This document shows, one piece after another, positions 1 through 34,807 of a DNA stretch of 34,807 nt. Origin of the DNA: Opitutus sp. (lineage in GTDB: Bacteria > Verrucomicrobiota > Verrucomicrobiia > Opitutales > Opitutaceae). The stretch is from NCBI GenBank assembly GCA_025361365.1, contig JANYAM010000090.1, forward strand, positions 1-34,807. Direction: 5' to 3'. A program made the translations under genes and the position numbers. The notes under the pieces were generated by a model. The model was not told the origin of the DNA, ran no database searches, and saw only the letters and a program-made list of their open reading frames with translations. The stretch's first letter is position 1; every line of letters begins with the position of its first letter.

Positions 1-83
1 GGCACAGTGAGGGTCAACGGCGCGGCGCCGAGCACCGTGGCGAGCAGCGAAGCGGCAAGAGCCATCAGTAATTTCTGGATCAT
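1..83 (-). CDS. N-terminus of an exported protein (partial)
   Basis: The reading frame starts at the ATG at 83-81 and runs off the window edge after 27 residues. It begins MIQKLLMALAASLLATVLG, a lysine followed by a hydrophobic stretch and small residues, which reads as a Sec signal peptide. Its ATG overlaps the TGA of the heparinase-like gene (ATGA overlap), so the two are probably translationally coupled and belong to the same polysaccharide-degradation operon. The mature part lies outside the window, so no function can be assigned. Confidence 0.6.
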   Translation of the reverse strand, partial: MIQKLLMALAASLLATVLGAAPLTLTV

Positions 84-1909
84 CGGGGGGAGAGGGTGAG
101 GACCACCTGGAGCTGGAGCGTGCCGTCTGTCGGCGCCGGGACCGTGAGGGCGAGCAGTTGCACGCCGGGATTGTGGGCATTGTAGGCGTCGGGCGGCGGC
201 TCGGCCGGCGCGACGCTGAAGGTGGCAGCCGCGGGCTGGCGGATCTCGACCACCAGGGTTCGGCCCTCCTGGTGCAACGTGGCCGTGTGGCCGTCGATGG
301 TGACGTTCGCGCGGGTGGCCATCTGCCAGCGGACGGGAGTGCCGGCTTTCAACCCGCGCAACTGGTCCGTGATCATGACACCCGGGTCGGGTTGCACGGT
401 GAATTCGCGTTGCACCGCGGTGGCCTGGCCGGCGAAGACCGGCGTAAGGTCGACCACCGTCGTGGCGTCACCGGCGGATCCCTGCACGGTCGCGTGGCCG
501 TCCACGCGGTGCGGGTGGCCGCCGAGCGTGAGGGTGTTGTGGCTGAAATTGTTCAGGCGGTAGACCGTCCAGCGCTGGGAATTCTGCGCCTTGTTCCAGA
601 GGTCGACGCCCTTGGACTCGAGCGACTCGTAGTCCTGCATGCCGAGGTCGAGCGCCCAGCGCACGCCGCCGGCGTCGAACAGGAAGGAGCCCGCGTCCAT
701 GTGGGCGTGGTTCAACTCCGCCGCGCCGCCCTTCAGCGCGAGGTAGAATGAATCCGGATCAGTCCACGAGCCGCGCGCCACCGCGATCGGGTTGGGTCCC
801 TGGCCAATCCAGCGGAGCGGCAACGTGGGGCTGGCAGTGGCGGTGCCGGCGGGCGGCCACCACAGCGCGGCCAGCGGGGCGAAGCGGTTGCCGCGCACGG
901 CGGCGGTGAGTTGCTTCGCGGTGGCGAGCTGGCGGCGCTCGAACAGCAGCAGGCCCGGGTCGTGCAGCTTTTGCGCGAACCAGAAAACCGCCGGCTCGAA
1001 GTCCGCTTTTTCGGAGCCGTCGGAATAATTGAAATGCCGGCCGGTCGGACCGGTGGTCTGCAGGTAGGCGCCGGCGCTCGCTAGGAAACCCGGGCTCGCC
1101 GAAATATTCCAGTCGGTGCCGAGGGCGGACTCGAGCGCCGCGACCATGAGCACCTGGTAGCTCGTGCCGTAAGCCCAGTAGGACGGGCCCTCGGGATAGA
1201 CGCCGTCGGGAGCGTAGGGCTTGAGGCCGTTGCCAATATCCTTCCGCGCCGCCGCGAGGATGGCCGACGCGACGGCGGGTTCCTCGTCGCCGACTGCGAG
1301 AGCGCCGAGCGTGAGGCCGCCGAAACAAACCTGGTTCCAGTTGTTCTCGGTCTTGGGCCAGCCCTTGCCGCTCTTGGTCGCGACGAGTCCCTCCCGCAGG
1401 CCCTTTTCCACGATGGCCTGGCGGATCGTGGCGCGCGCCGCGGGAGTGAGGCGGTCGTAGAGCCAGTCATAGCCCAGGGCGAGCGCGGCGGTCATTTCGC
1501 CGACGTCGAGGAAGTGCGAGGGGTTCCAGTCACTAAAGGCGGCGACGGCCAGCATCTCGCGTTCGGCGCGGCGGACGAACTGCTCGTCGCCGGTGGTGCG
1601 TGCAGCGTAGGAGAGCAAGAGCACGCGCTCCAGCACGGTGCGCGACACCCACAGCAAGCGCCGACCGGTCTTCACGTAGGTCGCCGGCGGCTTGGCCAAT
1701 TCGCCGCGCGCCGCGACGAGCAGCGTTTCGTGATAAGCGGCGAGGTCGGGCTCCGCCGCGCGGCGTTGCGCGAGCCGTGCCCAGTCGTCAGGAGTGACGA
1801 GCAGGCGCGGATGCGCCGGGCGTAGGTCGGGGATGTCGGCGGGCCGGGCCGGAATACCGGCGCTGAGGGCAAGGAAAGCGAAGGCGAGCCGGAGCAGGGG
1901 TGGTCTCAT
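80..1909 (-). CDS. Secreted heparinase II/III-like polysaccharide lyase
   Basis: 609 residues. A signal peptide covers roughly residues 1-23. An alpha-helical toroid follows, with NNWNQVC (189-195) and the stretch PDGVYPEGPSYWAYG (234-248) typical of heparinase II/III and oligo-alginate-lyase-like proteins. The C-terminal beta-sheet domain begins near residue 375 and carries NHAHMDAGSF (400-409), the usual His-containing motif of that domain. Known members cleave uronate-containing polysaccharides by beta-elimination. The substrate cannot be read from sequence, but the neighbours (GH105, GH53, GH43) suggest a pectic or related acidic glycan. The first codons and leader are near-identical to those of the GH43-like gene at 3505. 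It ends in an ATGA overlap with the next gene. Confidence 0.85.
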   Translation of the reverse strand: MRPPLLRLAFAFLALSAGIPARPADIPDLRPAHPRLLVTPDDWARLAQRRAAEPDLAAYHETLLVAARGELAKPPATYVKTGRRLLWVSRTVLERVLLLSYAARTTGDEQFVRRAEREMLAVAAFSDWNPSHFLDVGEMTAALALGYDWLYDRLTPAARATIRQAIVEKGLREGLVATKSGKGWPKTENNWNQVCFGGLTLGALAVGDEEPAVASAILAAARKDIGNGLKPYAPDGVYPEGPSYWAYGTSYQVLMVAALESALGTDWNISASPGFLASAGAYLQTTGPTGRHFNYSDGSEKADFEPAVFWFAQKLHDPGLLLFERRQLATAKQLTAAVRGNRFAPLAALWWPPAGTATASPTLPLRWIGQGPNPIAVARGSWTDPDSFYLALKGGAAELNHAHMDAGSFLFDAGGVRWALDLGMQDYESLESKGVDLWNKAQNSQRWTVYRLNNFSHNTLTLGGHPHRVDGHATVQGSAGDATTVVDLTPVFAGQATAVQREFTVQPDPGVMITDQLRGLKAGTPVRWQMATRANVTIDGHTATLHQEGRTLVVEIRQPAAATFSVAPAEPPPDAYNAHNPGVQLLALTVPAPTDGTLQLQVVLTLSPR

Positions 1910-2105
1910 GGCGGGGAAGAAGTCAGGTTAACCCCGTCCGTGTCGCAAACCCAAGTCATTCTTACAGTTCGGCGCGAAAGGAAAGGTGGCGCGTGTTGCC
2001 CTTAACGCGCTGCTCGGTGGGCGAACGTCCTGAAGCGCCTTGGGGGCAAGGCGCTCCACCTTCAGGCTGAAAGCCGCTTCGCGCCGGGCACGGTCCACGA
2101 GCGCG
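1890..2105. repeat. Copy 1 of a ~215-bp duplicated intergenic module
   Basis: This stretch aligns with 3486-3705. Shared parts, read on the plus strand, are the first codons of a secreted enzyme gene, its leader, a palindromic doublet and the last ~14 codons of the upstream gene. The doublet includes gcgccttgggggcaaggcgc at 2035-2054, a hairpin with 8-bp arms, and an opposing GCGTGTTG/AACGCGC hairpin near 1990-2010. Similarity is strongest around 1985-2100 and weaker, but visible, towards the start codon. Confidence 0.85.
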
Positions 2106-2358
2106 CGTGCGCCGAGGGCAAGCCCGACGGTTGCACGCGGGTCCAGGTGGTCGCGCCGAGTTTGCGACCGGCGACGGTGAGGCGGAGGTCCGCGTCGTCG
2201 TAGGCCACAAACTGGTGTCCGCGTTCCGTGAGCAGCGCGAAGCTGACGGGGTGACCGGCCCAGACCCGGTCCAAGAGCTCATCGGCGGAGACGGTGGCCT
2301 CGGCCGCCGCGGCGCTGTGGCCGAGCAGCAAAACACCGCAGAACAGGATGCGCTTCAT
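2062..2358 (-). pseudogene. Truncated BNR-4-type exported protein
   Basis: 98 residues. MKRILFCGVLLLGHSAAAAE is a signal peptide. The next ~60 residues, including RVWAGHPVSFALLTERGHQF and YDDADLRLTVAGRKL, match the usual opening of BNR-4 repeat (beta-propeller) proteins, which are normally above 400 residues. The frame then breaks off and finishes with ARSWTVPGAKRLSA, almost identical to the last residues of the SnoaL-like gene at 3657-4022. The simplest reading is that recombination joined a BNR-4 remnant to a copy of the SnoaL gene's 3' end and its downstream repeat. The gene lies 4 bp downstream of the GH43-like gene. A short functional peptide cannot be excluded, but a propeller cannot form. 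Confidence 0.7.
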
Positions 2359-2362
2359 GAAA

Positions 2363-3505
2363 TCAAGGTTGTTCGCCGGTGTCCCATTCCTCGGGCGGGA
2401 TGGGTTTGTTCGAGCAGGGGTGAATCTTGAGGGGGTTGGGGTCCTTGCGTTTTGGCAGCAGGTAGGGCTTGGCGGCGGGCGGGCGTTCCTCGCCGAGGCG
2501 AAACGTGTCCGACCAGACGGACTGGTTTTCGAGCCGCGCTATCATCCCGTCGGGCAGGAATCGCAACGGGGCAGTCCAGTGCTGGATATCGTGGCCCTTG
2601 ATACCGTCGGGTCGTGAGCCCCAGCGATCGCCCATCCAAACATAGAGGTCGCCCTCCGGCCCGGGAAGACGGGCAACGTAGGTTTGCTGAGCGGGGATAA
2701 CCGGGTTGTCCGCCGCGTCGCGGTTGATGTTGCCACGGTAGATGTAGGGACCAAGCGGCGAAGTGGCGGTGAACACCCGCGCGCCGCTGCCCTTGGCGCA
2801 AAAGCAGCAGGCGTTGTCAAAAAGGGCATAATAGAGCCCGCCGCGGCGAAACAGCGCCGGCGCCTCGCAGCCCTTGGCCAGCACTTCGCTGGTCTCGCCG
2901 GTGGAGCCGAGGAAATCCGGCGTCAGGCGCACGATGCGAAGGGAATGCCCCTGGCCGATGGTCGTGTAGATAAAATAAGCCGTGCCGTCATCGTCGACGA
3001 ACAGGCTGCCGTCGCCCGGACGGTGCGCGGCCTGCGAGAGCTTCACGTCGAGGGAGACAATCTTGAACGGACCGACGGGCGTGTCGCTGACCGCCACGCA
3101 CATGAAGCCATCCCAGAGCTGCGGATACCAGTTGCACCACAAGACATATTTCCCAGTCGCAGCGTTATAGACGACATAGGGCCGGTAGAAGACGCCCGCG
3201 GGCTGGTCCTCGATGAGTTCCCCGTCGAACCGCCAGTGTTCGAGGTCCGCGGAGCTATAGACGCGGAAGCGATTGTTGATGCCGAAGCCCGCGCTGCGGC
3301 CGTAGGCGGTACCGTAGAGATAATAGCGGCCGCTGAAATACTGCAGGCAGCCGTCGTGCGCATCGATGATGTGACCATCGGTGTCGCGGCGGGGCGCGGT
3401 GTTCTGCACCGTCAGGGGACGAAATTCCGGCGCGGCAGCGCTCAGGCCGGCATCCCCGGCAAGGCAAAGGCAAACGACAAAGGGCCGGAGCAGGGGTAGT
3501 CTCAT
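2363..3505 (-). CDS. Secreted GH43-like beta-propeller glycosidase
   Basis: 380 residues with a signal peptide to about residue 24. The fold indicators of family 43 are present: an early acidic motif IIDAHDG (46-52, candidate catalytic base Asp), repeated aromatic/Asp blades, and DGSLFVDDDGTAY (165-177). GCEAPALF in the middle of the chain is a candidate for the general acid region. GH43 enzymes release arabinose, xylose or galactose from plant side chains; here galactan or arabinan of rhamnogalacturonan I fits the GH53 and GH105 neighbours, but the subfamily is not certain. The leader and opening codons are duplicated in front of the heparinase-like gene. The truncated BNR-4 gene follows after 4 bp. 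Confidence 0.8.
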   Translation of the reverse strand: MRLPLLRPFVVCLCLAGDAGLSAAAPEFRPLTVQNTAPRRDTDGHIIDAHDGCLQYFSGRYYLYGTAYGRSAGFGINNRFRVYSSADLEHWRFDGELIEDQPAGVFYRPYVVYNAATGKYVLWCNWYPQLWDGFMCVAVSDTPVGPFKIVSLDVKLSQAAHRPGDGSLFVDDDGTAYFIYTTIGQGHSLRIVRLTPDFLGSTGETSEVLAKGCEAPALFRRGGLYYALFDNACCFCAKGSGARVFTATSPLGPYIYRGNINRDAADNPVIPAQQTYVARLPGPEGDLYVWMGDRWGSRPDGIKGHDIQHWTAPLRFLPDGMIARLENQSVWSDTFRLGEERPPAAKPYLLPKRKDPNPLKIHPCSNKPIPPEEWDTGEQP

Positions 3506-3705
3506 GGCAGGGATCAGCTGACGTTACCCCCACGGCCCCGGCAACCCCAAGCCTTTCTTACAGTCCGGAAGGAGGGAAAGGTGGCGCGCGTTGCCCTCAA
3601 CGCGCTGCTCGGTGGGTGAACGTCCTGAAGCGCCTTGGGGGCAAGGCGCTCCACCTTCAGGCTGAAAGCCGCTTCGCGCTGGGCAGGGTCCACGAGCGCG
3701 CGATG
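3486..3705. repeat. Copy 2 of the ~215-bp duplicated intergenic module
   Basis: Counterpart of 1890-2105. It contains the hairpin GCGCGTTG-ccct-CAACGCGC near 3586-3605 and, about 25 bp further on, GCGCCTTGGGGGCAAGGCGC in the opposite sense followed by tccacc. The two hairpins are mirror-placed, each with a GGTGG/CCACC outer end, which is the layout of a REP doublet. Single REP units of the same family occur near 25951-26025. Confidence 0.85.
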
Positions 3706-4022
3706 CGGCCGGCGGCCACCTCGTAGATCATGACGACCTCGAGCGTGCCGGGGCCCTCGGGAAAAGTCCGTGTGATGACCTCGTGGTCGACGACGAACGA
3801 GCCCATCACGATGCGCCGCTGCAGCGCCGCGTGGAGGTTTGGTTCCTGAAAGCGCGCGGTGAAGCGCGCGCGCAGTGCCGCCGCGCCGCGGGCCAGCAGT
3901 TTGGCCGGGTGCTCGAAGATCTCCGCGTCGTCGGCGTAGATCGCGAGGAGCGCGGCGACATCCCTGGCGTTGTAGGCGTCGAGCTGGCGTTGCACGACGG
4001 ACTCGGGAGAAGCGGCAGACAT
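3657..4022 (-). CDS. SnoaL-like (NTF2 fold) protein
   Basis: 121 residues from the ATG at 4022. VQRQLDAYNARDVAALLAIY near the N-terminus, followed by DDAEIFEHP, is the signature opening of SnoaL/NTF2-like steroid-isomerase-fold proteins. HEVITRTFPEGPG and a closing GRIARSWT complete the fold. Family members are small cone-shaped binding or isomerase domains, and no catalytic assignment is possible. The longer open frame upstream (to 4370) overlaps GH105 and is rejected. It lies 14 bp after GH105 in the same direction. Its last residues, AKRLSA, are encoded by the duplicated repeat module. Confidence 0.8.
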   Translation of the reverse strand: MSAASPESVVQRQLDAYNARDVAALLAIYADDAEIFEHPAKLLARGAAALRARFTARFQEPNLHAALQRRIVMGSFVVDHEVITRTFPEGPGTLEVVMIYEVAAGRIARSWTLPSAKRLSA

Positions 4023-4036
4023 GGTCCCGGTCCGGC

Positions 4037-5149
4037 TTACCGCAGAAACGCGGCGGCGGTCCACATGATCGGCGACTGCCCGTGCAGGTCGCCGGTCTTG
4101 CGCGCGCGCGCCAGGTAGAAGTCGTATTGCACCTTCAGGTCCTCGCTCTTCGTTTCCTGGTGGCTCTTGTTGGTGCCGACGCAGACCTCGCGGACCTCGG
4201 CCTTGTCGTCGAGGTAGCCGACGAGGGCGAGCCAGGCCTTGCGGGTCGCTGGGGCGTAGGTCTTTTCGTCGAGCCAGCCATTTTTCACGCCGGTGACAAA
4301 GGCGAAGGTGAACATGCCGGTGCAGGAGGTCTCGGCCCACGACTCGGGTTTGTCGAGCAGCTGGTGCCACATGCCGTCGGCGCCCTGGTCGGCCAGGAGT
4401 GCGGACATCATCTTATGGTAGCCGTCCATGATGCGGGCGCGTTTCGGATGGCCGGCGGGCAGTTCACGGAGCAACTCGGCCATGCCGACGGCGACCCAGC
4501 CGTTGCCGCGGCCCCAGTAGAAGGGCGAGTCGGGCGCGTGGTAGAACAGGCCGGACGGCTGCTGCAGCTTGTCGAGGTAGGCGGCCATCATGAGCGCCGC
4601 GCGGTCGAGATATTTCTGGTCACCCGTGGCGCGGAAGGCCTGCACCTGCAGCGCCGGGCTCATGAACATGTCGTCGATCCAGTAGCGCGCCTCGTGGGTG
4701 ATGCCATCCGGCGTCGGCTGGTTCCACTGGGCGTCGGCGAAATGCAGGCCGGTGGCGCGGAACTTCTCATCCTTCGTGACGAGGTAGATTTCGAGCGGCG
4801 AAACGCCGAAGACGCGGTAGTCAACGTGGTCCTGCTCGGAGATTTTCTTCGCCCCGTCCTCGGTGGTGAGGACGTCGTATTTTGCCACGAGCCGTTTCTG
4901 CAGGTCGGCGTCGCCGGTGAGCCGGGCGACCTCGAGGGCGCCATACCAGGCGCAGGTCTCGGGATAGATCATGTATTTCCGCTTCAGGTCGGTCTGCCAC
5001 TGGAACGGGCGGGCGGCGAAGTTCTCGGCGACGCGCTGGCCGATCTCGGTGGGCGCGGTGCCGGCCGGCCAGTGGGTGAACTCGGCCGGCGTGGCGCCGC
5101 GGGCGAGCAGAACGCTGAGCAGGAAAAGGCCGGGGCGGAGATTATTCAT
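4037..5149 (-). CDS. Unsaturated rhamnogalacturonyl hydrolase, GH105
   Basis: 370 residues, with a signal peptide to about residue 22. The (alpha/alpha)6 barrel of the GH88/GH105 clan is recognisable: WIDDMF (157-162, containing the catalytic Asp equivalent to that of YteR), YWGRGNGWVA (211-220), SCTGMFTFAF and a closing SPIMWTAAAFLR. These enzymes remove the unsaturated galacturonyl residue left at the non-reducing end by rhamnogalacturonan lyases. The lyase itself is not identified in the window unless the heparinase-like protein plays that part. Flanked by GH53 upstream (75-bp gap) and SnoaL downstream. Confidence 0.9.
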   Translation of the reverse strand: MNNLRPGLFLLSVLLARGATPAEFTHWPAGTAPTEIGQRVAENFAARPFQWQTDLKRKYMIYPETCAWYGALEVARLTGDADLQKRLVAKYDVLTTEDGAKKISEQDHVDYRVFGVSPLEIYLVTKDEKFRATGLHFADAQWNQPTPDGITHEARYWIDDMFMSPALQVQAFRATGDQKYLDRAALMMAAYLDKLQQPSGLFYHAPDSPFYWGRGNGWVAVGMAELLRELPAGHPKRARIMDGYHKMMSALLADQGADGMWHQLLDKPESWAETSCTGMFTFAFVTGVKNGWLDEKTYAPATRKAWLALVGYLDDKAEVREVCVGTNKSHQETKSEDLKVQYDFYLARARKTGDLHGQSPIMWTAAAFLR

Positions 5150-5224
5150 GGCGCGAAGAGGAGCGGCTTACCCAAACAGAAACGAAGGCCGGGGCAAGGC
5201 CGGGCGGGGCGGACAGTCAAAATC

Positions 5225-6319
5225 TCAGGGCTGGGCCTTGGGCGGCCGGCCCCGGCCGAATTTGTCGAAAACCGAAATCACCGGCAGGGCGTTGCCCTCC
5301 CGGTCAAACATCCCGCGGCTGTGGATCGGGGAAGGGGCCACGGCTGGTTCCCACCAGAAGACGCCCTTGCCGAGTCCGTGCGGCGTGGCGAGGACGGCGC
5401 GGTTCACCTCCTCGAGAAATTCGCGCTGGCCTTCCGGGGTCTCGGGGAACGGGGCGCCACCGGACTTGTATTCGGCCGGGCGCCAGTTGTAGGCGGTCTC
5501 CACCACGATGATGTCCTTGCGGTAGGTTTCGGCCATGAAGGCGAGGTTCTCCCGCAGGTCGAGCAGCGAGCCGTGCCACCACGGATAATAACTCTGGCCG
5601 ATGACATCGAAGTCGACGCCACGGGCCAGGCACTGGTCGAAAAAAGCCTGCGTGCCGGCCCGGTCGCCGCCCCGATCGATGTGAATCATGATGCGCGGCC
5701 GCGGGGCATCGCCGCGCCCGGCCTCGATGCCGGCGATGGCGGATTTCAAGAGCGCGGCGAGGTTATCCCACTGCGCGGGCAGGCGGCCGTCGGGCCAGAG
5801 CAGCCCGTTTATGATCTCGTTACCCGGCTGAACCATGTCGGGCATGACGCCCGCCTCGCGGAACGCCCGGATCGTGTCGCGGGTGTAGTCGTGGATCAAC
5901 TGCACCAGTTCGGCGTGCGATTTGCCCGCCCACGCCGCGGGCAAAAACTGCTTGGCCGGGTCTGCCCACGTGTCCGAATAATGGAAATCCAGCAGAAACT
6001 TGAAACCGAGTTGCTTGGCCTCGCGCGCGAGGGCGAGCGTGTAGGCGAGGTCGTTGGGCAGCTGGGCGGGCGCGTTGAAGATCCGCAGGCGGATCCAGTT
6101 ATAACCGTGATCGCGGAAAATCTGCAGGCCGGGCTTGGCCGCGCCCTGGTCCCTGAAAGCTGTGCCACGCGCCTCGGCCTGGCGGAGGAACGACAGATCG
6201 GCGCCGATGGCGTAGGCCAGCGCCGGCCGCGGTGCGGGCGCGGTGGCGCGTGCCGTTTCGCAGCCGGCCAGGCCGAGCAGGACCGGCAGGAGCCAGGCGG
6301 CGGCAGGAAAGGGTTTCAT
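5225..6319 (-). CDS. Endo-beta-1,4-galactanase GH53, lipoprotein
   Basis: 364 residues from the ATG at 6319, chosen because it gives MKPFPAAAWLLPVLLGLAGC, a lipoprotein signal with Cys20. The TIM barrel carries YNWIRLRIFNAP (73-84), LLDFHYSDTWADP (109-121), VQPGNEIINGLLWP (163-176, with Glu168 as candidate acid/base) and VVETAYNW (272-279, Glu274 as candidate nucleophile), all hallmarks of GH53. The enzyme cleaves type I (arabino)galactan, the side chain of rhamnogalacturonan I. The ATG overlaps the TGA of the preceding GH65-like gene by one base, so they are co-transcribed. The lipid anchor suggests action at the membrane facing the periplasm or cell surface. Confidence 0.93.
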   Translation of the reverse strand: MKPFPAAAWLLPVLLGLAGCETARATAPAPRPALAYAIGADLSFLRQAEARGTAFRDQGAAKPGLQIFRDHGYNWIRLRIFNAPAQLPNDLAYTLALAREAKQLGFKFLLDFHYSDTWADPAKQFLPAAWAGKSHAELVQLIHDYTRDTIRAFREAGVMPDMVQPGNEIINGLLWPDGRLPAQWDNLAALLKSAIAGIEAGRGDAPRPRIMIHIDRGGDRAGTQAFFDQCLARGVDFDVIGQSYYPWWHGSLLDLRENLAFMAETYRKDIIVVETAYNWRPAEYKSGGAPFPETPEGQREFLEEVNRAVLATPHGLGKGVFWWEPAVAPSPIHSRGMFDREGNALPVISVFDKFGRGRPPKAQP

Positions 6320-8535
6320 CAGGGCAGGGGCTTGAGGCCCTCGGCGCGCACGACCCACTTGCCATCGTCCGGCAGGCCGGGATGCGCGCGCGGGGCGCCG
6401 TCCCAGCCGGCGATCATGAGCGCGACGGCGGAGAGGAACGCGCCGTTGGCGGGCAGGTAGACGGCGATCTCGCGCTTGGGGACGCCGGGCTTGGCCTTGC
6501 GCACCGCGGCCTCGTCACTGCGCTGCGGGACATGTCCGTTCGGCAGGTAATGGTTGTTCGGTCCCTCGCGCAGCAGGATCTCGACGGCCTGCTCGGGATG
6601 TCCCAGCCGCGTGGCGGTCATGGCGATCATCGGGTAATCCCAGCCCCAGATCTTGGTCTCCCAGTCCCAGGTCTGCAGCACGGCGTCGAAGGTGCGCTGC
6701 ATCGTGGCGCGGTCCACGTCCGGCCCGCCGGGCAGCAGACCGAGCGGGGCGAGCATCGTCGGGTGGTCGTGGCGGCTGTCGATGTTGTCGAAGGTGTCGG
6801 GGTTCGAGCCGAGCGCGACATACTTGCCGTCCTTCTGCGGAATGGGCGCGAGGTGGGCGATGACATGGTCCCAGTGCGCGTCGCGCGGCAGGCCGAGGCG
6901 CTCGCGCCAATGCTGGGCGACGCCGAGCGTCCAGCGCCAGTAGGCCAGCTCGAAGGACGGGTTCGAACTCGTGCCCTGGTCGTAGATTTCCTGTGCGATC
7001 CAGAGCGGCGGGCCGAGGTCGTATTGCTGTTTCGCCTCGTTCCAGTGCACCATCGTCGCCAGGCAGTCGGCCGTCTCGAGCACGAGGTCGCGGTAACGCG
7101 CGAGGGTCTCGGGCTTGGGCGTGTTGCGGTAGAGCAACTCGGCGAGGTAGATCAGGTGCGGCTGGTTCCAGACGATGAGCGGGTTGCCGCCGGGACTCTC
7201 GCGCATGTCCGGGCCGGTCATCTTGGCCCAGCGCGCGCCCTTGAGGCCGCGGCTGGCGGCGAGGGCGCGCGCGGCCGGCAGCTGCGCCTGGAACCACGCG
7301 AGGTTGCGCTCGAGGAGGGCGTCGTTGCCCCAGAGGGCGAACTGCGCGGTGTGCCACCAGATCATCTCGGTGTGGTGCTTGCCATACCAGGTGCTGCAGG
7401 TGAGCCCGCTCTCCTGCGGCGGCACGTCGCCGGCGTCCTGCACGGCCAGCAGGTAGCGGGAAAGGATGATGCGTGCCTCGAGTTGGGCGGCGCGCGGGTC
7501 GGTGCTGCCGGTGAAGTCCACCGCGGCGCCCTCGCGCCAGAATTTCTCCCAGGCCTGCGCGCTGGCGGCGCGGATTCCGACGGGGTCGAATGGCGCGTGG
7601 TCCAGCGGCTCCGGCGAAAAAGTGAGCGCGAACGCCAGCACTGCCCCGCTGGCGGCGAGGTCGTATTCATGCGGCGCGCTTTCGGTGAACAGGAGGCGCT
7701 CCTTGGAGGCGAGAGTGACGTAGTAGCGCGTGGTGCCGACCAGCCGGAGCAGGTCGATGCGCGTATCGGTGCGACCGGTGATGACGGTCTGGTGCGAACC
7801 GGGTTTGCTCCAGTCGAGCGCCGGGGTGTTCTTCACCGCCGGGTCATGGCCGCGCGGGAAGGCGAGGCGGACGCGCAGCTTGCCCTCGACGACCAGCGGC
7901 GACTCAACCGTCACGGCGATCGTGTCGGTGCGGCTGGCGCAGGCGGTGGTGACTGTCACCGGCACGCCGCCGAGCTTGAACCTGCTCGTGAGGACGCCGC
8001 GCCAGAGGTCGAGCGTCTGCTCGGGGTCCTGGACATCGGCGGGGACGAACTCGGTGCCGTCGGGCTTGACCCACTCGAGCGCGAGCTGGCCGAGCGGGTG
8101 GTTGCGCGGATTGCGTCGCAGCCAGTCGCCGGCGGCCGAGCTGGACTTCGTCGGGAAGCCGAGCACGCGGCCATCGGGCAGCGTGAAATCCTTGTTCGCA
8201 TCGGCCAGCTGGTAGTGGTTCGGATTCTCGTCCGTCACCCAGCACCAGCGGGACAGGGTCTCGGTGGGAATGCCGGTGCGCTGGTAGAGCGCGGCGAAAC
8301 TCTGCAGGCCGGTGATGCCGGCGGTGAAGGCGAAGTTGCCGTTGCCGACCGTGAGCGGCGCGTCCACGTCGAGCGACCGGACGACCGGGTTGTGGCGGGT
8401 GACAAGGGCGCGGCGGTCGATGGGTTTGGGTTCGGTGGCGGTGGCGGCGAACAGCGAAAGGACGAGGAGTGGATGCAGAAACAGTATTTTCAGCCGCGAA
8501 GGACGCAAAGAGGCGCAAAGGTTCAAGGCCGGCAT
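6319..8535 (-). CDS. GH65-like (alpha/alpha)6 glycosidase, exported
   Basis: About 738 residues from the ATG at 8535. It has an N-terminal beta-sandwich (VGNGNFAFTAGITGLQSF; PRGHDPAV) followed by a helical barrel with TEMIWWHTAQFALWGN, GARWAKMTGPDM and IWGWDYPMIAMTATRLG. The arrangement resembles GH65 and related (alpha/alpha)6 clans. The exact family is uncertain and I cannot place the catalytic acid. The start is ambiguous: the hydrophobic export segment ILFLHPLLVLSLFAA is preceded by residues encoded by a CGCAAAG-type dispersed repeat (8494-8523), and an upstream in-frame ATG at 8583 reads through a second repeat. The TGA overlaps the GH53 ATG. Confidence 0.72.
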   Translation of the reverse strand: MPALNLCASLRPSRLKILFLHPLLVLSLFAATATEPKPIDRRALVTRHNPVVRSLDVDAPLTVGNGNFAFTAGITGLQSFAALYQRTGIPTETLSRWCWVTDENPNHYQLADANKDFTLPDGRVLGFPTKSSSAAGDWLRRNPRNHPLGQLALEWVKPDGTEFVPADVQDPEQTLDLWRGVLTSRFKLGGVPVTVTTACASRTDTIAVTVESPLVVEGKLRVRLAFPRGHDPAVKNTPALDWSKPGSHQTVITGRTDTRIDLLRLVGTTRYYVTLASKERLLFTESAPHEYDLAASGAVLAFALTFSPEPLDHAPFDPVGIRAASAQAWEKFWREGAAVDFTGSTDPRAAQLEARIILSRYLLAVQDAGDVPPQESGLTCSTWYGKHHTEMIWWHTAQFALWGNDALLERNLAWFQAQLPAARALAASRGLKGARWAKMTGPDMRESPGGNPLIVWNQPHLIYLAELLYRNTPKPETLARYRDLVLETADCLATMVHWNEAKQQYDLGPPLWIAQEIYDQGTSSNPSFELAYWRWTLGVAQHWRERLGLPRDAHWDHVIAHLAPIPQKDGKYVALGSNPDTFDNIDSRHDHPTMLAPLGLLPGGPDVDRATMQRTFDAVLQTWDWETKIWGWDYPMIAMTATRLGHPEQAVEILLREGPNNHYLPNGHVPQRSDEAAVRKAKPGVPKREIAVYLPANGAFLSAVALMIAGWDGAPRAHPGLPDDGKWVVRAEGLKPLP

Positions 8536-8583
8536 GGAATAGGAGTGGGGTTGATCCGGGCTTCGCGACCCTTCGCGGTTCAA
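8494..8583. repeat. CGCAAAG/CGCGAAGG-type repeats at the GH65-like gene start
   Basis: cgcgaaggacgcaaagaggc followed by gcaaaggttc (8495-8524) and cttcgcgacccttcgcggtt (8561-8580) belong to the dispersed family also seen near 25031, 25877, 27131, 30098, 33773, 33888 and 33971. Here one copy is translated in frame as the n-region of the signal peptide. Confidence 0.75.
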
Positions 8584-8592
8584 AAATCCGGT

Positions 8593-9471
8593 TTAGTGAC
8601 TTCCGCGGTATTTCTCTTCCCCGGCGGTGACGCGGAACGGCATCCGGTTTTCCTTCGGCGGAAGCGGGCAGGTGGCGAAGGCGGTGAAGGCGCACGGCGG
8701 GTTCTGCATGCGGTTAAAATCGAGGACGATCTTCGTCTCGCCGGGTTTCGGCTTGGGCGCGTAGAGGAAGCGCGAGGCCTCATAGGTCTCCTCGCCGGCA
8801 GTGAGGTCGGTCAGGACGAAGAACAGGTCGTCGCCGCCCTCGTCGATCGGCAGCAGCTCGACGGTGTGGCCCTGGTAAGTGAAGACGGCTTTGCCCGGCA
8901 CGGGCGCCGGCTCGGTGACGCCGATCATATTGGTGATGTTGACCTGTTTCACCGGGTTGAACGGCACCCACGCGGCCTCGATGCGCCACGCCGGATCAAT
9001 GGGGAAATAATCAATGCCGGCGAAATGTGCGCGGCCGGCGGCCTCGCGGTCGCGCACGCGCAGGTAGAGGCCCTCGCCGCGGCGCATGACGTAGAAGTTC
9101 GCGGTGCCGAAGGTGACCTTGGTGGGCTTCTCGCTGTCGAACACCAGCTCGGCCGAGGTGTGCGCGGGCACACCGTCCACCTCCAGCACTGCGCCCGGCA
9201 TGGGCTGGAGCATGATCTTGCGGTCGGGCGCGAGGGTGACGGTGGCGAGATACGGCGGGCCGGACGCCAGCTTGATGGAATTATCCGGCGCGGTGCCGAC
9301 GGTGTTCGTGCCCGGCGCGAGCAGGTGACGGCCGATGAGCGTGAGCCAGCCCTCCGGTGTCGTCAGCCGGGCAACGCGCGCGGCGCGCCAGTCCTCGAGG
9401 GACTTGGGGTAATCGTCCGCGAAAGCAGACGTGGTGAGCAGGGCGGCGAGGAGCAGGAGACGGGGCAACAT
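8593..9471 (-). CDS. Exported DUF1684 protein
   Basis: 292 residues from the ATG at 9471, which gives the signal peptide MLPRLLLLAALLTTSAFA; the longer frame to 9570 would read through the upstream terminator and is rejected. The body has the features of DUF1684: LTTPEGWLTLIGRHLL early, then FDSEKPTKVTFG, YFPIDPAWRIEA and a C-terminal block DFNRMQNPPCAFTAFATCP. The family occurs widely in secreted or lipid-anchored form and has no established activity. It lies 57 bp upstream of the GH65-like gene in the same direction, so it may be the first gene of the locus, but nothing in it points to sugars. Confidence 0.82.
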   Translation of the reverse strand: MLPRLLLLAALLTTSAFADDYPKSLEDWRAARVARLTTPEGWLTLIGRHLLAPGTNTVGTAPDNSIKLASGPPYLATVTLAPDRKIMLQPMPGAVLEVDGVPAHTSAELVFDSEKPTKVTFGTANFYVMRRGEGLYLRVRDREAAGRAHFAGIDYFPIDPAWRIEAAWVPFNPVKQVNITNMIGVTEPAPVPGKAVFTYQGHTVELLPIDEGGDDLFFVLTDLTAGEETYEASRFLYAPKPKPGETKIVLDFNRMQNPPCAFTAFATCPLPPKENRMPFRVTAGEEKYRGSH

Positions 9472-9537
9472 GGCGGCAACAGAACACAAAACGGCCGAAA
9501 AGAAAACCCTCGTTCGCGAGGCGCCGGTCCCGGCCAC

Positions 9538-9565
9538 AAAAAAACCCCGCCATGACGGCGGGGTT
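9538..9565 (-). terminator. Rho-independent terminator of the DUF1059 gene
   Basis: The arms aaccccgcc (9543-9551) and ggcggggtt (9557-9565) pair perfectly around a 5-nt loop and, read on the minus strand, run into seven T. It sits about 25 bp past the DUF1059 stop codon and separates that gene from the carbohydrate locus. Confidence 0.92.
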
Positions 9566-9590
9566 CGCAAAACCGGACGAGGTGGCGGGA

Positions 9591-9884
9591 TCAGTTCTTC
9601 TTGGCTTCCTTCACCTTGATCATGGCTTCGACGTCCTTGTCGGACATGTCCATCTTGTGATGGCTCTTGGCATGCGCCTTGATGGCCGCAACGAGCTCGG
9701 CCTTGTCGTGGCTTCGGACGGTGAACTCGCAGGGCGAGGAGCAGGAGACGGAATACATGGGATCCGCCGAGGCGGCGGGCTTGTCATCCTTCTTGGCTTT
9801 TTCCTCGCCGCGACCGACGACCGGAACTGACAGGGCCAGCGCCAGCGTGCACGCCAGCGCGATCAGGGACTGATGCTTTTTCAT
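9591..9884 (-). CDS. Exported DUF1059-like small protein
   Basis: 97 residues starting MKKHQSLIALACTLALALS, a signal peptide, then a short Lys/Asp-rich linker. YSVSCSSPCEFTVRSHDKAE followed by AIKAHAKSHHKM resembles DUF1059, a small domain with two Cys and a HAxxxH motif that may bind metal. Family members are usually cytoplasmic, so a signal peptide is a variation. The unit ends in a strong terminator at 9538-9565. The longer frame upstream overlaps the L,D-transpeptidase and is not used. Confidence 0.82.
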   Translation of the reverse strand: MKKHQSLIALACTLALALSVPVVGRGEEKAKKDDKPAASADPMYSVSCSSPCEFTVRSHDKAELVAAIKAHAKSHHKMDMSDKDVEAMIKVKEAKKN

Positions 9885-9909
9885 GACTAACCTTGGGTTG
9901 ACGGGGTAA

Positions 9910-9925
9910 GCGGCCACTTGGCCGC
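9910..9925. other. Perfect hairpin in the DUF1059 leader
   Basis: gcggccacttggccgc has 7-bp perfect arms and a 2-nt loop, 26 bp before the DUF1059 ATG and about 64 bp past the L,D-transpeptidase stop. There is no T-run on either side, so it may be a leader hairpin or an RNA end rather than a classic terminator. Confidence 0.4.
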
Positions 9926-9988
9926 ATGGGGTGAACTTCGATTGATACCCCCGGGTGCCGGGCGTGTCAATGGGGCGGCCGGGGCAAT

Positions 9989-11062
9989 TCAGGGCTCGAC
10001 GACCACGGGCAGCCCGACCTTGACGAAGGTGAGCAGGGCGACGGCGTCCCAATTGGCGAGGCGGAAGCACCCGTGCGATTCGGTGCGGCCGACTTTTTCC
10101 GGCTCGGGGGTGCCGTGCATGCCGTAGCCGGGGCGGTCCAGACCGATCCAGGCGAGGCCCACCGGGTTGTTCGGTCCGGGCGGGATGATGAGCTTGCGAC
10201 CCAGCTCCTTCGCCTCGGGCGACTCGGCGAACACCGCGGGATCCCACGTGTAGTCGGGGTTGGGCGCCAGGACGATCACGTGGAGCTCGCCGACGGGACG
10301 CTTGTCGACGTTGCGCGCGATGCTGACCGGACAGTGCAGGACGATCTGCCCTTCCTCCGTGGTGGCCTCGAGCACATGGTCGGCGAGGCGGATGTGGACG
10401 CGCGCCACCTTGAGCGTGCTGGTGACCGCCGTGACCGCCGGCACCTTGATCGTGGCACCGGGCAGGATGTCATCCCAGTTGAAATCCGGGTTCAGCGTGC
10501 GAAGGAACTTCGGGTTGGCGTGATAAAGCTCGCCGGCGAGCTCCAACGCCGTGGCGTAGTAGAGTTCGGGGCGCTGCGATTTGGCGAGCCAGGTGTCCGG
10601 CACGGGCTCGAGGCGGGCGAGTTCCTCCGTCGTGAAGGTATGGGTGGTATAGGCGGGGGCGGTGCGCAGCAGGAGGGGCAGCGTCGCCTTGTCGAGCTCG
10701 CCGGTCTCGCGCAGGCCTTCGTTGCGTTGGAAGGCCTTCAAGGCGTCGGCCGTCTGCGCGCCGCGGACGCCGTCAATTGAACCACAGGAAAATCCCCGGC
10801 GGTGCAATTCCACCTGGGCCTCAACCCAGTTCGCCACGGGCGGGCCCTCTTTGGCCAAGGCTTCTGCGGGCGCGTCAGACGACGCGGCGGGCTCGATGGC
10901 GGGTGTATCCTCGGGCGCGATCTTCTTCGGGGTGGGAGTGCCGGCCTCTTGCGCCGGGGTATCCTCGGGTCGCGGCGCGGGTTCCGCCTGCGCCCGGCCG
11001 GCCGGGCCCGCCTGGAACGCCCCGAGCAGGCAGAGACAGCGGAGGAGGCGGGAGGGCGACAT
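9989..11062 (-). CDS. L,D-transpeptidase with peptidoglycan-binding domain
   Basis: 357 residues. A signal peptide (about 1-26) is followed by a Pro/Glu/Ala-rich linker to about residue 80. A PG_binding_1 module (VELHRRGFSCGSIDGVRG to LDKATLPLLL) comes next, then a LysM-like stretch (NPDFNWDDILPGATIKVP), then the YkuD catalytic domain with GMHGTPEPEKVG and SHGCFRLANWD, the catalytic Cys in the HGC triad near residue 330. The enzyme forms 3-3 peptidoglycan cross-links or attaches proteins to peptidoglycan in the periplasm. Standalone gene; the divergent lipoprotein gene starts at 11193. Confidence 0.93.
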   Translation of the reverse strand: MSPSRLLRCLCLLGAFQAGPAGRAQAEPAPRPEDTPAQEAGTPTPKKIAPEDTPAIEPAASSDAPAEALAKEGPPVANWVEAQVELHRRGFSCGSIDGVRGAQTADALKAFQRNEGLRETGELDKATLPLLLRTAPAYTTHTFTTEELARLEPVPDTWLAKSQRPELYYATALELAGELYHANPKFLRTLNPDFNWDDILPGATIKVPAVTAVTSTLKVARVHIRLADHVLEATTEEGQIVLHCPVSIARNVDKRPVGELHVIVLAPNPDYTWDPAVFAESPEAKELGRKLIIPPGPNNPVGLAWIGLDRPGYGMHGTPEPEKVGRTESHGCFRLANWDAVALLTFVKVGLPVVVEP

Positions 11063-11192
11063 GTCCGCCTAAGATGCAGTCCTGCGGGGAAATGAAAACG
11101 CGGAAATGCACCGGACTAAACCTAGGCGTCCGGCCACCCCAAAAAAATCAAACGGGTTGGAACCTGCCGCGGTCGGATGCGTCTTAGCCGCC

Positions 11193-11711
11193 ATGAACCT
11201 CAAGTCCTCCCTCTTGCTGACGGCGATAGCCGCTTCCACTTTATTCACCGGGTGCGCCGGCACCGGTCCTAACACCCAGCGCGGCGCCGTGGGCGGCGCT
11301 GCCCTCGGCGCGCTCGCCGGGGCGATCATCGGCAACAACAGCGGTCATGGCAACGGCGCCAACGGCGCGGCGATCGGCGCCGTCGTGGGCGCACTCGCCG
11401 GCGGTACGCTGGGCAACGCCAACGACCACGAGCAGGGCACCATTTACGGCTCAGAGCGGGAAGCGCGGACGAATGTCGTGGTCTCGGAACCGCCAGCCCC
11501 GCCGCCGCCGCGCCAGGAAATTGTCATCGTGCGCCCGGCGCCCGAGGTGATCTGGGTCGCCGGCTACTGGGCTTATCGCGGCCGGGGCAACTATGTCTGG
11601 GTCGAGGGCCATTGGGTGCGCCCGCCGTCCCGGGGTCACACCTATGTCGCTCCGCACTGGCAGCGGGAGCGCGGCAATTACATCTACGTGGAAGGCTACT
11701 GGCGCGGCTGA
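11193..11711 (+). CDS. Lipoprotein with glycine zipper and YxWxxGxW repeats
   Basis: 172 residues from ATG 11193. MNLKSSLLLTAIAASTLFTG precedes a lipobox Cys21. A glycine-zipper hairpin (GGAALGALAGAIIGNNSG to GALAGGTLGNA) follows, then a Pro-rich spacer and three aromatic repeats: VAGYWAYRGRGNYVWVEGHW and YIYVEGYW. Such proteins are outer-membrane lipoproteins of unknown role. The upstream in-frame ATG at 11106 would lose the signal and is rejected. Convergent with the thioredoxin gene, which ends 17 bp away. Confidence 0.85.
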   Translation: MNLKSSLLLTAIAASTLFTGCAGTGPNTQRGAVGGAALGALAGAIIGNNSGHGNGANGAAIGAVVGALAGGTLGNANDHEQGTIYGSEREARTNVVVSEPPAPPPPRQEIVIVRPAPEVIWVAGYWAYRGRGNYVWVEGHWVRPPSRGHTYVAPHWQRERGNYIYVEGYWRG

Positions 11712-11727
11712 CGGCCGCGCCGGCGGC

Positions 11728-12192
11728 TTACTTCAGCTGCGCGATCATCCCGTCCACCATCGCGCGACCCTTGGAGTCGCGGTTGGTGGGCCGACCGTCG
11801 GGCCCGATGACCAGCTTATCCTCGGCGATGAGTTTGCCGTCCGGACCATAGACCTTGAAGTGGGGGATGCCGCGCATCTCGAATTGCTGCGCGACCGGGG
11901 ATCTCCAATCGATTCCCTTCACGTCGGGCCGGTTGATGTCCACCTTGACGATCGCGACATCTTTGCGCTGCTGGTGCAGCTTGACCAGGGGCTCGTTGTA
12001 GCCCTGGCAGGGCGGGCAATACTTGCTGGTGAAGTCGAAGATGGTCGTCTTGCCGGGCACGGTGTAATCGGCGAGGTTGACGGTCTGGCCCTGCGAGATG
12101 TGCGCGGGCTCGGCGCCCTTGGTGTGAGTGTCGGCGGCGAGAGCGGCGGCGGCGAAGGCCAGGGAGCAGAGGGTGGCGAGGAGGGATTTCAT
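11728..12192 (-). CDS. Exported thioredoxin-fold protein (CPPC)
   Basis: 154 residues with signal peptide MKSLLATLCSLAFAAAALA. The redox motif is KYCPPCQGYNEP near residue 57, followed by VAIVKVDINRPDVKGIDW and the cis-Pro segment RGIPHFKVYGPDGKLI. Exported thioredoxin-like proteins with CPPC act on periplasmic disulfides. The partner is not apparent here. Same direction as the SNF2 gene upstream, separated by a weak terminator-like hairpin. Confidence 0.88.
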   Translation of the reverse strand: MKSLLATLCSLAFAAAALAADTHTKGAEPAHISQGQTVNLADYTVPGKTTIFDFTSKYCPPCQGYNEPLVKLHQQRKDVAIVKVDINRPDVKGIDWRSPVAQQFEMRGIPHFKVYGPDGKLIAEDKLVIGPDGRPTNRDSKGRAMVDGMIAQLK

Positions 12193-12213
12193 GAGGGAAT
12201 GGGGTTCGTGTTT

Positions 12214-12232
12214 AAAAAAGCCGGTGGCCGGA
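12214..12232 (-). terminator. Weak terminator-like hairpin after the SNF2 gene
   Basis: On the minus strand TCCGG-CCA-CCGGC runs into six T. The stem is only 4-5 bp, so the call is tentative. It lies 27-45 bp beyond the helicase stop and just before the thioredoxin ATG. Confidence 0.4.
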
Positions 12233-12258
12233 GTTAGGCAAATTTTTTATGGCGCCGG

Positions 12259-14808
12259 TCACTTGAGCAACTCGCGCAGGTCGGCGAGGCTGAGCTTGGC
12301 GGCGGCCGCATCGCTGGCGTCGAACACGCTGGCCAGCAGCGCGCGCTTCTCGTCCTGCAACGCCATCACCTTCTCCTCGACCGTGCCGGCGCAGATGAGC
12401 CGGTAGCTGGTGACGACCTTGGTCTGGCCGATGCGGTGTGTGCGGTCGGTGGCCTGGGCCTCGACGGCGGGATTCCACCACGGATCATAGTGCACGACGG
12501 TGTCTGCGCCGGTGAGGTTGAGGCCGGTGCCGCCGGCCTTGAGCGAGATCAGGAAGACCGGAATGGTTTCGTCATTCTGGAACTTGTCTACCGCGGCCTG
12601 GCGGGCTCTCACCGTCATCGAGCCGTCGAGGTAGCAATACGTGACGCCCTCGGCCTCGAGTTCCTCGCGCAACAGCGCGAGCAGCGACGTGAATTGCGAG
12701 AAGACGAGCATGCGGTGGCCCTCGTCGATGGACTCGGCGAGCAGTTCCCGAAAGGCATCGAGCTTGGCCGAATTCTGGTAGGGCGGGTTATCCTGGTGGG
12801 AGCGAGCTTGCTCGCGACTGCGTGCGTCCTGAGTCGCGAGCGAGCTCGCTCCCACAGCGCGCGCCTCCACGAGCCGTGGGTCGCAGCAAATCTGCCGCAG
12901 GCGGAGCAACTGCGTGAGCGTGGCGAGATGCAGCCGGCCCTCGGAGGCGCCTTTCGCCGCGAGGTCGAAGAGTTCGCGCTCGGTGGCCTCCTGGGTGTGT
13001 TTGTAGAACACGGCCTGCGCGGCGGTGGGCTCGCACCAGATGACCTGCTCGATCTTGGGCGGCAGCTCGGGGGCGACGGCGACCTTGGTGCGGCGGAGGA
13101 TGTAGGGCGCGGTCTGCACACGCAGGCGCTCGTCGTGGAAGGCGCGTTCCTCGCGCTTCATGCCGGCCGGGAGCTTGGGCAGGAAGCCGGGCATCAGGAA
13201 CTCGAAGAGCGAGCGCAGGTCGTCGAGCGAGTTCTCCAGCGGCGTGCCGGTGAGCAGGAAACGGCCGCGGCCGTGGAGCACGCGCAGCGCCTGCGCGGCC
13301 TGGGTGCGGCGGTTCTTCAGGTGCTGCGCCTCGTCGGCGAGGATGACGTCGAAGTGCACGCCTTCGAAGAGCTCCGTGTCGCGCGCCAGCGTGCCGTAGG
13401 AGGTGAGCACGAGGTCGTAGCCGCCGAATTCCTTCGCCGTCAGCCGCGCGCTGCCATGATGGACGAAGACGCGCAACGCCGGCGCGAAACGCGCGGCCTC
13501 GCGCCGCCAGTTCTCCACGAGCGACGCGGGCACAACGACGAGGTGCACCGTTCCGGCCTGCTGGCCGGCCGGTGTTTGTCCCCGGTTCTCGCCTCCGCGC
13601 TGTCCTCCGGCCGCGCCCGGAGTCGGCGAAACCGGGGCAAAGGCGCGCGCGGCGGTCGCCGTTGCCAGCAGCGCGAGGGCCTGCGGCGTTTTGCCCAGAC
13701 CCATTTCGTCGGCGAGGATGCCGCCGAGTTCCTGCCCGTGCAGGTGCCAGAGCCACGCGACGCCGAGCTGCTGGTAGGGACGCAGCACGGCGGTGAAGCT
13801 CGCCGGCACCGGCGCGGGCGGCAGCACGGAAAGGTTCTTCAACGCGGCGCTGCGGGCGTGCCAGGTTTCCGGCGCGGAGAAATGCGGCGCGATACTCTCG
13901 AGCAGGTCGGTCACCTCGGCGGCGCGGGCCTTGGCGATGCGGTGCCGGCCCTGGGCGCTGGCGGCGGACACCTCGCCAGCGAGCGCGCGCTGCGCAGCCT
14001 CCAGCTCGGTGAGCTTGGCGGCGTCGATCAGGTAGATGGCGCCGTCGGCCTCGATGTAACCGCGACCGGTGGCGACGGCCGAGCGGATTTGCGTGTCGGG
14101 CGCCGTGCCGGCCTTGAGGCCGAGGGTGACGTCGTAGCCGTCGGTCTCCTCGCCGATCGAGGCTGAGATCTCGGCGGCCTTCAGGTGCGCCGTGTTCTTC
14201 TCGAAGTTGGCGGTGAACTCGGCGTGCAGGTTGTCGCGCAGCAGCGCGCCGTGCGTGGCGAGGAGGTTGAGGACCTTGTGCCGGTCGCGCAGCCACCACT
14301 TGCGGGAGAGCGGGTCGAGGACGAAACGGTGGGCGCGGAGGAACTCGAGCGCGGCGTCGTAGGCCATCGACTCGCGCGAGGGCAGGGTGATGGCGAGGAA
14401 GTGTTCGGAGCCGTCCACAGTCAGCGGCGTCAGATCATCGTCCTCCGGCTCCGGTTTCCTTTTCGGCTTTGGTTTCTCCACCGCGAGCGGCGGGAGTGCG
14501 ACCGGCTCGATCAGGTGCTCGCTCACGCCCGGCAGCTCGAGGCCATTCCAGGCCAGAGGCAGGGTGGGTTTGTCGGCGCGGAAGAAGACGCGTTCGCCGA
14601 GGAGTGCCTTGACGAGCTCGCGCAGCTGGGCGCGGTTCAGCTGGATCAGTGACACCGGCTGCGCGGACACGCCGAGGCGTTGCAAAATGGCGAGTGCGGG
14701 CACGAGGTCCTCCGGCGGCGGTGCCGTCAGGTCCAGCTCGACGCGCACGGCGATGGCGTCGCGCGGGGCGGCGGCGGGGAGATTGGGCGGGAGCAGCAGG
14801 CGGAGCAT
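12259..14808 (-). CDS. SNF2-family DEAD-like helicase
   Basis: 849 residues. A divergent N-terminal region (1-330) leads to the SNF2 core: motif I ILADEMGLGKT (about 363-373), motif II DVILADEAQHLKN (about 487-499), motif III LTGTPLEN, and the C-terminal lobe with LVFSQFTSLLALL, YLDGSMTVRARQ, ISLKAGGTGLNLTGADTVVH and DRTHRIGQTKVV. These are DNA-translocating ATPases related to the HepA/RapA and bacterial SNF2 groups. Two stretches look inserted: about 389-411, spanning a palindrome at 13575-13642, and 651-671, encoded by a 60-bp REP doublet at 12796-12855. Both keep the frame and lie outside the core motifs. A small Cys protein precedes it by 3 bp. Confidence 0.92.
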   Translation of the reverse strand: MLRLLLPPNLPAAAPRDAIAVRVELDLTAPPPEDLVPALAILQRLGVSAQPVSLIQLNRAQLRELVKALLGERVFFRADKPTLPLAWNGLELPGVSEHLIEPVALPPLAVEKPKPKRKPEPEDDDLTPLTVDGSEHFLAITLPSRESMAYDAALEFLRAHRFVLDPLSRKWWLRDRHKVLNLLATHGALLRDNLHAEFTANFEKNTAHLKAAEISASIGEETDGYDVTLGLKAGTAPDTQIRSAVATGRGYIEADGAIYLIDAAKLTELEAAQRALAGEVSAASAQGRHRIAKARAAEVTDLLESIAPHFSAPETWHARSAALKNLSVLPPAPVPASFTAVLRPYQQLGVAWLWHLHGQELGGILADEMGLGKTPQALALLATATAARAFAPVSPTPGAAGGQRGGENRGQTPAGQQAGTVHLVVVPASLVENWRREAARFAPALRVFVHHGSARLTAKEFGGYDLVLTSYGTLARDTELFEGVHFDVILADEAQHLKNRRTQAAQALRVLHGRGRFLLTGTPLENSLDDLRSLFEFLMPGFLPKLPAGMKREERAFHDERLRVQTAPYILRRTKVAVAPELPPKIEQVIWCEPTAAQAVFYKHTQEATERELFDLAAKGASEGRLHLATLTQLLRLRQICCDPRLVEARAVGASSLATQDARSREQARSHQDNPPYQNSAKLDAFRELLAESIDEGHRMLVFSQFTSLLALLREELEAEGVTYCYLDGSMTVRARQAAVDKFQNDETIPVFLISLKAGGTGLNLTGADTVVHYDPWWNPAVEAQATDRTHRIGQTKVVTSYRLICAGTVEEKVMALQDEKRALLASVFDASDAAAAKLSLADLRELLK
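12796..12855. repeat. REP doublet (REPIN-like) inside the SNF2 coding frame
   Basis: Two 24-bp arms, 12796-12819 and 12832-12855, are inverted copies with one mismatch, separated by 12 bp. Each arm starts with GTGG and contains a small hairpin (GCGAGC-tt-GCTCGC), the layout of REP elements mobilised by RAYT transposases. The total is 60 bp, exactly 20 codons, and the gene reads through it without a stop. Confidence 0.88.
13575..13642. repeat. Second palindromic element inside the SNF2 gene
   Basis: The left arm tttgtccccggttctcgcc (13575-13593) and the right arm ggcgaaaccggggcaaag (13625-13642) are imperfect inverted copies. The spacer has its own CTCCGG/CCGGAG pairing. It encodes Gly/Pro/Gln-rich residues between helicase motifs I and Ia, where family members are usually compact. 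Confidence 0.6.
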
Positions 14809-14811
14809 GGT

Positions 14812-14988
14812 TCAGCGCGACGTGAGATGCCAATAACCGCAGAGTTCGCACCGGTAGGCGCTCCGCGCGCTGGCTACACTGGCGACCACGGCGGCGTCGA
14901 GGGCATCGCCCTGCGTGCGGTAGCGCCGCTTGCGGGTGCAGCGGTGTTTGCGCTCCTCGGCCGTGGGTTTCTTCATGGGACCGGACAT
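14812..14988 (-). CDS. Small basic protein with Cys pair, coupled to SNF2
   Basis: 58 residues from the ATG at 14988, or 54 from the in-frame ATG at 14976; neither has a convincing ribosome-binding site. The chain is very basic at the start (MKKPTAEERKHRCTRKRRYR), has an Ala/Val-rich helix, and ends AYRCELCGYWHLTSR with a CxxC that looks like half of a zinc ribbon. The stop is 3 bp before the helicase ATG, so the two are probably translationally coupled. I do not recognise a named family. A short zinc- or nucleic-acid-binding partner of the helicase is an inference from position and charge. Confidence 0.75.
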   Translation of the reverse strand: MSGPMKKPTAEERKHRCTRKRRYRTQGDALDAAVVASVASARSAYRCELCGYWHLTSR

Positions 14989-15071
14989 TAACCACCCGGC
15001 GCGGGCCGGGAGTCAACCCGGCGGCAGGTTTCCCCTCGCCATCGCGCGCCGCCTCCCTGTAGGTCTGGAGG

Positions 15072-15593
15072 ATGCCTTCCGAGCCGACCAAGGACCACAA
15101 ACCGAAACGCGGACAGCCCTGCGCCTGCGGCAGCGGGCAGCCGTTCGAGCTGTGCTGCGAACCGTTCCACACCGGCAAGAACCAGCCGGCGACGGCGGAG
15201 CAGCTGATGCGGGCCCGTTTCACGGCGCACGTGGCGCACAACTTCAAGTTCCTGCACGACACGCACGGGCCGACCGCGGGCAAACCGTATGTCGCCGAGG
15301 AGGGCGAGCCGGCGGTGACGTGGACCCGGCTCGAGGTGCACGGCCATGAGGTGACGGCCGACAACCCGGACAAGGCCTACGTGGATTTCTCCGCCTACGG
15401 CCTGGAGGACGGCGTCGAGAAGGTATTGCACGAGAAGGCGGAATTTTTGCGGGTCAACGGCACGTGGCTCTACACGCGCGAGGCGCGCATCGGGCCGGCG
15501 CCCTACAAGTCCGCGGCGCCGAAGGTCGGCCGCAACGACCCGTGCCCCTGCGGCAGCGGGAAAAAATACAAGCACTGTTGTTTACTTGTATGA
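15072..15593 (+). CDS. ychJ: YchJ-like SEC-C protein
   Basis: 173 residues. SEC-C zinc motifs sit at both ends: [19 protein letters not shown] near residue 15 and [16 protein letters not shown] at the C-terminus, with the NTF2-like YchJ core between ([34 protein letters not shown]). The YchJ family is of unknown function and probably binds zinc. The putative Shine-Dalgarno GGAGG abuts the ATG, closer than usual. Divergent from the small Cys protein gene. Confidence 0.92.
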
Positions 15594-15698
15594 GCTGCTT
15601 AGGCCGTAAGGTCAGCAAGCAATGCTGCCTGTTGAAGGCGTGAGGTTGGTTATCCGCGTTTGCGTCGCGGGCCGGACTGGCTTCCCTCTTGGTCACTT

Positions 15699-16124
15699 AT
15701 GAAACGCACCGCATCCGCTGTCTGGCAAGGTTCACTCAAAACCGGCAAGGGCGCGCTCACCTCTCCCGGTGGCGCGCTGAAGAACACGGAATACTCGTTC
15801 GGCTCCCGCTTCGAGTTGGGCGCCGGCACCAACCCCGAGGAACTGATCGCCGCGGCGCACGCGGGGTGCTTCGCGATGGCGCTGTCCGCCGAACTGGGCA
15901 AGGCCGGCTTCACGCCGGACAAACTCGAGGTGACCGCCGAGGTCAGCCTCGACAATGTGCCGCCGGCGGGCTGGACCGTCACGGCGTCGCATCTCGTGCT
16001 CACGGCCAGGATCCCCGGCATTGACCGCGCGAAGTTCGATGAGATCGCCGGCCAGGCCAAGGCCGGTTGTCCGATCTCGCGGCTGCTCAACGCGAAGGTC
16101 ACGCTCGCGGCGACCCTGGCCTGA
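15699..16124 (+). CDS. osmC: OsmC-type thiol peroxidase
   Basis: 141 residues from ATG 15699. It has the OsmC/Ohr features: YSFGSRFELGAGTNPEELIA, the first catalytic Cys in AAHAGCFAMALSAELG, and the second in GQAKAGCPISRLLNAKVT. These proteins reduce organic hydroperoxides with a dithiol partner. The N-terminal form and the absence of an Ohr-type insertion place it with OsmC rather than Ohr. Longer in-frame starts upstream have no support. The gene stands alone, 105 bp after ychJ. Confidence 0.93.
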   Translation: MKRTASAVWQGSLKTGKGALTSPGGALKNTEYSFGSRFELGAGTNPEELIAAAHAGCFAMALSAELGKAGFTPDKLEVTAEVSLDNVPPAGWTVTASHLVLTARIPGIDRAKFDEIAGQAKAGCPISRLLNAKVTLAATLA

Positions 16125-16267
16125 GTCAGCGGGCCGCGGCCGGGCTAATGGTGCGCGGCCGCGCTATCAGCGCCGCTTAAGACCCGGCGCGGGTGGCCCG
16201 GGGGCATTGGTTATGCTGCCCTCCGGTTGAAACTTCTCAACCTGTGCCCGCCGGGCTGGGTCCGGCG

Positions 16268-16282
16268 TGGTGCCACACCACT
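16268..16282. other. Hairpin ahead of the cytidylate-kinase-like gene
   Basis: gtggtgccacaccac forms 6-bp perfect arms around cca and ends 8 bp before the ATG at 16291, close enough to mask the ribosome-binding region. It could modulate translation; no T-run follows. Confidence 0.35.
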
Positions 16283-16290
16283 ATTACGCC

Positions 16291-16989
16291 ATGAACACAC
16301 CTCTGGATCGCACCGGCGGTTATTTTGCGTCGGAGCTGCACGACTCGCGGGCTCCTTGGATCAAGCCGCCATCCCCCTTCATCACCATCTCGCGCGAGAG
16401 CTGCGCCGGCGGCTCGGGCCTCGCCCAGCTGCTCGTGCAACGATTGAACGGCGCCGGCGCATCGGCCGCCGGCTGGACCATCTTCGGCGGCAACGTCATC
16501 AACCAAATGCTCGTCGCCAACCACCTGCCCGAGCAACTCGCGCGCTTTCTGCCGGAGGACCGCGTGCCGGAAGTCAGCGCGACCATTGGCGAGATCGTCG
16601 GCCGCCATCCCAGCCTGTGGGAACTCGTGCAGAAAGCCAACGAGACCATGCGGCAGCTCGCCAAGGACGGCCACGTCATCCTGGTCGGGCGCGGCGCCAA
16701 CTTCGCCACGGCGGGATTGGGTGGCGGCATCCATGTGCGCCTCGTCGCCCTGGCCGACCACCGGGCCCGCTACTACGCGGAGCGCTTCAAGGTCAGCGCG
16801 GTCGATGCCCTGGCGCACAACGCCAAGTGCGACGCCGCGCGCCGGCGTTATGTGCAGGCTCACTTCAACGCCGAGGTCGGTAATCCCCCCGCCTACGACT
16901 TGGTGATCAACACCACGCACGTCCCTTTGCCCGAGGCGGCGGACATGGTCATCACGCATCTGCGCGCCCAGACGCCCGTAGCCGCCTGA
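16291..16989 (+). CDS. Cytidylate-kinase-like protein
   Basis: 232 residues from ATG 16291. The P-loop region is PFITISRESCAGGSGLAQLL, a variant of the AANK/cytidylate-kinase-like family where the first glycines are shifted compared with canonical Cmk. GHVILVGRGANFATAGLGGG and HVRLVALADHRARYYAERF follow, and YDLVINTTHVPLPEAADMVI closes the domain. Members of this family are probable nucleoside/nucleotide kinases with untested substrates. It is longer and more divergent than Cmk, so the gene symbol is withheld. Confidence 0.85.
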   Translation: MNTPLDRTGGYFASELHDSRAPWIKPPSPFITISRESCAGGSGLAQLLVQRLNGAGASAAGWTIFGGNVINQMLVANHLPEQLARFLPEDRVPEVSATIGEIVGRHPSLWELVQKANETMRQLAKDGHVILVGRGANFATAGLGGGIHVRLVALADHRARYYAERFKVSAVDALAHNAKCDAARRRYVQAHFNAEVGNPPAYDLVINTTHVPLPEAADMVITHLRAQTPVAA

Positions 16990-17007
16990 CTTTCTTCGCG
17001 CTGTCCT

Positions 17008-17211
17008 TCAGAGCCCGTCCCGCAGCCCGGGGTGATCGCGGCGATGCTCCTGCTCCCGCTGACGCCGGGCCGCGGCCATGTTGTCGATGAGGTTGGGGTA
17101 GCGGCGGCCGGCCTTTTTGGCGGCGGCTTTGGCCCAGGCGAGATTGGCGGGCGTCAGCTTGCTGCCGGCGGCCGATTTTGATGCGGGGCGTTTCCAAGGA
17201 GGGGTGGCCAT
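17008..17211 (-). CDS. Small basic hypothetical protein
   Basis: 67 residues from the ATG at 17211: Lys/Arg/Ala-rich, with LTPANLAWAKAAAKKAGRRY and PNLIDNMAAARRQREQEHRR. It looks like a helical, nucleic-acid-friendly small protein. No family is recognised. The open frame continues upstream to 17283, but that part is AT-rich and looks like leader. The codon third positions are GC-rich like the neighbours, supporting a real gene. Confidence 0.6.
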   Translation of the reverse strand: MATPPWKRPASKSAAGSKLTPANLAWAKAAAKKAGRRYPNLIDNMAAARRQREQEHRRDHPGLRDGL

Positions 17212-17329
17212 GATGATGTGTCCTTGCCTACGACCCGGCCGGTCACTTGGATGGTTCTTGGTAAAAAATAATGCCTTAATCATTCATAATCAACGGCAAG
17301 AAATTTACTAATCTGCCGCTTGTCAGGTG

Positions 17330-17461
17330 GAGAAATCGACCCATCTTGTGGGCTGACGGAAGGAGCTGGGTGCCTTCCCGCTGTTCAGTGAAACGCCCTG
17401 ACCTGCTAGGTGGGAAGGGGCCCAGACCGCCGCTGCAAGCGGCAAGGAGGACGATAAAGTC
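17330..17461 (+). promoter_or_regulatory. Structured leader of a 30-residue membrane peptide
   Basis: A long-range helix pairs ctggg (17366-17370) with cccag (17421-17425) and ccttccc (17373-17379) with gggaagg (17412-17418), enclosing a smaller TCAG/CTGA hairpin. A second hairpin GCCGC-tgcaa-GCGGC (17429-17443) sits directly before aaggagg (17444-17450). The layout of a conserved-looking fold, then a hairpin next to the Shine-Dalgarno, resembles a cis-regulatory RNA. I cannot match it to a named riboswitch class. Confidence 0.5.
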
Positions 17462-17554
17462 ATGATGACTGCATTCGCCATCTCGGTCTCTTGGTTGTCG
17501 GTCGCGATGATTTATATTATCGCGGGCACCGACCGCCGTGAGCGCCGGTTCTAA
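17462..17554 (+). CDS. 30-residue single-pass membrane peptide
   Basis: MMTAFAISVSWLSVAMIYII continues with AGTDRRERRF and a TAA stop. One hydrophobic helix spans about residues 4-20 and is followed by a positively charged tail, so the N-terminus is probably outside. aaggagg lies 11 nt before the first ATG. A perfect terminator follows after 10 bp, so this is a stand-alone unit. The form recalls small accessory subunits of transporters (KdpF or MetS type), but no transporter gene is adjacent and the sequence does not clearly match either. Below the usual gene-finding size limit. Confidence 0.65.
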   Translation: MMTAFAISVSWLSVAMIYIIAGTDRRERRF

Positions 17555-17564
17555 AGAAAACCAC

Positions 17565-17601
17565 GCCGCCTCGGGAAATTTCCCGGGGCGGCTTTTCTTT
17601 T
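17565..17601 (+). terminator. Strong, probably bidirectional terminator
   Basis: gccgcctcgggaaa pairs with tttcccggggcggc (17565-17592; one mismatched pair), followed by ttttctttt on the plus strand. On the other side the complement gives GGTTTTCTTT, so it can also end the YkgJ-type transcript arriving from 17610. Confidence 0.92.
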
Positions 17602-17609
17602 GGCCGGGT

Positions 17610-17903
17610 TCAAACCGCCGGTCGGGCCAGGATCTTCCGACACAGCGCTTCGCCCCGTAGGAAATCGCGGCAGGTCTGCGGACGATCTTCGTAGATCGTG
17701 CAGAGGCGTGTGGCGGCATCGAGGGCAACGCAGGCGCCGTCGCCATGCTGGTCCATGCAGCGCACGCCGTCGTGTTCGACGACGAATTCCGCCGGCACCA
17801 CATCGCCGGGGCGCAATTCCACCACGAGGTGGCAGCAACGACCACAGCCGGCGCACGGCGGGAGATCTGGATGGTCGGACAACGGCTTACTCGTCCAAGT
17901 CAT
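17610..17903 (-). CDS. YkgJ-type Fe/Zn-chelating Cys-cluster protein
   Basis: 97 residues if started at the ATG at 17903 (an ATG at 17921 gives 103; both overlap the EngB stop region). PCAGCGRCCHLVVELRPGDV is the CxxCxxCC opening of the YkgJ/UPF0153 cluster, followed by RCMDQHGDGACVAL and LCTIYEDRPQTCRDF. Members are thought to bind an iron or zinc centre. The overlap with engB (14-35 bp) suggests co-expression. The terminator at 17565-17601 lies just downstream. Confidence 0.85.
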   Translation of the reverse strand: MTWTSKPLSDHPDLPPCAGCGRCCHLVVELRPGDVVPAEFVVEHDGVRCMDQHGDGACVALDAATRLCTIYEDRPQTCRDFLRGEALCRKILARPAV

Positions 17904-18585
17904 CGCCGGCCATGTCGTCACCGATCGGTGTCGAGGGCGGCCGGCGCGGATGGTTCATCATCGGCGCGACCGCGAAGGGCTTGGGGGCGTTGTGCGCCGG
18001 CAGGGACTGGGCGATGAAGGCCAAGATCTCGCTGCGGCCGCTCTTCGTCGTGGACGAACTGGCGAAGACCGGCGGCTGCGCGTCGGTGGATTGCGCCATG
18101 GCCGCGCGGAACTGCGCGATGGTGTTGCGCGAGTGCTGGTCGGCCTGCTTGTCGATCTTGGTAAAGATGAGCGCGAAGGGCAGGGCGTGCGTGCCCATCC
18201 AGTGCACGAACTTGAGGTCCATCTCCTGCGGCTCATGACGCGAGTCAATCAGCACGAAGGTGCGGCGCAGTGTCGGCCGGTGGCTGAGGTAGTCGCGCAC
18301 GGCGGTGTTGAAGAGCTGGCGGTCGGTCTTCGCCACGTGCGCGTAGCCGTAGCCGGGTAGGTCGACGAGGCTCCACGTGCCGTTGATCGTGAAGAAATTG
18401 ATCAGCTTCGTCTTGCCCGGCAGGTCGGAAACCTTGGCGAGATCCTTCTTCTCCGTCAGCAGGTTGATGAGGGAGGATTTGCCCACGTTGGAGCGGCCGA
18501 TGAAGGCGAACTCCGGCAGCACCGGATGCGGGCACAGGGCCAGGTCGGGCGAGCTGACGGCAAAGGTGGCGGTCTTGATCTTCAG
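17887..18585 (-). CDS. engB: Ribosome-biogenesis GTPase EngB/YsxC
   Basis: G1 is AFIGRSNVGKSSLINLL, G3 is SLVDLPGYGYAHV, and G4 is ALIFTKIDKQ, giving a confident EngB assignment (assembly of the 50S subunit). The family's N-terminal strand is encoded in frame upstream of the nearest GTG (18522) as KIKTATFAVSSPDLALCPHP. No ATG, GTG or TTG lies between it and the end of the preceding gene, so the frame is drawn from a CTG at 18585, exactly where family members have Met. The protein ends in an unusual Pro/Asp-rich tail (STPIGDDMAGDDLDE). Downstream of the LLM gene by 44 bp. Confidence 0.88.
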   Translation of the reverse strand: MKIKTATFAVSSPDLALCPHPVLPEFAFIGRSNVGKSSLINLLTEKKDLAKVSDLPGKTKLINFFTINGTWSLVDLPGYGYAHVAKTDRQLFNTAVRDYLSHRPTLRRTFVLIDSRHEPQEMDLKFVHWMGTHALPFALIFTKIDKQADQHSRNTIAQFRAAMAQSTDAQPPVFASSSTTKSGRSEILAFIAQSLPAHNAPKPFAVAPMMNHPRRPPSTPIGDDMAGDDLDE

Positions 18586-18629
18586 AAGGCCAGCAGGGAC
18601 GGACTTCGCGCCACTAGCGAACCTTAGTT

Positions 18630-19619
18630 TCAGAGGCGGCCTCGCACCTGCGCGACCAGCTCGAAGGAGCGGAGGCGGGCGGTGTGGTCGTGAATCGCCG
18701 CGGTCACCATGAGTTCGTCCACGCCGGTCCGGCGCAAAAACTCCTCCAAGCCGCGCTGCACGGTCGCGGGCGAGCCGACCACGGCCTCGCGGAAGGAGTG
18801 GGCGACGTTGGTCTTTTCCATCGGCGTCCAGCGCCCGTCCATGTTGTCCACCGGCGGCGGCAGCAGCCCGGGGGTGCCGCGCCGGAGCAGCACGAAGCTC
18901 TGCTGCAGCGAGGTGAAAAGGCGCGCGGCGGCGGCGTCCGTGTCAGCCGCGACGACCCCGATGGCGGCCATGGCGTAGGGCTTGGCGAGCGCGGCGGACG
19001 GCTGGAAACCCTGGCGGTAGAGGGTGAGCGCCTGCTCAAGGTAATCCGGGGCGAAATGCGACGCGAAGGCGAAGGGCAGGCCGAGCGCCGCGGCGAGTTG
19101 CGCGCCGAACAGGCTCGAGCCGAGCAACCAGATCGGCACGTCCAGCCCGGCGCCGGGCACAGCCTGCACGACCTGACCTGGCACCGCCGGCTGGAAGTAG
19201 GATTGCAGCTCCGTCACGTCGCGCGGGAAACTGTCGGACACATCGCTGCCGCCGCGGCGCAGGGCGCGGGCCGTGGGCTGGTCGGTCCCGGGCGCCCGGC
19301 CGAGGCCGAGGTCGATGCGGCCGGGATAGAGCGCGGCCAGCGTGCCGAATTGTTCCGCGATCACCAGCGGCGCGTGGTTGGGCAGCATGATGCCGCCGGA
19401 GCCGACGCGAATGGTGGACGTGCCGGCCGCGACGTGGGCGATGACGACAGCCGTCGCGGCGCTCGCGATGCCCGGCATGTTGTGGTGCTCCGCCAGCCAG
19501 AAGCGGCGGTAGCCGAGCGCCTCGGCATGCCGGGCCAGCTCGCGCGACCGATGAAGGGCGTCGGCGACGGTGCCGCCTTGGACAATGTTGGAGAGATCGA
19601 GAACCGAAAACGGAACCAT
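18630..19619 (-). CDS. LLM-class flavin-dependent oxidoreductase
   Basis: 329 residues, luciferase-like TIM barrel. Recognisable parts are [61 protein letters not shown], and a C-terminal [21 protein letters not shown]. This is the bacterial-luciferase-like subgroup close to YhbW, using reduced flavin from a separate reductase. The substrate is unknown. It shares direction with engB and the YkgJ gene and could head that cluster. Confidence 0.92.
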
Positions 19620-19670
19620 GTGGGCACAGTGGCCAAAACCGCGGCAATTGCCAGTGGCACGAGGCGCCGC

Positions 19671-20444
19671 TCAAAGCAGGAACCAGAGCCCGAGCGCCAT
19701 GAGCGGCAGGCCGGAGAGGCGCCCGCCCTGCTCGCCGAGCGGTGCCACCTTCTCGAGCAGCACGAACACGGTGAGGCCGGCGATCCACCAGAGGTTCATC
19801 ACCCCGCCGACGAACAGCAGCATCATCAAGGCCCAGCAGCAACCCAGGCAGTAGAGTCCGTGCAGCCACCCGAGGCGGAATCCGCCCGCGACTCCGGGGC
19901 GCCAGTGGCGGGTGAGGAACTCCGCGGGCGAGCGGCAGTATTGCAGGCAGGCCCGCTTGAACGGCGTGAATTGGAAAAGCCCCGCCACGAGGAACAGCGC
20001 GCCGCCGAACCGGCGGTCCGACGTCTCCATCATCGGCGAAAGCAGCAGCAGTTTCGCGAACGCGCGCTGCAAGACCGTGGCGGCAAGGCTGAAGGCCGTC
20101 CACACCAGCAGGTAGCCGCCGCCGAAGGCGTAGGCGTGGGTCGCCGCCCGCGCGCCGTCGGGACTCTTGCGCACCACGGCGGCGTAGATGAGCAGGGCCG
20201 GCGCGGCCGAGGGCAGCATCATGCCGGCCATCATCACCGCCCACATGGCGAAGAGCAGCACCAGGTGAGTGAAGTCCCAATGGTCGGTCATCATCCACGC
20301 GGAGGACCCGGACATGCTGCCATACATGTCGACCGCCATGGGCACGATCCAGGCCCAGCACAGCGCAATTACCACGGCCAGCGCGAAACCGACCAGCCAG
20401 CGGTCGCGCCGCAGGAGGGACTCGAGCGTGGTGGACGAACTCAC
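19671..20444 (-). CDS. DUF2182 integral membrane protein
   Basis: 257 residues with about six or seven hydrophobic segments. The DUF2182 signature is present: HLVLLFAMWAVMMAGMMLPS with its Met-rich helix, PFKRACLQYCRSP, and GWLHGLYCLGCCWALMMLLF. The His/Cys/Met pattern suggests metal (copper) handling, and family annotation speaks of predicted metal-binding membrane proteins; no transport activity is established. It follows the DUF1326 gene by 15 bp, the usual partner. Confidence 0.9.
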   Translation of the reverse strand: MSSSTTLESLLRRDRWLVGFALAVVIALCWAWIVPMAVDMYGSMSGSSAWMMTDHWDFTHLVLLFAMWAVMMAGMMLPSAAPALLIYAAVVRKSPDGARAATHAYAFGGGYLLVWTAFSLAATVLQRAFAKLLLLSPMMETSDRRFGGALFLVAGLFQFTPFKRACLQYCRSPAEFLTRHWRPGVAGGFRLGWLHGLYCLGCCWALMMLLFVGGVMNLWWIAGLTVFVLLEKVAPLGEQGGRLSGLPLMALGLWFLL

Positions 20445-20459
20445 CCGCGCGGCAGACGG

Positions 20460-21095
20460 TCAGCGCACGACGCCATGGGTGCTCCAGTGGATCTTCGCGA
20501 GGTGCGCGTGCGTGTTGTCAAACTGCAGGTCGATCGGGCCCGTGGTCTTCGCCTTGCCGCTCACGAACTCGGCGTCGGTGAACTCGAAGCCGGTCGGCAG
20601 CGTGACGCGGGCGCGGTGCGCGGCACCGGTCACGGGATTGCTGATAGGGCTGGCGCTGCTGTCGATCAGGCCGGGCACCACGACCTTGGCGGAGCCCGTG
20701 TTGAGATCGATCGCGAGGTCGATGGGCTTGTAGAGGGTGGGCAGCACCTTGGTAACCATGGCCGAGAACACCTGCCAGATGAGCTTGCCCGGCTCGGTCT
20801 CCTTGCCGTGGGCCACGGCCTCAAGCGCGGCGCGCTGCTTGGCGTCGGCCCGCTCGTCCACGATCGCCTGGAAGGTGCCGTTGCCGAGGTGGATGGGGCC
20901 GGGCCAGAGGCCCATGATGCCCCAGCGGAGGCCGTCGAGGATCACGTCGCCGAAACGACCCTTGTCGATCTGGACAAAGGTATGAGCCCGGCAATGGCCG
21001 AGCGTGGGGAGGGCATTGAACTGGCAGGGGCAGCCCACCGCGCAGTTGCAGTTGCCGAATTCGAGGCCTTGCATCGACCATTCCACGAGTTTCAT
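20460..21095 (-). CDS. DUF1326 protein, partner of DUF2182
   Basis: 211 residues from the ATG at 21095. FGNCNCAVGCPCQFNALPTL at the N-terminus is the conserved Cys-rich opening of DUF1326, followed by GRFGDVILDGLRWGIMGLWP and LPTGFEFTDAEFVSGKAKTT. The longer frame to 21194 is rejected because family members begin near the Cys motif. Pairing with DUF2182 is recurrent across bacteria and hints at a joint metal-related task, which is not demonstrated. Confidence 0.9.
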   Translation of the reverse strand: MKLVEWSMQGLEFGNCNCAVGCPCQFNALPTLGHCRAHTFVQIDKGRFGDVILDGLRWGIMGLWPGPIHLGNGTFQAIVDERADAKQRAALEAVAHGKETEPGKLIWQVFSAMVTKVLPTLYKPIDLAIDLNTGSAKVVVPGLIDSSASPISNPVTGAAHRARVTLPTGFEFTDAEFVSGKAKTTGPIDLQFDNTHAHLAKIHWSTHGVVR

Positions 21096-21241
21096 GAGCT
21101 TCCTTTTTGTTACTGGTGGCCGGCTGAAGTCGGAGGCGGCCCGCGCGGGCCGGGAGACTTCCCGTCGGTCATCTGACTGGGCGGGAGCATGCAAGGCCGG
21201 CCAATCGGGTCAATGCCCAAGCCGGGGGCGTGGGAGTGGGC

Positions 21242-21847
21242 TCAGCCCGTAAAAAGCACCTTGGCCATCTGTAGCGCCGCGAGCGCGCCGCAGAGGAGCG
21301 CGGCATACCACAGCCAGCGCTTCTTGACGACGAGGGTGATACCGCCGAGTGCGATCGCGATCTGGAAGACCTGCGTGGCCAGTCCCATTTCGCGGCTCGC
21401 GGTGCCGGCGAGGGACGCGGCCTCCCGTGCCGTGTCGCGTTTCGCCTCGAGGGCCTTGGCCGCGGCGGTGATCTCCTTCTTCTCTTTTTCGTAGCGGTCG
21501 ACCCGGGCGGTCAGGGCCGCGAGGCCCTTCGCATCCCCGGGGTTCGCGCCGGCAAGGCGCTCGCGCTCCAGCTCGTAAAGGCTCTCCTTGATGCCTTTCG
21601 CCTGGTAATAAGACCACTGGTCGGAGGCCTCGGCCTGATTGAAGGTCGCCTCGTTGAGCTGCTTCATGACCGCGGAGGAGTAACCTGCCCCCCGCTGGGT
21701 CGCCACCGCGGTGAGCACGGCGAGGAAAATCATGGAGAGCGAAACATACTTGGTCCACGCGTCGCGCTTTTCCTTGTCCTTCTGGGCCTGCTGGTCGGCC
21801 TTCAAGGTCGCGACCAGGCCTTTGAGTTCATCGAGTTTGTTGTTCAT
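21242..21847 (-). CDS. DUF4337 membrane protein
   Basis: 201 residues from the ATG at 21847. An N-terminal polar helix (LDELKGLVATLKADQQAQKD) leads to a membrane segment VSLSMIFLAVLTAVA, then the DUF4337 core QLNEATFNQAEASDQWSYYQ and a long charged coiled-coil-like region (ALTARVDRYEKEKKEITAAA). Two C-terminal membrane segments close the chain. No function is known. The open frame to 22063 overlaps the Mig-14-like gene and is not used. Confidence 0.87.
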   Translation of the reverse strand: MNNKLDELKGLVATLKADQQAQKDKEKRDAWTKYVSLSMIFLAVLTAVATQRGAGYSSAVMKQLNEATFNQAEASDQWSYYQAKGIKESLYELERERLAGANPGDAKGLAALTARVDRYEKEKKEITAAAKALEAKRDTAREAASLAGTASREMGLATQVFQIAIALGGITLVVKKRWLWYAALLCGALAALQMAKVLFTG

Positions 21848-21939
21848 AATAATTGGAGCCGCCTTGTGAAATGATTTTCCGGCTCTTGTCACGCCGTTTG
21901 CGTGAAAACGCCTGCGGAGCACCGGAGCCGGGGATGCGC

Positions 21940-22872
21940 TCAGGGCAGCCAGAAGCCGGTGAACCCCCTGGCGACGCGATGGCACCACTGGTCCTTGTAG
22001 GCGGTGTTGGCCTTGCCGTAGCTGTAAATTAGCTGTCGGCCGCTGTCTTGCGCATCCGCGCACGCATCGCGGCCGTTAATGTAGGAGAGTAGCGAACCTG
22101 GACTAATCCTATCGCAGGACTTGTCCACGCCCCCGTTGATGTAGTCGATGGCGATAGTGCGGCTGGTCTCGGCGCGGTAATTGATCTGGATCGCGACCGG
22201 GTGGTCCTTGAGCCAGAGGACTTTGCCGAAGAGGAATTTACCTAGGTGATCGAGCGTCGCTTTCATTGTCCCGATGGCGTGCGGTTTGCGCTGCCAGCGA
22301 ACCAGATGGAGCGCTTCATACATGGCGATGATCTCCTCGTTATTGAACTCCCTGATGTCGCGCACCGTGCCACCGAGCCGCGCGAACCGCCGCTCCTTGA
22401 TCTGGTATTCATTTTTGCCAGTTGGCAGCTCTTCGGGGATTTTCTTTAAAATCGCCATCTCCTTGAGGCCAGGGAACACTGCGCCGGTCACCTGTCGTCG
22501 TTGCAGGTCCAGCAGAAATCCCGCGCGGAATAGTATCAGGCAATTATACCCGGGCGCGACGGGTAGGTGGAGGACCGGGTAGCCGAAATCAACCTGAACG
22601 GTCAGTCCGTGGGCTTGAAGGGCATGGCGGTCACCCGCGATGCGGGCGCCCCAGGCCGGCACCACGCCGATGCATTTCTCTCCATGGAAGTATCCATGGT
22701 AGTCGGTTCGGACGCCATGGACGTTACCGAAGAATTGCAGGACCTCCGGGTGCAGAATGAAGCTCCCGCCCCAGGATTGATAATGCCGGGCATACTCCTC
22801 GCGCGTGATTGGCGCGGTGTTCCACGATCTGAGGCGAGTGCCGAGATAGCGAAACCGCGTTCCTAGGTTCAT
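21940..22872 (-). CDS. Mig-14-like protein
   Basis: 310 residues from the ATG at 22872 (an upstream ATG at 22914 is possible). SWGGSFILHPEVLQFF, KCIGVVPAWGARIAG, FNNEEIIAMYEALHLVRWQR and SLLSYINGRDACADAQ match the Mig-14 family, which has a GNAT-like fold; in Salmonella and Pseudomonas it supports resistance to antimicrobial peptides. The gene is visibly less GC-rich than its neighbours and uses more A/T-ending codons, which suggests acquisition by transfer. It ends 92 bp before the DUF4337 start. Confidence 0.85.
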   Translation of the reverse strand: MNLGTRFRYLGTRLRSWNTAPITREEYARHYQSWGGSFILHPEVLQFFGNVHGVRTDYHGYFHGEKCIGVVPAWGARIAGDRHALQAHGLTVQVDFGYPVLHLPVAPGYNCLILFRAGFLLDLQRRQVTGAVFPGLKEMAILKKIPEELPTGKNEYQIKERRFARLGGTVRDIREFNNEEIIAMYEALHLVRWQRKPHAIGTMKATLDHLGKFLFGKVLWLKDHPVAIQINYRAETSRTIAIDYINGGVDKSCDRISPGSLLSYINGRDACADAQDSGRQLIYSYGKANTAYKDQWCHRVARGFTGFWLP

Positions 22873-22982
22873 GCTGATTGGGTTGCAGGAGAGGAACGTG
22901 ATGGCAAGCATCACGAGAAAACCCGAGCATCGGAAAGCAGAAATAAGTTTGGCGGGCCCGGGGCCAGCGTGCAGCGTGGGGC

Positions 22983-23501
22983 ATGGGTGATTCCTCGCGT
23001 TACACGGATGAAATCGTGGTGTCCTGGCCGGAGCTGCACCGCGACGCGCGCTTCCTCTCGCAGCAACTCCACCAGCTGGGCACCTGGCACGGGATCATCG
23101 CCATCACGCGCGGCGGCCTTGTGCCGGCAGCGCTGGTAGCGCGTGAGCTCGAGATCCGGCTGATCGACACCGTGTGTGTCGCGAGCTACGCCGCCGGCAC
23201 GGGCGGCGGGGCCGCCCAGGCGCAGGGCGGCGTGCAGGTGCTCAAGGGTGTCGCCGGCGATGGCGCGGGTTTCCTGCTGATTGACGACCTCGTCGACACC
23301 GGCAAGACGGCGCAGGTGGTGCGGCAGATGTTGCCCAAGGCGCACTTCGCGACCCTCTACGCCAAGCCGGCGGGCCGGCCGTTCGTGGATACCTGCGTGA
23401 AGGAGTTCAAGCAGGACAAGTGGATCTTCTTCCCGTGGGACATCGACTACCGGTTCGTGAAACCGATCAAGGACGGCGGCAGCCTCACCGCGAAGGGCTA
23501 G
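22983..23501 (+). CDS. gpt: Xanthine-guanine phosphoribosyltransferase
   Basis: 172 residues. WHGIIAITRGGLVPAALVAR and LIDTVCVASY match the N-terminal half of E. coli Gpt, and the PRPP-binding loop is FLLIDDLVDTGKTA. The C-terminal WIFFPWDIDYRF resembles the Gpt tail. It salvages xanthine and guanine with PRPP. A Gly/Ala/Gln-rich insert (GTGGGAAQAQGG) before the PRPP loop is longer than in E. coli, accounting for the extra length over 152 residues. Confidence 0.9.
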   Translation: MGDSSRYTDEIVVSWPELHRDARFLSQQLHQLGTWHGIIAITRGGLVPAALVARELEIRLIDTVCVASYAAGTGGGAAQAQGGVQVLKGVAGDGAGFLLIDDLVDTGKTAQVVRQMLPKAHFATLYAKPAGRPFVDTCVKEFKQDKWIFFPWDIDYRFVKPIKDGGSLTAKG

Positions 23502-23549
23502 AGCAAAAGCCAGCGCCGTCGAGCGTGGCAAGGACCGCCTGGCGACACC

Positions 23550-23888
23550 GTGAGCCCCCGGAAAATCAAGTTCATCAGCCTCGGTCTGCTCCTCCTCGGA
23601 TGGAGCGGTGCGGCGGCGATCTACGCCTTCGCGGCACCGCCGGACGACGATCCCTTGCTGGCCGACCTGCATTCCAACCGGAAATACAAGCACGAGCTGG
23701 CGGTGTATGGGGGCAAGGCCAACGTGGTGTCCGCCGAGTTCATCGACTGGTTTGACCGTTTGTGGCAGGGCCGGAACCTGGCGGGCACCGTGGCCGTCGT
23801 GACCGTGGTTGCGACGCTGGGTTTCCGCTTTGTCGCCACGCCGCCGGCCGGCCCGGTGGACAAACTGGCGTCGCAGGATCACGTTTGA
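23550..23888 (+). CDS. Small membrane protein of unknown function
   Basis: 112 residues from a GTG at 23550. Hydrophobic segments at about 8-28 and 77-95 flank a polar stretch with PPDDDPLLADLHSNRKYKHE and SAEFIDWFDRLWQGRN, likely outside the cytoplasm. No family is recognised. It follows gpt by 48 bp in the same direction. Confidence 0.7.
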   Translation: MSPRKIKFISLGLLLLGWSGAAAIYAFAAPPDDDPLLADLHSNRKYKHELAVYGGKANVVSAEFIDWFDRLWQGRNLAGTVAVVTVVATLGFRFVATPPAGPVDKLASQDHV

Positions 23889-23931
23889 GCGCCGCGGGCG
23901 CGGGCAGGTTCCGCGGCTTAAGACCGCGCCC

Positions 23932-24468
23932 TCACGGCTTCGTCGCCGGGCTGCCCGTCTCCTCCGGCGCCTTGGCCGGCCGCCGCACGTCCGGGCCGGG
24001 CGGACTGATCCGGTATCGGATCTCGTCCAGCGGCAGGGCGGTGAGGTTCAGGTTTTTGACGCGGTGGACGATGACTTCCAGCGCAAGGGTCTGGCCGGGC
24101 GCCTGGTTGACCAGCAACTCAAACAGCTCGGAGCCGGCTTGCTTGGTGCCGTCCATCCCGGCGACCTTCTTCCCGTTGAGGCTGAGAATCTCATCCCCGG
24201 GCTGGAGGCCGAGGCGTTCGGCTTCCGACCCGATGGTGACGTCCGTGATGATGAGGCGCTTGATCCGATGCGTGTCCGCCTCACGGGTGCCGCCGACGCC
24301 GATGCCGAACGGGCACACCGCCTCGCCCTTGACCTGATATTTTGGCAGGACGATCAAATCCTCCGGCTTGCCGGGGGCGGGCTCGGCGGCGGATAGCCAC
24401 GGGGCGACCAATAGGGCGAGACCGCCCAAGGCGGTCCGGCCGGGGGAATAAATGGCGCGGGGTTTCAT
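23932..24468 (-). CDS. Exported PDZ-domain protein
   Basis: 178 residues. A signal peptide runs to about residue 28. A single PDZ domain is marked by GIGVGG early, then IGSEAERLGLQPGDEILSLN and GKKVAG. A C-terminal Pro-rich tail follows. There is no protease domain, so it is a stand-alone peptide-binding module, probably periplasmic. It precedes nothing obvious; the HD gene ends 10 bp upstream and probably shares the transcript. Confidence 0.82.
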   Translation of the reverse strand: MKPRAIYSPGRTALGGLALLVAPWLSAAEPAPGKPEDLIVLPKYQVKGEAVCPFGIGVGGTREADTHRIKRLIITDVTIGSEAERLGLQPGDEILSLNGKKVAGMDGTKQAGSELFELLVNQAPGQTLALEVIVHRVKNLNLTALPLDEIRYRISPPGPDVRRPAKAPEETGSPATKP

Positions 24469-24478
24469 GCGGTACGGG

Positions 24479-25024
24479 TCAAGGCAGCGGTGCGAGAAAG
24501 CGCACCAGGTTGGCGATGTGGTCGTCGAGGGGGACGCCGAGTTTGTCGCAGCCCAGCTGGATGGTGGCGCGGTCGATCTTGGCCGCGAAGCCGGGGTCCT
24601 TGAATTTTTTCTTGATGGAGCCGGCCTTCATCTGCCCGTAAGGCACAGGGTTCATTTTCCGGTAGGCGTAGAAGATGCCGGTGAGTTCGTCGGTGGCGAC
24701 GAGGGCGGCGGCGAGCTTGGTCTCGGGCAGCGTGGTAAAGCCGTGGTAGCCGTAAGCGTGCGCCTCGACCGCATGGCAGAGCTCGGGCGGATAACCCCAA
24801 CCCTTGAACCACTGCAGCGACGGCGCCGGGTGCGTGGCGGGGTGCTCCTCGTAATCGAGGTCGTGGAGCAGGCCGGTGAGATACCACAGCAGCGGATCTT
24901 CGCCGAATTGCGGCGCGTAACCTTCCATCGCGGTCGCGACCATCAGCGCGTGATGCCGCTGGTAGTCGTCTGTCACGTGCGCATGGAGCAGGGTGGTGGC
25001 GGCGTCCTTGGTCGGGAGATTCAT
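24479..25024 (-). CDS. HD-domain hydrolase
   Basis: 181 residues. RHHALMVATAMEGYAPQFGE supplies the first His, LTGLLHDLDYEEHP the HD pair, and HAVEAHAYG with LAAALVATDELTG the further metal ligands. The arrangement fits cytoplasmic HD phosphohydrolases such as nucleotidases. The substrate is unknown. Directly upstream lies a composite palindromic repeat (25025-25111). Confidence 0.88.
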   Translation of the reverse strand: MNLPTKDAATTLLHAHVTDDYQRHHALMVATAMEGYAPQFGEDPLLWYLTGLLHDLDYEEHPATHPAPSLQWFKGWGYPPELCHAVEAHAYGYHGFTTLPETKLAAALVATDELTGIFYAYRKMNPVPYGQMKAGSIKKKFKDPGFAAKIDRATIQLGCDKLGVPLDDHIANLVRFLAPLP

Positions 25025-25111
25025 GGCGAGACAGGATTAACCATGAAGGCACGAAGGGCACAAAGGGTTTTTGGAGGGCCGCGGCCCAGCTCGAGCTGGG
25101 CCCTCCAGTTG
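25025..25111. repeat. Composite repeat upstream of the HD gene
   Basis: A CGAAGGGCACAAAGGG-type stretch (25044-25068) is followed by tttttggagggccgcgg, an inner perfect palindrome cccagctcgagctggg and ccctccag. The outer ggaggg/ccctcc arms pair. The same order of parts recurs at 26507-26612, also directly 5' of a minus-strand gene. Confidence 0.8.
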
Positions 25112-25816
25112 TTACCCGGGGTTGGCGAGGCAGGCGTCAGGGAACGCCGGCTGCCGCCGCATCCACCGCATGAGGCACAGGCTGTTCGTGAGCGCCTCGT
25201 GCAACGCCGAGCCGAAATCGTAGGCGCGCTCGTCGTAGCCCGCCGCCTCGATCGCCTCGTCCATGCCGAGCATCACGGCAAACATCCGGGCGCGCAGGGC
25301 GGGGATGTAGACTTTGCTGAGGTTCACGAGCGGATCGGCCAGGTTGGCTTTGCAAACCGCGGCGTCGCTGGTGTGGTGCGAGCGACAGGCCTCGGGGCGT
25401 CCGGCATAGATCGAGCAGGAGCCGGCGACCAGCAGCGCGCAGCGCTGGCGGCTCGTGGCGCGCTGGCCGTTGGCGAACGCGGCGACGCGTCCGCGGTGCG
25501 CCGCGAGCTTGGCGATGACTTTGTTCAGGGCCGCCGGCGTGAAATGAACCTGGATGTGGTCGGCGGCGAAGAAGACCTCGTGGGCCTGCACATCCACCGG
25601 GACCTGGCAGCAGAAGGCGCAGCCGTCGCGGCAGGCGACCTTGGCGCGCACCCCGGGGGCGGTCTGGGCGTAGGTCGAGTCGAGCTCGTCCATGCCCCAG
25701 CGGAGCACCGGCATCATCTGCGCCGGGGTGCGGACTTCCAGCAGGCGGTCCTGCATCTCCGCGACGGTGCGGTCGAAGATCTGGAAGCGCTGGGCGACGG
25801 AGGTGCGGGCGGGCAT
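25112..25816 (-). CDS. YkgJ-type Cys-cluster protein, long form
   Basis: 234 residues from the ATG at 25816. ACRDGCAFCCQVPVDVQAHE is the CxxGCxxCC centre, followed by RCALLVAGSCSIYAGRPEAC and ACRSHHTSDAAVC. This is a longer relative of the 17610 gene, with an N-terminal helix region and a C-terminal helical tail. Iron or zinc binding is expected from the Cys content. The longer frame to 25885 would read into repeat DNA and is not used. Confidence 0.85.
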   Translation of the reverse strand: MPARTSVAQRFQIFDRTVAEMQDRLLEVRTPAQMMPVLRWGMDELDSTYAQTAPGVRAKVACRDGCAFCCQVPVDVQAHEVFFAADHIQVHFTPAALNKVIAKLAAHRGRVAAFANGQRATSRQRCALLVAGSCSIYAGRPEACRSHHTSDAAVCKANLADPLVNLSKVYIPALRARMFAVMLGMDEAIEAAGYDERAYDFGSALHEALTNSLCLMRWMRRQPAFPDACLANPG

Positions 25817-26030
25817 GCGGCCCCTCAAGTGTTGCAGGGGGCGGACCAAACGCGACAAGAATGGGCGAGGGCAAAGCCTTCTCACGCGAAGTCGCGAAGG
25901 ACGCGCAAGGATGTTTCCTTGTAGGGTCGCCGCTCGTCGGCGGACCGTGGTGGAGCGTGCTGACCTCAGCGCGCTTCAGGATCTGCGCCGCACCGAGGCA
26001 AGCGCGTTGGGGCAACGCGCTCCACCGGCC
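25817..26030. repeat. Cluster of REP-like hairpins between two genes
   Basis: This 214-bp gap holds a cgcgaagtcgcgaaggacgc repeat (25877-25896), gtcgccgctcgtcggcggac (hairpin, GTAG at its head), ggtggagcgtgctgacctca with its pairing GCGCGCTT, and agcgcgttggggcaacgcgc followed by tccacc (26001-26026). The last two are a mirror-placed pair of the same REP family as in the 1890/3486 modules. Confidence 0.8.
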
Positions 26031-26501
26031 TTACTTCTTCTCCGCCGGCGGGACCTTCGTGGCCTGCCAGGTGATGACCTGCCAGCGGCCGTCGCGGAAG
26101 ATAAGCGTGCCGCTGTTGCGATAGGTGTCGGTGGTGCCGTCAGCTTTCCGCGCGACGAGGCGGAAGGTGAGGGCGGCGAATCCGTTGTAAGGACGGATGT
26201 TGATGTCCTCGGCGGTGTAGACAGGCGGGGCCGCCTCGGCGAGCGGCGGCTGGCTGACCTTGGTCGCGGTCTGGCGGACGTTGGCCATGATCTCGGGTTT
26301 GGTGCGGACGACGCCCATGGCGCTGGTATAGATGACGTCGTCGGCCCAGAATTTCTCGTGGCGGGCCGGGTCGCTGTTGTGGGTGAGAAAGTCGGTCAGG
26401 AGCTCCATGATGTAGACATTCGCGACCGGGGCGCCGGCGTCGGCGGCGCGGGCCGACAGGGCGGACAACAGCACGAGGCAGGCAAGCAGCGGGGTTTTCA
26501 T
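26031..26501 (-). CDS. Exported SnoaL/DUF4440-like protein
   Basis: 156 residues from the ATG at 26501, signal peptide MKTPLLACLVLLSALSARA. The NTF2-like fold is suggested by YIMELLTDFLTHNSDPARHE near the start, WADDVIYTSAMGVVRTKPEI, and the closing YRNSGTLIFRDGRWQVITWQ. Function unknown; exported NTF2-like domains are common as binding modules. Not closely similar to the SnoaL gene at 3657. Confidence 0.82.
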   Translation of the reverse strand: MKTPLLACLVLLSALSARAADAGAPVANVYIMELLTDFLTHNSDPARHEKFWADDVIYTSAMGVVRTKPEIMANVRQTATKVSQPPLAEAAPPVYTAEDINIRPYNGFAALTFRLVARKADGTTDTYRNSGTLIFRDGRWQVITWQATKVPPAEKK

Positions 26502-26506
26502 GGCGG

Positions 26507-26612
26507 ACAGACTAGTCGATGCTTGAGTCACAAAAAGCACAAAGAGTGGAGTTTTGGAGGGTCCGCGTCCCTGCGGACCGCCCGGCTCGCAGGGACGCGA
26601 GCCCTCCAGCGA
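26507..26612. repeat. Composite repeat upstream of the SnoaL-like gene
   Basis: A CACAAAAAGCACAAAGAG stretch (26528-26546) is followed by ttttggagggtccgcgtccc, a GC-rich stem pairing tgcgga/tccgca-type arms, and gagccctccag. The parts and order match 25025-25111. Confidence 0.8.
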
Positions 26613-27122
26613 TCAGGGTGGGCTCAATTCCGCCAGGTGGCGATCCGTCTCGGCGAGGTTCTGCTGCAGCTTGGCCAGGACTTCTTTTTCGCTGCCGATC
26701 CGGCGGGTGACGGACTCGGGTGTGCCGAGGGCCGCTGTCCAGGCCACCTGTTGCTCGTCGTGATCGAGCATCTTGGTGATCTCGTCGACTTCGCGGGAGA
26801 AGCGGGCTTTTCTCGCCTGCCAGCCGAGGAGCACGACGGCGTGGACGGTCTTGCCGTTGGCGACCTTCACCATGTCCTCCTCGCGGCCGGCGGCGGTCGC
26901 GATGTCGCGGTTCATGGCATCGAGCTGCAGTTCCTGGGTGGCGGTGTCGAAATCCTTGAGCTGCTCCGGCGTGAAGCGCGTGCCCAGGTCGGCCCGGAAG
27001 CGGGTGAACTCACTCGGCGAAGTCGCGCTGACGGTGATGTCCGGCAGATCGGCTTGCTTCGCGCAACCGGCGAGGAGACCGAAGATCAGGAAGGCGAGGA
27101 AGCGGGGAAGGGGCACCGGCAC
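26613..27122 (-). CDS. Lipoprotein, paralogue of the 27804 gene
   Basis: 169 residues from a GTG at 27122, giving MPVPLPRFLAFLIFGLLAGC, a lipoprotein signal. The mature part matches the C-terminal half of the 27804-28727 product: EFTRFRADLGTRFTPEQLKD against EFARFRADLGTRFTPAQLEE, then VVLLGWQARKARF against VVVLGWRARKDRL, then GTPESVTRRIGSEKEVLAKL against GTPEAVTRRLASEKEVLAKL. No known family recognised. Upstream codons read a CGCAAAG-type repeat (27130-27160), so the longer frame to 27194 is doubtful. Confidence 0.8.
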   Translation of the reverse strand: MPVPLPRFLAFLIFGLLAGCAKQADLPDITVSATSPSEFTRFRADLGTRFTPEQLKDFDTATQELQLDAMNRDIATAAGREEDMVKVANGKTVHAVVLLGWQARKARFSREVDEITKMLDHDEQQVAWTAALGTPESVTRRIGSEKEVLAKLQQNLAETDRHLAELSPP

Positions 27123-27129
27123 AGCATTC

Positions 27130-27160
27130 TTTTCAACGCAAAGACGCGGAGACGCCAAGA
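27130..27160. repeat. CGCAAAG-type repeat at a gene start
   Basis: ttttcaacgcaaagacgcgg followed by agacgccaaga is nearly the same as the stretch at 30094-30121, and in both places it lies immediately 5' of a minus-strand start codon. Confidence 0.75.
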
Positions 27161-27206
27161 CACAATCGGGCTTGAGTGGAGGGACGGGAACCATTCCACC
27201 GATCCG

Positions 27207-27791
27207 CTAGCCGCGCAGCGTCCAGCGCCCGATCGGGATGTGGCGCGTCTTGCCCAACAGGCTGTGCACGAGGACAAATTCGTGCACGGTCCAGCCGATG
27301 GGTTCCACCGTTTCCTCGGCGACGGACTTGGCGTCGTAGAGGAGGGTCACATGCGGGATGAACTGGGCGCTGACGTGGCGGCCCAGGCCGGCCCGTCTCA
27401 AGGCCGCACCCAGGTTTTGCTGAAAATCCTTCAGCGGCCCGACGCCCGCGTCGCCGCGCAGCACCAGCGGGAGCTTGCCTGATTTTCCCGTGAAGCTGCC
27501 CGCGCGGTCAAAGCTCACCGCGAAGGGACGCGCCGAGATGGTGGCGGCCGCCTCGGTTGCGGTCCGAACCAGGGCTTCCGGCAGGCCGACATAGTCACCC
27601 AGGTGAAACAAGGTGACATGGAAGCGCTCCGGTGGCAGCGGAATGCCCCGCAAGGCGTGGCGGGCGCGGAGCTGTTCCGCGGTCCGCGTGATGCGAAGAG
27701 GAATCGCGGGCTCGGGGAAAATTCCGACGAAGAGCCGGTCGGTCGGCTGCTGCGGGGCAGACATCCCGGGCAGGGAAAATTGATCAACCAT
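27207..27791 (-). CDS. thpR: 2'-5' RNA ligase / RNA 2',3'-cyclic phosphodiesterase
   Basis: 194 residues. The two HxT motifs of the 2H phosphoesterase fold are present: RFHVTLFHLGDYV and QFIPHVTLLYD. RLFVGIFPEP at the start and FVLVHSLLGKTRHIPIGRW near the end are typical of ThpR (LigT). The enzyme hydrolyses 2',3'-cyclic phosphate ends and can reverse-ligate in vitro. Flanked by two paralogous unknowns, with 12 bp to the upstream one. Confidence 0.9.
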   Translation of the reverse strand: MVDQFSLPGMSAPQQPTDRLFVGIFPEPAIPLRITRTAEQLRARHALRGIPLPPERFHVTLFHLGDYVGLPEALVRTATEAAATISARPFAVSFDRAGSFTGKSGKLPLVLRGDAGVGPLKDFQQNLGAALRRAGLGRHVSAQFIPHVTLLYDAKSVAEETVEPIGWTVHEFVLVHSLLGKTRHIPIGRWTLRG

Positions 27792-27803
27792 GGCGAACGG
27801 ATG

Positions 27804-28727
27804 CTAATTTTCCTGAGGCCGGCCAATCACTTCGTCCATCTCAGTGAGACGGCGCAGGGCGTCGTCGCGGTCGCGTCTGAGTTTGGCGAGGACTTCCTTC
27901 TCGCTGGCGAGGCGGCGGGTGACGGCCTCGGGCGTGCCGGTGGCGGCGGTCTTGGCGGCTTCGGCTGTATCCTCGTTAACCAGCCGGATGGCCCCGGGGA
28001 TTTCACGGATGAGCCGGTCCTTTCTCGCGCGCCAGCCGAGCACGACCACGTCGGGGAAGGTCTTCCGATTGACGCCGGCCAGCAGGTTGGCCTCGCGGCC
28101 GGGCGCCGCGAGCTGTAGCTCCTGGATGGTGATGTCGAATTCCTCCAGCTGCGCCGGCGTGAACCGCGTGCCGAGGTCCGCCCGGAACCGGGCAAATTCA
28201 TCGGCGGAGGCCGCGCTCACGATGATGTTCGCCTTGGCGGCCACCACCATGGCCTTCAGGAGGGAATCGAAGTCGGCCGGGGCCAGGTGAAAGGGGACCG
28301 GAGGGTAGCTGTCACCCTTGTCGGGCTGACGGATCAGCGTGAGGCTGATGGCGCCGCCGTGACGGACGGACGACATCCGCAGGAGGCCGCTGCTCAACGT
28401 ATCGATGTCGGCAAAGGTTTGCTCCCTGCCGTCGGGGCCGCCCTTCACGCGATTGAGATTGTCCGAGAAAAGTTTCCATTCCTTTTCGTGGAAAAACATG
28501 GGGCCGCCATAGGGCGAGCGCCTGAAGTGGAGGTTGATGCTCCGGCTGCCGTCTGGCTGGTATTCGACGACGATGGCCAGGGTCGCGACCCGGCCCTCCT
28601 CGAAATAAGCGATATCCTTGTAGCCGCTGCCAGCGCGCGCGTTGGGGCTGCTCAGGCCGGCCAGGAGCAAGACGATCCCACTCAGGGCCATGAACCGAGG
28701 CGACCAAAAGGCAGTCGGAGGCTTCAT
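27804..28727 (-). CDS. Exported unknown protein with the shared paralogous domain
   Basis: 307 residues from the ATG at 28727. A signal peptide (to about residue 32) is followed by an N-terminal domain of about 150 residues (VATLAIVVEYQPDGSRSINL; HGGAISLTLIRQPDKG), absent from the 26613 paralogue. The C-terminal half carries the shared block described there, rich in charged helices and likely coiled. No family is recognised. The gene ends 13 bp before thpR, which ends about 84 bp before the second paralogue. Confidence 0.8.
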   Translation of the reverse strand: MKPPTAFWSPRFMALSGIVLLLAGLSSPNARAGSGYKDIAYFEEGRVATLAIVVEYQPDGSRSINLHFRRSPYGGPMFFHEKEWKLFSDNLNRVKGGPDGREQTFADIDTLSSGLLRMSSVRHGGAISLTLIRQPDKGDSYPPVPFHLAPADFDSLLKAMVVAAKANIIVSAASADEFARFRADLGTRFTPAQLEEFDITIQELQLAAPGREANLLAGVNRKTFPDVVVLGWRARKDRLIREIPGAIRLVNEDTAEAAKTAATGTPEAVTRRLASEKEVLAKLRRDRDDALRRLTEMDEVIGRPQEN

Positions 28728-28771
28728 GCGCGGAGTGTCGGGATTGAGGGGGAATATGGCAACGCCGCGCC

Positions 28772-29512
28772 TCAGCTGGGGCGCGGGCGACTCGGATCGC
28801 TGCCATACCAGGTGCCTTCGCTGCGGACGAAGAGGCAGCGGCACGATGAGATGCGGTCGGCCAGGTGCTGGTCCGCCTGCTTGCCCATTTGGTGGCTGTG
28901 GATGCCGGGACCGTAGGCGAAATCCGTCATCGCCTTGAGGCTGGACCAGAACGTGACCGTCGAGGGATCGTATTCGAGGGCGCGCGGAAAGAAGAAGGAT
29001 TGCTGCGAATGCAGCGCCGGGTTGCCGGTCATGGCCATGCGCACCGCCATGACGCCGGTGGAGAATTCGCGCACGCGGTTCAGGTCCAGCTCGGGCGTCA
29101 CGGTCCAGCCGGTCGTGGTGACGACGGCGAGGGGCGTGCCCTCCGGCGGCGGGGCGACGAGGGCGGATTCGGCGAAGGGCAGGCCGGGTTGGGCGCGATC
29201 AGGGTGATTGGACACACCGCGCTGGCGGAAAGGCTGGAGGATACCGGCCCATGATTCGCGCGCCCCGGCGAACCACGGCAGAAGTTCCTTGCGGGAATCG
29301 ATCCAGCGGTCAGCGGAAGCCCGGTCGGCGTGATAGCCATAGGCGGCGAAGACGAAGGCTTGCTGGGAGGCGGGCTCGGTGCCGGCGGCGCGGGTGTCGG
29401 CGGCGACGCCGGCAAAGACCAATCCCGGGAAGTCTCCCGGGGCGATACCGCCATTGGCGCGGATGGCGTCAAAGCGGGCCAGCTGCAGGGTGATGAAGGA
29501 CGCGGAGGACAA
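28772..29512 (-). CDS. Unknown protein, possibly dimeric alpha/beta barrel (CrtA-like)
   Basis: The frame is open from 29620, but it overlaps the YdeI-like gene (stop at 29539) and contains no ATG. A TTG at 29512 gives about 246 residues opening SSASFITLQLARFDAIRANG. The C-terminal half has STVTFWSSLKAMTDFAYGPG and HSHQMGKQADQHLADRISSC, which loosely recall dimeric alpha/beta-barrel monooxygenases such as spheroidene monooxygenase. That resemblance is weak. Start codon and family are both uncertain; base usage supports coding. Confidence 0.6.
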   Translation of the reverse strand: MSSASFITLQLARFDAIRANGGIAPGDFPGLVFAGVAADTRAAGTEPASQQAFVFAAYGYHADRASADRWIDSRKELLPWFAGARESWAGILQPFRQRGVSNHPDRAQPGLPFAESALVAPPPEGTPLAVVTTTGWTVTPELDLNRVREFSTGVMAVRMAMTGNPALHSQQSFFFPRALEYDPSTVTFWSSLKAMTDFAYGPGIHSHQMGKQADQHLADRISSCRCLFVRSEGTWYGSDPSRPRPS

Positions 29513-29538
29513 GGGGCGTAGTTCTCGCTCGGGAATTG

Positions 29539-30084
29539 TCAGCCCTTCGGCAGCGGCTGCCAGTTTTCGCCGGCGGTCTGGTGGTCCTTCCGCATCCAGA
29601 TCAGGCCGCTGAAACAGCACACCCGCTTCTTGCCCGCGCTAAGCATGGAGCAGGCGGTCTTGATCCGCTTCACGCGCGTGGCTTCCAATTTGCCGGAGCT
29701 CAGCCAGAGCACCCAGTTCTGCCGGGCGTTCGGCGTGATTGACGCCCATTGCGCCTCCGCGCGGGGAACACCGGCGATGGCCGTGCGCAGATCCGTCGGC
29801 ACGCGGGCCGCCGGCTCGTCGTCGACCCGGATGATTTCGACGGTCACCGTGTCACCCGGCGCCGCGCCCGCGGCATCGTGCATGACTGCGTTGACCTTAA
29901 AGGCATGGCCGCCTTTGCCCTCGAGTGCGGCCCGGAAAGGGAAGCCGTTGATCGTGGCCTCGACCACGGTGCGGCCGGCGGGGAGCCTGGCGCTTGCGGC
30001 CTTGGGCAGGGTCAGAAGGCCGGCCTCCAACCTGGCACTGAAACGGATCGTCGGTTTGGTCTCGTGTGACTGGACCGGTTTCAT
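29539..30084 (-). CDS. YdeI/OmpD-associated, DUF1905-type protein
   Basis: 181 residues from the ATG at 30084. IRFSARLEAG and PFRAALEGKGGHAFKVNAVM with GAAPGDTVTVEIIRVDDEP form the DUF1905 barrel. Then DLRTAIAGVPRAEAQWASIT and ARQNWVLWLSSGKLEATRVK match the YdeI/OpdA C-terminal helical part. Related proteins have been linked to peptide or bacteriocin tolerance, not proved here. An upstream TTG frame start (30099) is rejected. It sits next to a perfect inverted repeat. Confidence 0.85.
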   Translation of the reverse strand: MKPVQSHETKPTIRFSARLEAGLLTLPKAASARLPAGRTVVEATINGFPFRAALEGKGGHAFKVNAVMHDAAGAAPGDTVTVEIIRVDDEPAARVPTDLRTAIAGVPRAEAQWASITPNARQNWVLWLSSGKLEATRVKRIKTACSMLSAGKKRVCCFSGLIWMRKDHQTAGENWQPLPKG

Positions 30085-30097
30085 GGAGGATATTTTC

Positions 30098-30182
30098 AAC
30101 GCAAAGGCGCAAAGACGCCAATAAATAATCGGCCGGAAAGCTTCCTCAAATCCGGCCCTTAGCGTCTTTGCGCCTTTGCGTT
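30098..30182. repeat. Perfect nested inverted repeat
   Basis: A 21-bp arm (30098-30118, aacgcaaaggcgcaaagacg c) is repeated exactly in reverse complement at 30162-30182. Inside, ggccgga (30131-30137) pairs with tccggcc (30151-30157). It lies between the divergent YdeI-like and PilZ genes. The arms belong to the dispersed CGCAAAG family. Confidence 0.95.
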
Positions 30183-30260
30183 AGATTTGGCTGCTTTTTT
30201 TAAGATAGGGCCGGACGCCAGTTGTGCTTTGCCAAAAAAGCGTCATGGTGCCGGGTTCAT

Positions 30261-30998
30261 ATGGGTGATAAAGAAGCCAAGACCGGGGAATCCCAACGCA
30301 AGCAGACACGTTATGCGGTGAGCGACGACTGCCGGATCCGCGCGTCCATCTCCATCCAGAGCTCCGAGCCGGGGGCGGTGCACAAGGACTGGCCGGGCGT
30401 GCTGGTGGACTTGTCCCCGGGCGGCTGCCACGTCCAGATCAGCATCGGGGCGGTGGCCTACAACGGCGACAGCTGCGTGGTGAAACTGTCCCACGGGACG
30501 ATGAAGACGGAGGTGCGGGGCATTCTCGCCCACTACGTCTGTTCGGCGCGGTATTCGGTGTGCGGTGTGCGGTTCAACTCTTACGCCGGGGAATCCGACA
30601 AGGTGCTGCAGTCATTTCTCAAGGCCGTCATCGCGAGCGCCACGCTGAAGGGCGGGCCCACCGACAGCGATATCTCGGGGCAATACAAGGAGGAGTATCG
30701 CGGGGCCGGCCACACGAAACTGGTCGCCTATCGCAACAACAAGCCGGAGCGCGGGGTCGTGGCCTTCGATTACACGATGGGGCGCTTCGGGGCGTCGCTG
30801 ATGGGGGGCGACGCGGACATGTTCAAGAACAAGTCCATGGTGATCTTCAAGGCGGCGCCCACGGAGAAGGGTGGCGCGGGTGCACCGCTCGTGGAGTCGC
30901 AAATCGCGGAGGCGCGCTGGGAATTTGCCGTCGCGGCGTCGAATTTACCCAAGGTCGTTCCGCCGGACCTGCGGAAGTTTCTGCGGCTGGTGAGTTGA
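30261..30998 (+). CDS. PilZ-domain protein
   Basis: 245 residues from ATG 30261. The cyclic-di-GMP-binding signature is complete: RKQTR (13-17, RxxxR) and DLSPGG (50-55, DxSxxG). The PilZ barrel runs to about residue 125 with SARYSVCGVRFNSYAGESDK. A C-terminal part of about 120 residues (HTKLVAYRNNKPERGVVAFD, PKVVPPDLRKFLRLVS) has no family I recognise. A cytoplasmic c-di-GMP effector is likely. No diguanylate cyclase is nearby. Confidence 0.85.
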   Translation: MGDKEAKTGESQRKQTRYAVSDDCRIRASISIQSSEPGAVHKDWPGVLVDLSPGGCHVQISIGAVAYNGDSCVVKLSHGTMKTEVRGILAHYVCSARYSVCGVRFNSYAGESDKVLQSFLKAVIASATLKGGPTDSDISGQYKEEYRGAGHTKLVAYRNNKPERGVVAFDYTMGRFGASLMGGDADMFKNKSMVIFKAAPTEKGGAGAPLVESQIAEARWEFAVAASNLPKVVPPDLRKFLRLVS

Positions 30999-31055
30999 GC
31001 CGCCTGCACGGTTGGAGAGGCCCGGCGGCAGACCGCCGTGGACCGGGGTCGGGAT

Positions 31056-31217
31056 TCAGGTCTGGCGCTCCGCGCCCGGCCGGCGCCGTCGGCACGCGTC
31101 GGAGCAGTATTTAACCTCGTCCCAAACCTTCGCCCACTTGCGGCGCCACGTGAAGGGCCGGCCGCAGACCACGCAGGTCTTCTGCGGGAGATCCGCTTTG
31201 CGACGCATCTTGGGCAT
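31056..31217 (-). CDS. DUF2256 small Cys protein
   Basis: 53 residues, [20 protein letters not shown] then [20 protein letters not shown] and [13 protein letters not shown]. The CxxC...CxxxC arrangement and the PFxWRRKW core are the DUF2256 pattern, a small zinc-ribbon-like family of unknown function. The ATG lies 5 bp after the SDR stop codon, so translation is likely coupled. Confidence 0.9.
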
Positions 31218-31222
31218 CAGGA

Positions 31223-32074
31223 TCAGGCGGATGGAAACTCGGTGGCCGCGGCGACCGGGGCCCAGGCTTCGAGTTCGCGTTGCGCGGCCGCGAGGGTGCG
31301 GCGGGTCTTCTCATAGGCGTAGGCTCCGAGCACCAGACGCAGCGGTGGACGTTGGGCGTCGACGGCCGCAAGGATCGCGGCTGCCGCCCGGCTCGGGTCG
31401 CCCGGTTGCTGGCCATGCACCGACGCCAGGTAACGCGCGAATTTGCCGCGCGACGCGTCGTAGTCAGCCTGGGGCGCCGCGACGTGCGTCAGTGACCGCC
31501 CGATGAAGTCGGTGCGAAACGGGCCGGGCTGCACGAGGGTGACCTTCAGACCAAAGGGCCGGGTCTCCTGCGCGAGCGATTCGGCGGCTCCCTCGAGGGC
31601 GCGCTTGGCCGCGCCGTAAATGCCGAAGCCCGGATAATTGGCGATGGCGGCGGCCGCGCTCAGGAAGACGACATGCCCGCCCCGGCGGGTCCGGAAATGC
31701 GGGAGCACGGCGCGGGTGACCCGCAGCGCGCCCAGGAAGTTGACCTCGAAGTTGTGCGCGATCTCGGCCTCGCTCGTCTCCTCGATGGCGCCGACCAGGC
31801 CGGTGCCGGCGTTGTTCACCAGCACATCGAGCCGGCCAAAGCGCGCCAAGGCCTCGGCCACCGCCGCCTCGACCTGCGCGGGCTGGGTGACATCGAGCGC
31901 CAGCGGCCGGCACGCGTCGGGATATTCGGCGGCCAGCGCGGCCAGGCGCGCGGGGTCGCGGGCGGTCGCGACGACACGATCGCCGCGGGCCAGGGCGGCG
32001 GCGGCGAGGGCCTGACCGAGGCCGCTGGAGCAGCCGGTGATAAACCAGACGGGCGGGGAAGACGGGGTGTTCAT
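31223..32074 (-). CDS. Short-chain dehydrogenase/reductase
   Basis: 283 residues. Classical SDR features: [15 protein letters not shown] (TGxxxGxG cofactor loop), [14 protein letters not shown], catalytic Ser in [16 protein letters not shown], and [10 protein letters not shown] (YxxxK). The lack of an acidic residue after strand 2 ([11 protein letters not shown]) suggests NADP(H). The substrate is unknown. The ATG overlaps the DUF2071 stop (ATGA), and the DUF2256 gene follows, forming a three-gene unit. Confidence 0.92.
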
Positions 32075-32835
32075 GGCTGGGAGGCGGAGAAGATTGGCCT
32101 CAGGGGATGGATACTGACGTCGACGGTGTCGGCCGCGAGCAGGGAGGCGGGCGGCCCTTCCAAGTTGAAACCCGCCAGTTTCGCGGCCGCCGTCGACCAG
32201 CCACTGACGGAGGGGACGTGCAGGCTGTAGGGAGCATGGCGCACCGAGCCGCTCAGCAGCGTGCCGTCGGCCCGCGAGGTGAAGAGCCGGTAGCGCTCGA
32301 CGAGAAAAAACTCGAGCGACCCAGGCGCGGCGGGCTGACCGCCTTGCACCGGTGCGTGCCAAGTGAAGCGGTCGGCCGGCGCTGGTGACCCGCGTCGATG
32401 GCTGACAAAGTCGCAGCTTCCGTGGTCGAGCCGGGCGGTCATCGCGGCGTGCTCGTAAGGCAGGTGGAACCAGCGGCGGGCGACCTTGACGGCGATGGGC
32501 TGGTTGCAATCGAGGGAGAAGAACCAAACGCCGGGACGCCCGTGGGCGTCGCAGACATAAGTGCGCACGTTGAACTCGAGGAACCAGGACAAGCCGGGCA
32601 GCGGAGGAAGGCCGCGTGGCCGGACCCGCTGCATGAAGAAGGGGACCAAGCCGAGGTAAGCTTCGCCGCGGTGCGTGTCGACAAAGAGGCCGCGCGGGAG
32701 GCGGGCTTGGACGTCGGCGGCGGAAACGCTCCAGTGCGCGAAAAGCAGGCGCTGCCAGCGCTGCCGCCCGAGGCACGGACCGGCGGGCGTGTCGCGCTCA
32801 TGGGCGCGCTCGGCATCCGTCGCCGGCTCGGGCAC
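32071..32835 (-). CDS. DUF2071 (YqjF-like) protein
   Basis: 254 residues from a GTG at 32835, the only usable start ahead of the family's opening LGRQRWQRLLFAHWSVSAAD. DUF2071 landmarks follow: GEAYLGLVPFFMQRVRPRGL, FLEFNVRTYVCDAHGRPGVW, FHLPYEHAAMTARL, and EFFLVERYRLFTSRADGTLL. The family has no established activity. Translational coupling to the SDR by an ATGA overlap suggests a common task. Confidence 0.87.
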   Translation of the reverse strand: MPEPATDAERAHERDTPAGPCLGRQRWQRLLFAHWSVSAADVQARLPRGLFVDTHRGEAYLGLVPFFMQRVRPRGLPPLPGLSWFLEFNVRTYVCDAHGRPGVWFFSLDCNQPIAVKVARRWFHLPYEHAAMTARLDHGSCDFVSHRRGSPAPADRFTWHAPVQGGQPAAPGSLEFFLVERYRLFTSRADGTLLSGSVRHAPYSLHVPSVSGWSTAAAKLAGFNLEGPPASLLAADTVDVSIHPLRPIFSASQP

Positions 32836-32963
32836 GAAGGGCCCGGTGGCGGCGGCCGCCTGAATCGCGCCGGTCGCGACGTCGGCCGGCGCGGATGAGA
32901 AGCGCCAAAACCCTCCGCGGCGGGGCCGGGAGGGTCGGGGAGACGGGAGAGGAGAGGATCCGC

Positions 32964-33431
32964 TCAGGGCAGAAGAACCGTGTCGACCACATGGATGACG
33001 CCGTTGCTGCCGACGAGGTCGGCGGCAATGACCTTGGCGTCGTTGACGGTCACGCCGGAGGCATCGGCCTTCAGCATGAGGGTCTTGCCGTTGACGGTCG
33101 GCGCGGCGCCGGACTTGACGTCGGCGGCCAGCACCTGGGCGGGCACCACGTGGTAGGTGAGGATGGCGACGAGCTTGGCCTTGTTCTCCGGCTTGAGGAG
33201 CGACTCGACGGTGCCGGCGGGCAGTTTGGCGAAGGCCTCGTTGGTCGGGGCGAAGATCGTGAACGGGCCGGCGCCGTTGAGCGTGTCGACCAGGCCGGCG
33301 GCCTTGAGGGCGGCGACCAGGGTCGTGTGGTTGGGGGAGCCCGCGGCAATGTCGACGACGGTCTTGGCGGATGCGGCGACGGCCAAGCTCAGGCTGAGGG
33401 CGAGGAGGGCGAGGGAACGGGTAAGTTTCAT
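32964..33431 (-). CDS. Secreted fasciclin (FAS1) protein
   Basis: 155 residues with signal peptide [20 protein letters not shown]. One FAS1 domain: [57 protein letters not shown], and the closing [18 protein letters not shown]1 domains mediate adhesion. It is compact, like MPB70-type single-domain proteins. The upstream region to 34634 is repeat DNA. Confidence 0.95.
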
Positions 33432-33681
33432 TGGGATGGGAGTCTGGATCAGTGGGTTGGATGACCGGCCGCCCGAAATGGACGACAGTGTCGTGCTGTA
33501 TAACGAACGGAGGAGCCGGCCGGATGCGGTCGTTCTCGGGTGTTAGCGGGGCGCGCACCGTGCATTAGTGAGGTCGATAACTCTTCCTCGCGGTGTCGAC
33601 CTGCTCCTGAAGGCGAAGGCAGGGGAAATCGCGGAAATGCGGAAGAGCTGAAACGCGGAGCTTGGGAGGTGCTGGATGGAG

Positions 33682-33738
33682 GTCGGGGTTTATCCCCGAC
33701 ATCGGCGGTTGAATGTCGGGCGTAAAGCCCGACCTACA
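33682..33738. repeat. REP doublet with GTCGGG hairpins
   Basis: gtcggggtttatccccgac (33682-33700) and gtcgggcgtaaagcccgac (33715-33733) are two hairpins 14 bp apart. The second is followed by ctac, i.e. a GTAG head when read on the minus strand, as in REP elements. Confidence 0.9.
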
Positions 33739-33770
33739 GCACAGCTCGAATTTTTTAGCCACGAGAGAAC

Positions 33771-33842
33771 GCAAGGAGCGCAGAGACATTTATTCAGCCG
33801 TTCCTCTTTGCGCTCTATGCGTTCTTTGCGGTTTACTTCACA
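33771..33842. repeat. Imperfect inverted repeat of the CGCAAAG family
   Basis: gaacgcaaggagcgcagaga (from 33772) is mirrored by tctttgcgctctatgcgttc ending near 33830, about 20 bp apart, then ctttgcgg. The same architecture is perfect at 30098-30182. Confidence 0.75.
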
Positions 33843-33885
33843 ATCCATAGGCAAGAGTTCAATCGTCTCCATCCCGGATTATTTC

Positions 33886-34005
33886 ACGCGAAGGGCGCGA
33901 AGACGGAGGAAGTTTGGCACCACTAATCCTCACTCATGGGACACGACACTAATGCCCAACCCGGAGAGTTTCACGCGAAGGTCGCGAAGGGCGCGAAAGG
34001 GGATG
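33886..34005. repeat. Two direct copies of a CACGCGAAGG-type repeat
   Basis: ttcacgcgaagggcgcgaag (33886 onward) and ttcacgcgaaggtcgcgaag followed by ggcgcgaaagg (33970-34000) are direct copies of the family near 25877. They precede the tandem array. Confidence 0.75.
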
Positions 34006-34050
34006 ATCTAAAAACCCGGGTCGGGAAGACGGATGGCCGGAGTTTGAAGA

Positions 34051-34440
34051 TGAAAACCGGGGCTTTGGTCTTACCCGGCGGGGCGGGGAAGTTACCCGGC
34101 GGGAGGGTGAAGTTATCTGGCGCGGGCTTTAAGTTGCCCGGGGCGACCTTTAAGTTGTTTCTCGCGACGGATGAATTGCCCGGGGCTCCGGGGAAGTGTC
34201 CGGCGGCGGCGGGAAGTGTCCGGTGGCGTCGGGCAATTGTCCTGTCGGGCCGGGGATCTTGCCCGGGGCGCCGGGGATCATGTAATTCGGACCGGGTAAT
34301 TGTCCGGACGCGCCGGGAACTTCAAAATCCCGCCGGGAACTTGTTGGGTCGGAGCGGACACCTGTAATTTAGGCCGGACAATTGAAACCCGGGCCGGGTG
34401 TTTACCGGGTCGGGGCGGGATATTTCCCGCTCGCGATGCA
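34051..34440. repeat. Degenerate tandem array, period ~21 bp
   Basis: At least 17 consecutive units can be laid out. The first six from 34071 are each exactly 21 bp: ttacccggcggggcggggaa g, ttacccggcgggagggtgaa g, ttatctggcgcgggctttaa g, ttgcccggggcgacctttaa g, a divergent unit, then ttgcccggggctccggggaa g. Later units are 19-22 bp. The consensus is a TTG/TTA start, CCCGG core and a GGGAA(G/C) end. An open frame on the plus strand (from 33936) reads LPGGAGKLPGGRVK-type heptads through it. Confidence 0.85.
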
Positions 34441-34634
34441 GTAGTATTGACGAGCGCCGGGACGAGGATTTTCCCCGGGGGAAAGAGGTAAGCCGCCCGG
34501 GAGATCGCGGAAGTGTCCTCATATTAGGGAATTCTCTGACTGAAACAGCGGAGTGGTTTGGGGTTTTGCTGCGGGGTGGGATCGCTTTTATTTCCCGTCG
34601 CAGCGGGCCATTCAAAAATCAACCCCCACATAAC

Positions 34635-34807
34635 ATGGCTACAAGAACAACGACGGATCTGCTGAACGATGCAAACAAGGTGATCGACACCTGGACGGTG
34701 AACACGGACTTCAAGATGGGCGACGTGACGCTGCCCAACTTCAAGCAGGCGCGGAACGACCTGATCTCGGCCGACGACGACCTGGAGGCGAAACGGACGG
34801 AGCTGGC
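34635..34807 (+). CDS. Unknown protein, N-terminus only (partial)
   Basis: 57 residues to the window edge, starting MATRTTTDLLNDANKVIDTW. Then TLPNFKQARNDLISADDDLE and AKRTELA: polar, charged and helical, likely a coiled coil. No Shine-Dalgarno is apparent before the ATG at 34635. Short proteins with a similar opening occur, as I recall, in several environmental bacteria without a known role, but I cannot confirm that from here. It starts 195 bp after the tandem array ends. Confidence 0.65.
   Translation, partial: MATRTTTDLLNDANKVIDTWTVNTDFKMGDVTLPNFKQARNDLISADDDLEAKRTEL

Follow-up and report, generated by a model that had tools for sequence, protein, structure and literature searches.

REP elements are usually treated as intergenic, and they are thought to spread with a Y1/HUH-type transposase, RAYT. 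The nearest precedent for the locus reported here comes from Opitutus terrae. In the survey of Di Nocera et al. 2013 (PMC3733652), which lists intragenic units for GTAG REPs in its Table 1, intragenic REPs were most numerous in this species, where most GTAG-20 elements carry GTGG heads and double insertions occur. O. terrae has REPs that lie wholly inside ORFs, some genes are hit twice, and repair and helicase genes are prominent among the hosts (PMC3733652). Across all species surveyed, dimers or groups that encode 20-30 residues made up over half of the intragenic inserts, many of them in replication and repair genes, and the authors suggested that the insertions may be neutral, lying in flexible linkers or loops (PMC3733652). 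One instance in which different REPs share roughly one position, within the recB genes of two Xanthomonas species, is described there, and a term search of the main text of that paper finds no mention of SNF2 (PMC3733652). In Pseudomonas fluorescens, the inverted REP doublet (REPIN) is the unit, is associated with RAYT and was described in extragenic space (PMC3116915). The Rickettsia palindromic elements (RPE) are 105-146 bp long and lie in frame within conserved protein genes; translation and activity were reported for one RPE-bearing protein, and RAYT is not named there (Delihas 2007, PMC2229807). RPE-4 and RPE-6 were counted as CGTC-type REPs by Di Nocera et al. (PMC3733652).

We analysed a window of 34,807 nucleotides, meaning the whole stretch of Opitutus sp. 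DNA under study, from a 3.56 Mb draft genome of 297 contigs (G000). An earlier note, made from the letters of the window, had claimed a REPIN-like 60-bp doublet translated inside a SNF2 helicase gene. The doublet, which we call REP-A, is as claimed in its coordinates, its two 24-bp arms with one mismatch, its GTGG heads and its frame (Table 1). Its arm pattern is GTGGGAGCGAGCT(T/C)GCTCGC. Read on the minus strand, it supplies exactly 20 codons without a stop to the open frame of 849 codons, as residues 652-671 with the peptide VGASSLATQDARSREQARSH. Pfam domains on this ORF are SNF2-rel_dom at residues 345-646 (2.2e-60) and Helicase_C at 682-794 (1e-25). Since the doublet falls in the gap between them, it lies in the inter-lobe linker, as the earlier note had placed it. 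Searching the window for inverted repeats (spacer up to 30, up to one mismatch), we find the doublet to be the sole one of such size, and three mononucleotide shuffles of the window gave none. Its RNA fold has a predicted energy of -48.3 kcal/mol, compared with -22.1 ± 3.0 kcal/mol in 200 shuffles (z -8.6). Five of the six reading frames of the element are open; the single stop lies outside the arms, which are stop-free in all six frames.

Table 1 Features of the SNF2 locus in the window.
Feature	Coordinates	Strand	Remarks
SNF2-family helicase gene	12259..14808	-	849 aa; open frame and Pfam domains
Family B right-arm remnant (GTAGGG...CCCTAC)	12777..12793	-	GGATAACCCGCCCTACC
REP-A inverted doublet (REPIN-like)	12796..12855	.	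Exactly codons 652-671 of the SNF2 gene
REP-A arm 1	12796..12819	+	24 bp, one mismatch to arm 2, GTGG head outward
REP-A arm 2	12832..12855	-	24 bp, GTGG head outward
Element C at second linker (S1)	13537..13647	-	Residues about 388-424; best-repeated core 13540-13581

We refer to the linker that carries the doublet as S2. It has 33 residues in the window gene and 9 in the empty orthologues of G014 and G015. The gain is 24 rather than 20 residues because part of a family B palindrome persists 3′ of the doublet in the gene. This remnant is identical to the B insert of G012 and differs by one base from its counterpart in G009, where the B palindrome at this site is complete. We infer from the open and conserved frame that the element is translated.

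Other repeats were seen in the window. Two direct copies of 128 bp (1980-2107 and 3575-3702), 96% identical and 1.6 kb apart, each lie about 70 bp upstream of an ATG-started minus-strand ORF. Two further duplicated stretches (26668-27043 and 27880-28231) are 71-81% identical at a spacing of about 1.2 kb.

The host gene is intact. Its named relatives come from Lacunisphaera, Candidatus Didemnitutus, Opitutus and other Opitutaceae records, and the best-scoring solved chain by sequence is that of 1z63, a helicase of the snf2/rad54 family. Orthologues, some of them partial, are present in 20 of the 21 genomes of the genus; the match of G002 is split over two frames, and G007 has a 46% paralogue only. 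Compared with five relatives, the gene shows dN of 0.07-0.12, dS of 0.33-0.56 and dN/dS of about 0.18-0.22, which indicates purifying selection. The AlphaFold model of the helicase (33-row alignment) has a mean pLDDT of 83 and a pTM of 0.71. The pLDDT falls below 50 at residues 104-124, 393-416 and 843-849; the blocks covering 651-680 average 56, 63 and 68, and the adjoining blocks 81 and 93. Helices are drawn at 645-658 and 662-673 in the predicted model. The poor prediction of both repeat-bearing linkers fits flexibility, of which it is a weak sign because the alignment is gappy there and the REP-free stretch 104-124 is also low. The helicase is probably made with the 20-residue spacer and works normally.

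We then looked for further copies of REP-A. By BLAST, 16 distinct places in the window's genome match at E < 1e-5 (56 rows at E ≤ 10, both strands of the palindrome being counted). With a 20-base arm pattern, allowing up to two mismatches, we find 43 half-sites spread over 26 places, while the reversed control finds 0 in the same genome at the same threshold. Scanning the genus at up to one mismatch, we find REP-A in 13 of 21 genomes, and the control matches none. Exact copies occur in 22 of 120 genomes drawn from the family, representing 14 of 49 genera. A search of the plasmid database with the window region gave no matches. Outward doublets and unpaired half-sites number 14 and 6 in 20 loci of the window's own genome, 23 and 11 in 29 loci of G007, and 6 and 8 in 11 loci of G003. 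In the 60 loci examined, the outward GTGG doublets measure 47-74 bp, with 54, 55 and 60 as the commonest lengths. REP-A is therefore a REP/REPIN by its short palindromic unit, its GTAG-like (GTGG) head, its many dispersed copies and its inverted doublets. Linkers do vary freely in length and sequence, so that an ordinary linker might have become palindromic by chance and resemble a mobile-type repeat. The dispersed copies, the half-site count against its control and the z value of the fold rule this out, leaving it practically no probability.

The copies in the window's genome are often genic. We examined 20 of the 26 half-site places, namely those with an arm at up to one mismatch; coding calls came from a rough codon score and were counted only with Pfam support. 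In nine of the 20 loci REP-A lies in frame within a Pfam-supported ORF, nine have short flanks or no two-sided coding signal, and two are at contig edges. The nine host genes encode SNF2, Mfd, a DinG-type helicase, RsmH, QueG, PdxA, an MFS transporter, an SDR and a molybdopterin-binding dehydrogenase. The insertions in the MFS transporter and SDR genes are half REPs (half REPs are carried by loci L016 and L037). The statement of the earlier note that REP elements are normally extragenic thus describes this lineage poorly, with nine of 20 copies in frame within recognisable genes, and the same proportion sets REP-A apart from the P. fluorescens doublets described in extragenic space (PMC3116915). 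G007 and G003 have insertions of the same kind, several of them at the identical place in the same genes; seven genes were compared between species. Different host genes use different frames of REP-A. We had considered the encoded peptide as the conserved thing and rejected it, since the genes read the element in different frames.

The DinG and Mfd genes could be followed across the genus. Among DinG orthologues of 18 genomes, REP-A is present in five, a decayed copy in one (G011, judged by eye), a B-type insert in three, another palindrome-like insert in three, an unclassed long linker in two and a short linker in four. Among the 19 Mfd orthologues scored, with the fragments of G003 and G016 omitted, REP-A occurs in four, one arm in one (G002), a B-type insert in three, an unclassed linker in seven and a short one in four. 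The DinG-type gene of G007 (L209, contig C21) has a second, single REP-A arm in the same frame downstream of the main site.

The two SNF2 linkers show the same diversity, the classes B, C and other being assigned partly by eye, with dispersal tested for REP-A, B and C. At S2, 20 genomes were scored: REP-A is present in two (G000 and G003), family B-type GTAGGG...CCCTAC palindromes in five (G002, G009, G012, G013 and G017; the left head is degenerate in G012 and G017), another REP-like half in one (G006, by eye), and a short linker of 6-17 residues in 12. At S1, where 19 genomes were scored, REP-A is found in two (G013 and G016), a B-type palindrome in two (G010 and G017), element C in five (G000, G001, G002, G009 and G015) and a GTGG-type palindrome in one (G003, by eye), and nine linkers have 15-23 residues. 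Across an alignment of 21 SNF2-type ORFs (52,008 nt, the G007 paralogue included), REP-A at up to four mismatches occurs at S1 and S2 only. The genus orthologue that has the same residues as the window gene, that of G003, has the palindrome as well, and those without the palindrome are without the residues. Neither this refuting outcome named in the earlier note nor the other one, an absence of further copies in the genome, was seen.

Families B and C are dispersed too. Family B is dispersed in 12 of the 21 genus genomes, with eight places in the window's genome at E ≤ 0.001. Element C in the window gene has copies in its own genome on contigs C190 (98% over 42 nt) and C256 (100% over 34 nt). 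Its core encodes the peptide GQTPAGQQAGTV. The two own-genome copies at L088:1501-1541 and L089:1501-1534 seem, by eye, to keep this frame and to follow directly on a signal-peptide-like start. Upstream of S1, element C also recurs at the SNF2 locus of G009, of G015 and of G017. In named relatives, still larger repeat-like inserts are seen at the same SNF2 linkers (L121, L124, L125 and L129); in L129 (JACQFT010000114.1), the S2 stretch has 87 residues and the 48-residue S1 includes a REP-A-like peptide.

We asked whether misassembly had put the REP into the gene. The genome is a draft, and two of its contigs, C130 and C11, terminate in REP-A. However, the insertion recurs in the separate assembly of G003, where its loop is almost unchanged; other repeats occupy the same linkers in G001, G002 and G017, whose genomes are in one or two contigs; and the frame is intact in the window. 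We consider an assembly artefact very improbable.

To follow the insertions in time, we placed them on a tree of three proteins (SNF2, DinG and Mfd; 2682 columns, 21 genomes, quick search), in which G000 and G017 are sisters. These sisters differ at S2, DinG and Mfd, with REP-A in G000 and B in G017 at all three. The fewest REP-A changes on the tree are two at S1, two at S2, six at DinG and five at Mfd; these counts are blind to gain versus loss, and they score the DinG copy of G011 and the single Mfd arm of G002 as REP-A. The DinG copies of five species share the frame and a doublet of 55 bp, with the same offset in four and an offset two codons further in G016, and the Mfd copies of four species share frame, offset and a doublet of 58 bp. 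This sharing suggests that, at each of these two sites, the copies descend from one insertion.

The arms are more alike between species than the loops or the host four-fold sites. Over 18 species pairs at four sites, identity is 657/720 (91%) in the arms, 90/196 (46%) in the loops and 5259/8428 (62%) at host four-fold sites, an arm figure that is overstated because the rows were picked as REP-bearing and the pairs are non-independent (two DinG copies, the decayed one of G011 and the contig-edge one of G016, were left out). The arm identity still does not fit well with plain neutral decay of old insertions, and selection, homogenisation or re-insertion may account for it.

Selection might keep the intragenic palindrome as an mRNA hairpin, as a protein-binding DNA site or as a useful linker peptide. 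Candidate binders of a palindromic DNA site are gyrase, IHF and RAYT. The excess of arm over loop and four-fold identity agrees with selection, and so does the single doublet length kept across species at DinG and at Mfd. But the choice of REP-bearing rows inflates the arm identity, close relatives have no REP or another family at the same site, and the frames differ among genes, so the peptide is not a common target. We regard selection as unlikely.

Alternatively, the arms may be kept alike by gene conversion, or by new REPs inserting again and again into older ones at the same linker. At S2, G000 and G003 have REP-A with 13 of 14 loop bases identical, while G017, the sister of G000, and G009 carry B, and in the window gene REP-A adjoins a B arm. 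We tested whether host DNA had passed locally between G003 and G000 and saw no sign of it: down to 40 codons, the flanks of G000 resemble those of G017 most, or equally well, and therefore no host DNA tract seems to have moved, which also agrees with conversion or re-insertion of the REP. On the other hand, the common frame and length at DinG (five species, four with the same offset) and at Mfd (four species) look like descent, and decay is seen in some copies, namely that in DinG of G011 (judged by eye) and the single arm in Mfd of G002. We regard this explanation as rather unlikely.

We also checked the RAYT genes. A 174-residue protein of G003 and G007 is flanked on either side by two exact REP-A arms; it scores 87.7 bits (G003) and 85.5 bits (G007) against NF047646 (REP-associated tyrosine transposase, cut-off 80). 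Among 17 genus RAYT loci examined, these two alone have REP-A beside them, and the arms of each pair face inward, opposite to the doublet of the window. The association in these two species, together with the inverted doublet as the unit, likens REP-A to the REPINs of P. fluorescens (PMC3116915). The window's genome gave 11 RAYT-like matches in one search and seven Y1-transposase matches in another; of the latter, four were scanned and three exceeded the NCBIfam cut-off. A close copy of the REP-A RAYT was sought in this genome and not found, the best match being 31% identical. RAYT-type transposases, for which the earlier note had suggested a search, are present in the genome, but the REP-A-flanked ones are those of G003 and G007. 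The three RAYT genes of the window's genome above the cut-off (L074, L075 and L077, on contigs C125, C100 and C277) are each near palindromes of a different GTAG-type family, by eye. G006 (18 REP-A half-sites) and G019 (25) have no match whatever to the REP-A RAYT, and G009, G010 and G016, with many REP-A copies, have distant matches only. REP-A is RAYT-associated in part of the genus; its mobility in the window's strain is uncertain, and without a close REP-A RAYT it may no longer move there.

We consider it likely that these are RAYT-mobilised REP elements surviving where a linker tolerates them. A REP-A doublet would have landed in the codons of the linker that joins the two RecA lobes in the SNF2 helicase, probably in an ancestor common to G000 and G003, beside or inside an older palindrome. 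It would have survived because the arms are stop-free in six frames and the insertion kept the frame, because some 20 additional polar residues can be accommodated in the linker, and because RAYT-type genes are numerous in much of the genus. The same permissive linkers would then gather different repeat families in different species. The REP identity, position, frame and copies of REP-A, the conservation of the gene, the REP-flanked RAYT of two relatives and the reuse of the linkers are observed; transposition as the cause, translation and the neutrality of the insertion are what we would read from them. Against RAYT-mobilised elements speak the lack of a REP-A RAYT in the window's genome, G006 and G019, the inward arms at the RAYT genes and the arm identity above that of four-fold sites.

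Intragenic in-frame REPs are already known from a related bacterium, and REP-A is a further example. It resembles the GTAG-20 REPs of O. terrae in its GTGG head, its in-frame dimers in genes and its related host, the likeness resting on those features (PMC3733652). The likeness to Rickettsia proposed in the earlier note holds in effect and not in membership: REP-A is a palindrome in frame within conserved protein genes as RPE are, but it is a 60-bp element with GTGG heads in Opitutaceae relatives, whereas the longer RPE belong to Rickettsia (PMC2229807), and O. terrae is the nearer precedent (PMC3733652). Going beyond what we found reported for O. terrae (PMC3733652), the same four linkers are reused by several families across the genus. 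This site reuse, at two SNF2 linkers, DinG and Mfd, with different families or none within one genus, looks new; we found no other report of REPs reused at the same linkers in the open-licence literature at the level of titles and abstracts.

Tentatively, and with slightly more doubt than confidence, we propose that these linkers (two in SNF2, one each in DinG and Mfd) could be long-lived REP docking sites. They would be occupied in turn by at least three dispersed families (REP-A, B and C) and by additional palindromic inserts, with the frame kept in the ORFs that were examined and with resident arms staying near-identical, while four-fold sites match at about 60%, through REP-into-REP replacement, homogenisation or selection. 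Nine of the 18 classifiable copies of REP-A in the window's genome lie in frame within genes, including Mfd and helicases. Within the genus, the states found at fixed sites of the same proteins (REP-A, family B, other repeats, empty) form a natural series, and two questions therefore become testable: whether RAYT-borne elements choose their sites or are tolerated there, and whether selection or copying keeps their arms.
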